This document shows, piece by piece, positions 1 to 55,215 of a stretch of DNA of 55,215 bases. The translations under genes and the position numbers were made by a program. The DNA is from Empedobacter stercoris (GTDB lineage: Bacteria > Bacteroidota > Bacteroidia > Flavobacteriales > Weeksellaceae). The notes under the pieces are model-generated. The model searched no databases, was not told the DNA's origin, and worked only from the letters and a program-made list of their open reading frames with translations. The stretch covers positions 1 through 55,215 of the forward strand of contig NZ_JACXZC010000020.1 in NCBI RefSeq assembly GCF_020281205.1, in the 5' to 3' direction. The stretch's first letter is position 1. The number at the start of each line of letters is the position of its first letter.

Positions 1-1
1 A

Positions 2-70
2 AGAAAGTTTGGCTATATTAGCCCTATCGAAAAACTAAAATCTACTTGGCCAGTTGCACTTATAACTTGA
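2..70 (+). pseudogene. Possible C-terminal tail of an IS-type transposase (cut by the window edge)
   Basis: The open frame from base 2 to the TGA at 68-70 encodes only 22 visible residues containing GYISPIEKL. A Gly-Tyr-x-(Ser/Thr)-Pro-x-Glu motif close to the C-terminus is common in IS3-type integrase/transposase proteins. Nothing upstream is visible, so I cannot tell whether this is a whole transposase, a fragment or chance. The motif is seen in the sequence; the family is an inference from a very short stretch. Confidence 0.3.
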
Positions 71-72
71 AC

Positions 73-333
73 ATGGCCAATTTAGAAACTACACATCTAG
101 ATATTTCAAATAAAGAAATATTAAGCACTAATAATGAAATGATAGTAGAGAAACTAAATTTTATTAAAATTAAATTTCCTGAAATATATAAACAATTGGT
201 TTTTTTTATAGATTTTGATAATAAAGAAGAATTAGAATATTATTCCATTGGTAAATATCCTTATTATAACTTAATTATTTATGATAAGTTGAATGACTAT
301 TTTTATCATTTCGTAGAAAATTATCAGGATTAA
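73..333 (+). CDS. Small hypothetical protein (86 aa)
   Basis: This is a very AT-rich ORF. The ATG at 73 is preferred over the in-frame TTG at 46, but neither has a convincing ribosome binding site, and the ATG start overlaps neither neighbour. The product is acidic and rich in Phe, Tyr, Ile and Asn, with no signal peptide or clear membrane segment. I do not recognise a family. Its position beside a possible transposase tail, and its base composition compared with tsaB, suggest accessory DNA. It could be a non-coding open frame. Confidence 0.4.
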   Translation: MANLETTHLDISNKEILSTNNEMIVEKLNFIKIKFPEIYKQLVFFIDFDNKEELEYYSIGKYPYYNLIIYDKLNDYFYHFVENYQD

Positions 334-391
334 TCTCCATTTCCAATAGAAAATCATCTTATCAAACACAAATCATCTAATTTTCGTGATG

Positions 392-399
392 TATCTTTG
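392..399 (+). promoter_or_regulatory. -7 promoter box (TATCTTTG) of tsaB
   Basis: TATCTTTG matches the Bacteroidota -7 consensus TAnnTTTG in every fixed position. It ends only 4 nt before the tsaB ATG at 404, so transcription should begin at or next to the start codon. I do not see a good -33 TTTG at the usual distance. Confidence 0.5.
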
Positions 400-403
400 C
401 AGC

Positions 404-1075
404 ATGGCAACAATCTTAAATTTAGAAACTTCAACAAAAAATTGTTCAGTTTCGATTGCTAAAGATGGCGTTCAACTTTGTCTGGTTGAAGAAAATGAAG
501 AAAACTATGCACATGGCGAAAAACTGAATCAGTTTGTAGATTGGTGTGTACAAGGTGCGGAAATAAATTGGAAAGATATCGACGCTGTTTGTGTGTCAAA
601 AGGTCCAGGCTCTTATACCGGATTACGAATTGGTGTTTCGTCTGCCAAAGGATTTGCATATGGTTCTGATATTCCGTTGATGGCAATTAATTCATTGCAA
701 ATTTTAGCTGAATCACAACTTAACCAAGAGGTGGATTATATTATTCCAATGATTGATGCAAGACGAATGGAAGTGTATACCGCTTTGTTTGATAGAAAAG
801 GGAATCAATTAACAGAAACCGAAGCAAAAGTAATTGACGATACTTCTTTTGAAGAGTTGAAAGGAAAGAAAATTATTTTTGTTGGTGATGGAGCAGAAAA
901 ATGTCAAGAAATATTGTCGCATTTAAACGCTACTTTTGTGCAAGCTTTTCCATCTGCAAAGGATATGATTCGTGTTTCGGAAGAAAAATTTACTCAAAAA
1001 TCATTTGAAGATGTTGCATATTTTGAGCCTTATTATCTGAAAGATTTTGTGGCTGGAAAAAAGAAATCTGAATAA
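404..1075 (+). CDS. tsaB: tRNA threonylcarbamoyladenosine biosynthesis protein TsaB
   Basis: TsaB is the non-catalytic partner of TsaD in the complex that transfers threonylcarbamoyl to A37 of ANN-decoding tRNAs. The protein (223 aa, normal size) has the ASKHA-fold N-terminus (ILNLETSTKNCSVSI, residues 4-18) and the family motif SKGPGSYTGLRIGVSSAKG near residues 67-85. I chose the ATG at 404, which gives the usual start MATILNLET. The longer frame from a GTG at 386 would run through the promoter -7 box and is unlikely. A DUF423 gene follows 17 nt downstream, probably in the same transcript. TsaD is not in this window. Confidence 0.93.
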   Translation: MATILNLETSTKNCSVSIAKDGVQLCLVEENEENYAHGEKLNQFVDWCVQGAEINWKDIDAVCVSKGPGSYTGLRIGVSSAKGFAYGSDIPLMAINSLQILAESQLNQEVDYIIPMIDARRMEVYTALFDRKGNQLTETEAKVIDDTSFEELKGKKIIFVGDGAEKCQEILSHLNATFVQAFPSAKDMIRVSEEKFTQKSFEDVAYFEPYYLKDFVAGKKKSE

Positions 1076-1092
1076 ATATAAAAGAGATAATT

Positions 1093-1476
1093 ATGAAAAA
1101 TCTTGTGTTGACAATTGCATCATTATATGGAATGACTGCAGTTATATTAGGTGCTTTTGGTGCTCATGCATTCAAAAAGTTTTTACCTGCTGAAAAATTA
1201 GCAAGTTTTGAAGTTGGTGTACGTTACCAAATTTATCATGCAATTGTGTTGTTAGCTGTCGGAATGTATTTCCAGTTTAACAGTGGTTTAGAACGCTCTG
1301 CAGCTTGGTGTTTAATTGCCGGAACATTTGTTTTTTCAGGAAGTATCTACTTGTTATCGTTTGCAGATTATTGGAATGCAAATCTTAAATTTTTAGGGCC
1401 AATTACACCACTTGGAGGTCTTTTTATGATTATCGGTTGGGGATTATTAGCTTGGATTTTTATGAAAGGAAGATAA
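1093..1476 (+). CDS. DUF423 family small membrane protein
   Basis: This is a 127-aa inner-membrane protein with about four hydrophobic helices. The N-terminus has the family pattern G-x-x-x-V-x-L-G-A-F-G-A-H-A (residues 13-26), followed by a Tyr-His pair (YQIYHAIVLL) and a C-terminal Pro-Leu-Gly-Gly turn (LGPITPLGGL). These are marks of DUF423 (YgdD-type) proteins, whose biochemical role is unknown. A purine-rich AAAAGAGA lies upstream of the ATG. It follows tsaB by 17 nt and is closed by a strong terminator, so the two probably form one unit. Confidence 0.88.
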   Translation: MKNLVLTIASLYGMTAVILGAFGAHAFKKFLPAEKLASFEVGVRYQIYHAIVLLAVGMYFQFNSGLERSAAWCLIAGTFVFSGSIYLLSFADYWNANLKFLGPITPLGGLFMIIGWGLLAWIFMKGR

Positions 1477-1490
1477 TATAATTTATAGAT

Positions 1491-1519
1491 AAAAGGCGCT
1501 TCTACGAAGCGCCTTTTTT
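1491..1519 (+). terminator. Intrinsic terminator after tsaB-DUF423
   Basis: A perfect 11-bp stem (AAAAGGCGCTT / AAGCGCCTTTT) with a 4-nt loop, followed by T residues. It sits 14 nt after the DUF423 stop and just before the convergent cytochrome gene, so it may work in both directions. Confidence 0.9.
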
Positions 1520-1523
1520 ATTA

Positions 1524-2084
1524 TTAATCATTTCCATTAATCATTTTCGATACAATACCAGATTTTTTACTGATTTCGTCATAAACAATTCCTGCAAGAT
1601 GTATCAGGAAGAAAATAGGAAACCAATAGATTCCAGTTTTGTGTAATTCTTCCATTTGTTCTTTGTACGTTCCGTCTCCCCACATTAAGTAAAAACCTGT
1701 AACGAGATTCATCAACACTAATCCATAAAAAATTAGATAGATCAATCCTTGAAATTTTTCTTTAGGAGCTGAATGTTTAAATGGATTTGGAAAACGAATT
1801 CCTTTTACTACCATATATACAATTCGTAGAACAAACAGTCCTAAAATGATGTAGGCAAACAGCTCATGCCATTCCCACATTGGTTCTAAAGAATTTTTAC
1901 CAATCGTTTTTAAGGTAGCTTCCGAAAGACTTACCCCTTCTTTAGATGTTTCTTGCACAATAAGTGAAGAGAGCTTCTTTTTACTCATCCACTCCATACG
2001 TAGAAAGCCAGTGATAAATAATATCAGCATACCAATTCCTATTGTCCAATGTAAGAACCGGTGTACTAATGTATACTTTTTCAT
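1524..2084 (-). CDS. Cytochrome b561 / b-type cytochrome membrane protein
   Basis: This 186-aa protein has four predicted transmembrane helices and histidines in the places expected for haem b ligands: H12 (HRFLHW, helix 1), H73 (WEWHELFAY, helix 2), and H148 and H162 (ELHKTGIYW, FLIHLAG). The HRFLHWxIGxG start and overall pattern fit the bacterial cytochrome b561 / Ni-hydrogenase b-subunit fold. Such proteins carry electrons across the inner membrane between quinol and a periplasmic or cytoplasmic partner. No hydrogenase or dehydrogenase partner is adjacent, so its redox partner is unknown. It appears to be transcribed alone. Confidence 0.82.
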   Translation of the reverse strand: MKKYTLVHRFLHWTIGIGMLILFITGFLRMEWMSKKKLSSLIVQETSKEGVSLSEATLKTIGKNSLEPMWEWHELFAYIILGLFVLRIVYMVVKGIRFPNPFKHSAPKEKFQGLIYLIFYGLVLMNLVTGFYLMWGDGTYKEQMEELHKTGIYWFPIFFLIHLAGIVYDEISKKSGIVSKMINGND

Positions 2085-2101
2085 AATTTATAATGATTAA
2101 A

Positions 2102-2127
2102 AAAACCTCTCAAATTTGAGAGGTTTT
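2102..2127 (-). terminator. Intrinsic terminator of the acidic-protein gene
   Basis: The palindrome AAAACCTCTCAAA / TTTGAGAGGTTTT is followed by a T-run when read on the minus strand. It lies 11 nt downstream of the stop of the 2138-2638 gene and separates it from the cytochrome gene. Confidence 0.85.
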
Positions 2128-2137
2128 GGTATGGTAC

Positions 2138-2638
2138 TTATTCGTAATCATCTTCTTTAAAATCGAATTCTTCGAATGAACAATTAATTTCAAATGGAAT
2201 ATCTCCATCAGATTCTTCTGTGAAATCTTGCACTTCACCTTTCCAGTTAAGTGTCAAAACCCCTTTTTCATTTACACTAAATGCTAAGTCGTTATTAACA
2301 GTTTCAAAATCTTCTTCTGAAACATTTAGTGAGGTGTAATAAACTTCTACGATTTCACCTTCTTCGTCTTCTTCCTCGGCGAATCCATAAGGAATAGATA
2401 CTTTTTTACCATTTAATTCTTCTACAGATTCTACATCTAAAGGGAAATCATCGATAAATAGAGAAAGTTGTGGAAAATCATTTTGTAACGAATCTCCTTC
2501 TACATGTTCTAAGTCATCAGTGGAATGTATTTCTACCAACAAACATTTTTTATTTCCTTGAAAAACCACTTTACATAAAGATTTTTCAATATTATAATTA
2601 AATGTTTCATCCGGATGGAAGAACTTAATTGTTTTCAT
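2138..2638 (-). CDS. Acidic hypothetical protein (166 aa)
   Basis: This cytosolic-looking protein has no signal peptide or membrane helix and is strongly acidic (an EEEDEEGE run near residues 88-95 and an acidic C-terminus ending DFKEDDYE). It is predicted to be mostly beta strand. I do not recognise a named family. It has its own terminator and lies between unrelated genes, so context gives no function. Codon use and coding quality look normal for the window, so I regard it as a real gene. A weak -7 box (TATATTCG on the minus strand, 2672-2679) lies 34 nt before the start. Confidence 0.75.
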   Translation of the reverse strand: MKTIKFFHPDETFNYNIEKSLCKVVFQGNKKCLLVEIHSTDDLEHVEGDSLQNDFPQLSLFIDDFPLDVESVEELNGKKVSIPYGFAEEEDEEGEIVEVYYTSLNVSEEDFETVNNDLAFSVNEKGVLTLNWKGEVQDFTEESDGDIPFEINCSFEEFDFKEDDYE

Positions 2639-2742
2639 TGTTTTGTTAATGTATGTTATTAATTATGAGTACGAATATAATTAAGTTCATTTAATTTTCA
2701 CAAAAAATAGTTAAGAAATTTTTATTTTCTGTGATTAACTAA

Positions 2743-2773
2743 AAAAGTCACCTATTTTGGATAGGTGACTTTT
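2743..2773 (-). terminator. Intrinsic terminator of the YceI lipoprotein gene
   Basis: A 12-bp perfect stem (AAAAGTCACCTA / TAGGTGACTTTT) around a 7-nt loop, T-rich on the minus strand, 27 nt after the stop codon. Confidence 0.9.
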
Positions 2774-2799
2774 ATAATAATGATTGACTTTTAATCCGA

Positions 2800-3486
2800 T
2801 TATTTTGCAGCTTCTTCTGTTGCAGCAGTAGCTTTAGCAGATAAATCTACTTGTAATAAAACTTCGTCTTTGATGATAGATCCAGCTCCACCAACGAAAG
2901 TAATTCCGAAGTCTTTACGGTTGATTCCGAACTCTTCAGATTTGATTGTAACACCATCTGCATCAACAGTTACATTAGCTTTGAAAGTAACATTTTTAGG
3001 AACTCCACGGAAATCTAAGTTTCCAGAAATTTCTGAATTGTAATCACCTCCTTCAATTGCTTTTACTTCTGTAATTTCGAAAGTTGCAGTTGGGAATTTC
3101 TCAACGTCTAAGAAATCAGGAGATTTTAAGTGACCATCTAATTTTCCTTTGCTTTCAGCATCAGCGTCTAAATCTTTAGATTCGAAAGAAGTAAAATCAG
3201 CAACAAATTTACCTGATTCTAAAACACCGTTATTTACATTAACAGTTCCTTCTTTTAATTTTACGATTCCGTAGTGACCTTCTTCTGGTTTGTTGATATC
3301 ATCAAAAGTTTTACCGCCTTTCCAGTTTACAATAGACGTAGTCGTGTCAACAGCAAACTCTGCAGCTCCTTCAGATGCAGTAGCTCCTTCTTGTGCTTCT
3401 GTAGCAACTTTAGTTTCAGTATTTCCTCCACAAGATGTTAAAACAACAGCAGAAACAACAGCTAATCCTAAAAATAATTTTTTCAT
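2800..3486 (-). CDS. YceI family lipoprotein
   Basis: The 228-aa precursor begins with a lipoprotein signal (MKKLFLGLAVVSAVVLTSC, lipidated Cys19). A short Thr/Glu/Ala-rich linker follows, then a YceI-like domain from about residue 43. Typical YceI features are visible: VDTTTSIVNWKGGK at the start, HLKSPDFLDVEKFPTATFE in the middle, and GNLDFRGVPKNVTFKANV later. YceI proteins are beta-barrel lipocalin-like proteins that bind polyisoprenoid or similar amphiphiles in the periplasm. Here the protein is membrane-anchored, as is frequent in Bacteroidota. It seems monocistronic, with a -7-like box (TAATTTTG, minus strand, 3509-3516) 23 nt upstream. Confidence 0.93.
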   Translation of the reverse strand: MKKLFLGLAVVSAVVLTSCGGNTETKVATEAQEGATASEGAAEFAVDTTTSIVNWKGGKTFDDINKPEEGHYGIVKLKEGTVNVNNGVLESGKFVADFTSFESKDLDADAESKGKLDGHLKSPDFLDVEKFPTATFEITEVKAIEGGDYNSEISGNLDFRGVPKNVTFKANVTVDADGVTIKSEEFGINRKDFGITFVGGAGSIIKDEVLLQVDLSAKATAATEEAAK

Positions 3487-3575
3487 ATCGCTTATTTTAA
3501 ATTTTATACAAAATTATAATATAAATTGATTGTTTGTATTGACTTATATCAATAAAGTAAATAATTAAACATTTA

Positions 3576-3605
3576 TTTAATATTGAATAATTCTAAATAC
3601 CTTAG
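3576..3605 (+). promoter_or_regulatory. Candidate promoter with a 7-1-7 palindromic operator before the ABC ATPase gene
   Basis: TTTA (3576-3579), an 18-nt spacer and TACCTTAG (3598-3605) form a near-consensus Bacteroidota promoter. Inside the spacer lies ATTGAAT-A-ATTCTAA (3582-3596), a 7-1-7 palindrome with one mismatch. Nearly the same word is in the promoter spacer at 34440-34454. The form is that of a Fur-family operator; which protein binds it is not known. Confidence 0.5.
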
Positions 3606-3631
3606 CCAAAAATAAGAAAATTTATTTAATC

Positions 3632-4594
3632 GTGCTAAACATAAAGCAACTCAGTTTCAATTATCCAGATTTCGAAGAGCAAGTAATAGATGATATTAAT
3701 TTCGAGGTTAATAAAGGGGAAGTGATTAGTATTATTGGTGAAAGTGGAAGTGGAAAATCGACCTTACTGAAGTTGATTTATGGCTTGTTTGATTTTGATA
3801 AAGGCGAAATTAAATATAATAAAAAAAAGTTGCGTGGTCCAGCTTATAATATCATTCCAGGTCATAAAATGATGAAATATGTAGCGCAAGATTATGATTT
3901 ATTAGATTTTGTTACGGCCGGTGAAAATGTAGGGAAACATTTAAGCAATTTTGATTTAGAATTGAAACAACAACAAATTGATGAAGCCTTAAAGGTGGTT
4001 GAAATGTTAGAGTTTAAACATATTTTACCCAATAAATTAAGTGGTGGTCAACGACAACGTGTTTCTATTGCAAGAGCTTTGGCGCAACAACCTGAGATTT
4101 TGTTATTAGACGAACCTTTCTCTAATTTAGATCAAACCTTAAAACTTAGCATTCGCGAAAAAATAATGGATTGGTGTAAAGAGCATCAAATTACTGTCAT
4201 TTTTACAACACACGATTTGAATGATGCATTTTATACGTCGGATAAAATTTTAGTTTTACAGAACGGAAAAATGATTCAGTTTAATGAGGTAGAAAACGTG
4301 CGCGAATTTCCGAAAACAGAATATGTTGCCAAGCTTTTTGGTTATGTGAATCTGTTAAAGCGTTCGCAAGATTTGGGAATAGATTCCTCTTCTACGGTTG
4401 TTGTTTATCCCGAAGAAATTGTTATTTCAGCTAATGGAAATTTCGAAGGAAAAGTGATTTCATCTAAATTTCAAGGACGAGATTATTTAATTCGTTTTGC
4501 TTATCAAAATTTAGAATTGTTGACTTTTTCTAATCAAAAACTTCAATCAAATGATTTGATAAAGTTTGATGTAGAAAAGTTTAGAGGGATTTAA
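3632..4594 (+). CDS. ABC transporter ATP-binding protein (PotA/FbpC-like, no permease nearby)
   Basis: A 320-aa ABC ATPase. It has Walker A GESGSGKST (residues 36-44), a Q-loop at Q86, signature LSGGQ (136-140), Walker B ILLLDE (156-161) and the switch histidine in TTHD (H194). About 90 residues follow (roughly 230-320) that look like a TOBE-type domain, as in importer ATPases for iron, spermidine or molybdate. The start is a GTG at 3632; no ATG is available before the conserved N-terminus. No permease or binding protein is near, so the substrate is not evident. The palindromic operator candidate in its promoter suggests metal control, possibly an iron link; this is inference. Confidence 0.85.
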   Translation: MLNIKQLSFNYPDFEEQVIDDINFEVNKGEVISIIGESGSGKSTLLKLIYGLFDFDKGEIKYNKKKLRGPAYNIIPGHKMMKYVAQDYDLLDFVTAGENVGKHLSNFDLELKQQQIDEALKVVEMLEFKHILPNKLSGGQRQRVSIARALAQQPEILLLDEPFSNLDQTLKLSIREKIMDWCKEHQITVIFTTHDLNDAFYTSDKILVLQNGKMIQFNEVENVREFPKTEYVAKLFGYVNLLKRSQDLGIDSSSTVVVYPEEIVISANGNFEGKVISSKFQGRDYLIRFAYQNLELLTFSNQKLQSNDLIKFDVEKFRGI

Positions 4595-4612
4595 ATTTGA
4601 TGTGATTTTGCG

Positions 4613-4633
4613 CTTCGACAGGTTTAGAATGAC
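4613..4633 (+). repeat. Short dispersed repeat (CTTCGACAGG...GAATGAC type)
   Basis: CTTCGACAGG followed by TTTAGAATGAC resembles a short palindromic repeat that I recognise from many Bacteroidota intergenic regions. A related, inverted copy lies at 23635-23694. Recognition is from memory, not from a search. Confidence 0.45.
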
Positions 4634-4653
4634 TTACTAAGTTTATTTAAAAA

Positions 4654-4685
4654 AAAAGCGAAACCCTACATCGAATTTCGCTTTT
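4654..4685. terminator. Bidirectional terminator between convergent ABC ATPase and hydrolase genes
   Basis: The stem AAAAGCGAAA / TTTCGCTTTT with T-tracts on both strands lies between the stop codons at 4594 and 4692. The T-run is longer on the minus strand. Confidence 0.8.
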
Positions 4686-4691
4686 CTATTA

Positions 4692-5468
4692 CTATTTATC
4701 CAATAAGAAATTTAAAACTTCTGTTGTAAAATCTTTCGGATTCTCTGCGTGTAACCAATGTCCTGCATTTGCAATTTTCTTGATTTCTGCATTCGGAAAA
4801 CGTTCGCAAATGATCATTTCATCTTCTGGCATAATGTAATTTGATTTTGCGCCGCCCAAAAATAAAGTTGGTCCATCAAATTCACCTTTTAATAAATCTG
4901 TTCCAATCATTTCTTGGTAAAAATTATCCAAAACGTCTAAATTGAAACGAAATGCGTATTGACCATTATCAGCATGGTAAACGTTTTTTAATAAAAACTG
5001 ACGGACACCCATTTCTGGAATATATTGTTCCAATGTTTTTTCTACATCTTTTCGTGTTTCAACTTGATCAAAATCGACAGATTTCAAGGCTTTAAAAATT
5101 GCATTATGATGAGGTTGATAAGCTTTTGGAGCCATATCAGCGACAATTAAATAATCTAATCTATTTTGATGAATCATAGCAAAATCGATAACAATTCGTC
5201 CACCCAAAGAATGTCCCAATAAATGAGCTTTTTCGATAGAATGAGCCTCCATGTAATTCACAACATCTTGCGTCATGGCAGCTAAAGACGAATCTTCGCT
5301 ATGAAAACTACGTCCATGATTGCGCAAATCAATTAGATGAGTTGTAAAATGCTCTCCAAATTGTTTTCCCAATGTACTCCAATTGTCCAATTGTCCGAAT
5401 AAACCATGAAAAATCAACAAATGTTTTTCACCAAAACCAACAATTTTACTGTGTAAGATTTCTGTCAT
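4692..5468 (-). CDS. Alpha/beta hydrolase (YbfF-like esterase)
   Basis: A 258-aa alpha/beta-fold hydrolase. It shows the oxyanion region HGLFGQLDNW (residues 21-30), DLRNHGRS (47-54), the nucleophile elbow GHSLGG with Ser87, and the C-terminal catalytic His in AGHWLHAENP. Pattern and length fit the YbfF group of acyl-CoA/short-chain esterases; the true substrate is unknown. It starts 4 nt after pdxJ and is almost certainly cotranscribed with pdxJ and the upstream MscS-type channel gene. No signal peptide is seen, so it should be cytoplasmic. Confidence 0.88.
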   Translation of the reverse strand: MTEILHSKIVGFGEKHLLIFHGLFGQLDNWSTLGKQFGEHFTTHLIDLRNHGRSFHSEDSSLAAMTQDVVNYMEAHSIEKAHLLGHSLGGRIVIDFAMIHQNRLDYLIVADMAPKAYQPHHNAIFKALKSVDFDQVETRKDVEKTLEQYIPEMGVRQFLLKNVYHADNGQYAFRFNLDVLDNFYQEMIGTDLLKGEFDGPTLFLGGAKSNYIMPEDEMIICERFPNAEIKKIANAGHWLHAENPKDFTTEVLNFLLDK

Positions 5469-5472
5469 TTTT

Positions 5473-6198
5473 CTACAAATTTGCTACTTCAATTTTACGT
5501 AAATATGCTTGAATGGTATTCTCTAAACCTAAATACAAAGCTTCTGAAATTAGTGCATGACCAATTGAAACTTCTGTAATTTGAGGAATTTCACGAATAA
5601 AAAATTCGATGTTATCTAAGCTCAAATCGTGACCCGCATTTACAGCCAATCCATTTTCTATCGCTAATTTTGCGGTTTCTTTGTATGGATTAATCGCTTC
5701 AAGATTTCCTAACCCATATTGTGTAGCAAATTCTTCTGTATACAATTCGATTCGATCTGCACCAGTTTTAGCAGCACTTTCAATTAATGCAGGATTTGGA
5801 TCTAAGAAAATAGAGGTTCTGATTCCAGCATCTTTAAACGTTTTAATGACATCTGTCAAATAATCAAAATGTTTGATTGTGTCCCAACCAGCATTAGAAG
5901 TGATTGCATCTTCTGCATCAGGAACTAAGGTAACTTGTTCTGGTTTCGAATTTAAAACCAATTCCATAAAACTATCAATTGGTTTTCCTTCGATATTAAA
6001 TTCTGTAGTGATCACAGGTTTTAAATCATAGACATCTTGGTAACGAATATGACGCTCATCGGGACGAGGATGAATCGTAATACCTTGTCCACCAAATTCT
6101 TGAATTTTAATTGCCGCTTCTACAAGATTTGGCGTATTTCCACCACGCGCATTACGAATAGTAGCAATTTTATTTATGTTAACACTTAATTTAGTCAT
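5473..6198 (-). CDS. pdxJ: Pyridoxine 5'-phosphate synthase PdxJ
   Basis: PdxJ condenses 1-deoxy-D-xylulose 5-phosphate with 3-amino-2-oxopropyl phosphate to give pyridoxine 5'-phosphate, the last step of the DXP-dependent vitamin B6 route. The 241-aa protein has normal length and the family blocks LSVNINKIATIRNARGG (residues 4-20), GITIHPRPDERHI (39-51), EFNIEG, and the C-terminal NAGHDLS and SIGHALISEA phosphate-binding region. It lies 11 nt after the MscS-like gene and 4 nt before the hydrolase on the same strand. Presence of pdxJ indicates that this organism uses the DXP-dependent rather than the PdxS/T route. Confidence 0.96.
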   Translation of the reverse strand: MTKLSVNINKIATIRNARGGNTPNLVEAAIKIQEFGGQGITIHPRPDERHIRYQDVYDLKPVITTEFNIEGKPIDSFMELVLNSKPEQVTLVPDAEDAITSNAGWDTIKHFDYLTDVIKTFKDAGIRTSIFLDPNPALIESAAKTGADRIELYTEEFATQYGLGNLEAINPYKETAKLAIENGLAVNAGHDLSLDNIEFFIREIPQITEVSIGHALISEALYLGLENTIQAYLRKIEVANL

Positions 6199-6209
6199 GA
6201 TTTTTTATA

Positions 6210-7469
6210 TTATAATTTTTTAAAGTCAGAAAGCGAAAAGCTTTGCATAATTTCCAAGTCAAATTTACGACAAGCTGTTAATAAATGGTCGAAAATGTCG
6301 GATTGAATTCGTTCGAATTCTAAATTATTTGCTGAAGTCGTAAAACAACCAATTTCCAAAGGCATTCCAAGTGGCGAAACAGGTAATTGTTTGACGATGA
6401 TTGGGTCCTTTTGTGATACAGTTTTTAAACTCTTCAAATAACAGTCAACATAGATGCGAAATACACCAATATTGGTTAAGTTTTTACCATTGATATCAAG
6501 ATCAGAATTTTCGATATTTTGATTGTAAATCGAAATTTCATGTCTTTTTTGTTGAATATATTGGTGAATTAAAGCAATATCTTCGAAACGGTTTAACATA
6601 TCTTCATTGCAAAATTGAAACGAATTAACATTAAATGAAATTGAACGTTTTATTTGGCGCGTACCTGTTGCCATCATAGGCATATGATTGGTTACCTGAG
6701 AGGAAACTAAATCCACTGTTGGTACAGTCGCAATCGATTTATCAAACTTTTCAATCTTTACCAAGTTGATGTTAATTTCTTTTACAATACCTTCAATATC
6801 ACCTTTCGAAATTGTAATCCAATCACCAACTTTTACAATTTTAGAATAAGAAATTTGTAAACCAGAAACGAAACCAAAAATAGCATCACGAAAAATTAAT
6901 AATACAGCTGCAGTTAAGGCTCCGAGTACAGTAATAATTGTGTTTTTGTCTACCGTAAACAAAATCATTATTCCAGAGATAATTGAAAAAAATGTGATCA
7001 TAAATTTCATCATCTGACCAAAAGTTCTTACCCCAACAGTGGTATAACTATTTTCTACGTTGTACACATCAATTGTTGCGTTAATTACTCTAAAAATAAG
7101 TTGTGTGAAAACAATTAAAGATATTAATTCTGTAATGCGTTGAATAATAACAAATATATTCCCATCATCTTTAAATAAAATTTGGTTCATGCTCATTGCA
7201 AAACTGATGGGAATAAGATGAATAAGCGAAATAAAAACTTTATTTCTGTACAAAAATATCATCCAATCGTTTTCGGTGAAGTTTTTTATCTTTCTAAGAA
7301 TAGGAAGAATAATCGCTCTCAGAATAAAATCTAATATAAATAAGATTGCGATCCAGATGACAACTTCCAAAAAAGTGAACAGGTTTTCAGACAGATCAAT
7401 TTTGAAGTATTGATTGAAAAAATATTTTACACCATCAGAAATTTCTTCGTAAAAAGATTTATCTTGCAT
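6210..7469 (-). CDS. Mechanosensitive ion channel family protein (MscS/YbdG-like)
   Basis: A 419-aa inner-membrane protein. About five hydrophobic helices lie in the first 200 residues, ending with a pore-helix-like segment (ITVLGALTAAVLLIFRDAIFGFVSGLQIS). The MscS beta domain then begins with the typical VKVGDWITISKGDIEGIVKEIN. The soluble tail is long and contains NHMPMMATGTRQIKRSI, as in YbdG-type channels. Such channels open under membrane tension to release solutes during osmotic downshock. It is the first gene of the apparent MscS-pdxJ-hydrolase operon. A -7 box (TAAATTTG on the minus strand, 7506-7513) lies 36 nt upstream. Confidence 0.9.
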   Translation of the reverse strand: MQDKSFYEEISDGVKYFFNQYFKIDLSENLFTFLEVVIWIAILFILDFILRAIILPILRKIKNFTENDWMIFLYRNKVFISLIHLIPISFAMSMNQILFKDDGNIFVIIQRITELISLIVFTQLIFRVINATIDVYNVENSYTTVGVRTFGQMMKFMITFFSIISGIMILFTVDKNTIITVLGALTAAVLLIFRDAIFGFVSGLQISYSKIVKVGDWITISKGDIEGIVKEININLVKIEKFDKSIATVPTVDLVSSQVTNHMPMMATGTRQIKRSISFNVNSFQFCNEDMLNRFEDIALIHQYIQQKRHEISIYNQNIENSDLDINGKNLTNIGVFRIYVDCYLKSLKTVSQKDPIIVKQLPVSPLGMPLEIGCFTTSANNLEFERIQSDIFDHLLTACRKFDLEIMQSFSLSDFKKL

Positions 7470-7537
7470 AAGCTGTTAATTGAATTTGTAATAGAATTTA
7501 TTTTGCAAATTTACAGTTTTAAAAAATACTGAAAAAT

Positions 7538-8023
7538 ATGGATAACGATAGTATACTAAATCTTATCAGTGGAATTTTATTGGTTGTTGGGTTAGTTGGA
7601 ACAGTTTTACCAGTATTACCAGGAGCCCCTTTGGCATTGGTAGGATTATTAGTGTTTAAATTTAGTGGAGATTGTAGCTTTGGTTGGGGAACAATAATTA
7701 TTGCAGGTTCATTTGTTTTGATCGGTGCTGTTTTAGATTATTTATTACCCATTTATATGACCAAAAAACTCGGCGGAACGAAGTATGGCATTTGGGGTTC
7801 TGTTGTTGGGTTAATTGTCGGATTATTTTTTCCTCCGGTAGGTTTTATCATTGGACCCTTTTTGGGAGCTCTATTGGCTGAATTAATTTTGAGTGCCTCA
7901 AACCCGAAATCTGCTTTAAAATCTGCATTTGGTTCATTTACAGGCTTTATTTTAACGACGGGGTATGACGTGATATTGACTTTAATTTTTATTGGAATAT
8001 TCGTTTATCAACTCATGAATTAA
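7538..8023 (+). CDS. DUF456 domain-containing membrane protein
   Basis: A 161-aa, very hydrophobic protein with about four or five membrane segments rich in Gly and Pro. It has the family pattern GLVGTVLPVLPGAPLALVG near residues 17-36 and FFPPVGFIIGPFLGALLAEL near residues 96-115. These fit DUF456 (PF04306). The function of this family is not established. It stands alone between the divergent MscS-like gene and the rimP operon; the 110 nt downstream contains the rimP promoter and no clear terminator. Confidence 0.9.
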   Translation: MDNDSILNLISGILLVVGLVGTVLPVLPGAPLALVGLLVFKFSGDCSFGWGTIIIAGSFVLIGAVLDYLLPIYMTKKLGGTKYGIWGSVVGLIVGLFFPPVGFIIGPFLGALLAELILSASNPKSALKSAFGSFTGFILTTGYDVILTLIFIGIFVYQLMN

Positions 8024-8066
8024 ATAGATTAAATGATTGAAATTAGGTCAATAAAAAAAAATGACC

Positions 8067-8074
8067 TATATTTG
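8067..8074 (+). promoter_or_regulatory. -7 promoter box (TATATTTG) of the rimP-nusA-infB operon
   Basis: An exact match to TAnnTTTG, 59 nt before the rimP ATG. No good -33 TTTG is at the standard distance. A start just downstream would give a leader of about 50 nt, which carries the hairpin at 8101-8125. Confidence 0.55.
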
Positions 8075-8100
8075 CAGTGAATTTAAAGAAATAAATGGAG

Positions 8101-8125
8101 GAGGGCTGGTTATAGCTCTCTTTTT
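8101..8125 (+). promoter_or_regulatory. Leader hairpin plus T-run before rimP (possible attenuator), overlapped by a 6-codon ORF
   Basis: GAGGGCT (8101-8107) pairs with AGCTCTC (8114-8120, one G-U pair) across a 6-nt loop and is followed by five T residues, which is the shape of an intrinsic terminator. A tiny ORF (ATG 8095, codons for MEEGWL, stop 8113-8115) reads through the left arm and ends in the right arm. Attenuation is an inference from this layout. Confidence 0.45.
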
Positions 8126-8133
8126 CGTTGTAT

Positions 8134-8595
8134 ATGGATTCAAATAAAGTAAAACAGCTAATAGATGAAGCAATCGCGGAGAATCCGTCATTGTTTCTAA
8201 TCGATTGGAAAATCACTCCAGATGATAAGATTATTATTTTAGCAGATGGAGACGAAGGTCTTTCAGTCGAAGAAATTGTAAGAATAAGCCGACATGTAGA
8301 ACACAATCTTGATAGAGAAGAGTGTGATTTTGCGTTGGAAGTTTCTTCTCCTGGAGTAGGTAGTGAATTAACAATGCCACGTCAATTTGCAAAAAATGTA
8401 GGTCGAACATTAGAAGCTACATTAAATGATAAAGTGATAGAAGGTGAAATTGTAGAGGCCGATGATGAAGGTGTTACAGTTTTTTGGGAAGCACGCGAGC
8501 CGAAGCCATTAGGAAAAGGAAAAATTACAGTAGAACACGAAGAAAAAATAAATTACGCTGACATTAAGAAAGCGATAATAAAAGTCACCTTTTAA
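8134..8595 (+). CDS. rimP: Ribosome maturation factor RimP
   Basis: RimP assists 30S subunit assembly, acting around the central pseudoknot of 16S rRNA. The 153-aa protein has the N-terminal alpha/beta domain (LFLIDWKITPDDKIIILADGD, residues about 20-40), the conserved EVSSPGVGSELTMPRQFAKNVGR region (about 71-93) and an SH3-like C-terminal domain. I start at the ATG 8134; the in-frame TTG at 8128 adds only two residues. It is the first gene of the conserved rimP-nusA-infB operon, 15 nt before nusA. Confidence 0.93.
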   Translation: MDSNKVKQLIDEAIAENPSLFLIDWKITPDDKIIILADGDEGLSVEEIVRISRHVEHNLDREECDFALEVSSPGVGSELTMPRQFAKNVGRTLEATLNDKVIEGEIVEADDEGVTVFWEAREPKPLGKGKITVEHEEKINYADIKKAIIKVTF

Positions 8596-8610
8596 AAAAA
8601 ATAAAGTTTA

Positions 8611-9846
8611 ATGGACAATCTTGCATTAATCGAATCTTTTGGAGATTTTAAAGACGATAAGAATATCGATCGTATCACGCTAATGGCCATCTTAGAAGAA
8701 ACATTGAAAAGTGTTTTGAAAAAAAAATATGGTACAGATGATAACTTTGATATTATTGTAAATCCTGATAAAGGAGACTTAGAGATTTGGCATAACCGTA
8801 TCGTTGTAGAAGACGGTTTCTCTGAAGACGATGCAACAGATATCGAATTGTCTGAAGCGCGTAAAATTGAGCCAGATTTTGAAGTAGGTGAAGAAGTATC
8901 GGAAAAAATTCCGATCGAAGCATTAGGACGTCGTGCTATTTTAACTTTGCGCCAAACATTGGTTTCTAAAGTAATGGAGCATGATAATTCTAATTTATAC
9001 GAAAAATTTAAAGGTTTAATCGGAGAAGTAGTTACGGGAGAAATCCACTATGTACGTCACAAACAAGTGATTATCATGGATGACGAGCAAAACGAAATGA
9101 TTTTACCAAAAGAAAATCAAATACCATCAGATTTTTTCAGAAAAGGAGATACATTACGTGCTGTTGTAGATGATGTAAAATTAAGAGGAGCAAAACCTCA
9201 AATTATTTTATCAAGAACATCACCAAAATTCTTAGAGAAATTATTTGAACAAGAAATTCCAGAAATTTTAGACGGATTAATTACCATCAAAAATGTAGTT
9301 CGTATCCCTGGAGATAAAGCAAAAGTAGCAGTAGAATCTTATGATGATCGTATCGATCCAGTAGGAGCTTGTGTTGGAATGAAAGGATCTCGTATCCATT
9401 CAATCGTACGCGAATTACGTAATGAGAATATCGACGTAATCAACTACACAAACAACCAAAGTTTATACATTCAACGAGCTTTAAGCCCAGCTAAAATTTC
9501 AAATATCGAAATTAACGAAGAAACAAACAAAGCCTTAGTTTATGTAAATGCAGACGAAGTTTCGAAAGCAATTGGTAAAGGGGGGTACAATGTTCGTTTA
9601 GCTTCTAAGTTAGTTGGAATGGAAATTGATATTTTCAGAGAAGGAGCCCAAGACGAAGACGTAGAATTATCAGAATTTTCAGACGAAATCGATGCATGGG
9701 TAATCGAAGCATTTAGTGCTATCGGCTTAGATACAGCCAAAAGTATCTTAGAACAAGATGTGGATGACTTAATCAAACGTACGGATTTAGAAGAAGAGAC
9801 AATCTTAGACGTTATTCGTGTGTTAAAAGAAGAGTTTGAAGATTAA
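8611..9846 (+). CDS. nusA: Transcription termination/antitermination factor NusA
   Basis: NusA binds RNA polymerase and modulates pausing, termination and rRNA antitermination. The 411-aa protein has an N-terminal polymerase-binding domain starting MDNLALIESFGDFKDDKNID, an S1 domain (VTGEIHYVRHKQVIIMDDE, about 148-170) and two KH domains with G-x-x-G loops (VGMKGSRIHSIVREL near 267 and IGKGGYNVRLASKL near 317). A short acidic C-terminal helix-hairpin-helix-like region follows. The long acidic repeats of E. coli NusA are absent, as is usual outside proteobacteria. It lies within the rimP-nusA-infB operon. Confidence 0.95.
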   Translation: MDNLALIESFGDFKDDKNIDRITLMAILEETLKSVLKKKYGTDDNFDIIVNPDKGDLEIWHNRIVVEDGFSEDDATDIELSEARKIEPDFEVGEEVSEKIPIEALGRRAILTLRQTLVSKVMEHDNSNLYEKFKGLIGEVVTGEIHYVRHKQVIIMDDEQNEMILPKENQIPSDFFRKGDTLRAVVDDVKLRGAKPQIILSRTSPKFLEKLFEQEIPEILDGLITIKNVVRIPGDKAKVAVESYDDRIDPVGACVGMKGSRIHSIVRELRNENIDVINYTNNQSLYIQRALSPAKISNIEINEETNKALVYVNADEVSKAIGKGGYNVRLASKLVGMEIDIFREGAQDEDVELSEFSDEIDAWVIEAFSAIGLDTAKSILEQDVDDLIKRTDLEEETILDVIRVLKEEFED

Positions 9847-9872
9847 TTCATACTCAAGTCATAAACAATTCA

Positions 9873-9880
9873 TACATTTG
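9873..9880 (+). promoter_or_regulatory. -7 promoter box (TACATTTG), possible internal promoter for infB
   Basis: An exact TAnnTTTG match in the nusA-infB gap, followed by CA, 29 nt before the infB ATG. No -33 TTTG at the standard distance is visible, so activity is uncertain. Confidence 0.4.
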
Positions 9881-9909
9881 CAAACAATAAAATAAGAGAT
9901 TAGCTTCAT

Positions 9910-12900
9910 ATGTCGGAAACAATAAGATTAAGTAAAGTATTAAAAGAATTAAATATATCAATAGATAGAGCTGTTGACTTTTTAGAAGGGAAAGGTAAAA
10001 CTGTAGAGAAAAATCCGAACTCTAAAATCGATGTGCCAACTTACGATATTTTAGTTAATGAATTCCGATCTGATGCTAAACAAAAGCAAGCTTCCGGTGA
10101 AGTAGTCATTAACAAAATTTCAGAAATCAAAGCAGCTGAAAAGAAAGAAGCAGAAGCAAAAGCTGCTACTGAAAAACCAGTTGAAAAGAAACCTGAAATG
10201 ATCGAAACGACTAAGGTTGAATTGGAAGGGCCAAAGACTGTTGGTAAAATAGACTTAGATGCTTTAAAACCGAAAGCCAAAGAGGTAAAACCTCAGGTGA
10301 AGGAAGAAGTGAAAAAAGAAGAAATCAAGAAAGAAGAAGCTCCAAAAGCTGAAAAGAAAACTGAATCAAGAGAGGAAACTAAAGGTCCAAAAGTGATTAA
10401 AGTGATTGATCTTGATAAAATAAATAATACAGGTAAACCTAAAAAGCAAGATTCTCCAGCTCCTAAAAAAGAGCAAGCAGAACCTAAAAAGGCGGAAGCA
10501 CCGAAAGCGGAAGTTAAAAAAGAGGTGAAGAAAGAAGAACCTAAAAAGGTGGAAGAGGTTAAAAAGCCTGAAGTAAAAACGGAAGCGAAGCCTGAAGTGA
10601 AGAAAGAAGAAATTGAAGACGTAGCAGCAGTAGAACCTCAAAAAATTGAAACTGTCTACACAAAACTAGATGGACCTAATTTTACAGGTGCAAAGATTGA
10701 CTTATCTAAATTTGATAAGAAAAAATCTGACGATAAAAAGGGGAATCAGAAAGGTGCTAATAACGCTGCTGACAAGAAAAAGCGCAAACGTATCCAGAAA
10801 AACGTTAAACCAGAAGATGTAGCAAAAGCTGGTGAAAACGGAGGGAATAATAACAATCGCCAAGGTGGAAATAACAACCACGGAGGTGGAAACAATAACA
10901 ACCGCCAAGGTGGAAACAACAACCACGGAGGAGGAAATAATAACAACCGTCAAGGACAAGGAGGTGGAAATCGCCAAGGTGGACAAGGAGGTGGAAATCG
11001 CCAAGGTCAAGGTGGAAACCGTCAAGGAGGTGGAAACTTTAGAGGAGGTAATAACCGAGGACCAAGAGTTCCTCAAGTAGAACTTTCTGACGAAGATGTT
11101 AAAAAACAAATTAAAGACACTTTAGATAAACTTACGAATAAAGGAAAAGGATCTAAAGGGGCTAAACACAGAAGAGATAAACGTAAAGAACGTCGTGAGT
11201 TTGCTGAGCAAGAGCAAGAAGCAATGGACATGGACAAAACTTTACATGTAACAGAATTTGTAACGGTTAACGAATTAGCTTCGTTAATGGATGTTTCTGT
11301 TACAGAAGTTATTTCAGCATGTATGTCTTTAGGTATCATGGTTACCATGAACCAACGTCTTGAAGCTGATACAATTCAGTTAGTTGCTGATGATTTCGGA
11401 TTCGAAGCAGAATTTGCTAATGCTGAAGAAGAAATCTCAACGGAAGAAGAAGAAATCGATAATGAAGAAGATTTAGTAACTCGTGCGCCAATCGTAACTG
11501 TTATGGGACACGTTGACCACGGTAAAACATCTTTATTAGATTATGTTCGTAAAGCAAACGTAATTGCTGGTGAGTCAGGAGGTATTACACAACATATTGG
11601 TGCGTACAACGTAACATTACCAAGTGGTAAACGTGTAGCATTTTTAGATACACCAGGTCACGAAGCCTTTACAGCGATGCGTGCTCGTGGTGCACAAGTA
11701 ACGGATATTGCAATTATTGTGATTGCTGCCGATGACCAAATCATGCCACAAACACGTGAAGCAATTTCTCACGCACAAGCAGCAGGAGTACCAATGGTAT
11801 TCGCAATCAATAAGGTTGATAAACCAGCAGCTAATCCAGAAAAAGTAAAAGAGCAATTAGCTCAAATGAACTTATTAGTTGAAGATTGGGGTGGTACTTA
11901 TCAATCTCAAGAGATTTCAGCTAAATCTGGTTTAGGAGTTGATGATTTATTAGAAAAAGTTTTATTAGAAGCCGAAGTATTAGATCTTAAAGCAAATCCA
12001 AAACGTAAAGCATCTGGTACAGTTGTAGAAGCTGCATTAGATAAAGGACGTGGATATGTTTCGACTATAATTGTACAAACGGGTACATTACACATTGGTG
12101 ATTATGTTTTAGCAGGATCTCACCATGGTAAAGTTCGTGCATTATTAGATGAACGAGGAAATAACGTTAAAGTTGCCGGTCCATCAACGCCAGTTACAAT
12201 CTTAGGTTTGGCAGGTGCACCTACAGCAGGTGATAAGTTTAAAGTTTACGAAGATGAACGCGAAGCGAAACAAATTGCATCTCGTAGAGATCAATTACAA
12301 CGTGAGCAAACTATTCGTACACAAAAACACATCACACTTGATGAGATTGGACGTCGTATTGCTTTAGGAGACTTTAAAGAATTAAATATTATCTTGAAAG
12401 GAGATGTGGATGGTTCTGTTGAAGCATTAACAGACTCATTACAAAAACTTTCTACAGAGGAGATTATTGTTAACATCTTACATAAAGGTGTTGGACAAAT
12501 TACAGAATCTGACGTATTGTTAGCATCTGCTTCTGATGCAATTATTATCGGATTTAATGTTCGCCCAGGTGTATCTGCTCGTGAAATTGCTGATAAAGAA
12601 GAAGTAGAAATCAGAACTTATTCTATTATCTATGCTGCTATCGAAGAGATTAAAGAAGCAATGGAAGGTATGTTATCTCCAGAGTTGAAAGAGCAAGTAA
12701 CGGGTAATATTGAAGTTCGTGAAACATTCAAAGTAACGAAAGTTGGTACAATTGCAGGATGTATGGTATTGGACGGTAAAGTTTATAGAAGCTCTAAAGT
12801 TCGTATTATCCGCGATGGTGTTGTAATTCATGATGGTGAATTAGCTTCATTGAAACGTTTCAAAGATGACGTGAAAGAAGTGAACAAAGGTTACGAATGT

Positions 12901-12990
12901 GGTCTTAACATTAAAAACTTTAATGATATTCAAGTAAATGATATCATCGAAGCATACGAAACTGTAGAAGTTAAAAAGAAATTGAAATAA
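9910..12990 (+). CDS. infB: Translation initiation factor IF-2 with long disordered N-terminus
   Basis: IF-2 is the GTPase that places initiator fMet-tRNA on the 30S subunit and promotes 50S joining. This 1026-aa form has an N-terminal IF2-N-like domain (residues 1-60), a Lys/Glu/Pro-rich stretch (about 65-245), a Gly/Asn/Gln/Arg-rich repeat block (about 311-384), a second small IF2-N-like domain (about 445-500), and then the G domain. G1 is GHVDHGKTS (near 533), G3 DTPGHEAFT and G4 INKVDKP. Domains II, III and C2 complete the C-terminal half. The extra length comes from the disordered N-terminal half, a trait of Bacteroidota IF-2. It is the last gene of the operon, closed by a terminator. 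Confidence 0.97.
10842..11061 (+). repeat. In-frame tandem repeats inside infB (Gly/Asn/Gln/Arg-rich block)
   Basis: The DNA encodes two copies of a 15-residue unit [15 protein letters not shown] (45 bp each, about 10849-10938). Shorter GGGNRQGG-type units follow as far as FRGGNNRG. Synonymous differences between copies (for example cgc versus cgt for Arg) show they are not very recent duplications. Confidence 0.85.
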
Positions 12991-13012
12991 TCAATTTTTT
13001 AGAAATAATCTT

Positions 13013-13042
13013 AAAAAGGAGCTCAATTAGAGCTCCTTTTTT
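13013..13042 (+). terminator. Intrinsic terminator after infB
   Basis: Stem AAAAAGGAGCTC / GAGCTCCTTTTT, 5-nt loop, six T residues, 23 nt after the infB stop. Confidence 0.93.
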
Positions 13043-13084
13043 ATGCATTAAATTTATTTAACTATTCTAACTCTTTAATTTTAG

Positions 13085-13208
13085 TAGAATAATATTCTGT
13101 AATACGCTATGTTTTTAGAATAATATTTGTGTTTAACAGTTAATTTAAGTTTTCTTTTATTTTATTTAAGAAACATTTGTTTTATAATCTATAAAGTCTA
13201 TAAATTAG
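13085..13208 (+). promoter_or_regulatory. Regulatory region of the TonB-dependent receptor: repeated TAGAATAATATT and a candidate promoter
   Basis: TAGAATAATATT occurs at 13085-13096 and again at 13116-13127, exactly 31 bp apart. The first copy extends to the inverted repeat AGAAT-AAT-ATTCT. Further on, TTTG (13176-13179), 21 nt and TAAATTAG (7 of 8 positions like TAnnTTTG, 13201-13208) could be the promoter, 22 nt before the ATG. The half-site GAAT...ATTCT resembles the operator candidates at 3582 and 34440 but has a different centre. Confidence 0.35.
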
Positions 13209-13230
13209 CTAGACTTTAAAATGATAGAAA

Positions 13231-16032
13231 ATGAACAAGAAAATCAACTCGCTCAAAAAAATATTTTTTTTTACTACATTATTCGGAGGAACATTTTTAT
13301 TTGCCCAAACAAAAGTCTCAGGTATAGTTGAGGATATAAATGGACCTATTGATCATGCAACTGTAAATGTAAAAGGAACGAATATTTCAACAACAACAGA
13401 TGCAAATGGTTTATATCAATTCGTTCTCGAACCTGGTAAATACGAAATCATTGTAAATAAAATAGGAGAACCAAGTGTATCGCAAACGATTAATGTGATA
13501 GATGAGAATGAAGTTTTGTTGGATTTCTTTATAGAACCTATTCATTCAGAAACAGACCTTAGTGAAGTTGTATTGGTTGGTTCTCGTAGTACAGGACGCA
13601 CGCAATTAGACTCGTCAACACCAATCGATGTGATCGATATCAAAGAGGTGACAAAAGATGTGGGACAAGTTTCTTTAAACCAAATCTTGAACTATGTTGC
13701 ACCTTCTTTTAGCTCAAATACACAAGTTATTTCTGATGGTACAGATCATATTGATCCTGCATCTTTAAGAGGTTTAGGACCTGATCAGGTTTTAGTTTTA
13801 ATTAATGGAAAACGTCGTCATACAACATCTTTGGTTAACATCAACGGATCATTTGGAAAAGGTTCTGTCGGAACAGATCTAAATGCCATTCCAACTTCTG
13901 CAATCAAACGAATAGAGATTCTTCGCGATGGAGCGGCTGCTCAATATGGCTCTGATGCAATAGCTGGTGTGATCAATATTGTATTAGAAGATTCGATGGA
14001 TAAATTACGTGCCTCTATTTCGTACGGAGGAAATCTTTCGAAAAATGCTGAAGATAATTTTGATGGTGAAACATTTCAAGCGAATGTTAATTATGGAGTA
14101 AAAGTTGGTGAAAAAGGTGGATTTGTAAATGTTGCTGGTTCGTACGACAATCGTCAGCCATTTAATCGTCAAAAGGAATTTACAGGAACAATTTTTTCTG
14201 ACTATAATCGCCCAGATTTATACCCAACTCCTACGGGTATTGATATTACAGATGAAGAATTAGCACGTCGTGGTGAAACACGTGCAGATTATGTTTCACG
14301 TATTGGACAATCAAAAAATGAAGGGGGAGCAGTGTTTATTAATTCACTTTTTCCCGTTTCAGATAAAACCGAAATTTATGCTTTTGGAGGTCTAAATTAC
14401 CGTTCAGGTGAATCGGCTGCTTTTCGTCGTCAACCTGCACAGTTACATCAAACAGTAGCTTCTATTTTTCCGAATGGATATTTGCCTTTGATTGAAACGA
14501 ATAATTATGATCGTTCTTTAGCAGCAGGAATTCGTAGTGAAATTAGCGAGTGGAAAGTCGATTTTTCGAATACATATGGAAATAATACGATCGACTTTGG
14601 GGTAAAGAATACAGTAAATGCATCGATGATAGATTCGTCTCCAACATCTTTCGAAGCGGGGGGATATCGCTTTACTCAAAATACAACTAATTTAGATTTT
14701 ACACGTTTTTTTGATAATGCTTTAGCCGGAATTAATGTTGCATTTGGAGGTGAATTCCGTTACGAAAATTATCAAATTGTAGGAGGTGAAGAAGCATCAT
14801 ATGCAAACTACGGAAAAGTAAGACAGATTGGTGAGGATGGAAACGGTATTCCAATTTATATTCCAGATTTTAATGGAAATATCAATACATTATTTGCTTC
14901 GAATGGAACACCTTTAGCAGGAGGAGCTCAAGCATTTCCTGGCTTTTTACCAGCGAATGAAGTGAATGTAAATCGCCATTCTATAGCCACATATTTGGAT
15001 ACAGAGTTCAATTTTACAAAAGACTTTTTAGTAGCAGCTGCACTTCGTTATGAAAATTATTCAGATTTTGGTTCGACGTTAAATGGAAAAATATCAACAC
15101 GATACAAATTAGGAGAGTATGTATTAAGAGCTGCAGCGAGTACTGGATTCAGAGCACCATCATTACATCAACTATATTTTAGTGCAACATCAAGTTTATT
15201 TTTAGATGGTACTATTTCAAATTCTGGAACATTTACAAATGATAGTCGCGCTGCGAAATTATTAGGAATACCACAATTGAATGAAGAAAAATCAAAAAGT
15301 ATTTCGGCTGGAGTTACGGCGAATTGGGGTAAGTTTAAATTAAGTGTTGATGGATATTTTATTAGAATTGATGATCGCGTAATTTATACAGGTGCTTTTA
15401 CTGGAAGTAATTCTTCTTCAGCTTCTGCTCAAGACAAAGAAATTTATGAATTGTTACAACAAGCAAACGCCACTTCTGCACGCTTTTTTGCAAATGCAAT
15501 TGATACAGAAACAAGAGGGGTAGATATTGTTTTAACGTATCAAGATCGTTTGGGTTTAGGAAAATTACGAGGAGATCTATCAGCCACATTTAGCAAAACA
15601 AATGTGGTGGGAGAAGTGCATGCCTCTGAATTACTAAGAGGAAAAGAATCTACTTATTTTGATCGTTCAAGTCGTACATATTTAGAATCTGCAGTTCCTC
15701 GTACAAAAGTTAATTTATCATTGAATTATTCGCTTGATAAATGGAATGTGTATTTACGTAATGTATATTTTGGGGAAGTAGACGCCGCAACAAATACAAT
15801 TGAAGATGCACAAACATATAGTGCAAAAGTCGTAACTGATTTGAGTTTTGGCTATGCATTCAACAAAAATATTTCGTTAACTATTGGTGCAAATAATTTG
15901 TTTGATATCTATCCTGATGAAACGAAAATTGGAGGAAATAGAGGAGCAGGATATTTCGTGTATTCACGTACCGGACAACAATTCGGAACTGGAGGACGTT
16001 TTGCCTTCGCTCGTTTATCATTAAGTTTATAA
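13231..16032 (+). CDS. TonB-dependent receptor (siderophore/haem-type)
   Basis: A 933-aa outer-membrane receptor. It has a signal peptide (to about residue 26, LFAQ), a carboxypeptidase-regulatory-like beta domain (KVSGIVEDINGPIDHATVNVKG, about 28-110), a plug domain (VLVLINGKRRHTT and IPTSAIKRIEILRDGAAAQYGSDAIAGVINIVL, about 180-250) and a long beta-barrel. The barrel ends in an aromatic/hydrophobic strand (GRFAFARLSLSL). Size and plug pattern fit ligand-gated TonB receptors rather than SusC. The ligand cannot be read from the sequence. It seems monocistronic. The repeated AT-rich motif upstream suggests regulation, perhaps by metal or ligand availability; that is inference. Confidence 0.9.
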   Translation: MNKKINSLKKIFFFTTLFGGTFLFAQTKVSGIVEDINGPIDHATVNVKGTNISTTTDANGLYQFVLEPGKYEIIVNKIGEPSVSQTINVIDENEVLLDFFIEPIHSETDLSEVVLVGSRSTGRTQLDSSTPIDVIDIKEVTKDVGQVSLNQILNYVAPSFSSNTQVISDGTDHIDPASLRGLGPDQVLVLINGKRRHTTSLVNINGSFGKGSVGTDLNAIPTSAIKRIEILRDGAAAQYGSDAIAGVINIVLEDSMDKLRASISYGGNLSKNAEDNFDGETFQANVNYGVKVGEKGGFVNVAGSYDNRQPFNRQKEFTGTIFSDYNRPDLYPTPTGIDITDEELARRGETRADYVSRIGQSKNEGGAVFINSLFPVSDKTEIYAFGGLNYRSGESAAFRRQPAQLHQTVASIFPNGYLPLIETNNYDRSLAAGIRSEISEWKVDFSNTYGNNTIDFGVKNTVNASMIDSSPTSFEAGGYRFTQNTTNLDFTRFFDNALAGINVAFGGEFRYENYQIVGGEEASYANYGKVRQIGEDGNGIPIYIPDFNGNINTLFASNGTPLAGGAQAFPGFLPANEVNVNRHSIATYLDTEFNFTKDFLVAAALRYENYSDFGSTLNGKISTRYKLGEYVLRAAASTGFRAPSLHQLYFSATSSLFLDGTISNSGTFTNDSRAAKLLGIPQLNEEKSKSISAGVTANWGKFKLSVDGYFIRIDDRVIYTGAFTGSNSSSASAQDKEIYELLQQANATSARFFANAIDTETRGVDIVLTYQDRLGLGKLRGDLSATFSKTNVVGEVHASELLRGKESTYFDRSSRTYLESAVPRTKVNLSLNYSLDKWNVYLRNVYFGEVDAATNTIEDAQTYSAKVVTDLSFGYAFNKNISLTIGANNLFDIYPDETKIGGNRGAGYFVYSRTGQQFGTGGRFAFARLSLSL

Positions 16033-16108
16033 TTTAAATAGTTTATATGTTTTACCAAATCTTTGTCGTAATTGATAGAGGTTTGGTATTTTTGTTTAAA
16101 TCGATTTT

Positions 16109-17776
16109 ATGAAAAAAATATCATTTATTATAGTTTCATTCTTCGCTATTATTCAGTTGAATGCGCAAGAATCTTATAAAAATGGAGCTGTTGTAACGGC
16201 TCATCCCGAAGCTTCAAAAGTTGGAGTTGAAATTCTGAAAAAAGGTGGAAATGCAATTGACGCTTCTGTTGCAGTACAGTTCGCTTTGGCAGTTGTTTAT
16301 CCAAATGCAGGAAATATTGGTGGCGGTGGATTTTTAGTTTATCGTGATGCAAAAGGAAAAACGGATGCATTAGATTATCGTGAAAAAGCACCTTTGAAAG
16401 CTACTGAAGATATGTATTGGGATAAAGAAGGAAATGCAATTACTGATCTTAGTTTGTATGGACAATTTGCAGTAGGCGTTCCAGGTACAGTAGATGGAAT
16501 GGTAAAGGCACATGAAAAATATGGAAAATTGAATTGGAAAGAATTAGTACAACCTGCAATTAATTTGGCTCAAAAAGGATTTAAAATTACGAAGCAACAA
16601 GCAAGTGAATTGACAAATAAGTATGACGATTTTGTTAAATATAATTCAAAAATAAATGCTTTAACTGCAAAAGCTTCTTGGAAAGAAGGAGATCTATTGG
16701 TTCAAAAAGAATTAGCAAATACATTAAAACTGATTCAACAAAAAGGTCGCGCTGGTTTTTATGAAGGAAAAACGGCTGATTTAATTGTAAAAGAAATGAA
16801 ACGGGGAAATGGAATTATTTCACACGAAGATTTAAAACAATATCAATCGGTTTGGAGAACGCCAGTTTCTGGAAATTATAAAGGTCTTAAAGTGATTTCG
16901 ATGCCGCCGCCATCAAGTGGAGGAATTGCATTGGTTTCGTTGTTTCAATCTATCGAAGATTATCCTATTCATAAATGGGGATTTCAAGCAGATTCTACAA
17001 TGCAAGTGATGGTAGAAGCAGAGCGTCGTGTTTATGCAGATCGTGCAGAACATTTAGGTGATCCTGATTTTATAAAAGTTCCGCAAAAACAATTGTTAGA
17101 TAAAAGTTATAATGTAAATCGAATGAAAGATTTTTCGTTTGATAAAGCAACACCAAGTTCAGCAATCAAAGCGGGAGAAATATTTGGAAAAGAATCGATG
17201 GAAACTACGCATTATGTAATTGTTGACAAAGAAGGAAACGCCGCTTCTGTCACAACAACCTTAAACAATTCGTATGGTTCTTTGGTGGTTGTGGAAGGTG
17301 CTGGATTTTTGTTGAATGATGAGATGGATGATTTTTCTGTAAAACCTGGAACACCAAATTTATATGGTTTAGTTGGAGGAAAAGCAAATGCAATTGAACC
17401 TTCGAAAAGAATGTTAAGCTCGATGACGCCTTCTATTTTAGAAAAAGATGGTAAATTGTTTATGGTTGTGGGAACACCTGGAGGTTCTACGATTATTACT
17501 TCGGTTTTTCAAGCAATTATAAATGTTGTTGATTTCGGAATGACAATGCAAGAAGCTGTTGCTGCACCACGGTTTCATCATCAATGGTTACCAGATCAAA
17601 TCGATTATGAACCAAATGCAATTTCAGAAAACGTTCGCGAATCGTTAAAACAAAAAGGTTATGTTTTGAAAGAACGTAAACCTTATGGGCGAGTAGATGG
17701 AATATTAGTTAATACTGACGGGACATACCAAGCAGGCGCAGATCCACGCGGAGATGATAAAGCAATAGGATATTAA
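16109..17776 (+). CDS. ggt: Gamma-glutamyltransferase (glutathione hydrolase), secreted
   Basis: GGT cleaves and transfers the gamma-glutamyl group of glutathione and related peptides. The precursor self-cleaves into two subunits. The 555-aa protein has a signal peptide (about residues 1-19, QLNAQ). The cleavage/nucleophile site is METTHYVIVDKEGNAASVTTTLNNSYGS, with the N-terminal Thr of the small subunit at residue 366. The conserved PSKRMLSSMTPSI and GTPGGSTIITSVFQ blocks follow. The large-subunit substrate pocket includes ALDYREKAP. It acts in the periplasm or outside. The gene follows the TonB receptor by 76 nt without a clear terminator between them, so partial cotranscription is possible. 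Confidence 0.95.
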   Translation: MKKISFIIVSFFAIIQLNAQESYKNGAVVTAHPEASKVGVEILKKGGNAIDASVAVQFALAVVYPNAGNIGGGGFLVYRDAKGKTDALDYREKAPLKATEDMYWDKEGNAITDLSLYGQFAVGVPGTVDGMVKAHEKYGKLNWKELVQPAINLAQKGFKITKQQASELTNKYDDFVKYNSKINALTAKASWKEGDLLVQKELANTLKLIQQKGRAGFYEGKTADLIVKEMKRGNGIISHEDLKQYQSVWRTPVSGNYKGLKVISMPPPSSGGIALVSLFQSIEDYPIHKWGFQADSTMQVMVEAERRVYADRAEHLGDPDFIKVPQKQLLDKSYNVNRMKDFSFDKATPSSAIKAGEIFGKESMETTHYVIVDKEGNAASVTTTLNNSYGSLVVVEGAGFLLNDEMDDFSVKPGTPNLYGLVGGKANAIEPSKRMLSSMTPSILEKDGKLFMVVGTPGGSTIITSVFQAIINVVDFGMTMQEAVAAPRFHHQWLPDQIDYEPNAISENVRESLKQKGYVLKERKPYGRVDGILVNTDGTYQAGADPRGDDKAIGY

Positions 17777-17782
17777 AAAATC

Positions 17783-17817
17783 AAATAAGGCTATTCAAAT
17801 TTTGAATAGCCTTATTT
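17783..17817. terminator. Bidirectional terminator between ggt and the GNAT gene
   Basis: A 17-bp perfect inverted repeat (core AAGGCTATTCAAA / TTTGAATAGCCTT) flanked by A and T tracts, between two convergent genes. Confidence 0.92.
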
Positions 17818-17820
17818 AAA

Positions 17821-18102
17821 TTAAGACAAAACCTCTCTAGTATCAGGATTTTTTTCAAATTGTGCTTTTGCAAAAGGACATAAAGGAATTACTTTGATAT
17901 TTTCTTTTTTCACCCAATCGACTAAAGCTAAAAAAGCTTTTTTACCAATACCTTGTCCGCCATAAGCTTCATCAACCTCTGTATGATCGATGATAATTTT
18001 ATCATCTCCAGCCCAAACATAAGCCATTTCCCCAGCTTTTTTATCGCCATCTAAAACGACAAAAGCACCATTTTTTTTATCATCAATTTGTTTAATTTCC
18101 AT
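17821..18102 (-). CDS. GNAT family N-acetyltransferase (small YidJ/NATD1-like type)
   Basis: A 93-aa single-domain protein. The acetyl-CoA pyrophosphate-binding loop is YGGQGIGKKAF (residues about 47-57), preceded by the strand pair AGEMAYVW and IIIDHTEVDEA. A C-terminal PLCPFAKAQFEKNP segment is typical of the short GCN5-related PF14542 group. The substrate of these very small acetyltransferases is not known. It follows the pirin gene by 24 nt on the same strand, so the two probably form an operon ending at the shared terminator. Confidence 0.88.
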   Translation of the reverse strand: MEIKQIDDKKNGAFVVLDGDKKAGEMAYVWAGDDKIIIDHTEVDEAYGGQGIGKKAFLALVDWVKKENIKVIPLCPFAKAQFEKNPDTREVLS

Positions 18103-18126
18103 CTAATATATTTTTAAGTTGAATAT

Positions 18127-18999
18127 TTAATCTTCTAATGTACCAAATTTACCGTGATTGTAATCGTCAAATGCTTCACGAATTTGTTCTTGTGTATTCA
18201 TTACAAATGGACCGTATGATGCGATTGGCTCATTTAGAGGTTCTCCACTCAAAATAAGTACCACACTACTTTCAGTCGCTTCGATTGTAAAATCTTCTCC
18301 TTCATTAGTAAACAATAACAAATGATCTGTTGGAACAATTTCTTGATTATTCACTTTTACTTCTCCTTCTATAACTAATAAGATCGTATTGTAATGTGCT
18401 GGAAAATTAAAATTCGCTTTTCCACCTTCATTTAATTTTGCATTCAACATATGAACAGGAGAAAAAGTAGATGCAGCACCTTTTGCTTGGTTATATTTAC
18501 CAGCTATAACTTCTACAAATCCATTTTCAACTTCAACAGTTGGAATATCTTTGTGTGCAATGGCTTGATATTTAGGCGCACTCATTTTATCCTTTGCAGG
18601 GAGATTTACCCATAATTGAACCATTTGAAAAATTCCTCCTTTTTTGTAAAACTCTTCTGCATGATATTCTTTGTGTAAAACTCCTGACGCAGCTGTCATC
18701 CATTGTACATCGCCTTGGTGAATTGTTCCACCTCCGCCAGCACTGTCATGATGAGAAACACTTCCTTGATAAGCGATTGTTACGGTTTCGAAACCACGAT
18801 GCGGATGTACACCAACACCTTTTGGTTTGTCCGTTGCAGGAAAATCAAATTTTGAATTGTAATCCAACATAATAAAAGGATCCATTCTTCTCATGTCTAA
18901 ATGATAACCGCTCGGAATAAAGTTATGAACTCTAAATCCATCTCCTACGAAATGAGGCTCTCTTGGAGCGATAACCGCTTCTATATTTTTTGTGTTCAT
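18127..18999 (-). CDS. Pirin family protein (cupin)
   Basis: A 290-aa bicupin. The four expected metal ligands are present in the N-terminal cupin: H65 and H67 (VHPHRGFETVT), H109 and E111 (GVLHKEYH). Glycine-rich HHDSAGGGGTIHQGDVQWMTA is also characteristic. Bacterial pirins (YhhW-type) have been shown to act as quercetinases or to bind metabolic enzymes; the role here is not known. A -7 box (TAAATTTG on the minus strand, 19025-19032) is 25 nt upstream. It is first in the pirin-GNAT unit. Confidence 0.93.
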   Translation of the reverse strand: MNTKNIEAVIAPREPHFVGDGFRVHNFIPSGYHLDMRRMDPFIMLDYNSKFDFPATDKPKGVGVHPHRGFETVTIAYQGSVSHHDSAGGGGTIHQGDVQWMTAASGVLHKEYHAEEFYKKGGIFQMVQLWVNLPAKDKMSAPKYQAIAHKDIPTVEVENGFVEVIAGKYNQAKGAASTFSPVHMLNAKLNEGGKANFNFPAHYNTILLVIEGEVKVNNQEIVPTDHLLLFTNEGEDFTIEATESSVVLILSGEPLNEPIASYGPFVMNTQEQIREAFDDYNHGKFGTLED

Positions 19000-19212
19000 A
19001 ATGATGTTTTTTTATTTTCTTATACAAATTTACAATTCCAATGTATTGATTGTATTGATGTAGGGTAAGAAGTTTTAATTGAATAAGTTAACATATATCA
19101 ATGGTTTGTATGATCTGTTAAATTTAAATAGTTCTAAAATATAGATGAACGATGTTTGTCTAATTATTGTTTTTTTATATTTGGTTGTATCTATCTAACA
19201 AAATAAATAAAA

Positions 19213-19694
19213 ATGAAAAAAAATTCAATAGTTTTAGGTGTATTTGTATTAGTTACATTAGGATCTTGTAAAAATGAAACACCTCAAGAAAAAGCGCAAA
19301 AAGAGTCACAGAAAGCTTTAGACAAAGCGTATGATGCAAACGAAGCAAATCAAGTTGCGACAAAGCTGTAGTAAAATCAGATATTGCAACAGTTATTTAT
19401 ACAGATATTGCTGCCGCAAATGCTGCTGTTGCTAAAATTCCGATGCCTGCATTGTTAAATGATAAAGCTAAAAAATTAGCAAGTGATTTGGGTAAAGCGT
19501 TGATTGATCGTATTAATGTAAAAGACGCAAAAGAAATAGAGAAATCTGAAAAGAAAATTACTGATTTGAAAAATGATGTTGAAAAAGCTTATCAAGACAG
19601 TAAAATAAATGTTGAGGATCGTGATGCAATCAAAACATATATCGAAGATTGTGTAAGAGCTGCAGTAGCTACTGTTGTTGCTATACATTCTTAA
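19213..19694 (+). pseudogene. Lipoprotein gene interrupted by a single-base frameshift
   Basis: The ATG at 19213 opens a frame with a lipoprotein signal (MKKNSIVLGVFVLVTLGSC) and a Lys/Gln/Glu-rich linker, which stops at the TAG 19369-19371. The next frame continues directly (DKAVVKSDIATVIYTDIAAA...) to the stop at 19694. Restoring one base after position 19358 would join them into one protein of about 160 residues with a helical C-terminal region (alternating Lys/Asp/Glu). I do not recognise the family. The break is either a real mutation or a sequencing error; the second part alone (from ATG 19443) would lack any export signal. Confidence 0.75.
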
Positions 19695-19718
19695 TATTCT
19701 TTTTATAGAAGTATAAAG

Positions 19719-19743
19719 CCCACCTCAATTGAGGTGGGTTTAG
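19719..19743 (+). terminator. Intrinsic terminator after the lipoprotein gene
   Basis: The 20-bp perfect palindrome CCCACCTCAA / TTGAGGTGGG followed by TTTA, 24 nt after the stop. The absence of an unpaired loop means the central bases must open. Confidence 0.8.
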
Positions 19744-19749
19744 TTATAT

Positions 19750-19892
19750 ATAATAAATTCTCATCAACCATATTAGGAAGTGTAACCTTTAGCAAAGGCT
19801 CTTCTTCCATGGCACGTTTTGTCGAAAAGATAGCTTCATCGTTTCATTCACATCCCAATGTATATTGATTTTAAACTGTTTTCAGCATCAGA
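19750..19892 (-). pseudogene. Decayed duplicate of the hutU 3' end
   Basis: About 143 bp match the last ~170 bp of hutU (21617-21793), with scattered substitutions and one gap of about 28 bp. Shared blocks include TCATCAACCATATTAGGAAG, GTGTAACCTTTAGCAAAGG and CACATCCCAATG. Homology ends at the point of the hutU stop codon, and that stop is lost in the copy. It lies on the far side of the SWIM gene, so the SWIM gene is bracketed by two copies of the hutU tail. The fragment cannot encode a functional urocanase. Confidence 0.88.
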
Positions 19893-19945
19893 ATTTTATT
19901 CAACTGTTTATTTCAGGTCTATGAGATCACAATTAAACAAATAAA

Positions 19946-21610
19946 TTAGTCAAGTAGTTTTTCTATAAATTCATTATTCTGAATTCTAATTTTTATAAAA
20001 TTATCGCTATTAATTAAAAAATCTAAATATTTTTTAATAAGTATATCGCCGTATGATTTTTTAATTTTATTGATTAAATCAAGTTCCATATCTTTTTGAG
20101 AAGAATAACTGTAGAGATAAGCTAAACGTTTAAGTAAATTTATTAAGAAGGTATTTTTGTTAAATAAAAAGAGTTGATCAAAATAACATAAAATTATTTC
20201 AGCTGGAACATAATTACTTATTACATCGATCATTTTTTTATACTCCTTTTCAGTATCTAATATCTTAAAATATAAATCAATACAATCATCTGATTCGTAA
20301 AAATTTCCTTCAAGATTAGTAAGTGTTTTCGTTCTGAATTTTTTAAACTTTTCTTCTTCATTTAAATGATTTTTTATAAAAAGAAAATCTTCTAATGATG
20401 GATTGTAAGGGAATTTTAAAAGTTTTATTTCTGTATATTTAGGCAAATCATTTGTCTGTTTATAAAGTTTTTCTAGAATATTGTAATAAGGGTAGTTGTA
20501 TTTTTCTTTAGAATTGTTTGAAATAATATCTTTACAATAAGCTTCTACAGCAATATGGTCAGTTTTCATTAGTTCTTCTAAAATCATTAAATTATAGTCA
20601 TTTTGATAAATTGATGGTTTGAAATAATCTTTTATTTCTGTAAACAACTCTGTCTCTATCATGATTTGTAGAAAGAATGTCTGAATCTCTATGTTATAAT
20701 TTATATTTTCCTTATGCCATTTTTTTAGGTAATTTAGAAGGTGTTGTCCGATAATTTTTTTTCTCTCTGTAGTCGCTTGACAATATATTTCTTTATTTAT
20801 TTCAAAATCATTTACAGTTATATTATCCATATTAAGGAAGTTGCTCCAATGATCAAGTACAACGTTTTTCCATTGTTCTTCTACTGCTATTTTATTGATC
20901 CTAAAAGCATATTTTTCTATAATAGCGTAAACATATTTTTCTAATCTTTTACTTGTTGTACCCGAGTTAAAATGAAAAGAAAGTAATAAATCACATATTC
21001 TTATAATTAGTGGTTTTGCGATTTCTGTCGTCTTAATAATGCAATCTATATAAGCAAATACAGGTTCAAGAGCAATTTGTAGTAAATCGATTATCTTTTT
21101 TACTTCGGATATTTCTACTTTCCTTTTTTTACCTATTATTGAGGTTATTGTATCTTTTATTAATTGTTCTACTTCATCAAGAGAATACTCTTTTTGTTTT
21201 TGAGAAAATGATAACATGAAATATTGTTCAGCTTCTCTATTTGTATTAAAAAAATCAAGTAACCATTTTCTTAAATCTTCTTCTTCAATTAGTTTAAGTA
21301 AAGTTTCGCTCTCTTTTTCTTTTTTTATGCGAGTTTTTTTAACAGGTTTTAAAGAGGTAAGTTTTACGATTTCTTCTAGCATTTTTTTTTGATGAATACA
21401 CCAAGATTCGTTACTTCCACAATCACAAGAATGGGAAGTAACTTCTTTATTTTTGATTACTATATTTACATCGTAACTATTCGACTGGTCATCTACAAAA
21501 GCAATAAAGTTCCCTTTTTTTTCTTCTTCTAATTCTCTAATTTCGAGTTTTTTAATATCTCTTTTGTTTTGAGAAGAAATTAATTTGAGTAAATTTTCAA
21601 TAGTATTCAT
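19946..21610 (-). CDS. SWIM zinc-finger domain protein (554 aa)
   Basis: Near the N-terminus (residues 62-73) is C-D-C-x6-C-x-H, the CxCxnCxH pattern of a SWIM zinc finger. The preceding strand NSYDVNIVIKNKEVTSHSC is typical of how that domain is entered. A Lys/Glu-rich linker follows (about 85-105), then some 440 residues of predicted helical repeats with many Tyr, Phe, Leu and Lys. SWIM domains bind nucleic acid or protein partners, and many bacterial versions are uncharacterised. The gene starts 6 nt after the hutU stop on the same strand. It is markedly AT-richer than hutU and hutH, and lies between the true hutU end and its decayed duplicate, which suggests arrival by recombination. Confidence 0.8.
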   Translation of the reverse strand: MNTIENLLKLISSQNKRDIKKLEIRELEEEKKGNFIAFVDDQSNSYDVNIVIKNKEVTSHSCDCGSNESWCIHQKKMLEEIVKLTSLKPVKKTRIKKEKESETLLKLIEEEDLRKWLLDFFNTNREAEQYFMLSFSQKQKEYSLDEVEQLIKDTITSIIGKKRKVEISEVKKIIDLLQIALEPVFAYIDCIIKTTEIAKPLIIRICDLLLSFHFNSGTTSKRLEKYVYAIIEKYAFRINKIAVEEQWKNVVLDHWSNFLNMDNITVNDFEINKEIYCQATTERKKIIGQHLLNYLKKWHKENINYNIEIQTFFLQIMIETELFTEIKDYFKPSIYQNDYNLMILEELMKTDHIAVEAYCKDIISNNSKEKYNYPYYNILEKLYKQTNDLPKYTEIKLLKFPYNPSLEDFLFIKNHLNEEEKFKKFRTKTLTNLEGNFYESDDCIDLYFKILDTEKEYKKMIDVISNYVPAEIILCYFDQLFLFNKNTFLINLLKRLAYLYSYSSQKDMELDLINKIKKSYGDILIKKYLDFLINSDNFIKIRIQNNEFIEKLLD

Positions 21611-21616
21611 AAGCTT

Positions 21617-23596
21617 TTATAATAAATTTTCATCAACCATATTAGGAAGTGTAACCTTTAGCAAAGGTTCTTCTTCCATAGCGCGTTTAATCGCAAAAAT
21701 AGCTTCGTCATTTCTTGCCCAAGAACGTCGAGCAATTCCATTGTTCACATCCCAATGTAACATTGATTTTAAACGGTTTTCAGCATCTGAAGATCCATCT
21801 AACAGCATTCCAAAACCACCGTTGATTACTTCGCCCCAACCAACGCCACCACCGTTGTGAATAGAAACCCAAGTTGCGCCACGGAAACTATCCCCAATAA
21901 CATTATGAATCGCCATATCAGCTGTAAATTTTGAACCATCATAAATGTTAGACGTTTCGCGAAAAGGAGAATCTGTACCCGAAACATCATGATGATCACG
22001 ACCTAAAACAACTGGCTCTATTTCGCCTTTCGCAATTGCATCGTTAAAGGCTTTCGCAATTTTGATTCGTCCTTCTGCATCTGCATATAAAATTCGAGCT
22101 TGCGATCCAACAACCAATTTATTTTCTTGCGCACCTTTTATCCACGTAATATTATCTTGCATCTGTTGTTGAATTTCAGCAGGAGAATGTTGCATAATCT
22201 TTTCTAAAACTTGACAAGCGATTTCGTCGGTTTTTAGTAAATCTTCTGGTTTTCCAGAAGTACAGACCCAACGGAATGGTCCAAATCCGTAATCGAAACA
22301 CATTGGACCCATAATATCTTGTACATACGAAGGATATTTGAAATCGATTCCGTTTTCTGCCATAACATCCGCTCCAGCACGAGAAGCTTCTAATAAAAAG
22401 GCATTTCCATAATCAAAAAAATACGTTCCTTTTGCAGTATGTTTATTAACCGCAGCAGCATGACGACGAAGAGATTCTTGGACTTTTTCTTTGAATAACT
22501 CTGGGTTTTCGGCCATCATTTGATTTGATTCTTCTAATGTTAATCCAACCGGATAATAACCACCAGCCCAAGGATTATGCAAAGAAGTTTGATCTGATCC
22601 TAAATCAATATAAACGTTTTCTTGGTCAAATTTTTCCCAAACATCAACGATATTTCCATCATAAGCAATCGAAACAACTTCTTTATCTGCTTTAGCTTTT
22701 TTTACACGAGTTACTAATTCATCCAAGTCAGCAATCACTTCATCTACCCAACCTTGTTCATGACGTTTGTAGGTTGCAGCAGGATTAACTTCTGCAGTAA
22801 CAGATACCACTCCTGCAATATTTCCTGCTTTTGGTTGAGCTCCAGACATTCCGCCTAAACCAGCCGTAACAAATAATTTTCCTGCTGTTCCTTTATCATC
22901 AATTTTACGACAACCATTCAAAACAGTAATCGTTGTTCCATGTACAATTCCTTGCGGACCAATATACATGTAACTTCCTGCCGTCATTTGTCCGTATTGA
23001 GAAACGCCTAATGTATTCATTTTTTCCCAATCATCAGGTTGCGAATAATTAGGAATGACCATTCCATTCGTAACGACAACACGAGGCGCATTTTTGTGTG
23101 AAGGAAACAATCCCATTGGATGACCAGAATACATGACCAATGTTTGTTCGTCTGTCATTTCAGACAAATATTTCATTGTTAACAGATATTGTGCCCAGTT
23201 CTGAAAAACAGCACCATTTCCTCCGTAAGTAATCAATTCTTCTGGGTGTTGTGCAACTGCATGATCCAAGTTGTTTTGAATCATTAATTGAATTGCTTTT
23301 GCTTGTTCCGAATTTCCTGGATAATCTGTAATTGGACGTGCAAAAATTTTATAATCAGGCATCAAACGATACATGTAAATTCGACCAAAATCTTCTAATT
23401 CTTGTTTAAATTCTGGAATTAATTCAGCATGATGAATAGGATCGAAATAACGTAAAGCATTTTTAAGTGCTAATTTTTTTTCGTCCTCTGATAATATTTC
23501 TTTACGCTTTGGAGCGTGACTTACATTGGGATCTCTGTCTTTTTTTTGAGGTAAAATAGAAGGAATACCTTGTTTTATTTGTTCTTGAAAAGTCAT
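21617..23596 (-). CDS. hutU: Urocanate hydratase HutU
   Basis: HutU converts urocanate to imidazolonepropionate, the second step of histidine degradation, using tightly bound NAD+. The 659-aa protein carries the NAD+ loop YIGPQGIVHGTT (near residue 215), ITYGGNGAVFQNWAQY (near 122), and MGPMCFDYGFGPFRW with the active-site Cys region. The C-terminal HNGGGVGWGEVINGGFG block is also present. It is about 100 residues longer than the Bacillus type; longer forms are common in Bacteroidota. It lies downstream of hutH with a 121-nt gap containing a dispersed repeat. The SWIM gene follows 6 nt downstream. Confidence 0.96.
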   Translation of the reverse strand: MTFQEQIKQGIPSILPQKKDRDPNVSHAPKRKEILSEDEKKLALKNALRYFDPIHHAELIPEFKQELEDFGRIYMYRLMPDYKIFARPITDYPGNSEQAKAIQLMIQNNLDHAVAQHPEELITYGGNGAVFQNWAQYLLTMKYLSEMTDEQTLVMYSGHPMGLFPSHKNAPRVVVTNGMVIPNYSQPDDWEKMNTLGVSQYGQMTAGSYMYIGPQGIVHGTTITVLNGCRKIDDKGTAGKLFVTAGLGGMSGAQPKAGNIAGVVSVTAEVNPAATYKRHEQGWVDEVIADLDELVTRVKKAKADKEVVSIAYDGNIVDVWEKFDQENVYIDLGSDQTSLHNPWAGGYYPVGLTLEESNQMMAENPELFKEKVQESLRRHAAAVNKHTAKGTYFFDYGNAFLLEASRAGADVMAENGIDFKYPSYVQDIMGPMCFDYGFGPFRWVCTSGKPEDLLKTDEIACQVLEKIMQHSPAEIQQQMQDNITWIKGAQENKLVVGSQARILYADAEGRIKIAKAFNDAIAKGEIEPVVLGRDHHDVSGTDSPFRETSNIYDGSKFTADMAIHNVIGDSFRGATWVSIHNGGGVGWGEVINGGFGMLLDGSSDAENRLKSMLHWDVNNGIARRSWARNDEAIFAIKRAMEEEPLLKVTLPNMVDENLL

Positions 23597-23634
23597 TTTT
23601 TGTGTTTTTATATTTTTATTCTGAACGTTTTTTT

Positions 23635-23713
23635 GTCATTTTGAGTTTGTCGAGGAATCTTTTTTTCATATTATTAAAAATATATCCTTCGACAGAATCT
23701 GGATGAAAAAGAA
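23635..23713. repeat. Dispersed palindromic repeat between hutH and hutU
   Basis: GTCATTTTGAG, TTGTCGAGGAATCT and, 31 nt later in inverted sense, CCTTCGACAGAATCT make an imperfect long hairpin. It is related to the shorter element at 4613-4633. I know this type of element from Bacteroidota intergenic regions; function is unknown. It is within the presumed hutH-hutU transcript. Confidence 0.5.
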
Positions 23714-23717
23714 TGAT

Positions 23718-25265
23718 TTAGAAACTTAAAATCAATTTCTTGAAATCTTCTGTTTGTAACAAATCGATAATAGTATTGATATCATCTCCAATCAAACGAT
23801 CGTCTTCTAATTTTGGACAAACTGAACGAACTTTTGCAAAAACTTCTTCTAAGAAAGCACTTGTTTTACGAGGTCTTCTAAATTCTAAACCTTGACAAGC
23901 GTACATTAATTCGATTGCTAAAATACGTTCTACATTATCTAAAACTTGGTTGAATTTTCGTCCAGAAATACTTCCCATTGAAACGTGATCTTCTTGTCCC
24001 AAAGATGTTGGAATACTATCAGCAGATGCAGGGAAACACAACGTTTTGTTTTCTGTACAAAGCGCGGCAGAAGTGTATTGAGGAATCATAAATCCAGAAT
24101 TTAACCCAGAACTTTCTGTTAATAACTTTGGTAATCCATATTTTCCTTCGATTAATAAATATTGACGACGATCCGAAATATTTCCTAATTCAGAGGCTGC
24201 AATTGTCGCATAATCTAACACCATTGCTAATGGTTGTCCGTGAAAGTTTCCACCTGAAATAGCTTCTTCATCCGAAACAACGATTGGATTATCCGTAACA
24301 GAATTTAATTCGATTTCAGCTAATTCTTGTAAATGGAAAAATGCATTTCGTGATGCGCCATGAACTTGTGGCATGCAACGCAACGAATAGGGATCTTGTA
24401 CACGACCACATTCTACATGAGAGAAAGCGATTTCAGAACCTTTTAATAAATTTCTCATACGTTCTGCAACCAACAATGTTCCTTTGAATGGGCGAACTTG
24501 GTGTAATTCTTCTTCGAATGGACGAGGCGAACCTTCGTAAGCTTCTAATGATAAAGCGCCTGCGACGTCAGCTAAATTCAATAAATATTCAAATTTCTCT
24601 AATCCGTGTAAGGCATGAGATAAGATGAATTGTGTTCCATTGATTAATCCTAAACCTTCTTTTGCGGATAAGTTTAATGGTTGTAGATGATGTTTGGCTA
24701 AAGCTTCTTTTGTCGAAACAATTGTATCGCCATCCCAAACTTTTCCTTCGCCGATTAAGGGTAAAAATAAATGTGATAAAGGAGCTAAATCTCCAGATGC
24801 ACCAACAGATCCTTTTTCTGGAACAACTGGAATAATGTCTTTTTCAACCATTACTAAAATTCGTTCCACCACATCTAAAGTCACACCTGAATAGCCTTTT
24901 GATAAAGCATGTGCTTTTGCAATTAACATGGTTTTAGAAATTTCTTTCTTAATCGGATTTCCCACACCAACTGCATGACTGATTAATAGATTGTGTTGAA
25001 GTTGACGCGTTTCTGCTTCAGAGATTTTTGTGTCGCAAAGAGGTCCAAAACCAGTGTTTATTCCATAAACTGTTTGTCCAGAAGCAACTATTTTAGCAAC
25101 GTTTTGTTGAGATTTTAAGATTTGTTCTTTACTTGCTTCGTTAAGCTCAATTTCGATATTTCCTTCTTTGATTCCTTTGTAATCCTCGAACGAAAGAAAA
25201 TCAATACCGTAAGTTTTCTTGATCATTTTTTCGATTTTGTGATACATCAAAGATAATCTTTTCAT
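23718..25265 (-). CDS. hutH: Histidine ammonia-lyase HutH
   Basis: HutH removes ammonia from L-histidine to give urocanate. The electrophilic MIO group forms from Ala156-Ser157-Gly158 in GSVGASGDLAPLSH. Also visible are YGINTGFGPLCDT (68-79), LINGTQF, and the C-terminal ALCTENKTLCFPASADSIPTS and QEDHVSMG blocks. With the start used the protein has 515 residues; a later in-frame ATG at 25226 (residue 14, MIKKTYGIDFL) would give 502 and may be the true start. It is first in the hutH-hutU unit. hutI and a hutG/formimidoyl-transferase gene are not in the window. Confidence 0.95.
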   Translation of the reverse strand: MKRLSLMYHKIEKMIKKTYGIDFLSFEDYKGIKEGNIEIELNEASKEQILKSQQNVAKIVASGQTVYGINTGFGPLCDTKISEAETRQLQHNLLISHAVGVGNPIKKEISKTMLIAKAHALSKGYSGVTLDVVERILVMVEKDIIPVVPEKGSVGASGDLAPLSHLFLPLIGEGKVWDGDTIVSTKEALAKHHLQPLNLSAKEGLGLINGTQFILSHALHGLEKFEYLLNLADVAGALSLEAYEGSPRPFEEELHQVRPFKGTLLVAERMRNLLKGSEIAFSHVECGRVQDPYSLRCMPQVHGASRNAFFHLQELAEIELNSVTDNPIVVSDEEAISGGNFHGQPLAMVLDYATIAASELGNISDRRQYLLIEGKYGLPKLLTESSGLNSGFMIPQYTSAALCTENKTLCFPASADSIPTSLGQEDHVSMGSISGRKFNQVLDNVERILAIELMYACQGLEFRRPRKTSAFLEEVFAKVRSVCPKLEDDRLIGDDINTIIDLLQTEDFKKLILSF

Positions 25266-25339
25266 TGATTTGATAAAAGATAGAAATCATTTCAATTGAA
25301 TAATTGAGGTTTGATAAGGTTTTATATGACTAACTTTTA

Positions 25340-25347
25340 TAAATTTG
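25340..25347 (+). promoter_or_regulatory. -7 promoter box (TAAATTTG) of folE
   Basis: An exact TAnnTTTG match followed by CAG, 16 nt before the folE ATG. A TTTG at 25310-25313 is 26 nt upstream, longer than the usual spacing. Confidence 0.5.
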
Positions 25348-25363
25348 CAGAAATTTTTATGTA

Positions 25364-26041
25364 ATGTGTGATAAACATCTTCATGACGAAATGGGGGACG
25401 ACCATATGTCAGCAAACTTAGAAACGCCTTTGAGAGCTGATGCATTTGAGTTGTCTGCTGAAGAAAAAGTGGAAAAGATTGAAGCGGATTTCCGTAATAT
25501 CATGGAAACTTTAGGCTTAGATTTAACAGATGATAGTTTGAAAGGAACGCCAAAACGTGTTGCGAAAATGTTCGTAAAAGAGATTTTTGGTGGTTTATTA
25601 CCAGAGCGTAAGCCTGGAATGTCAACTTTCGAAAATAAATATAACTACAATCAAATGCTGGTTGAAAAGGATATCGTGGTTTATTCGACTTGCGAACATC
25701 ACTTTTTACCAATCGTTGGTCGTGCACATGTTGGTTACATCTCGAAAGGGAAAGTAATCGGTTTGTCTAAAATGAATCGTATTGTAGAATATTATGCAAA
25801 ACGTCCACAAGTACAAGAGCGTTTGACAATGCAAATTGTGAAAGCGATGCAAGATGCTTTGGGGACAGACGATGTCGCATGTATTATTGATGCGAAACAT
25901 TTGTGTGTCAATTCGCGCGGAATCAAAGATATCGAATCAAGTACAGTAACAGCTGAATTTGGTGGAGCTTTTAAAGAAAGTGAGCAATTAAGAAAAGAGT
26001 TTATTTCGTATATCGGAATGAAAACTCCTTTCAATGTTTAA
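25364..26041 (+). CDS. folE: GTP cyclohydrolase I FolE
   Basis: FolE turns GTP into 7,8-dihydroneopterin triphosphate, the first step of folate (and other pterin) synthesis. The 225-aa protein has the Zn-binding Cys and His in TCEHHFLPIVGRAHVGYI and in KHLCVNSRGI. The core LSKMNRIVEYYAKRPQVQERLTMQI and the N-terminal GTPKRVAKMF block are also present. About 40 N-terminal residues precede the conserved core; an in-frame ATG at 25391 is possible but the ATG at 25364 fits the promoter. cysS follows after 18 nt on the same strand. Confidence 0.96.
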   Translation: MCDKHLHDEMGDDHMSANLETPLRADAFELSAEEKVEKIEADFRNIMETLGLDLTDDSLKGTPKRVAKMFVKEIFGGLLPERKPGMSTFENKYNYNQMLVEKDIVVYSTCEHHFLPIVGRAHVGYISKGKVIGLSKMNRIVEYYAKRPQVQERLTMQIVKAMQDALGTDDVACIIDAKHLCVNSRGIKDIESSTVTAEFGGAFKESEQLRKEFISYIGMKTPFNV

Positions 26042-26059
26042 AACTATAAATCCTATAAA

Positions 26060-27532
26060 ATGGTAAAAGAAAATCAATTAAAATTACATAATTCCTTAAC
26101 GGGACAGAAAGAAACATTCGAACCAATCAATCAAGATAATGTTGGAATGTATGTTTGTGGTCCAACGGTTTACAGTAATGTGCATTTAGGAAATGTACGT
26201 ACATTTATGTCGTTTGATATGATTTATCGTTACCTAAAATTTTTGGGTTACAAAGTGCGTTACGTTCGTAATATTACTGATGCGGGACATTTAACAGATG
26301 ACGGAAATGTAGAAAATGATCGTTTTGTAAAACAATCAAAATTAGAGAAATTAGAACCAATGGAAATCGTACAAAAGTACACGGTAGATTTTCATCAAGT
26401 TTTAGAAAAATTTAATTTACTACCTCCAACAATCGAACCTACAGCAACAGGACATATTTTAGAACAAATTGCTTTAACAGAAAAATTAATCGATTTAGGT
26501 TTAGCTTACGAGGTAAACGGATCAGTTTATTTTGATGTAGAAGCATACAACAAAAAAGGACTTAATTATGGTGAGTTAAGTAACCGTAATATCGAAGAGT
26601 TAATCAATAACACAAGAGATTTAGACGGACAAGGAGAGAAGAAAAATCCAGTAGATTTTGCACTTTGGAAAAATGCTTCGCCTGCTCACATTATGCGTTG
26701 GGCTTCGCCTTGGGGAGATGGTTTTCCGGGTTGGCACTTAGAATGTACAGTGATGAGTACAAAATATCTTGGTGACTTTTTCGATATTCATGGAGGAGGA
26801 ATGGATCTTAAATTCCCTCACCACGAATGTGAAATTGCACAAGCAAAAGGTTCTAATGGCCACGAACCAGTAAAATATTGGATGCACGCTAATATGTTGA
26901 CGATGAATGGACAACGTATGAGTAAATCGACAGGAAATTACATCTTGCCAATGCAATTGGTAAATGGCGAAAATAACTTTTTCGAAAAAGCGTTTCATCC
27001 AAGTGTCGTTCGTTTTTGTTTTTTACAAGCGCATTACCGCAGTGTGTTAGATATTTCGAATGAAGCGATGTTGGCTTCGGAAAAAGGGTATAACCGTTTG
27101 GTTGAAGCCTTAAAAACGTTAGAAAATATTACACCAAAAAAAATATCTACTGTTAACATTGATGAGTTGGAAGCGAAATTATATACTGCAATGGATGATG
27201 ATTTCAACACGCCAATTATGATCGCTCATTTATTTGATGCCGTGAAAATGATCAACTCGATCAAAGATAGCTTCGAAAATATTACAACAGAAGATTTAGA
27301 ACGCTTGAAAGCGATTATGAATGGTTTTGTTCATGATGTTTTAGGTTTAGATACTGAAGCTGTTAATGAAAGTTCTGATAAATTAGATGGTGTTGTAAAA
27401 ATGCTAATCGAAATGCGTAATCAAGCACGTGTAGATAAAAATTGGGCTTTATCTGATCAAATTCGTGATCAATTAAGTGATTTAGGAATTCAACTAAAAG
27501 ATGGAGCAGAAGGCACTACTTATTCTTTTTGA
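26060..27532 (+). CDS. cysS: Cysteinyl-tRNA synthetase
   Basis: CysS charges tRNA-Cys. The 490-aa class I synthetase has the HIGH-type motif as [11 protein letters not shown] (residues about 33-43) and the KMSKS-type loop as [10 protein letters not shown]. The Zn ligands appear in [16 protein letters not shown] and [12 protein letters not shown]-terminal helical DALR-like domain completes the protein. Length is normal. It follows folE closely and is ended by a terminator, so folE-cysS is probably one transcript. Confidence 0.97.
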
Positions 27533-27565
27533 TAAAGTAGAATAATTTATTATTTACTAATATAT

Positions 27566-27593
27566 AACCACTTAGAGATAAGTGGTTTTTTTT
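27566..27593 (+). terminator. Intrinsic terminator after cysS
   Basis: Stem AACCACTTA / TAAGTGGTT with loop GAGA and eight T residues, 33 nt after the stop. Confidence 0.93.
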
Positions 27594-27623
27594 GTGTAAA
27601 TTTTAAATAATTTTAACAAAATA

Positions 27624-27655
27624 TTTGCATTGTAAATATTTATTTATCATATTTG
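27624..27655 (+). promoter_or_regulatory. Promoter of the SusC-SusD pair
   Basis: TTTG (27624-27627), a 20-nt spacer and CATATTTG (27648-27655, one mismatch to TAnnTTTG). The expected transcription start is about 20 nt before the SusC ATG. Confidence 0.6.
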
Positions 27656-27684
27656 TAATAATTAGCACTAAAAATTAACACAAT

Positions 27685-30600
27685 ATGAGGAGAAGATTTA
27701 CTTCTTTGGGCATTCTATCAATGTTTTTGATAGGAGGTTTGGCTTATGCTCAAGTTAAAGGAGTCTTAAAAGACTCGAATGGATTTCCAATGGAAGAAGC
27801 AGAGGTGATTGTTACAAGAACAGGAGCTTCTGTCTATACAGATGGAGATGGAAATTTTAATGTAGACGCGAAAGTAGGAGATACATTGAAGATTATCGAT
27901 TCTATGGGAGAAGAAAAGATAATTAAAGTTACTTCAACAATGCTTGGTGATGTGAAATTCGCTTCAAAAGCATCTGAAAATATCGAATTAGGTACCGTAA
28001 ATTTAGTTGGTGGGATCAAAATGGATGCTGCACAAAAAATTGGTGCTTATGATATTGTAAAGAAAGAGGATTTTGAATTAGCTCCTACAGCTTCAATTGA
28101 TGAAGTCTTAAATGGACGTGTTGCTGGATTAACATTTTCATCTAATTCAGGAGATCCAGGTTCTACTAATATTATTACAATTCGTGGAGTAGGCTCGCTT
28201 ATTGGATCACCAAATCCATTGTATGTAATTGATGGTATTGTTGTAGGAAAAGGAACAGATAATGCAGGGATAATGGAGTCATGGAATCCTTTGGCTGCAA
28301 TTGATCCAAATGCTGTTGAAAATGTGATGGTTCTTAAAGATGCTTCGGCAACTGCTCTATATGGAGCGCGTGGAGCAAATGGAGTAATCGTGATTACAAC
28401 TAAAAAAGGACGATACAATCAGAAAACACGATTTAATATATCAAGTGATACGGGTGTACAATCGATAGCTTATAATGAACAAGAGTTTATGAACTCTGCC
28501 GAGTTTATGGAATGGGCAGCATTATCTTATTTCAATACAGAGGCAAAAGATAAAAATGGAAATCTTGTTTATCCTACAATGGATGCAGCAAGGGAATTTG
28601 TAACAAAATCTCAATATAATTATGATGGCGTTACGGATACTGATTGGAGAAAAGCTATACAACGTAACCAAGCGATGGTTAACACTTATAATTTCTCAGC
28701 TACAGGAGGTAGTGAAAATACATCTTTCCGTATTGGAGGATCATACTATGATAATAAATCACTGATTATAAATTCAAAATTTGATCGTCTAAGTATAAAT
28801 TCAGCTTTAGATCATAAAATTAATGATAAGTTGACTTTAGGACTTAACCTGAATTATTCTAATGTAAGAAGACATACATTTGATGATGGAGGAGCATATC
28901 GTAATCCATGGACAACACAGTTTTCTATTTTACCTATTTATCCGATCTATAATGCGGATGGAAGTTATAACCAAACACATTTAGGAGCAGGGAATTCAGG
29001 ATTTAATCCTGTGGCGATTCAAAATATAGATTTTGTACAAGGAAATATTCAAACGTATTTAGCTTCGATTAATGCAGAATATACCTTAGCAAAAAACTTG
29101 TATTTCTTTTCGATGTTTGGTATCCAAAACCAAAAAATTAAAGAAAAACAATATTGGGATCCTTCTATTGCAGATGGTAAAAATCAAGAAATTGCACCAG
29201 GAGTTAATCCTGATCTTCCAAATGGTTTACCAGGAGGTATAGTTACAGTTGCACACACAAATGCTTACGATTGGAATTGGCAGAACTCTGTAAGTTACAG
29301 AAAAGTTTTTAACGACAGACATGATTTGCAAGCGTGGGTAGGAATGGAGTACCAAGAACACGAATATACACAAGAGTGGGCAAGAGTAGTAGGTTTAACA
29401 AGACCATTACCTTATTTGACATTTGGGGGGAATCCAAAAGGTATTTCTGCAGGAGAATCTGAACCATACAGATGGACGCAAATATCGTACTTCGGACGAT
29501 TGAATTATACATTAGATGGTAAATATACATTTTCTGGGCAATTAAGAAGAGATGCTAACTCTACTTTAGGAAAGAATGAACAAAGTGGTATTTTCTGGTC
29601 TGCTGGTGGTAGTTGGGATATTTCAAGAGAAGCATTCTTTGGAAACGGTCGAGTTTTATCTAAATTAAAACTACGTGGAAACTATGGTGAAATAGGGAAT
29701 ATACCTTATGCAGATAGTTGGGGAAGGCAATATAATACATACTTTTTACAAGCTGTAAATTCTACAGGATATGGAACAAATCCTACTATAGGATTAACAG
29801 AAATTGGTAATCCAGATTTAAAATGGGAAGTAAGTAAACAATTAAATATTGGAGTAGATTTCAGTTTATTAAATATGTTTGATATTACATTAGACGTATA
29901 TAACAAACGAACAATTTCTGCAATTTATGATAAGACACTTGTTGAACCAGTAGGATATCCAAGTTTTTATAGAACAAATGTAGGGGAGATATCTAATAAA
30001 GGAATTGAATCTACAATCAATGCAAAACCAATTAATAAAGAATTCAAATGGGATATTTTTGGAACGTTTGCATATAATCGTAATAAAGTAGTAAAATTAT
30101 TCCCGGATAATCCGGAAGCAGTTCAAAGAATTTCAGGAAATGGAATTAGAGCGTTAAGTGAAGGGCATGAGTATGGAGAATATTATGTGCCATTATGGGC
30201 TGGAGTAGATCCAGAAACTGGAGCAGGAATGTGGTGGACTGACGGAACAAAAACAGCAACGACTACTGATAGAACAGCAGCAAAAAGCGTTTGGTTAGGA
30301 AAATCTGGATTTCCTAAGTATTTAGCAAGTATCAAAAATGATTTTTCTTATAAGGGATTTACGCTTTCGGTATTTTTCACAGGACAATTTGATTTCTATG
30401 TACACAATATGTGGCAAAACTTTATCTTAAGTGACGGATCTAAAATGGGGAATAACCAAATTAAATCTGCATTATACGATGCTTGGACACCAGATAATCG
30501 AAACGCTAAAAATCCTAAGCCAATTGCAGGACAAGGGAATGGAACTGAATTGCTTTCTGATCGTTGGGTGAGAAAAGGAGATCATATTCGTTTGAAAGAA

Positions 30601-30831
30601 GTGAAATTCTCGTATAGGTTTAATGACTTATTCAAGAAAAGTACAGGAGTAGATAATTTAACAATTTATGCAAAAGGAGTTAACCTGTGGATGTATGCAT
30701 TCGATAAAGATTTAGATTTTGACCCAGAATCAAACTCTAATGCTTATGGAGGAGCAGGAGGAAAAGGTCTATATGACTATACATCACCTATTATGAAGTC
30801 TATTTCTTTAGGAGTATCATTAGATTTTTAA
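27685..30831 (+). CDS. SusC/RagA family TonB-linked outer membrane protein
   Basis: A 1048-aa outer-membrane transporter that should work with the adjacent SusD lipoprotein. It has a signal peptide (to about AYAQ, residue 23), a carboxypeptidase-regulatory-like domain (VKGVLKDSNGFPMEEAEVIV, about 24-105), and a plug domain. The plug has SusC-family marks: VLNGRVAGLTFSSNSGDPGS, ITIRGVGSL, PLYVIDGIVV and VLKDASATALYGARGANGVIVITTKKG. The beta-barrel ends in the aromatic strand SISLGVSLDF. The N-terminal domain is followed directly by the plug with no STN domain. No glycosidase, peptidase or sigma/anti-sigma pair is adjacent, so the substrate (glycan, peptide or other) is not evident. Confidence 0.95.
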   Translation: MRRRFTSLGILSMFLIGGLAYAQVKGVLKDSNGFPMEEAEVIVTRTGASVYTDGDGNFNVDAKVGDTLKIIDSMGEEKIIKVTSTMLGDVKFASKASENIELGTVNLVGGIKMDAAQKIGAYDIVKKEDFELAPTASIDEVLNGRVAGLTFSSNSGDPGSTNIITIRGVGSLIGSPNPLYVIDGIVVGKGTDNAGIMESWNPLAAIDPNAVENVMVLKDASATALYGARGANGVIVITTKKGRYNQKTRFNISSDTGVQSIAYNEQEFMNSAEFMEWAALSYFNTEAKDKNGNLVYPTMDAAREFVTKSQYNYDGVTDTDWRKAIQRNQAMVNTYNFSATGGSENTSFRIGGSYYDNKSLIINSKFDRLSINSALDHKINDKLTLGLNLNYSNVRRHTFDDGGAYRNPWTTQFSILPIYPIYNADGSYNQTHLGAGNSGFNPVAIQNIDFVQGNIQTYLASINAEYTLAKNLYFFSMFGIQNQKIKEKQYWDPSIADGKNQEIAPGVNPDLPNGLPGGIVTVAHTNAYDWNWQNSVSYRKVFNDRHDLQAWVGMEYQEHEYTQEWARVVGLTRPLPYLTFGGNPKGISAGESEPYRWTQISYFGRLNYTLDGKYTFSGQLRRDANSTLGKNEQSGIFWSAGGSWDISREAFFGNGRVLSKLKLRGNYGEIGNIPYADSWGRQYNTYFLQAVNSTGYGTNPTIGLTEIGNPDLKWEVSKQLNIGVDFSLLNMFDITLDVYNKRTISAIYDKTLVEPVGYPSFYRTNVGEISNKGIESTINAKPINKEFKWDIFGTFAYNRNKVVKLFPDNPEAVQRISGNGIRALSEGHEYGEYYVPLWAGVDPETGAGMWWTDGTKTATTTDRTAAKSVWLGKSGFPKYLASIKNDFSYKGFTLSVFFTGQFDFYVHNMWQNFILSDGSKMGNNQIKSALYDAWTPDNRNAKNPKPIAGQGNGTELLSDRWVRKGDHIRLKEVKFSYRFNDLFKKSTGVDNLTIYAKGVNLWMYAFDKDLDFDPESNSNAYGGAGGKGLYDYTSPIMKSISLGVSLDF

Positions 30832-30849
30832 CATTCTTACAAAAAAATT

Positions 30850-32310
30850 ATGAAAAAAATTATATTAAGCTTACTTGTAACAACAGCCATAATGGGACTA
30901 AGTTCTTGTAGCGAAGACAAATTAGATATAGAGCCTACAATCATCGAAATCTATACAGGAGATTTAAAAACAGAAGAGGAGATGTTATGGGCAACGAATA
31001 ATATTTATAATTCATTAGCCTCTGAATCTTTATTTGGAGCAGGATTATTAATTAATGCAGACATAATTTCTGATAATGTATTTGCAAGTAATATATTGGA
31101 AAGTGGTTATTATCAAACTCAACAAAGTATGGGGTGGTCAGGCGATAGTGGATTTGGCCCATTTAGATCTCTGTATGATGTGATACAAAAAGCAAATTTT
31201 GTTATTTATGACGAAAACTTACCTGAAACAGCAGTCGTAAAAAGTTTCAAAGGAGAAGCAAAAATAGCAAGAGGATTAGCCTATTTTTATTTGGTTCAGT
31301 TGTTTTCATCAAATCCTACATCAGGTCAATACCAAGAATATGGTGTTCCTTTGATGTTAGAAAAATATACAACGCCTAATGTAAACCCAGCAAGAGCTAC
31401 AGTTGCACAAAATTATGATCAAATTATCAAAGATTTAACAGAAGGAATTAGTGAAATGAATCCAGGTTCAAGAGTTTCAAAAACATTTCTTTCTCCAACT
31501 GCAGGTAGGCTGATTTTATCTAAAGTTTATTTGACAAGAGGAGCTTCTGGTGATTATGATAAAGCAATACAGTATGCAACTGAAGTATTAGAGAACTCTC
31601 CAAGTAATTTTGAAGTCATTACGAATGATAAGTTATATGATTACTTTACAGGAACAACTGAAGCAAAATCAGAAGAACAACCAGAAACTATTTATGAAAT
31701 AGAGCAAAAATCTGGATATTCATTACAGATTAATGCACATCCTGCAACATTTTATTCTAATCAAGGAACTCACAAAGGCTTATTAATTCGTGAATGGGTG
31801 TATGAGCTATTTGACGGAGTAGATACACCAAATAAAGATGACGATGATTCACGTGTAGCTCTAATCAATGCATCAGGTCCTGATCAAGATACTCCAAAAG
31901 GTGTGTGGACAAGAAAATATCCTCGTAGTGTGGGAGGGAATTGGTATGGAAATATCAAAGTCTTTCGTATGACAGAAGCGAAGTATGTTATCATGGAAGC
32001 GATGGCGAAAAAAGGAGATAATGCTGGAGCTTTGGCTATGTTAAACGAACATGCAGCAGAACGAAAAGCACAACCTTATTCAGGAGACGCTTTAACAGCT
32101 ATTTTGTTAGATGCTCAGAAAGAATTTGTTGCAGAAGGACATCGTTTTTTCGATTTGAAACGTAATAATTTAGGTTTTGATAAAAAGACAAATTGTCTTG
32201 GAGATAAATGCTCTATACCTGCTGATAGTAGATATTTTGTTTATCCAATATCTTTATCGTCAAGATTATTAAATACAAACATGACACAACATCCTCTTTG
32301 GGGAAATTAA
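30850..32310 (+). CDS. SusD/RagB family nutrient-binding outer membrane lipoprotein
   Basis: A 486-aa surface lipoprotein, lipidated at Cys20 (IMGLSSC). The mature part shows TPR-like helices typical of SusD: EIYTGDLKTEEEMLWATNNIYNSL, IKGEAKIARGLAYFYLVQLF-like helix (FKGEAKIARGLAYFYLVQLF) and TAGRLILSKVYLTRG. The C-terminus has KEFVAEGHRFFDLKRNN and ends with HPLWGN, both family marks. It caps the SusC barrel and captures the ligand. It starts 18 nt after SusC and is followed by a terminator, so the pair forms a two-gene operon. Confidence 0.95.
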   Translation: MKKIILSLLVTTAIMGLSSCSEDKLDIEPTIIEIYTGDLKTEEEMLWATNNIYNSLASESLFGAGLLINADIISDNVFASNILESGYYQTQQSMGWSGDSGFGPFRSLYDVIQKANFVIYDENLPETAVVKSFKGEAKIARGLAYFYLVQLFSSNPTSGQYQEYGVPLMLEKYTTPNVNPARATVAQNYDQIIKDLTEGISEMNPGSRVSKTFLSPTAGRLILSKVYLTRGASGDYDKAIQYATEVLENSPSNFEVITNDKLYDYFTGTTEAKSEEQPETIYEIEQKSGYSLQINAHPATFYSNQGTHKGLLIREWVYELFDGVDTPNKDDDDSRVALINASGPDQDTPKGVWTRKYPRSVGGNWYGNIKVFRMTEAKYVIMEAMAKKGDNAGALAMLNEHAAERKAQPYSGDALTAILLDAQKEFVAEGHRFFDLKRNNLGFDKKTNCLGDKCSIPADSRYFVYPISLSSRLLNTNMTQHPLWGN

Positions 32311-32333
32311 TTCTAAATTTTTTATAACATTAT

Positions 32334-32360
32334 CCCACTTAGAAATAAGTGGGTTTTTTT
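32334..32360 (+). terminator. Intrinsic terminator after SusD
   Basis: Stem CCCACTTA / TAAGTGGG with loop GAAA and seven T residues. Its T-run contains the -33 TTTG of the next promoter. Confidence 0.92.
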
Positions 32361-32387
32361 GTATCTCTCAATTTTAGATTACTTTTG
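32358..32387 (+). promoter_or_regulatory. Promoter of the putative porin gene
   Basis: TTTG (32358-32361), 18 nt and TACTTTTG (32380-32387, full match to TAnnTTTG). It starts inside the T-run of the SusD terminator and is 19 nt before the ATG at 32407. Confidence 0.7.
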
Positions 32388-32406
32388 TAAGGATTTATTC
32401 AACAGG

Positions 32407-34371
32407 ATGAAAAAAACAATCATTGGTTTATTTTTATTGGGAGCTGTGATAGCACAAGCTCAAGAAGATTCGATAAAAAGTTTAAAACCTTTAAAAGGAT
32501 CGTCAGGGAATGATTCTATAACGTATTTTAAAACTAAAATCGACGATTATAAATTTTGGACAAATGGCAGAAAGCCAGAAGTTATTGATACAACATTGCA
32601 TATCAAAAACTATTACAACCAAAACTTTATAAAGCAGGATGCGTTTGGGAAATTATTTTATCCTAATGTTGGAGGTGTTGTTGTGGATTTAGAATATCAA
32701 AATTCACCTTTCAATCCATCGATGTTGCCTACGGGTAAAAAGTATAACTATTATTATGCGAATGAGATCAAATATTACGATGTCAAAACGCCTTATACTG
32801 AGTTTATTTACGAAAATGGTGTCAAAGAAGGAAACTTTTTGTCTTCCACATTTTCGCACAATATCAACAAACAATTTAACTACACTTTTCATTACCGAGG
32901 TTTAATTTCTGAAGGCCGTTATAAACACGAAAAGGCACAGAATAATACATTCGTATTTTCATCAAATTATAAAACAAAATCAGAACGTTTCAAGTTGTGG
33001 TGGAATTATGCAGCGCAGAATTTGAAAAATAATGAAAACGGTGGAATAAAAGATATTTACGATTTTATTTTACAAGATGAACGTAGAAAGACAAATATTC
33101 GTAATATCGATGTAAATTCCCAAACAGCAAAATCTGAATTTGATGCACGTCGAATTGAGTTGAATGCGTCGTATGGAATTTTAAAAAAGTTGAACGAAAA
33201 AGATTCTACTTTTTATAATCCGATCGAATTAAAGAACAAGTTTTCCTACGAAAAACAAAAATATCGATACGAAGATTCCTCTCCAAATGGTGATTTGTAT
33301 GATACACCTCTGATAACAGGACTTGACAACAGAAATAAAAAGAGTTTTACTGATTTGTCGAATACAACAACTGCTGGTTTTCTTTGGACCGATCGTGTGA
33401 AAATTGAGGCTGGAGTTAAATTACAGAGTTTGCGTGTGTTTTCAGAAGAGCCTTTTATTTTTTCTAAAGTGGATGAAGATGACAACATAATTTATAATGT
33501 AATTAATCCTAAAGAAATAAAAGAAAATCTTTTTGGAGTTGTAGGAAAAGTGGATTTTGATTGGAATGAAAAGTTAAAACTTTACGGAAATGTAGAGTAT
33601 CTGCAATCGGATAATTATAAAAGTGTCTACAATGTGGATGCCGTTTTAGATATTACGCCAATAGAAGGTTATACATTAAGCGCAGGAGCGGTTATACAGT
33701 CTAAGATTCCATCGGTGAATGCCATTTATAATCAAAGTTTTTTTGCCGATTTTAATTACGCAAACAAGTTTGAAACAGAAAATGTTCAAAATTTATTTGC
33801 AAAATTAAAATTAGATAAAGTAAATACGACAGTAGAAGCATCTCTTTACAATCTCGACAATAAAGTGTACCTGGATTCAGATTTAGTTTACAAACAGCTA
33901 AATGATAATATCAATTATTTCAAAATAAAAGGTGAAAATCATTTACGTTTCGGAAAAATAAATTTGGTTTCGACAGCTCAATATCAAAAAGTAACCAAGA
34001 ATGAGAATATTATGCCTTTGCCAGACTTCTTGATTCGTGAAACGTTATATTGGCAAGGAGAATTATTTAATAAAAATGCACAATTACAAGCGGGTATTAA
34101 TGCAACGTATTTTACGAAATACAATGGATTACGTTACATCCCGATACTTAATGAATTTGCCATACAAGACCCAACTAATATTCAAGAGATTGGAGGTTAT
34201 CCTATTTTGGATGTTTTTATCAATTTCAAGGTTCGTAATATGCGTTTCTACATTCGTGGTGAACATATCAATGCTTCTTTCACTAAAGAACCAGAATATT
34301 TTGCCGCACCAAATGTTCCGTACCGAGATTTTAAATTTCAACTTGGGTTGAAATGGAATATTTTCAGTTAA
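32407..34371 (+). CDS. Putative porin (Bacteroidota beta-barrel family)
   Basis: A 654-aa protein with a signal peptide (MKKTIIGLFLLGAVIAQAQ). A long sequence of alternating aromatic/polar strands ends in DFKFQLGLKWNIFS, as expected for an outer-membrane barrel. The N-terminal portion (DTTLHIKNYYNQNFIKQDAFGKLFYPNVG) and overall size match the Bacteroidota putative-porin group (PF14121), whose transported solute is unknown. I place the start at the ATG 32407; an earlier in-frame start at 32359 lies inside the terminator and promoter. It has its own promoter and terminator, so it is separately expressed from SusCD. Confidence 0.85.
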   Translation: MKKTIIGLFLLGAVIAQAQEDSIKSLKPLKGSSGNDSITYFKTKIDDYKFWTNGRKPEVIDTTLHIKNYYNQNFIKQDAFGKLFYPNVGGVVVDLEYQNSPFNPSMLPTGKKYNYYYANEIKYYDVKTPYTEFIYENGVKEGNFLSSTFSHNINKQFNYTFHYRGLISEGRYKHEKAQNNTFVFSSNYKTKSERFKLWWNYAAQNLKNNENGGIKDIYDFILQDERRKTNIRNIDVNSQTAKSEFDARRIELNASYGILKKLNEKDSTFYNPIELKNKFSYEKQKYRYEDSSPNGDLYDTPLITGLDNRNKKSFTDLSNTTTAGFLWTDRVKIEAGVKLQSLRVFSEEPFIFSKVDEDDNIIYNVINPKEIKENLFGVVGKVDFDWNEKLKLYGNVEYLQSDNYKSVYNVDAVLDITPIEGYTLSAGAVIQSKIPSVNAIYNQSFFADFNYANKFETENVQNLFAKLKLDKVNTTVEASLYNLDNKVYLDSDLVYKQLNDNINYFKIKGENHLRFGKINLVSTAQYQKVTKNENIMPLPDFLIRETLYWQGELFNKNAQLQAGINATYFTKYNGLRYIPILNEFAIQDPTNIQEIGGYPILDVFINFKVRNMRFYIRGEHINASFTKEPEYFAAPNVPYRDFKFQLGLKWNIFS

Positions 34372-34391
34372 AATAATTACAAATTATATAG

Positions 34392-34422
34392 AAAAATGAC
34401 TTCAAGATGAGGTCGTTTTTTT
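34392..34422 (+). terminator. Intrinsic terminator after the porin gene
   Basis: Stem AAAAATGACTTC / GAGGTCGTTTTT (two G-U pairs), 5-nt loop, eight T residues. Confidence 0.8.
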
Positions 34423-34434
34423 TGTCTAAAATCA

Positions 34435-34467
34435 TTTGTGTAGAATAATTCTAAATAGTTATTTTTA
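34435..34467 (+). promoter_or_regulatory. Candidate promoter with a palindromic operator before the esterase operon
   Basis: TTTG (34435-34438), 21 nt and TATTTTTA (34460-34467, 7 of 8 like TAnnTTTG). The spacer contains TAGAAT-A-ATTCTA (34441-34453), a perfect 6-1-6 palindrome, with GAATAATTCTAAATA shared letter for letter with the site at 3585-3599. A protein bound here would block RNA polymerase. Confidence 0.55.
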
Positions 34468-34481
34468 GAAAAATTTTATAC

Positions 34482-35516
34482 ATGAAAAAATTCCTACTTT
34501 TATTTTGTTTGATTTTCTCTCAAATCGGTTTTTCTCAAGAGAAATTATCAATTGCTGAAATCCAAAAAATAAATTCCAAAATCTTAAATACTGAACGAGA
34601 AATTTGGGTGAATCTTCCCGAATCGTATTATAATAATAAACTTCAAAAAGTAAATTATCCTGTGATTTATGTGTTAGATGCCGAATCTAATTTTACGTTT
34701 TTAACAGGCGTAGTTTCTAAGTTTCAATTGGGATTTTATCCAGAAATGTCTGAATCGATCATTGTCGGAATTACGAATAAAAATGGTGATCGAACAAAAG
34801 ATTTTACACATGTAAATGATGTTAATTTTCTGAATTTTATTCAAAATGAATTGTTTCCTTTTATGCAGAAAAATTATCGTGTGAATGATTTTCGTTTGTT
34901 AATTGGACATTCTTTAGGTGGATATTTTGCGTTGAAAACCTTGTACAACCATCCCAAAACTTTCAATGGATATGTTGCGCACGATCCAAGTGTTTGGTTT
35001 AATGACAAAGAATTATTGAATCTTTATCAAAATTTAGAAAATCATTCTTTCGAGAATCGATTCTTGATGATAACACAAGTTGGTGAAAGTCAAAATGCAG
35101 ATCATTTACGAGACCATTATCAAAGTATAAAAAAGGTGGACGAACGTTTGAAATCATCAAAGAATAAATCATTGAATTATCATTACAAACAATATATTGA
35201 CGAAGAACATGGTTCGGTTCCGATGATTGGCTCGATTGATTATTTGCGTTGGCAGTTTGATGGTTATCGTGTGAATATTAAAGAGATTCCGAATCAACCA
35301 AATTTGGTGAAGGATTCTTTTGAAACGATTTCTAGAAAATTGAATTATTCTTTTCAACCAACAGAAACGTATATCAATAATGTTGCAAATTATCTGGTAA
35401 AACAAAAGAAAAATGATTTAGCAAAACAGTTTTTTGAACAAAATGTGAAAATTTTTTCTGAAAGTTTACAAGCAAAAGAAGAATTGAAAAAATTCTTGGA
35501 CTCGAATAAAAATTAG
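34482..35516 (+). CDS. Secreted alpha/beta hydrolase (esterase D / siderophore-esterase-like family)
   Basis: A 344-aa protein with a signal peptide (MKKFLLLFCLIFSQIGFSQ) and an alpha/beta esterase domain of the PF00756 type. It has YPVIYVLDAESNFTF (about 60-74), the nucleophile elbow LIGHSLGGYFALK (Ser near 145), HDPSVWFND and a C-terminal His region DEEHGSVP. This fold includes ferric-siderophore esterases (IroE/Fes-like) and S-formylglutathione hydrolase; the exact substrate is not certain. About 80 extra residues at the C-terminus (Lys/Gln-rich helices) follow the domain. It leads a tight group with a DUF2891 gene and a HAD-like gene, under a promoter with a putative repressor site. Confidence 0.82.
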   Translation: MKKFLLLFCLIFSQIGFSQEKLSIAEIQKINSKILNTEREIWVNLPESYYNNKLQKVNYPVIYVLDAESNFTFLTGVVSKFQLGFYPEMSESIIVGITNKNGDRTKDFTHVNDVNFLNFIQNELFPFMQKNYRVNDFRLLIGHSLGGYFALKTLYNHPKTFNGYVAHDPSVWFNDKELLNLYQNLENHSFENRFLMITQVGESQNADHLRDHYQSIKKVDERLKSSKNKSLNYHYKQYIDEEHGSVPMIGSIDYLRWQFDGYRVNIKEIPNQPNLVKDSFETISRKLNYSFQPTETYINNVANYLVKQKKNDLAKQFFEQNVKIFSESLQAKEELKKFLDSNKN

Positions 35517-35537
35517 TAATTTGGTAAAAACATTTTG

Positions 35538-36602
35538 ATGAAAAAAATACTCTATTTAACAACTTTATTGACGACGACTGCTTTTGCACAAGATTTGAAT
35601 TTAGATCAAGCAAAGAAAATTTTCGATTTACCAACGCATTGTATTTCTGTAGAATACCCGAATAAATTAGGAAATGTTTTGGGAAGTGATGCAGATCTTA
35701 AAACGCCAAAGCAATTGCGTCCAATTTTTTATGGTTGTTTTGATTGGCATTCGTCTGTGCATGGATTTTGGTCGATTGTGAAATTGATGAAAGATTTTCC
35801 TGAATTGGATCAAAATAATCAGGTTAGAAATGAGTTAAATCAATTGATTACAGCAGAAAATGTTGCGGTCGAAATGGCTTTTTTCAATGATAAAAATAAC
35901 AAGAATTTTGAGCGTACTTATGGTTGGGCTTGGTTGTTACAATTGCAAATGGAATTGAATCATTGGCAAGATAAAGATGCGCAAGTTTGGGCAAAAAATT
36001 TGAAACCTTTGAGTGATTTGATAATTGTTCGATACAAAGAATATTTACCGAAATTAGTTTATCCAATTCGTACAGGTACGCATGATAACACAGCTTTTGG
36101 TTTGAGCTTAGCGATCGATTATGCACGTTCTGTGAATGATAAAACATTCGAAAAAGTGATTACTGATAATGCAAATCGTCTTTATTTAAAAGATAAAAGT
36201 TGCAATATTGCTTTCGAGCCAAGTGGTTCCGATTTTTTATCTGCTTGTTTAGAAGAAGCATTGATTATGTCAAAAATTCAACAAAAAGAGGACTATAAAA
36301 AATGGTTAAAAGATTTTTTACCTCAATTATTTAAAAAGAATTTTGAATTGAATCCTGGAATAGTTTCAGATCGTACAGATGGTCATTTGGTGCACTTAGA
36401 TGGACTAAATTTTAGTCGTGCAACAGCTTTGTATCAAATTGAACATAAATTACCCGAATTAAAACAGTTGAATAAAATTGCAGAAAATCACCTCAATTAT
36501 TCATTAAATAATATTTCAAATGACGATTACATGGGAAGTCATTGGTTGGGAACTTTTGCACTTTATGCATTGAAAACAAAACAAGAACTAAAAATAAAAT
36601 AA
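35538..36602 (+). CDS. DUF2891 family protein, exported
   Basis: A 354-aa protein starting MKKILYLTTLLTTTAFAQ, a signal peptide. The mature part has family marks HCISVEYPNKLG, RPIFYGCFDWHSSVHGFWSIV, ERTYGWAWLLQLQMELNHW and RTGTHDNTAFGLSLAIDYA. DUF2891 proteins look like alpha-helical toroids reminiscent of glycoside-hydrolase or lyase folds, but no activity is established. I use the ATG 35538; the TTG at 35535 adds one residue. The gene starts 21 nt after the esterase, and its stop overlaps the start of the next gene (TAATG), so translation is probably coupled. Confidence 0.85.
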   Translation: MKKILYLTTLLTTTAFAQDLNLDQAKKIFDLPTHCISVEYPNKLGNVLGSDADLKTPKQLRPIFYGCFDWHSSVHGFWSIVKLMKDFPELDQNNQVRNELNQLITAENVAVEMAFFNDKNNKNFERTYGWAWLLQLQMELNHWQDKDAQVWAKNLKPLSDLIIVRYKEYLPKLVYPIRTGTHDNTAFGLSLAIDYARSVNDKTFEKVITDNANRLYLKDKSCNIAFEPSGSDFLSACLEEALIMSKIQQKEDYKKWLKDFLPQLFKKNFELNPGIVSDRTDGHLVHLDGLNFSRATALYQIEHKLPELKQLNKIAENHLNYSLNNISNDDYMGSHWLGTFALYALKTKQELKIK

Positions 36603-36985
36603 TGTTTAAGGATCAGGACGGAAATTATAAATTGAAAGTAGCGTTTGATTACGATGATACGTTGACAGATGACGTTTTGTTTCAGTTAGCGCAACGAATG
36701 ATTCGAAAAGGACATGATGTCTGGATCATGACGGTTAGGACAAGTAACGAGCAATACGTAAAGCATTGTTTAAAGATGAATATTCAACCGAAATTGGAAG
36801 GTCGTAATGCAGATTTAATTGCAGATGCGACTACATTGGGTGTCGTGGATAAAATTATTTATACCGATAGTGAAGATAAATTGGAATTTTATCAAGAACA
36901 CCAATTTGATCTACTTTTTGATGATGATGCCGATTGGCATACAAATCCGATTTGCGAAGCTGGAGGTATAGGAATTCACATCTAG
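36602..36985 (+). CDS. HAD-like hydrolase (small, 127 aa)
   Basis: The N-terminus has the HAD motif I as FDYDDTLT (nucleophile D16, acid D18). The lysine/acid elements are less clear, but LLFDDDADWH near the C-terminus fits motif IV. There is no signal peptide, so unlike the two upstream products it stays in the cytoplasm. It starts within the TAA of the DUF2891 gene (TAATG overlap). Substrate unknown; the small size without a cap domain suggests action on a large or exposed phosphate substrate, or a 5'-nucleotidase-like role. An upstream TTG start in the frame is ignored because it lies deep inside the DUF2891 gene. Confidence 0.75.
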   Translation: MFKDQDGNYKLKVAFDYDDTLTDDVLFQLAQRMIRKGHDVWIMTVRTSNEQYVKHCLKMNIQPKLEGRNADLIADATTLGVVDKIIYTDSEDKLEFYQEHQFDLLFDDDADWHTNPICEAGGIGIHI

Positions 36986-37030
36986 AATTAGCTAATGATA
37001 GGGATTTTATAGAAGTAGAATTGTTTCTAA

Positions 37031-37047
37031 ATTTGTTTCAAACAAAT
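37031..37047 (+). promoter_or_regulatory. Perfect 8-1-8 palindrome before the small membrane-anchored protein gene
   Basis: ATTTGTTT-C-AAACAAAT is a perfect inverted repeat 27 nt before the ATG at 37075. The form is that of a dimeric repressor site. It could be an AT-rich coincidence, but 8 matching pairs are unlikely by chance at a given place. Confidence 0.4.
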
Positions 37048-37074
37048 ACAAATAATAAACATTAATTGAATTTT

Positions 37075-37371
37075 ATGAAAAAATATTTTTACATCATATT
37101 TGCAGTTTTAGGCATTATAGCTTTTGGTTATAGTCAATATTCGAAAGAACAATTAGAAGATCAATTGACGAAAACCGGAAAGTGTGTACAAGGAGTTGTG
37201 GTTGAAACAAGCGGTACGTTTAAACGTCCGAAAGCAACAATTCAATATCCTGTAAATGATGAAGTTTACGAAGTTACATTACGCTCTAGAGCGGATGTAG
37301 ATGAAGTGGTATTGATTAAGTTTGATACATTAAATCCTGAAGAAGTGATGCTTGTAGATAAATGCAATTAA
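37075..37371 (+). CDS. Small membrane-anchored hypothetical protein (98 aa)
   Basis: The first 20 residues (MKKYFYIIFAVLGIIAFGYS) form one hydrophobic segment, either an uncleaved anchor or a signal. The rest is a beta-rich domain with KCVQGVVVETSGTFKRPKATIQYPVNDEVYEV, somewhat like the DUF3592-type small beta modules. I do not recognise a definite family. The ATG at 37075 is preferred; the TTG at 37066 would break the signal-like start. It has its own palindromic site upstream and a terminator downstream. Confidence 0.7.
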   Translation: MKKYFYIIFAVLGIIAFGYSQYSKEQLEDQLTKTGKCVQGVVVETSGTFKRPKATIQYPVNDEVYEVTLRSRADVDEVVLIKFDTLNPEEVMLVDKCN

Positions 37372-37394
37372 GTGTAGTCTCAAGTTTATAATGG

Positions 37395-37425
37395 AAAAAT
37401 CCACCAAGCAATTGGTGGATTTTTT
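37395..37425. terminator. Bidirectional terminator between the small membrane-anchored protein gene and dusB
   Basis: A 13-bp stem (AAAAATCCACCAA / TTGGTGGATTTTT) with A/T runs on both sides, between convergent genes. Confidence 0.9.
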
Positions 37426-37429
37426 GGTT

Positions 37430-38428
37430 TTATTGTATTTCCGTTAATTTCGGAATAAATTCTTCTTCAATTTCTTTGAAAGTTGCTTCCAAATCAACTA
37501 AGTTATCATGCGTAACTAATTTTGTACGATAAGGTTTGAAATTTGGAATTCCTTTGAAATAATTGGTATAATGCATACGAGTTTCTAAAATCCCTGTGCG
37601 CTCACCCTTCCATTCAACTGCCCAATTTAAGTGGTTTTTTGCAGCTTCCATTCGTTCTATAATAGTAGGTTCTGCTAACAATTCTCCTGTTTCACGATAG
37701 TGTTTTATTTGTTCAAAAATCCAAGGGTAACCAATTGCTGCTCGACCAATCATCACACCATCTACACCATATTTTTCTTTGTATGCAATTGCTTTTTGTG
37801 GCGAATCAATATCTCCGTTTCCAAAAATCGGAATCTCAATATTTGGGTTTGCTTTTACTTTTGCAATCGGTTCCCAATTTGCTTCTCCTTTGTACATTTG
37901 CATGCGTGTACGACCATGAATAGACAATGCTTTGATACCTGTTTCTTGCAAACGTTCTGCAACTTCGTAAATGTTAATTGATTCGGAATCCCAACCCAAA
38001 CGAGTTTTCACGGTAACTGGTAAATGCGTACTTTCGACAACAGATTTTGTTAAACGTACCATCAAATCTATATCTTTTAATACGCCAGCTCCAGCTCCTT
38101 TACACACTACCTTTTTTACAGGACATCCAAAGTTAATATCTACGATATCAGGTTGTACGGTTTCGACAATTTTAGCAGACATGGCCATTGCTTCTTCATC
38201 TCCACCAAATATCTGAATACCAATTGGACGTTCGTAATCAAAAATATCTAATTTTTGACGACTTTTTATTGCATCACGAATCAATCCTTCAGAAGAAATA
38301 AACTCTGTATACATCAAGTCTGCACCATGCATTTTACATAGTCGACGAAATGGCGGATCACTTACATCTTCCATTGGTGCAAGCAATAAAGGGAAGTCTG
38401 GTAATTCTATGTTTCCTATCTTTACCAC
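37430..38428 (-). CDS. dusB: tRNA-dihydrouridine synthase (DusB family)
   Basis: Dus enzymes reduce specific uridines in tRNA to dihydrouridine using FMN and NADPH. The 332-aa TIM barrel carries PLLLAPMEDVSDPPFR (13-28), VDINFGCPVKKVVCKGAGAG with the catalytic Cys in GCP, TVKTRLGW, LSIHGRTRMQMYKG and PIFGNGDI. The phosphate-binding GVDGVMIGRAAIGYPWIF follows. The DINxGCPxKKV form indicates the DusB subgroup. The gene is divergent from the AtpZ-like gene, with only 32 nt between starts. A -7 box for dusB (TAATTTTG, minus strand, 38443-38450) occupies that gap. Confidence 0.94.
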   Translation of the reverse strand: MVKIGNIELPDFPLLLAPMEDVSDPPFRRLCKMHGADLMYTEFISSEGLIRDAIKSRQKLDIFDYERPIGIQIFGGDEEAMAMSAKIVETVQPDIVDINFGCPVKKVVCKGAGAGVLKDIDLMVRLTKSVVESTHLPVTVKTRLGWDSESINIYEVAERLQETGIKALSIHGRTRMQMYKGEANWEPIAKVKANPNIEIPIFGNGDIDSPQKAIAYKEKYGVDGVMIGRAAIGYPWIFEQIKHYRETGELLAEPTIIERMEAAKNHLNWAVEWKGERTGILETRMHYTNYFKGIPNFKPYRTKLVTHDNLVDLEATFKEIEEEFIPKLTEIQ

Positions 38429-38460
38429 GAAATAATTTTTTGCAAAATTACATAAAACTT

Positions 38461-38676
38461 ATGAAACAAGATCGAAAGACCGAAGGTGTAAATCAATATT
38501 TAAAGTTTTCTGCTATGGGAATTCAGATGGCAGCTGTGATTGCCTTGTTTGCTTGGTTGGGGACTTTTTTAGATAAAAAGTTCGAAACAGCGCAGCCTTT
38601 ATGGACGGCTGGCTTATCTTTGCTGGGTGTTTTTGCAGGATTATATTTGATGTTGAAGCAATTACCAAAAAAATAA
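38461..38676 (+). CDS. AtpZ/AtpI-like small membrane protein of the ATP synthase cluster
   Basis: A 71-aa protein with two transmembrane helices separated by a short basic loop (GIQMAAVIALFAWLGTFLDKKF and LWTAGLSLLGVFAGLYLMLKQL). The pattern KFSxxGxQMxxxIxxFxxLGxxLDKKF fits the ATPase_gene1 (AtpZ/AtpI) family, thought to help assemble the c-ring or to handle divalent cations. The start is the ATG at 38461; the longer frame from 38350 runs back into dusB on the other strand and is not credible. It precedes a second small membrane protein and atpB. Confidence 0.88.
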   Translation: MKQDRKTEGVNQYLKFSAMGIQMAAVIALFAWLGTFLDKKFETAQPLWTAGLSLLGVFAGLYLMLKQLPKK

Positions 38677-38680
38677 TAAA

Positions 38681-39061
38681 ATGATCAAGAAATTTATTCT
38701 TTTAGCACTTGCTTTTATTGTAATGGTTGCAATTTTTTGTGGGATTCATTACACAATTGTTACTCACTATAATTTTAGCGAAAATCCGCTAATTGTTCCC
38801 AAAATGTATTTGATAATTGGATTAATCACCTTAATGATTTTTCAAGTAGGATGTTTTGTGAAAATAAAATTTCCCGAATACGTAGGCTTTGCCTTTATGG
38901 GAGGGATGATAGCGAAGATGGCAGTTGTCTTAGCTTTGGTTGTTGTTAATGAGCAAATTAAATCAAATGTAGTGCAATTAATTATAAGTTATTTTGTAAT
39001 TTTGCTTGCCGAAGTTTTAGTGTTTATTCGCTTAATTAATTTAAAGTTAAAAAAAGTTTAA
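38681..39061 (+). CDS. Small membrane protein linked to the ATP synthase cluster
   Basis: A 126-aa protein with four hydrophobic helices. It resembles the AtpI/AtpR-like position and size class, but I cannot assign it to a family by motif; Flavobacteriia often have such an unnamed gene between atpZ and atpB. Weak traits are a Lys-Phe-Pro-Glu-Tyr turn (FVKIKFPEYVGFAFMGGMIAKM) and a C-terminal LINLKLKK. It follows the AtpZ-like gene after 4 nt. It may be an assembly factor of F0, by position only. Confidence 0.72.
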   Translation: MIKKFILLALAFIVMVAIFCGIHYTIVTHYNFSENPLIVPKMYLIIGLITLMIFQVGCFVKIKFPEYVGFAFMGGMIAKMAVVLALVVVNEQIKSNVVQLIISYFVILLAEVLVFIRLINLKLKKV

Positions 39062-39079
39062 TGATTTTTAGCATTTGAC

Positions 39080-39110
39080 TTTGGTAAGTGGTTAATTTAC
39101 TATAATTTTG
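39080..39110 (+). promoter_or_regulatory. Promoter of atpB (full consensus)
   Basis: TTTG (39080-39083), 19 nt and TAATTTTG (39103-39110) match the Bacteroidota -33/-7 consensus in every fixed base. It lies between the small membrane-protein gene and atpB, 29 nt before the ATG. Confidence 0.75.
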
Positions 39111-39139
39111 CACGCAATTTAGAAACAAAGGAATTATAC

Positions 39140-40276
39140 ATGAAATTTTCAGCGTTATTAGCGTTTTTATTACTTTTCAATTTCGGATTTGCTCAGCACG
39201 CAGCATCTTCGCAAGAGAATCTTCCAAAAACGTTTGAGGAGTTAGTTAAAATCGAGCAAGCAAAGAGTCAAGAGGAAGCTGCTAAAGTGAAATCTGGTGA
39301 GTCTACGTTTAATCCCGTGCCTGGTATTATGCATCATATTGCAGATGCACACGATTGGCATTTATGGGGAGAAGGTGAAAAAAGTGTAGGTGTTGCATTA
39401 CCTGTTATTTTATGGGATAATGGTTTACATGTTTTCATGTCTTCTAAATTTCATCACAATGAGGCAGTTGCTGAAAGTAATGGAAATTACTACATCAACT
39501 TCCACGAAAAAATCTATAAAACAGATGCACAAGGAACAATCCAAGCTCATATCGATGAGAAAGGAGTGTATCACTTGGATAATGAAAAACCATTAGATTT
39601 TTCTATTACGAAAAATGTAGCGTCAATGTTAATCTCTTTCGTGATTTTAATCTTAGTTTTCTCTGCAGTAGCATCTAACTACAAAAAAGGAAATATGGTA
39701 CCAAAAGGTATCGCAGGATTCATCGAGCCAATCATTATTTTTGTGCGTGATGAAGTAGCGATTCCAAATATTGGAGAGAAAAAATATGCGAAATTTATGC
39801 CTTATTTATTAACGTTATTTTTCTTTATCTGGATCAATAATTTATTAGGATTGTTACCAGGTGCAGCTAACGTTACAGGAAATATAGCAGTTACATTTGT
39901 ATTAGCATTAATTGCATTAATTGTAATTAATTTCTCAGGAAACAAAGATTACTGGGGACACATGTTATGGATGCCAGGTGTGCCAGTTCCTGTAAAAATT
40001 ATTTTAGCTCCAATTGAGTTGATCGGAATTATTACAAAACCTTTCGCCTTAATGATTCGTTTATTTGCGAACATTACAGCAGGTCACATCATCATTATGT
40101 CGTTAATTTCGTTAATCTTTATCTTTCAAACAGAAGCAATGGCAGGAGGTTCTATTCCTTTAGCTTTATTTATCTACTGTTTAGAGTTATTAGTAGCGGC
40201 ATTACAAGCTTTCGTATTCACAATGTTAGTTTCATTATTTATCGGAACAGCAGTAGCAGAACACGATCATCATTAA
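39140..40276 (+). CDS. atpB: ATP synthase F0 subunit a
   Basis: Subunit a forms the two proton half-channels against the c-ring. The 378-aa protein begins with a cleavable signal-like segment (MKFSALLAFLLLFNFGFAQ) and an extended N-terminal region with several His, larger than the E. coli form (271 aa). This extended form is usual in Bacteroidota. The membrane part contains the essential arginine in MIRLFANITAGH (Arg307) and the C-terminal LVAALQAFVFTMLVSLFIG helix. It heads atpB-E-F-H-A-G. Confidence 0.96.
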   Translation: MKFSALLAFLLLFNFGFAQHAASSQENLPKTFEELVKIEQAKSQEEAAKVKSGESTFNPVPGIMHHIADAHDWHLWGEGEKSVGVALPVILWDNGLHVFMSSKFHHNEAVAESNGNYYINFHEKIYKTDAQGTIQAHIDEKGVYHLDNEKPLDFSITKNVASMLISFVILILVFSAVASNYKKGNMVPKGIAGFIEPIIIFVRDEVAIPNIGEKKYAKFMPYLLTLFFFIWINNLLGLLPGAANVTGNIAVTFVLALIALIVINFSGNKDYWGHMLWMPGVPVPVKIILAPIELIGIITKPFALMIRLFANITAGHIIIMSLISLIFIFQTEAMAGGSIPLALFIYCLELLVAALQAFVFTMLVSLFIGTAVAEHDHH

Positions 40277-40314
40277 GAATAAATAGAAAAAACAATAAAA
40301 TAATTTTTTAATAA

Positions 40315-40539
<225 letters not shown>

Positions 40540-40553
40540 TATTTGAATTAAAA

Positions 40554-40586
40554 TTAGCTTCAATAACGGTTGGTTGTTGAAGCTAA
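40554..40586 (+). promoter_or_regulatory. Intercistronic hairpin between atpE and atpF
   Basis: TTAGCTTCAA (40554-40563) and TTGAAGCTAA (40577-40586) form a perfect 10-bp stem with a 13-nt loop, 15 nt after the atpE stop. No T-run follows, so a stability or processing element is more likely than a terminator. Confidence 0.6.
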
Positions 40587-40635
40587 TTCATTAAAAAATT
40601 AATTAGTAAAAAATAAAATTTAATACATACACACA

Positions 40636-41130
40636 ATGGATTTAATTACACCTTCAGTTGGTCTTATTTTTTGGACTGCGGTCGTATTTATCATCTTATT
40701 AGTATTGTTAAGATCATTAGCTTGGAAACCAATTTTATCTGCAGTTAAAGAAAGAGAACAATCTATCGAAGATGCATTAAACGCAGCTAAAAAAGCGAAA
40801 GAAGAGATGGCTTTATTAAACGCTCAAAACGAGAAAATCATGAAAGAAGCTCGTGCAGAACGTGATGCAATCTTGAAAGAAGCGCGTGAAATGAAAGAAA
40901 ATATCATCAACGAGGCGAAAAATTCTGCAACTGTAGAAGCTAACAAATTAATTGAAAACGCTAAAACAGCTATCCAAAACGAAAAAGCATCAGCAATGGC
41001 TGATATTAAAAATCAAGTTGGACAGTTATCAATTGAAATTGCTGAAAAAATCTTAACAAAAGAATTGTCAGATAAATCTGCACAAGAAGCTTTAGTTAAT
41101 GACGTTATTGATCAAGTAAAATTCAATTAA
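40636..41130 (+). CDS. atpF: ATP synthase F0 subunit b
   Basis: A 164-aa peripheral-stalk subunit. It has one N-terminal transmembrane helix (PSVGLIFWTAVVFIILLVLLRSLAWKPIL, residues 6-34) and then a long charged helix with Lys/Glu/Ala repeats for dimerisation. The C-terminal IEIAEKILTKELSDKSAQEALVNDVIDQV binds the delta subunit. Size is normal. It follows atpE after a hairpin gap of 96 nt and is 2 nt from atpH. Confidence 0.95.
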   Translation: MDLITPSVGLIFWTAVVFIILLVLLRSLAWKPILSAVKEREQSIEDALNAAKKAKEEMALLNAQNEKIMKEARAERDAILKEAREMKENIINEAKNSATVEANKLIENAKTAIQNEKASAMADIKNQVGQLSIEIAEKILTKELSDKSAQEALVNDVIDQVKFN

Positions 41131-41132
41131 TC

Positions 41133-41693
41133 ATGGCAGGATTCAGAGCAGCACATAGATACGCTAAAGGTTTGATGGGATTTGCTATTGAAGCAAATCA
41201 AACAAATGAAGTGTATGCTGAAATGAATGATGTTCGCAAAATCATTAAAGAGAATGAAGATTTAAGAATTTTCTTAAACTCTCCGGTGATTGATGCGAAG
41301 AAAAAAGAAGTCGTATTGAGTGAGATTTTTAAATCTTTATCAAAAACTTCTCAAACATTCATTTCATTAGTCGTTAGACAGGGTAGAGAAAATATCTTGT
41401 TTAAAATTGCTGATCAGTTTATCACATTATATGATCAAGCAAATAATATTGTAACAGCTGAAATTACTTCGGCAGTACAATTAGATCAACATACAATTGA
41501 TAACATTGTTGCAAAAGCAAAACAAACTTTAGCAGCAGGTAGTCAAGTAAAAGTAGAAAACAAAATTGATGCATCTTTAATTGGTGGTTTCGTATTAAAA
41601 ATAGGAAACAATCAAGTAGATTCTTCAATCAAAACAAAGTTAGCTACGCTTAAAAAAGATTTTTCGAAAAACGAATACATTCCTAAATTTTAA
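41133..41693 (+). CDS. atpH: ATP synthase F1 subunit delta
   Basis: A 186-aa subunit that joins the stalk to the alpha/beta head. It has the N-terminal helical domain ([19 protein letters not shown]), the family motif [20 protein letters not shown] and the C-terminal [15 protein letters not shown]...[26 protein letters not shown] block. It is 2 nt downstream of atpF and 11 nt upstream of atpA, as expected for one operon. Confidence 0.95.
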
Positions 41694-41704
41694 ATATTTC
41701 AGAA

Positions 41705-43279
41705 ATGCCAGAAATAAATCCAGCTGAAGTTTCAGCTATATTAAAACAACAACTTTCAAGCTTTGATTCAGCAGTTGAATTAGCTGAAGTTGGAACCGTT
41801 CTAACTGTTGGGGATGGTATTGCTCGTGTTTACGGGTTAGACAATGCTCAATACGGAGAATTAGTAGAATTCTCAAACGGGTTAGAAGGAATGGTACAAA
41901 ACCTTGAAGAAGATAACGTAGGTATTGTACTTTTCGGACCTTCAAAAGGAATTAGAGAAGGTGACACAGTAAAACGTACAAACAAGATTGCATCTATTAA
42001 CGTAGGTGAAGGAATGTTAGGACGTGTTGTTGATATGTTAGGAAATCCGATCGATGGTAAAGGACCAATCGAAGGACAATTATACGAAATGCCTATCGAG
42101 CGTAAAGCTCCAGGAGTTATCTACCGTCAACCAGTAAACGAGCCTTTACAAACAGGTATCGTTTCTATTGACTCGATGATTCCAATTGGACGTGGACAAC
42201 GTGAGTTAATCATTGGTGACCGTCAAACAGGTAAAACTTCTGTTGCTTTAGATGCAATCTTAAATCAAAAAGAATTTTACGATAGAGGTGAAACAGTTTT
42301 CTGTATCTATGTTGCAGTAGGACAAAAAGGGTCTACAGTTGCTGGTATTATGAAAACATTACAAGATCACGGTGCAGACAAATATACAGTAGTAGTTGCT
42401 GCTAATGCATCTGATCCAGCTCCAATGCAAGTATATGCGCCAATGGCAGGTGCTGCAATCGGTGAATTTTTCCGTGACTCTGGTCGTCCAGCGTTAATTG
42501 TTTATGATGATTTATCTAAACAAGCAGTTGCTTACCGTGAGGTGTCTTTATTATTACGTCGCCCACCAGGACGTGAAGCATACCCTGGAGACGTTTTCTA
42601 CTTACACTCTCGTTTATTAGAGCGTGCTGCGAAAGTAATTAAAGATGATACAATCGCATCTCAAATGAATGATTTACCAGAATCTATGAAAGGTATCGTA
42701 AAAGGTGGTGGTTCTTTAACTGCTTTACCAATTATCGAAACTCAAGCTGGTGACGTTTCTGCATATATCCCAACAAACGTAATTTCGATTACAGATGGAC
42801 AAATTTTCTTAGAGTCTGATTTATTCAACTCTGGTGTTCGTCCAGCGATTAACGTAGGTATCTCTGTATCTCGTGTTGGTGGTTCTGCACAAACAAAACC
42901 AATGAAAAAAGTATCTGGTACATTGAAATTAGACCAAGCTCAATACCGCGAGTTAGAAGCTTTCGCGAAATTTGGTTCTGATTTAGATGCAGCAACAATG
43001 AACGTAATTGGAAAAGGTGAACGTAACGTGGAGTTATTAAAACAAGATGTTAACTCTCCAATTCCAGTAGAAGAACAAGTAGCAGTTATTTTTGCGGGTA
43101 CTAACGGTATGTTGAAGGACGTTCCAGTAAACAAAGTGAAAGAGTGGCAAGCTGATTTTGTTGAGCTAATGCGAAACAAATATACAGACACTTTAACATC
43201 TATCCGTTTAGGTAAATGGACTGACGAAATTACAGACGTATTGAAGAAAGTAGTAGCTGAAACTACTTCTAAGTACTAA
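41705..43279 (+). CDS. atpA: ATP synthase F1 subunit alpha
   Basis: A 524-aa non-catalytic nucleotide-binding subunit. It shows the P-loop GDRQTGKTS (near 173-181), the region [46 protein letters not shown] and [15 protein letters not shown]. The signature [14 protein letters not shown] is the alpha/beta family mark. Length and domains are normal. A terminator-like hairpin lies between atpA and atpG. Confidence 0.97.
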
Positions 43280-43291
43280 TAAAATATAAAT

Positions 43292-43326
43292 GAAACTTAG
43301 AGGTTTCTGATCTCTAAGTTTCTTTT
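43292..43326 (+). terminator. Terminator-like hairpin between atpA and atpG
   Basis: An 11-bp stem (GAAACTTAGAG / CTCTAAGTTTC) with a loop of about 9 nt, then four T residues. It begins 13 nt after the atpA stop and 58 nt before the atpG start. It could end part of the transcripts inside the operon. Confidence 0.6.
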
Positions 43327-43349
43327 AATCCTTCATCTCAAATAGAATT

Positions 43350-44222
43350 ATGGCAAATTTAAAAGATATACGTACACGTATTACTTCTGTAGGTTCTACA
43401 ATGCAGATCACAAGTGCTATGAAATTAGTATCTGCTGCAAAACTAAAACGTGCTACAGATTCTATTGTACAGTTACGTCCCTATGCAGATAAATTACGTG
43501 AACTTTTACAAAATGTAAGTTCTACTTTAGAAGCTGAAGTAGGAGGTGCATTAACAGAAGAACGCGAAGTTAATAAAGTACTATTAGTCGTTATTAACTC
43601 AAACAGAGGTTTATGTGGAGGATACAACTCGAGCATCATCAAAAAAGTAAATGCTTTATTGGCTGGTGAATTAGCTGGTAAAGAAATAGAGCTTTTAACA
43701 ATTGGTAAAAAAGCAAACGATACTTTTAGTAAAACACAAACTATCTATAAAAATGCATCAAGCATTTGGGATAATTTAAACTTTGCAGATGTAGCTGAGA
43801 TTGCGGATGATTTAGTTGCAAAATTTGAAGAAGGTCAATATGATCAAATAAGAATCATATATAACCAATTTCAAAATGCAGCCGTACAAATCGTTCAAGA
43901 CGAACAATTCTTACCAGTTGTTTTAGAGAAAAAAGAAGACGAAACTAACAATACAGCAGAGTTAGATTACATCTTCAATCCTTCGAAGGAAGAAATCTTA
44001 AAAGACTTAATTCCTCAAACGTTAAAAACGCAATTATTCAAAGCTGTGTTAGACGCTAATGCTTCTGAGCACGGAGCACGTATGACGGCAATGCATAAAG
44101 CAACAGACAACGCAAGCGAGTTACAGAAATCATTAAAGATTCAGTACAACAAAGCGCGTCAAGCTGCTATTACAAACGAGATCTTAGAGATCGTTGGTGG
44201 GGCAGAAGCGTTGAATGCATAA
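43350..44222 (+). CDS. atpG: ATP synthase F1 subunit gamma
   Basis: The rotor shaft of F1. The 290-aa protein starts MANLKDIRTRITSVGSTMQITSAMKLVSAAKLKRA, the typical gamma N-terminal coiled coil. It has SNRGLCGGYNSSIIKK near residue 86 and ends with ASEHGARMTAMHKATDNASE...YNKARQAAITNEILEIVGGAEAL, the C-terminal signature. It is the last gene of this cluster. The beta and epsilon subunits (atpD, atpC) are not here and must be encoded elsewhere. Confidence 0.96.
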   Translation: MANLKDIRTRITSVGSTMQITSAMKLVSAAKLKRATDSIVQLRPYADKLRELLQNVSSTLEAEVGGALTEEREVNKVLLVVINSNRGLCGGYNSSIIKKVNALLAGELAGKEIELLTIGKKANDTFSKTQTIYKNASSIWDNLNFADVAEIADDLVAKFEEGQYDQIRIIYNQFQNAAVQIVQDEQFLPVVLEKKEDETNNTAELDYIFNPSKEEILKDLIPQTLKTQLFKAVLDANASEHGARMTAMHKATDNASELQKSLKIQYNKARQAAITNEILEIVGGAEALNA

Positions 44223-44250
44223 GACAAACGACTTATCTTATTTTAAATAC

Positions 44251-44283
44251 AAAAGCAACTTCTTACAAGAAGTTGCTTTTTTT
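44251..44283 (+). terminator. Intrinsic terminator after atpG
   Basis: Stem AAAAGCAACTTCT / AGAAGTTGCTTTT with seven T residues, 28 nt after the atpG stop. Confidence 0.93.
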
Positions 44284-44441
44284 ATAACTATTATTGATTG
44301 ACATGTTGTACTGAAATTATGCGAAATCTCTTTAGTAATTAATTCAATCATTAGTACCCCTAATAATACGGTTTAGAGAGGTCTTTAAAAACGTAGTTAG
44401 GTTTTGATTAAAACGTCAGGACATTTTTATATGAACAAAAA
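44284..44441. other. Gene-free stretch between atpG and glyA terminators
   Basis: About 158 AT-rich bases between two terminators of convergent genes. I see no ORF with coding quality, RNA gene or strong repeat in it. Confidence 0.6.
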
Positions 44442-44466
44442 AAGCCTTGAACAAATGTCAAGGCTT
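44442..44466 (-). terminator. Intrinsic terminator of glyA
   Basis: Stem AAGCCTTGA / TCAAGGCTT with a run of T residues when read on the minus strand, 33 nt after the glyA stop. Confidence 0.9.
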
Positions 44467-44499
44467 ACTATAATCTAATTGCTTAGATTTAATTGTGAA

Positions 44500-45774
44500 T
44501 TACTTCATTTGAAATAATGGACGTGACGACATAAACTCGTTTACACGATCTGCTACATTATCAATAACCTCTTCATTATCGATGTTCATTAACACTTCGT
44601 CAACCAAATCTGCTACTGTTTGCATGTCTGCTTCTACAAGACCACGTGTTGTAACTGCCGCTGTACCTAAACGAATTCCTGATGTTACGAAAGGTGATTT
44701 GTCATCAAAAGGAACCATGTTTTTGTTGCAAGTTATCTCTGCCAATACCAAGGCATTTTCTGCTTGTTTACCAGAAATTCCTTTGTTTCTTAGGTCAATC
44801 AACATACAATGATTGTCTGTTCCGCCCGAAACAATGTTATATCCTTTTGCAACCAACGCTGCAGCTAATGCTTTTGCATTCTTCACAACTTGTACAATGT
44901 AGTCCATATATCCATCAGATAACGCTTCTTCGAAAGCAACTGCTTTTGATGCGATAACGTGCTCCAAAGGACCTCCTTGTGTTCCTGGGAAGACTGCTCC
45001 GTTCAAAATTTGAGACATCATTTTAATTTCTCCCTTCGGAGTAGTTAATCCCCAAGGATTTTCGAAGTCTTTTCCCATCATAATTACGCCACCTCTTGGG
45101 CCTCTTAGCGTTTTATGTGTCGTAGTTGTTACGATATGACAGTGAGGCATTGGGTCGTTTAAAATGCCACGAGCAATCAAACCTGCTGGGTGAGAAATAT
45201 CTGCTAATAACAAAGCGCCAACTTCGTCTGCAACTTCGCGGAATTTTGCGTAATCAATATCACGAGAATAAGCCGATGCACCACAAATAATCATTTGAGG
45301 TTTCTCTTTGCGAGCCGTTTCTGCCATTGCTTCGTAATCTATCAATCCTGTTTCTTTGTCTACACCGTAGAAAGAAGTTTGGTAAGTCATTCCCGAAAAA
45401 TTAACGGGAGAACCATGTGTTAAGTGCCCACCATGCGATAAATCGAAGCCTAAAATTTTGTCTCCAGGTTTCAAACAAGCTAAGTAAACTGCCGCATTTG
45501 CCTGAGAACCAGAGTGCGGTTGTACGTTCGCATATTCTGCATTAAACAATGCTTTCAAACGTTCTATTGCAATAGTTTCTACTTCATCTACAACTTCGCA
45601 CCCGCCATAATAACGCTTTCCTGGGTAGCCTTCTGCATATTTGTTCGTTAAAACAGAACCCATCGCACGCATTACATTGTCAGAAACAAAGTTTTCTGAC
45701 GCGATTAGTTCAATTCCATTTAATTGTCTTTCTTTTTCTTCTTCGATCAAATCAAAGATTACATCTTGTGCCAT
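44500..45774 (-). CDS. glyA: Serine hydroxymethyltransferase
   Basis: GlyA interconverts serine and glycine with tetrahydrofolate and is a main source of one-carbon units. The 424-aa PLP enzyme has the N-terminal [32 protein letters not shown], and the cofactor-binding SHGGHLTHG and [11 protein letters not shown]. The Schiff-base lysine is Lys221 in [14 protein letters not shown]. It stands alone on the minus strand, with a -7 box (TATATTTG, minus strand, 45801-45808) 26 nt upstream and its own terminator. Confidence 0.97.
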
Positions 45775-45800
45775 GTTTTTTGTTTGTATTTATTGTGTTT

Positions 45801-45808
45801 CAAATATA
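45801..45808 (-). promoter_or_regulatory. -7 promoter box (TATATTTG on the minus strand) of glyA
   Basis: An exact TAnnTTTG match read on the minus strand, 26 nt before the glyA start. No TTTG -33 box at the standard distance. Confidence 0.5.
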
Positions 45809-45886
45809 AGATTTTATCGTCTAATTTCTATACGATGTTTTCGCTATAAAATAAGAATTATCAACACTATGTTTTATTTATTTTGG

Positions 45887-45979
45887 GCGTTCCCTTCGGG
45901 CGGGCTATCCGTTGCAATCTTTTTTGGTGTGTAGACAAGCTCCACACCAAAAAAGGATTTCCACTACTATCCCTAACGC
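45887..45979. repeat. Dispersed palindromic intergenic repeat, Bacteroidota type
   Basis: A 93-bp element that can fold on itself. Terminal GCGTT (45887-45891) pairs with AACGC (45975-45979), and an inner perfect 12-bp stem joins TTTTTTGGTGTG (45920-45931) and CACACCAAAAAA (45943-45954). The inner words CCCTTCGGGCGGGCTATCC and TTTCCACTACTATCCCTAACG are ones I know from intergenic repeats in many Bacteroidota genomes, often miscalled as short ORFs. It is much more GC-rich than its surroundings. Function unknown. Confidence 0.75.
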
Positions 45980-46220
45980 AGATTGAGAAAAGAGTAGTTG
46001 TGATTTTATATAAAGTCTACTTATTTTAATCTAAAAAATAATTTATTTTTCAAACGAATTCAAATTGATTTTTCAATAGAAAGGCGCTAAAAAAATATAA
46101 GATAATTCTTTTCTTATTCCGAATCTTTGGAGGAGTTTAACAAATCCAAACAAAAGATTTTTAATCTATAATATTCTTAAAGACTCATTAACTATCAAAT
46201 TCTCTCATTAAATTTACCTC
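45980..46220. other. Rest of the glyA-anmK intergenic region
   Basis: About 240 AT-rich bases between the repeat and anmK. I see no ORF of coding quality. A near -7 box (TAAATTTA, 46209-46216) sits 4 nt before the anmK ATG. Confidence 0.5.
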
Positions 46221-47279
46221 ATGAAAAATGCTACTTTTTATATTGGTTTGATGTCTGGAACATCATTAGATGGTTTGGATATCTGCTACGTTCGGTTTGA
46301 TGATGCAGGTACTTTCGAAATTTTACATGCCGAAACCATCAATTATACAGCAGATTGGCGAAAAAATCTCTCCGAGGCTTACCAATATTCTGCAATGAAT
46401 TTGTGTGAATTAGACGTTAATTTTGGTTATTTTTTGGGAGAACAAGTAAAAAAGTTCATGCAAAAATATGAAATAAAAGACGTGGATTTTGTGGCATCGC
46501 ATGGACAAACTATTTTTCATCAACCGAAGAAATCATTTACTTTACAAATCGGAAATGGTGCTGCAATAGCTTCTCGTTGTCAACAAAAAGTAGTGTGTGA
46601 TTTTCGTACACAAGATGTTGTTTTAGGAGGACAAGGTGCGCCTTTGGTTCCGATTGGTGACGAATTGTTGTTTCATCAATATGATGCTTGTCTCAATTTA
46701 GGAGGTTTTTCTAATATTTCCTTGAATAGAAACCAACAACGTATTGCGTTTGATATTTGTCCGATTAATATTGTTCTGAATCATTATGCAAATCAATTAG
46801 GAGTTGATTATGATAAAAATGGAGAAATTGCACAACAAGGAAATGTAAATCACGCGTTGGTTGAAGAGTTAAATCAGCTTGCATTTTATCAATTGTCTTA
46901 TCCAAAATCTTTGGGATACGAATGGATCGAATCAGAGTTCTTAACAATTGTTGATAAGTATGCTATTTCGACACAAGATAAGTTGAGAAGTTGTGTAGAG
47001 CACTTCGTGTTTCAAATTCAAGAAGTCTTTTCTTTTTATGATATTAACAATGTGTTGATAACTGGAGGAGGCGTACGAAATGTGTTTTTTATCAATAGAT
47101 TACGAGATTTATCTGATGTTGAAATCATCATTCCAAACGATAATTTAATCGATTTTAAAGAAGCTTTAATCTTTGCTTTTCTTGGATATAAACGAATTAA
47201 GAACGAAGTTAATTGCTTGTCTTCTGTAACTGGTGCGAGTAAAGATCATTGCTCAGGAGTTATTTTCGAAGCGATTTAA
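46221..47279 (+). CDS. anmK: Anhydro-N-acetylmuramic acid kinase
   Basis: AnmK hydrolyses and phosphorylates 1,6-anhydro-MurNAc to MurNAc-6-phosphate in cell-wall recycling. The 352-aa ASKHA kinase has IGLMSGTSLDGLDICYV (8-24), ASHGQTIFHQP, QIGNGAAIA, CDFRTQDVVLGGQGAPLVP, LNLGGFSNIS and LITGGGVRNVFFINRL. All are family blocks. The promoter -7-like box lies right against the start codon, so the mRNA may have almost no leader. It is followed by nhaA on the same strand, 108 nt away. Confidence 0.95.
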   Translation: MKNATFYIGLMSGTSLDGLDICYVRFDDAGTFEILHAETINYTADWRKNLSEAYQYSAMNLCELDVNFGYFLGEQVKKFMQKYEIKDVDFVASHGQTIFHQPKKSFTLQIGNGAAIASRCQQKVVCDFRTQDVVLGGQGAPLVPIGDELLFHQYDACLNLGGFSNISLNRNQQRIAFDICPINIVLNHYANQLGVDYDKNGEIAQQGNVNHALVEELNQLAFYQLSYPKSLGYEWIESEFLTIVDKYAISTQDKLRSCVEHFVFQIQEVFSFYDINNVLITGGGVRNVFFINRLRDLSDVEIIIPNDNLIDFKEALIFAFLGYKRIKNEVNCLSSVTGASKDHCSGVIFEAI

Positions 47280-47387
47280 AGCAATAATATCAAAAGGAAG
47301 TTTAGTTTTAAATAAAGTTCAATTCTTAAGTTATAATTAGGCAGTTAAAAACGAGTTCATTAATTTTACCGAACTAAAAAAAATACA

Positions 47388-48548
47388 ATGATTGTTACTA
47401 AACTTTTTAATAAATTTTTTCATAGCCAAACGTCTGGAGGAATATTTTTGATATTCTGTACAGCATTTTCTTTATTCTTAGCCAATTCACAGTTTACAAA
47501 ATCGTATGTTGCTATTTGGAAGATGGACATGTTTGGACATTCATTCGAACATTGGATAAATGATGGATTAATGGCAGTATTCTTTTTCTTGATAGGTTTA
47601 GAACTGAAAAGAGAAATATTTGTAGGAGAATTATCCGATACTAAAAAGGCGATTTTACCAGTGTTTGCAGCAATTGGTGGAATGGTTATGCCAGCTTTTA
47701 TTTTTTATTTAACCAATAAAGGTACAGATACCATTCATGGTTTTGGAATCCCGATGGCAACTGATATTGCATTTGCTGTTGCAATTATTACGATGCTGGG
47801 TAAACGTGTTCCTATGTCCCTAAAAGTATTTTTAACTGCTTTGGCAGTAATTGACGATTTAGGTGCAATTATCGTGATTGCGTTGTTTTATCCAAATCCA
47901 GAAATGCCTTTAGATTTTACACAATTCGGAATTGCAATGGCTATTTTGTTCGGTCTTTTTGCGCTGAATAAAATGAAAGTAAAATCAATGATTCCGTATA
48001 TTATAGGAGGAATTGCTGTGTGGTGGTTTATGTTGCATTCGGGTATTCATGCTACTATTGCGGGAGTTTTGGTTGCATTTACAATTCCTTTTGATAAAGA
48101 TGATTCTAAATCACTTTCAGCTAAAATGGAGCATGCTTTACATATTCCTGTAGCATTTGTTATATTACCATTATTTGCTTTAGCAAATACCGCAATAACG
48201 ATAGATGCTGGAGGTTTTTCACATTTTAGTGTTCCATTAGCTACAGGTATTTTCTTAGGTTTAGTGGTCGGAAAACCAGTTGGAATTACTTTATTTACAT
48301 GGATTGCAGTAAAATTAGGATTATGTGTATTACCAACAGCAGTCAATTTTAAACGAGTTTTTGGTGTAGGAATTTTAGGAGGAATTGGATTTACAATGTC
48401 GATTTTTGTTTCGATGTTAGCATTCAAAGATCCAAGCTATGTAAAAGAAGCAAAACTGATGATTTTGGTAGCTTCTTTGACAGCTGCAATAGTTGGTTTT
48501 GTACTTTTAAAAATCTTATTAACAACGAAACAAGATTATTCAGATTAA
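47388..48548 (+). CDS. nhaA: Na+/H+ antiporter NhaA
   Basis: NhaA exchanges one Na+ for two H+ across the inner membrane and supports sodium and alkaline tolerance. The 386-aa protein has about 12 membrane helices. It carries the paired aspartates in ALAVIDDLGA (Asp156, Asp157), the helix IV TDIAFA (Asp126) and the start SGGIFLIFCTAFSLFLANS. Size and pattern are typical. No regulator such as nhaR is near. It ends in a terminator. Confidence 0.95.
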   Translation: MIVTKLFNKFFHSQTSGGIFLIFCTAFSLFLANSQFTKSYVAIWKMDMFGHSFEHWINDGLMAVFFFLIGLELKREIFVGELSDTKKAILPVFAAIGGMVMPAFIFYLTNKGTDTIHGFGIPMATDIAFAVAIITMLGKRVPMSLKVFLTALAVIDDLGAIIVIALFYPNPEMPLDFTQFGIAMAILFGLFALNKMKVKSMIPYIIGGIAVWWFMLHSGIHATIAGVLVAFTIPFDKDDSKSLSAKMEHALHIPVAFVILPLFALANTAITIDAGGFSHFSVPLATGIFLGLVVGKPVGITLFTWIAVKLGLCVLPTAVNFKRVFGVGILGGIGFTMSIFVSMLAFKDPSYVKEAKLMILVASLTAAIVGFVLLKILLTTKQDYSD

Positions 48549-48576
48549 TTAAATCAATCAAAATAAGAACAAATAG

Positions 48577-48612
48577 AATCGAATTTTTCTTCAGAGAAAT
48601 TCGATTTTTTTA
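48577..48612 (+). terminator. Intrinsic terminator after nhaA
   Basis: Stem AATCGAATTTTTCT / AGAGAAATTCGATT (one wobble pair), then a T-run, 28 nt after the stop. Confidence 0.85.
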
Positions 48613-48650
48613 TTGACTTAGATTGTATCTTCGTATAAAATTTTAAATAA

Positions 48651-49871
48651 ATGAGAACGTATCAAGAAACAATCGATTGGTTGTTTACAAATTTACCCAT
48701 GTTTCAACGTGTAGGAGCTTCTGCTATGAAAGCTGATTTGACTAATATTACAGCTTTGTGTAATTATTTAGGAAATCCTCAAACGAAGTTTAAAACAGTA
48801 CATATTGCAGGAACAAATGGTAAAGGAAGTACGTCTCATATGTTGGCTTCTATTTTTCAGGAAGCAGGTTTCAAAACTGGATTAACCACTTCTCCACATC
48901 TGAAAGACTTTAGAGAACGTATTCGTGTGAATGGTGTGATGGCAGAAGAAGAATTTGTAGTGGATTTTGTCAATAAACACGAACAAAAAATAATCGATCA
49001 AAAAGCATCTTTCTTTGAGATTGCTATTGCAATGGCTTTCGAGTATTTTGCTCAACAAAAAGTGGATATTGCAATTATTGAAACAGGTTTAGGAGGACGT
49101 TTAGATTCAACAAATATTATTTTACCAGAACTTTCAATTATTACAAATATTGGGTTAGATCATACACAGTTTTTAGGGGATACCTTGGATAAAATTGCAT
49201 TTGAAAAAGCTGGAATTATTAAACCAAATACAGCGGTTGTCATTGGAGAAACAACAGCCGAAACAAAACCAGTTTTTATGAAAGTTGCCCAAGAACGAAA
49301 TGCAGAAATTATTTTAGCCGAAGAAAAGCATTTTCAAGATTTAACTTCAGATTTGAAAGGCTCGTATCAAATCAAAAATAAACGGGCTGTACTTGCAGCG
49401 ATAGAACAATTACAAAAACAAGGGTGGACGATTTCTACAGATAATATCACTAATGGATTATTGAATGTTGTAAAAAACACAAACCTTCGTGGTCGTTGGG
49501 ATATTCTTGGTCATTATCCGCTTATTGTAGCTGATACGGCGCATAATCCCCATGGTTTAGCAGAAGTTTCGAAACAAATTAATGAACAACCATATAATCA
49601 ATTGCATTTAGTTTTGGGATTTGTCAACGATAAAGATGTTTTGTCAATTCTTCAGTTTTTTCCAAAAAAGGCAACTTATTATTTTTGTCAACCAAATGTT
49701 CCACGGAAATATGATATTGATGAGCTGTATCAAATAATTCCAGAAGATATACAGGACAAACATTTTTTCGATTCTGTAGAAAAAGCATTGCTTGCAGCCA
49801 AAAATAATGCTTCTGTGAATGATATGATTTATATTGGAGGGAGTACATTCGTTGTCGCTGAAGTGATATAA
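48651..49871 (+). CDS. folC: Bifunctional folylpolyglutamate synthase / dihydrofolate synthase
   Basis: FolC adds glutamate to dihydropteroate and to folates. The 406-aa Mur-ligase-type protein has the P-loop HIAGTNGKGSTSHML (near 51-65), TTSPHLKDFRERIRVNG, ETGLGGRLDSTN, TNIGLDHTQFLGDT and DTAHNPHGL. Length is normal. Together with folE at 25.4 kb it belongs to folate synthesis but is not linked to it. It starts 102 nt after nhaA, behind a terminator. Confidence 0.96.
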   Translation: MRTYQETIDWLFTNLPMFQRVGASAMKADLTNITALCNYLGNPQTKFKTVHIAGTNGKGSTSHMLASIFQEAGFKTGLTTSPHLKDFRERIRVNGVMAEEEFVVDFVNKHEQKIIDQKASFFEIAIAMAFEYFAQQKVDIAIIETGLGGRLDSTNIILPELSIITNIGLDHTQFLGDTLDKIAFEKAGIIKPNTAVVIGETTAETKPVFMKVAQERNAEIILAEEKHFQDLTSDLKGSYQIKNKRAVLAAIEQLQKQGWTISTDNITNGLLNVVKNTNLRGRWDILGHYPLIVADTAHNPHGLAEVSKQINEQPYNQLHLVLGFVNDKDVLSILQFFPKKATYYFCQPNVPRKYDIDELYQIIPEDIQDKHFFDSVEKALLAAKNNASVNDMIYIGGSTFVVAEVI

Positions 49872-50027
49872 CATTTTTATACTTTAACAATTTTTAATTA
49901 ATAATTTTTCCATTTAACATCTGATTTAAATAAAATTAATAAAATCTTATTCATTTTTTTTTAAACAAAACGTGTAAATGTTTGTAAAACAGATTATATT
50001 CGTAATGATTTAGTTAATTAAAAATTT

Positions 50028-50717
50028 ATGAAAAAATGTTTACTTATCATAGTATTTGGAGTTTTTGCTTCTCTTACTTATGCACAAGTAGGTATTGGAA
50101 CAGAGAATCCAAAAGCTACTTTAGATGTGACAGCAGTTAATGCAACAGGAACATCTACAGACGTTCAAGGCGTTTTAATTCCGAGAGTTGATAGAGAAAG
50201 AGCTCAATCAATGAAAGATGTTGAAAAATCTACAATGATTTATGTTAATGATGTTTCGACAGGAACTAACACCGGAACAGCGATAGATATTAATACAGAA
50301 GGTTTTTATTATTATAACGGTATAATTTGGGTTAAGTTAGCTTCATCAACAAGCGCTTCAACCCAATTTTTTTATATGCCATCTATTGTCATTAATACTT
50401 CTGTAACAGCAACTGGTTTAAAGAGAAATTTGCATGCAGAATATGTGGCTCAATTTACTGGAAAAACATTTGTAATGGATAATGATGGAGGAACTGTGGA
50501 TGTTAATACACCAAGTCCCAAATTTATTAAAAGTGATGGTGCTCCTATAACAATTCCAAATGTTCCGTCAGCAACAGATCTTTATTACTATATTACAGAT
50601 TACGACACGACATCTTTAGCTAATTTATCAATTGATGCTAACGGCGTTTTAACTTATGATGTAATAGGTACAGGTACCGATTATTCTTTTGTCAACATTG
50701 TTTTCGTTGTTAAATAA
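50028..50717 (+). CDS. Secreted protein with a GIGT-type N-terminal motif (229 aa)
   Basis: It starts with a signal peptide (MKKCLLIIVFGVFASLTYAQ), followed at once by VGIGTENPKATLDV. This GIGTxNPxxxLDV motif opens many Bacteroidota surface and fibre-like proteins and resembles motifs of phage tail fibres. The next part (VLIPRVDRERAQSM, MIYVND...GFYYYNGIIWVKL) is typical of the same architecture. The C-terminal half is beta-rich and I do not recognise it. No lipobox and no clear type IX secretion tail are seen. The next gene follows after 20 nt, so the two are likely an operon and may act together on the cell surface. Confidence 0.8.
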   Translation: MKKCLLIIVFGVFASLTYAQVGIGTENPKATLDVTAVNATGTSTDVQGVLIPRVDRERAQSMKDVEKSTMIYVNDVSTGTNTGTAIDINTEGFYYYNGIIWVKLASSTSASTQFFYMPSIVINTSVTATGLKRNLHAEYVAQFTGKTFVMDNDGGTVDVNTPSPKFIKSDGAPITIPNVPSATDLYYYITDYDTTSLANLSIDANGVLTYDVIGTGTDYSFVNIVFVVK

Positions 50718-50737
50718 TTAACCTAAAGCTGATAACA

Positions 50738-53700
50738 ATGAAAAAGAATATATTTAATTTTTTTAGCAAGGCAATTCCGATTGGAGTCTTTTTGTTAGGA
50801 GTCGGAACATATACAGCTGATGCTCAAATAAAAGTGTATGCAAACAATACTACGGGCAGTAATAGTCACGTAGATACTCCAACCGAAGCACTCAATGGAA
50901 ATGAAACATTTGCCAAATTAAACTCCTATGGAGGAGTTGCTGTAGGTATTGGTAGTTATACCGGAGATCTGACACTTAATTATACAACACCCATAGCTGC
51001 GACAGAAGAATATTACCTTAGGTTAACAACTACAGGTAATAATTTGCTTGGCGGTTTATTAGGTGGTGGATTAGGACAATTATTATCAACTGTTGTTGGA
51101 GGGCTGGTATTAGGAAATCACTATATGCAGGTAGATTTATATAATACCAGTGTAAGTACCACAACACCTTTGTTAACTGCTTTGACCAATACTACCTATA
51201 GCAATACATTAGATAGAATGCGTATTGTACAGGATAAAGCAGGAAATTATTATATGCGTATCAAATCTCCTTCTGCTTATAACAGAGTAGTACTAAAAGA
51301 TGTGACCAATGCGGTACTTTTAGGGGTGAGCAATAGTACTAATGTGTACAATGGTTTCTATTTTACGGGTAGTACCAATTGTATAGATATGATGACCTAT
51401 TATGATGTGAGTAGTAATTTATTAACATTAGGCGTTGCTGGTTTGGGAACTACTGGTGTTACAAATGCTCAGAACGCTATTGACGACAGTACTACAACCG
51501 CCTCTAATATTGGTATGGGAGTTTTGTCTGTAGCAGGTAGTGTTTCACAATCTTTTATTTTACCAACAACAACTGATAATACTAAAGATATTCAGGTGAT
51601 GCTGCATATGGCAAACCCAGCTCTATTAAGTGTTGGTGTTGCTGAAGGTGTTTTTATTGAAGCTTACAACAATGGAGTTTTGGTTTCATCACAACAAGTA
51701 AACAGTGCCTTTTTAGGAGCAGATTTGTTGGGGTTGGTAAATCAGGGACAGAAAATACTCGTACGCTATAAACCAACCGGATCTTATGATGAAGTGAAAG
51801 TTACTGTAAAAGGTTTAGCAAATGTAGGTATAGCTAAAACAGTAGATGTATATGATGTTGCTGTTGTAAATTCTTATCCAGATGTAAATCAGACAGTCTG
51901 CACAGTGAATGGTACTTTTAATTTAAATACTATTGTACCGGGTTATTCAGCTTCAAATACTTATAAGTATTATACTTACCAAGGAGTGGAAGTTACAAAT
52001 CCGACAGCAGTAAAACCAGGTTCTTACTTAGTGAAGGGTGTTACTGCAGCAGGATATTGTGCAAATCAATATGTATATATTACCGCTACTCAAACAGAGC
52101 AGTACTTTATAACAGGAAAATCTAATTACAGTGTAGCTCAGGGAGCAAGTTTAACGTTTACACAATACACAACAAATTTACCTAATGTTAGCGCTGCTAA
52201 TATCAAAATTTATGATATTAATGGAAATGTGGTAAATGGACCTGTTTCATTTCCACAGCTTGGAACTTATTATTATACAGTAAAAGCAATTAATAATGCA
52301 GGAACCTGTGAAGTAATAAAAAGGCTAACGGTATATGTTTACGATCAGGCAACTTGTGGTTTCAGATATGAAAAATACCACGCAACGAATACAACAGATT
52401 GGGGTACTGTTACCTTATTAGGAATTCCTCTAGGGGCTATAAATGATCGATCGAAAGCAGGAGACGGTGATCTATCTAGCTTTGCTACGATTTCTAATAT
52501 AGTGTCTTTAGTTGGAATTGGTACTACTTATCAGGATTTGAAATTTGCAGCACCTGTAACAGGAGGAACACCAGTTACGATAAAAATAGGACAAAACTTT
52601 AGCCTTACTCAAGTAATAGGAGGTATTACAGTGATCGGTTTAGATGCCAGCGGAAATCCGATAGGTAATTTACAATCAGTAGGCGATGCTGCTTTACTAG
52701 ATTTATTAGTAGGAGACAATGTTTTTGAATATACTTTTACACCTACTGCTACAAATGGTTCACAACCAGATTATCAAGGGGTAAGAGTATTACTAGGAAG
52801 TGTTTTAGGTGTTGCTAATAATATGAACGTTTACGGAGCATATATCAACAGAAATGTTCCTGTACAGGATAATGGAAGCTGTACAATTGATCCGAATGTA
52901 GTAGTAAAAGGAGCTGTTATTCCTGGAAATACTGAGGCTACCTTAACTTTAAACAATACAGCTCAAGATGTATTATGGGGTGTTGAAGATCCTGGATTAG
53001 GGGTGGCACCTTCTTTGTCTTCTGTCTTATATCCATATCAGGCAGTAGATAATAATCTTGATACATATGCGGTATTCAATACAGCTGTTTCCGTATTAAA
53101 TAAACAAACACTTACAGCAAAATTCAAACAAGTAGCACGACCAGGAGATGAGGTTCGTATCATTATAGGTAGTCAGAATATCGGAGTATTGAATCTGAAC
53201 TTGCTTGCTGATTTTAAAATTCAGCGCTACATGGGAAATGCTCCTGTAGGAGATTTGTTAACGAATCAGAATTTTAGCCTTGTTGACTTAAATGTATTAG
53301 GTCTTTTGGGAAGTAATCCTTCTAGAAAAGCAATTATTATATCTGCAATAGATGTTCCTTTTGATCGTGTGGAAATTAGCCATACCAAACTGGCAGCTGT
53401 AGAATTGCTTGGAGAGTATACTTATATCTATGACGTGGCTGTAGTACCTAATTTAGAGTTTGACAATATCATTAATACAGACGGTAGTGCAGCAAAAATT
53501 TGCGTATCTCAACCATTATCTATACAAAAGTTAGATAGTTGTACTGGTTATATTGTGTCATTCGCGCATAAAGTGACAACAGCAGGAGTGGATAGTTATG
53601 TGGATATACCAGGATCTGCCTTAACAATTATTTCTGATCAAAATGGAATCATTAAATATACCTTGACAGAAACTTATTCTAGTTATGGAGATGCTTTATA

Positions 53701-53818
53701 TCTAAAAATTCAGTCAACACGTAGCGAATGTACGTTTGGCGATGCACAGTATCTAAAAGTAAAAATAGCTGCTTGTAATATGATTGCAAACCCAATGATA
53801 AGAACTCGTTTAAAATAA
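50738..53818 (+). CDS. Large secreted protein with four repeated beta-domains (1026 aa)
   Basis: A signal peptide (to about ADAQ, residue 30) is followed by four copies of one domain of about 135-165 residues, at roughly 45-210, 245-378, 565-705 and 765-904. Each has a D-x4-T-x-A/F start, a middle with LLGLLG-type hydrophobic runs and a V-x-V-Y-D/G-A/V end (VDVYDVAVV, MNVYGAYI, TYIYDVAVV). Between copies two and three (about 385-535) there is an Ig/PKD-like stretch with Cys pairs. The C-terminus ends CNMIANPMIRTRLK, without an obvious type IX sorting domain. The domains look like jelly-roll or discoidin-type binding modules; ligand unknown. The gene follows the GIGT protein by 20 nt. Confidence 0.82.
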   Translation: MKKNIFNFFSKAIPIGVFLLGVGTYTADAQIKVYANNTTGSNSHVDTPTEALNGNETFAKLNSYGGVAVGIGSYTGDLTLNYTTPIAATEEYYLRLTTTGNNLLGGLLGGGLGQLLSTVVGGLVLGNHYMQVDLYNTSVSTTTPLLTALTNTTYSNTLDRMRIVQDKAGNYYMRIKSPSAYNRVVLKDVTNAVLLGVSNSTNVYNGFYFTGSTNCIDMMTYYDVSSNLLTLGVAGLGTTGVTNAQNAIDDSTTTASNIGMGVLSVAGSVSQSFILPTTTDNTKDIQVMLHMANPALLSVGVAEGVFIEAYNNGVLVSSQQVNSAFLGADLLGLVNQGQKILVRYKPTGSYDEVKVTVKGLANVGIAKTVDVYDVAVVNSYPDVNQTVCTVNGTFNLNTIVPGYSASNTYKYYTYQGVEVTNPTAVKPGSYLVKGVTAAGYCANQYVYITATQTEQYFITGKSNYSVAQGASLTFTQYTTNLPNVSAANIKIYDINGNVVNGPVSFPQLGTYYYTVKAINNAGTCEVIKRLTVYVYDQATCGFRYEKYHATNTTDWGTVTLLGIPLGAINDRSKAGDGDLSSFATISNIVSLVGIGTTYQDLKFAAPVTGGTPVTIKIGQNFSLTQVIGGITVIGLDASGNPIGNLQSVGDAALLDLLVGDNVFEYTFTPTATNGSQPDYQGVRVLLGSVLGVANNMNVYGAYINRNVPVQDNGSCTIDPNVVVKGAVIPGNTEATLTLNNTAQDVLWGVEDPGLGVAPSLSSVLYPYQAVDNNLDTYAVFNTAVSVLNKQTLTAKFKQVARPGDEVRIIIGSQNIGVLNLNLLADFKIQRYMGNAPVGDLLTNQNFSLVDLNVLGLLGSNPSRKAIIISAIDVPFDRVEISHTKLAAVELLGEYTYIYDVAVVPNLEFDNIINTDGSAAKICVSQPLSIQKLDSCTGYIVSFAHKVTTAGVDSYVDIPGSALTIISDQNGIIKYTLTETYSSYGDALYLKIQSTRSECTFGDAQYLKVKIAACNMIANPMIRTRLK

Positions 53819-53882
53819 GGAATATTAGACAGTATTATTAGTCAAATCATTTGATTGAATAATTAATTTGATAACTCCTAAT

Positions 53883-53915
53883 AATAAAGACTATTCATTT
53901 TGGGTGGTCTTTATT
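53883..53915 (+). terminator. Hairpin terminator after the repeat-domain gene
   Basis: AATAAAGAC (53883-53891) pairs with GTCTTTATT (53907-53915) around a 15-nt loop. The T-tail is weak. Confidence 0.65.
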
Positions 53916-53926
53916 ATATAGAATAG

Positions 53927-54046
53927 ATTCTACTTCGTAGAATTTCTCCCGAGTCGCTCCTTCAAAAGTATCCATTTTACTTTTCTTTTGTTCAAGAAAA
54001 GCAAAACGTCTAATCATTTTGTGCGTTAAAAACGGGCTTTTCCCGT
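53927..54046. repeat. Cluster of three inverted repeats upstream of the rRNA promoters
   Basis: ATTCTAC-ttc-GTAGAAT (53927-53943), CTTTTCTT-ttgttc-AAGAAAAG (53980-54001) and ACGGG-cttt t-CCCGT (54032-54046) lie in a row. The CTTTTCTT...AAGAAAAG piece resembles a dispersed Bacteroidota intergenic element known to me from memory. No ORF here has coding quality. Confidence 0.45.
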
Positions 54047-54147
54047 CTAAAATTATCGATCTATCGTTTTAAATCCAAACATTTCAAAAAATATTTCTCA
54101 TCATACCAGTAACTTAAGAGAAGAATGTAAAATAAATGTAAATTATG

Positions 54148-54180
54148 TTTGGAAAAACGAATAATGCAGGCGTATATTTG
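54148..54180 (+). promoter_or_regulatory. rRNA operon promoter P1
   Basis: TTTG (54148-54151), 21 nt and TATATTTG (54173-54180), a full -7 match. First of three stacked promoters. Confidence 0.65.
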
Positions 54181-54258
54181 CAACCTCAATACGAAAGACG
54201 AGTAGTATTGAAATTGACATAGGGACTTATATATCGACAAAATTTATTTAAAAATAAA

Positions 54259-54289
54259 TTTGCGAGTTTAGAAATAAGTATTACCTTTG
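54259..54289 (+). promoter_or_regulatory. rRNA operon promoter P2
   Basis: TTTG (54259-54262), 19 nt and TACCTTTG (54282-54289), full consensus. It shares AATAAGTATTACCTTTGCAA with P3, so P2 and P3 look like duplicates. Confidence 0.8.
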
Positions 54290-54371
54290 CAAACCGATTC
54301 CGAAAGGAGTTTGAGAGTGAAAGTAAAATTGACTTATTAAAATAAAAACTTTAAAAATTTTCTAAATAAAA

Positions 54372-54402
54372 TTTGTTAGTTAAAAAATAAGTATTACCTT
54401 TG
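54372..54402 (+). promoter_or_regulatory. rRNA operon promoter P3
   Basis: TTTG (54372-54375), 19 nt and TACCTTTG (54395-54402), full consensus, 113 bp downstream of P2. About 168 nt of leader lie between it and the mature 16S start. Confidence 0.8.
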
Positions 54403-54570
54403 CAACCGCAAATACCGAGAGGTTTTGCTAAGATGAGAAGTTCATTTGAAATTATAAAATATACAGAAGAAAAAATAGCCGAATAAAACGAAGTCAATCC
54501 TTGAATAATGGAGCTTAAGGAAATTCGAAGTTGTAAAAACATAAGTCTTATAGACTAAACAAAATAATTT

Positions 54571-55215
<645 letters not shown>

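What the first reader, a model, noticed from the sequence alone, without database searches (positions are those of the whole stretch)
19750..21793. SWIM-domain gene bracketed by intact and decayed copies of the hutU 3' end
The last ~170 bp of hutU (21617-21793) reappear, diverged and with a ~28-bp gap, at 19750-19892 on the same strand. The SWIM gene lies exactly between the two. Homology in the outer copy stops at the hutU stop codon. The simplest model is that DNA carrying a hutU 3' end plus the SWIM gene recombined into the resident hutU, leaving the old hutU tail as a scar. That would make the hutU 3' end an insertion point for a cargo gene. The SWIM gene is AT-richer than its neighbours, which fits transfer.
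Basis: partly seen in the sequence, partly recalled or inferred. Interest (0 to 1): 0.75.

Follow-up and report, generated by a model that had tools for sequence, protein, structure and literature searches.

The report
Gene slots in behind urocanase gene
In this bacterium and some relatives, foreign genes appear to have been slipped in repeatedly right behind the histidine-breakdown gene hutU, on DNA that brings its own copy of hutU's end, so hutU stays whole and its old end is left behind as a scar.

Summary
Intact hutU (21617-23596, -) is followed after 6 nt by a 554-aa SWIM-type gene, then a decayed copy of the last ~172 nt of hutU (19749-19893), then a terminator-like hairpin. It is not a one-off: of 320 family genomes, 296 match the hutU end and 16 of these carry such a tail just downstream of an intact hutU, behind about eight different cargo genes; some have two tails. 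Control genes almost never do. Tail and intact end differ mainly at third codon positions and at sites variable between species, so they are different hutU alleles. In G173 and G220 (Chryseobacterium-type) the cargo (91.6%) and the last 100 nt of hutU (94%) are alike while the rest of hutU is 83% alike: tail plus cargo moved as a unit. One cargo family, found in 12 of 296 genomes and six genera, always lies by hutU. Best reading: the hutU 3' end is a homology-driven docking site for recombinase-less gene cassettes, probably entered by one crossover. It resembles e14/icd and integron cassettes, but no recombinase was seen. Cargo function, vehicle and a circular intermediate are not shown; 'host' was judged from hutU alone.

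The parts
21617..23596 (-). hutU, intact urocanate hydratase gene (659 aa); its last ~172 nt are the duplicated part
   Evidence: three Pfam urocanase domains; ORF
21617..21791 (-). inner (functional) copy of the hutU 3' end
   Evidence: alignment with the outer copy
19946..21610 (-). cargo: 554-aa SWIM-type gene starting 6 nt after the hutU stop, same orientation
   Evidence: ORF; 16-member alignment with invariant C62, C64, C71, H73
19749..19893 (-). outer, decayed hutU tail (hutU -172 to the stop), about 28-nt deletion
19719..19738 (.). palindromic terminator-like hairpin just beyond the outer tail; several relatives have a similar palindrome beyond hutU or beyond its cargo
   Evidence: read directly; relatives
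23718..25265 (-). aromatic amino acid lyase gene (hutH by position) upstream on the same strand; with hutU it would put the cargo in a hut transcription unit (inference)
   Evidence: ORF; Pfam Lyase_aromatic E 9e-185

Best explanation
The hutU 3' end is a recurrent docking site for gene cassettes in this family (Weeksellaceae-type bacteria). A cassette is DNA made of a stretch of another strain's hutU 3' end, often about 110-175 nt, followed at once by a cargo gene, usually one. It recombines by homology with the resident hutU. The incoming tail completes hutU, so hutU stays functional; the cargo lands just behind the hutU stop and before the resident terminator; the resident hutU tail is pushed downstream of the cargo and decays. 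Repeats of the event stack cassettes. In the window the cargo is the SWIM-type gene. SHOWN: the duplication, its recurrence, the allelic (codon-preserving) difference between tail and intact end, and sharing of tail plus cargo between two lineages beyond the rest of hutU, with a switch near the tail start. INFERRED: that one reciprocal crossover of a circular (or ends-in) molecule does it, that ordinary host recombination is the machinery, that the cargo is transcribed with hut, and that the window's own event had the same mechanism.
For: Recurrence: 16 of the 296 family genomes that match the hutU end have a tail right behind an intact hutU. Anatomy, in 13 of these 16: hutU-cargo gap 0-25 nt in 12 of 13 (91 in G105), cargo-tail gap 1-58 nt; G196 (broken cargo), G238 (no clear cargo) and G299 (two ORFs, the first 663 nt away) were left out. 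Allelic tails: 180 of 316 mismatches at third codon positions, p 0.008 even against one half; in the window 10 of 14 differences fall at the 61 of 172 columns that vary among 11 relatives, p 0.005. Unit transfer: G173/G220 cargo 91.6%, last 100 nt of hutU 94%, rest of hutU 83%; G220 switches from G105-like to G173-like near -108/-97, Fisher p 0.002. Mosaic order: perfect in G196 (5 then 4 sites), stratified test over nine genomes p 0.003. Cargo tied to hutU: 130-aa family, 12 of 12 genomes, six genera (11 within 100 nt, G022 a broken copy ~870 nt away); 150-aa family, 6 of 7 among 30 chosen genomes, the seventh ~6 kb off. Specificity: 0 of 521 control ORFs; 1 of 519 others, tandem-paralogue-like; cysS end 2 of 312 with more than one match.
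Against: No circular form or carrier was found: viral contigs gave none for hutU or the 130-aa cargo (SWIM not tried there), the plasmid hits match urocanase or unannotated DNA, 12 of 13 over 80% or more of the query, and the one phage-collection hit is a bacterial-looking hut gene cluster. The single-crossover pattern is not uniform: G220's outer tail matches G105 at only 4 of 11 informative sites; G129 and G275 trend the other way; G105 and G173 have no site of one class. 'Host' means nearest by the hutU body; no species tree was made, and G173 and G292, nearly identical in hutU and flank, carry different genus labels, so the whole region may itself move. Tail starts cluster (11 of 22 in one 22-nt bin; p about 5e-5 against uniform lengths, 0.05 against a decaying length law; bin width chosen after seeing the data), which plain homology does not predict. 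Neighbours with different versus same DNA behind hutU differ only modestly in tail divergence (p 0.01 for 28 and 12 nearest pairs; 0.03 for 155 non-independent pairs). For the window no donor was found.
Confidence: 0.7

Rival explanations
1. Site-specific integration: a trans-acting tyrosine or serine recombinase inserts cassettes at a core site around hutU -110 to -130, with the cassette's hutU tail restoring the gene, as e14 does in icd.
For: Tail starts of different cargo families cluster at -108 to -129; cassettes are compact with sharp ends; stacked tails recall integrons.
Against: No recombinase in any cargo scanned: the window, G105, G129, G173, G197, G248, G035 and G220, G275, G280 and the large G299 ORF (Pfam only); the cargo of G196, G198, G237 and G238 was not scanned. 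No shared motif was noticed on the cassette side by eye. Tail starts range from -47 to -357. In the 22 genomes no tail lay far from hutU on the same contig, as a large island would give.
Confidence: 0.17
2. In-situ duplication: the hutU tail was duplicated within one genome, a gene later landed between the copies, and the outer copy decayed.
For: In the window the two copies are more like each other (90%) than either is to any relative outside the species; the outer copy has clear decay at conserved sites; G238 has a tandem repeat unit.
Against: Third-position excess and clustering of differences at between-species variable sites; tail plus cargo shared between lineages beyond the rest of hutU; recurrence with different cargo.
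Confidence: 0.08
3. Homology-facilitated illegitimate recombination of linear DNA: one end pairs in hutU, the other joins at random inside the resident tail.
For: Tail lengths vary; this kind of event is discussed for Vibrio cholerae immunity-gene arrays (PMC5361080, passages).
Against: Random joins do not predict that the cargo stop lies 1-58 nt from the tail in 13 of 13 cases measured, nor a switch point near the tail start.
Confidence: 0.15

Closest known systems
e14 prophage in icd of Escherichia coli (163-bp 3'-end duplication; PMC6379469, passages read)
   Same: The incoming DNA carries the 3' end of the target gene and restores it, and the old 3' end lies beyond the insert.
   Different: e14 is a 15-kb prophage inserted site-specifically; here inserts mostly hold one gene and no recombinase was seen.
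Insertion with long target duplication, Helicobacter pylori restriction-modification genes (Nobusato et al. 2000, not read; known through passages of PMC1643837 and PMC3031569)
   Same: A gene insert flanked by long, variable direct repeats of host DNA.
   Different: There described for restriction-modification genes; here one fixed target gene, changing cargo, and repeat copies that are different alleles.
Integron gene cassettes (general knowledge; comparison also drawn in PMC5361080, passage)
   Same: Compact units, stacked behind a fixed point, probably read from an upstream promoter.
   Different: The shared sequence is a housekeeping gene's end; no integrase was seen in the cargo, and attC sites were not searched for.
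T6SS immunity-gene arrays of Vibrio cholerae and Rhs displaced ends (PMC5361080, passages)
   Same: Serial insertion pushes the previous gene's 3' end and older genes downstream.
   Different: There the anchor is an effector gene cluster; here it is urocanase, unrelated to the cargo.

Membership tests
e14/icd-type integrase element | target gene 3' end completed by the insert, old end left beyond it | tested here: met
e14/icd-type integrase element | recombinase encoded in the insert | tested here: not met
   window: one ORF between the copies, no recombinase match; ten other cargo ORFs scanned, none; a trans-acting one is not excluded
e14/icd-type integrase element | fixed crossover site | tested here: inconclusive
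   tail starts cluster but range from -47 to -357; the crossover intervals inferred in G220 (-108/-97) and G196 (-111/-76) overlap
Insertion with long target duplication | insert flanked by long direct repeats of target DNA | tested here: met
Insertion with long target duplication | restriction-modification cargo | tested here: not met
   no significant PADLOC or NCBIfam match that would name such a gene among the cargo scanned
Integron cassettes | attC site and IntI integrase | not tested
   no dedicated attC or IntI search was made
SWIM zinc-finger proteins (PF04434) | CxC...CxH pattern | tested here: met
   C62, C64, C71, H73 invariant in 16 homologues; that this is the SWIM pattern is recalled
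SWIM zinc-finger proteins (PF04434) | model score over the curated cut-off | tested here: not met
   no hit for the window protein or its genome; 9 of 16 homologues match only at E <= 1, best 0.0012

The most novel reading that the evidence does not exclude
The family has a de facto gene-cassette system without its own recombinase: the 3' end of a housekeeping gene, hutU, acts as the shared attachment sequence. Cassettes of hutU tail plus cargo circulate between species and genera, integrate reversibly by one crossover, and stack behind hutU, where they borrow its promoter.
Probability: 0.35. Interest if true: 0.85.

Novelty: new variant of a known kind. Interest (0 to 1): 0.72.

Why it matters
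It would show that accessory genes can spread as compact cassettes using only homology to a conserved gene's end, with no integrase or transposase of their own. The scars record each arrival, and most cargo scanned has no known family, so the site is a place to look for new accessory functions. No paper describing hutU as such a site turned up in three searches of the held library (no paper; seven listed, none opened).

Tried and rejected
Genome-contig search with the SWIM protein found nothing. Viral-contig searches with hutU and with the 130-aa cargo found nothing. The phage-collection hit is an unverified faecal scaffold with hutU, an aromatic lyase-like and a further hut-like frame in a row, so probably bacterial (names by inspection). 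Pfam, NCBIfam and PADLOC gave little for the cargo: WG repeats in G248, type IX secretion and P domains in G299's large ORF, a weak SecD-like stretch in G035. Structure prediction of the SWIM protein was never accepted because the machine was busy. The idea that cassettes end at a transcript terminator fits G275 only, by eye. Other repeats within 6 kb, not tail-only, were present behind 5 of 521 and up to 20 of 520 genes (the 20 include the two tail-only cases). G000 and G273 are one event and were counted once; the second G238 tail was dropped, G252 and a marginal third G280 hit. From the count of 16 I left out G252 (broken hutU), G094, G208, G286 and G025 (a second near-full hutU) and G015 (tails on other contigs). 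The order test used 9 of the 12 genomes: G105 and G173 lack one class of site, G237 was left out; its site lists were copied by hand. The 80 loci come from genomes with a single match and show only two weak tails, G020 and G089.
Full report
WHAT IS THERE. On the minus strand the window reads: an aromatic amino acid lyase gene, hutH by position (25265-23718), hutU (23596-21617), a 554-aa gene (21610-19946), a decayed copy of the hutU 3' end (19893-19749) and a terminator-like hairpin (19719-19738). The outer copy covers hutU positions -172 to the stop (0 = first base of the stop codon), with 129 matches, 14 mismatches and a deletion of about 28 nt. The same arrangement is in G273, labelled the same species, with the SWIM protein 99% identical.

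IT IS ABSENT FROM OTHER MEMBERS OF THE GENUS. None of 12 (G001-G012) has a full-length match to the SWIM protein; eight have a weak, partial match in another gene. Behind hutU four have a palindrome with no gene before it (G003, G006, G009, G010), G005 a hairpin, four a ~120-aa lipoprotein-like gene (G001, G004, G007, G012), G002 what looks like a remnant of it, G008 another gene and G011 an opposite-strand gene (roles by inspection).

IT RECURS ACROSS THE FAMILY. A search of 320 family genomes with the last 92 residues of HutU gave a match in 296 and more than one in 22. Sixteen of the 22 have a tail fragment just downstream of an intact hutU on the same strand; G015 has tails on other contigs; four have a second near-full hutU; G252 has a broken hutU. 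Cargo differs: SWIM (G000, G273), a 130-aa membrane-type protein (G173, G198, G220, G237, G275), a 150-aa family (G129, G280), MIGIID proteins (G197, and G196 in two pieces), and single cases in G105, G248, G035 and G299; G238 has no clear cargo, only two tandem units that run into the tail, and G299 has two ORFs. G173, G237, G238, G280 and G299 show two tails by comparison with their own hutU. A DNA profile of 97 hutU ends also found weaker tails in G089 and G020 among 113 loci, and one in G232. Outside the family, 3 of 171 matching genomes of the order had two matches, not examined.

IT IS NOT A GENERAL FEATURE OF GENES. With one DNA criterion, 0 of 521 other ORFs in the hutU loci and 1 of 519 others in 800 kb of G220 and G000 plus the window had a tail-only duplication; that one, a 533-aa protein matching over 381 columns, looks like a tandem paralogue. 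The cysS end gave more than one match in 2 of 312 genomes, not examined. These controls cover few genes or few genomes.

THE COPIES ARE DIFFERENT ALLELES. In the window 10 of 14 differences lie at columns that vary among 11 relatives (61 of 172 columns; p 0.005); the other four lie at fully conserved sites, as decay added later would give.

TAIL PLUS CARGO MOVES AS A UNIT. G173 and G220 share the 130-aa cargo at 91.6% and the last 100 nt of hutU at 94%, although the rest of hutU is 83% alike. G220's hutU resembles G105 up to about -108 and the G173 group from -97 on (89 of 127 informative sites G105-like upstream, 1 of 8 downstream, Fisher p 0.002). Beyond G220's outer tail lies DNA like that directly behind G105's hutU (91.6% over 178 nt) and, further on, G105's cargo gene (93%); yet the outer tail itself matches G105 at only 4 of 11 informative sites. 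G198 against G287 shows a jump in divergence at about -130; in G248/G128 the jump is better explained by a change in G128. The 130-aa family was found in 12 of 296 genomes, six genera, and lies by hutU in all 12, some copies being broken (hutU places). A 150-aa family was sought in only 30 chosen genomes: 7 hits, 6 by hutU. G173 and G292 have nearly the same hutU body (98.9%) and the same flank further on (99.6% over 1625 nt) but different DNA between. They carry different genus labels, so either the whole region moved or a label is wrong; since 'host' is judged here from hutU alone, this weakens the host/donor calls.

HOW IT PROBABLY WORKS. In 13 of the 16 cases measured, the cargo starts 0-25 nt behind hutU in 12 and stops 1-58 nt before the tail in 13. 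In G196 the sites where the copies differ fall in perfect order: the inner copy is host-like at five upstream sites, the outer at four downstream ones, as one reciprocal crossover inside the homology predicts (its only host reference, G238, has tails of its own). Over nine genomes the order test gives p 0.003, but G129 and G275 run the other way and G220 fits only in part. A circle carrying hutU tail plus cargo, or an equivalent ends-in molecule, would do this by ordinary recombination. That step is inferred; no circle or carrier was found. Clustering of tail starts keeps a site-specific rival alive.

THE CARGO. The SWIM-type protein has an invariant CxC..CxH pattern in 16 homologues. Of the homologous loci looked at, most have, directly upstream, a long gene with a shared C-terminal motif, which I take from recall for an alpha-2-macroglobulin-like gene; others have a ~275-aa gene there. 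Its function is unknown; a nucleic-acid or protein-binding role is a guess from the domain. Most other cargo scanned has no clear family.

CHANGES ON CHECKING. 

Noticed in passing
window 19207-19694, +: A small lipoprotein-like gene facing hutU is interrupted by a frameshift; G273 shows the same downstream open frame.
   Followed up: no
L098 (G263), around 5585-5630 and 7388-7432: Another SWIM homologue is flanked by two copies (46 nt, 87%) of a terminator-like hairpin, the first just behind the long upstream gene: perhaps a similar insertion at another gene's end.
   Followed up: partly
L090 (G238), just behind hutU: Two tandem units of 281 nt, each an 87-aa frame that runs into a hutU tail.
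   Followed up: no
L060 1210-1434 and L061 5564-5723 (G015): hutU tails on other contigs; one lies next to a nitroreductase-like gene resembling the one directly behind hutU in G046 and G322 (by eye), suggesting an array split by contig ends.
   Followed up: partly
G104 and many other g21 (Chryseobacterium-type) loci, about 16 nt behind hutU: A ~180-aa regulator-like gene sits in the same place without any detected tail, as if fixed in that clade.
   Followed up: no
G173 (L084) and G292 (L171): hutU and a downstream flank nearly identical although the genomes carry different genus labels: regional transfer or mislabelling.
   Followed up: no
G157 and G282: More than one match to the CysS C-terminal part.
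   Followed up: no
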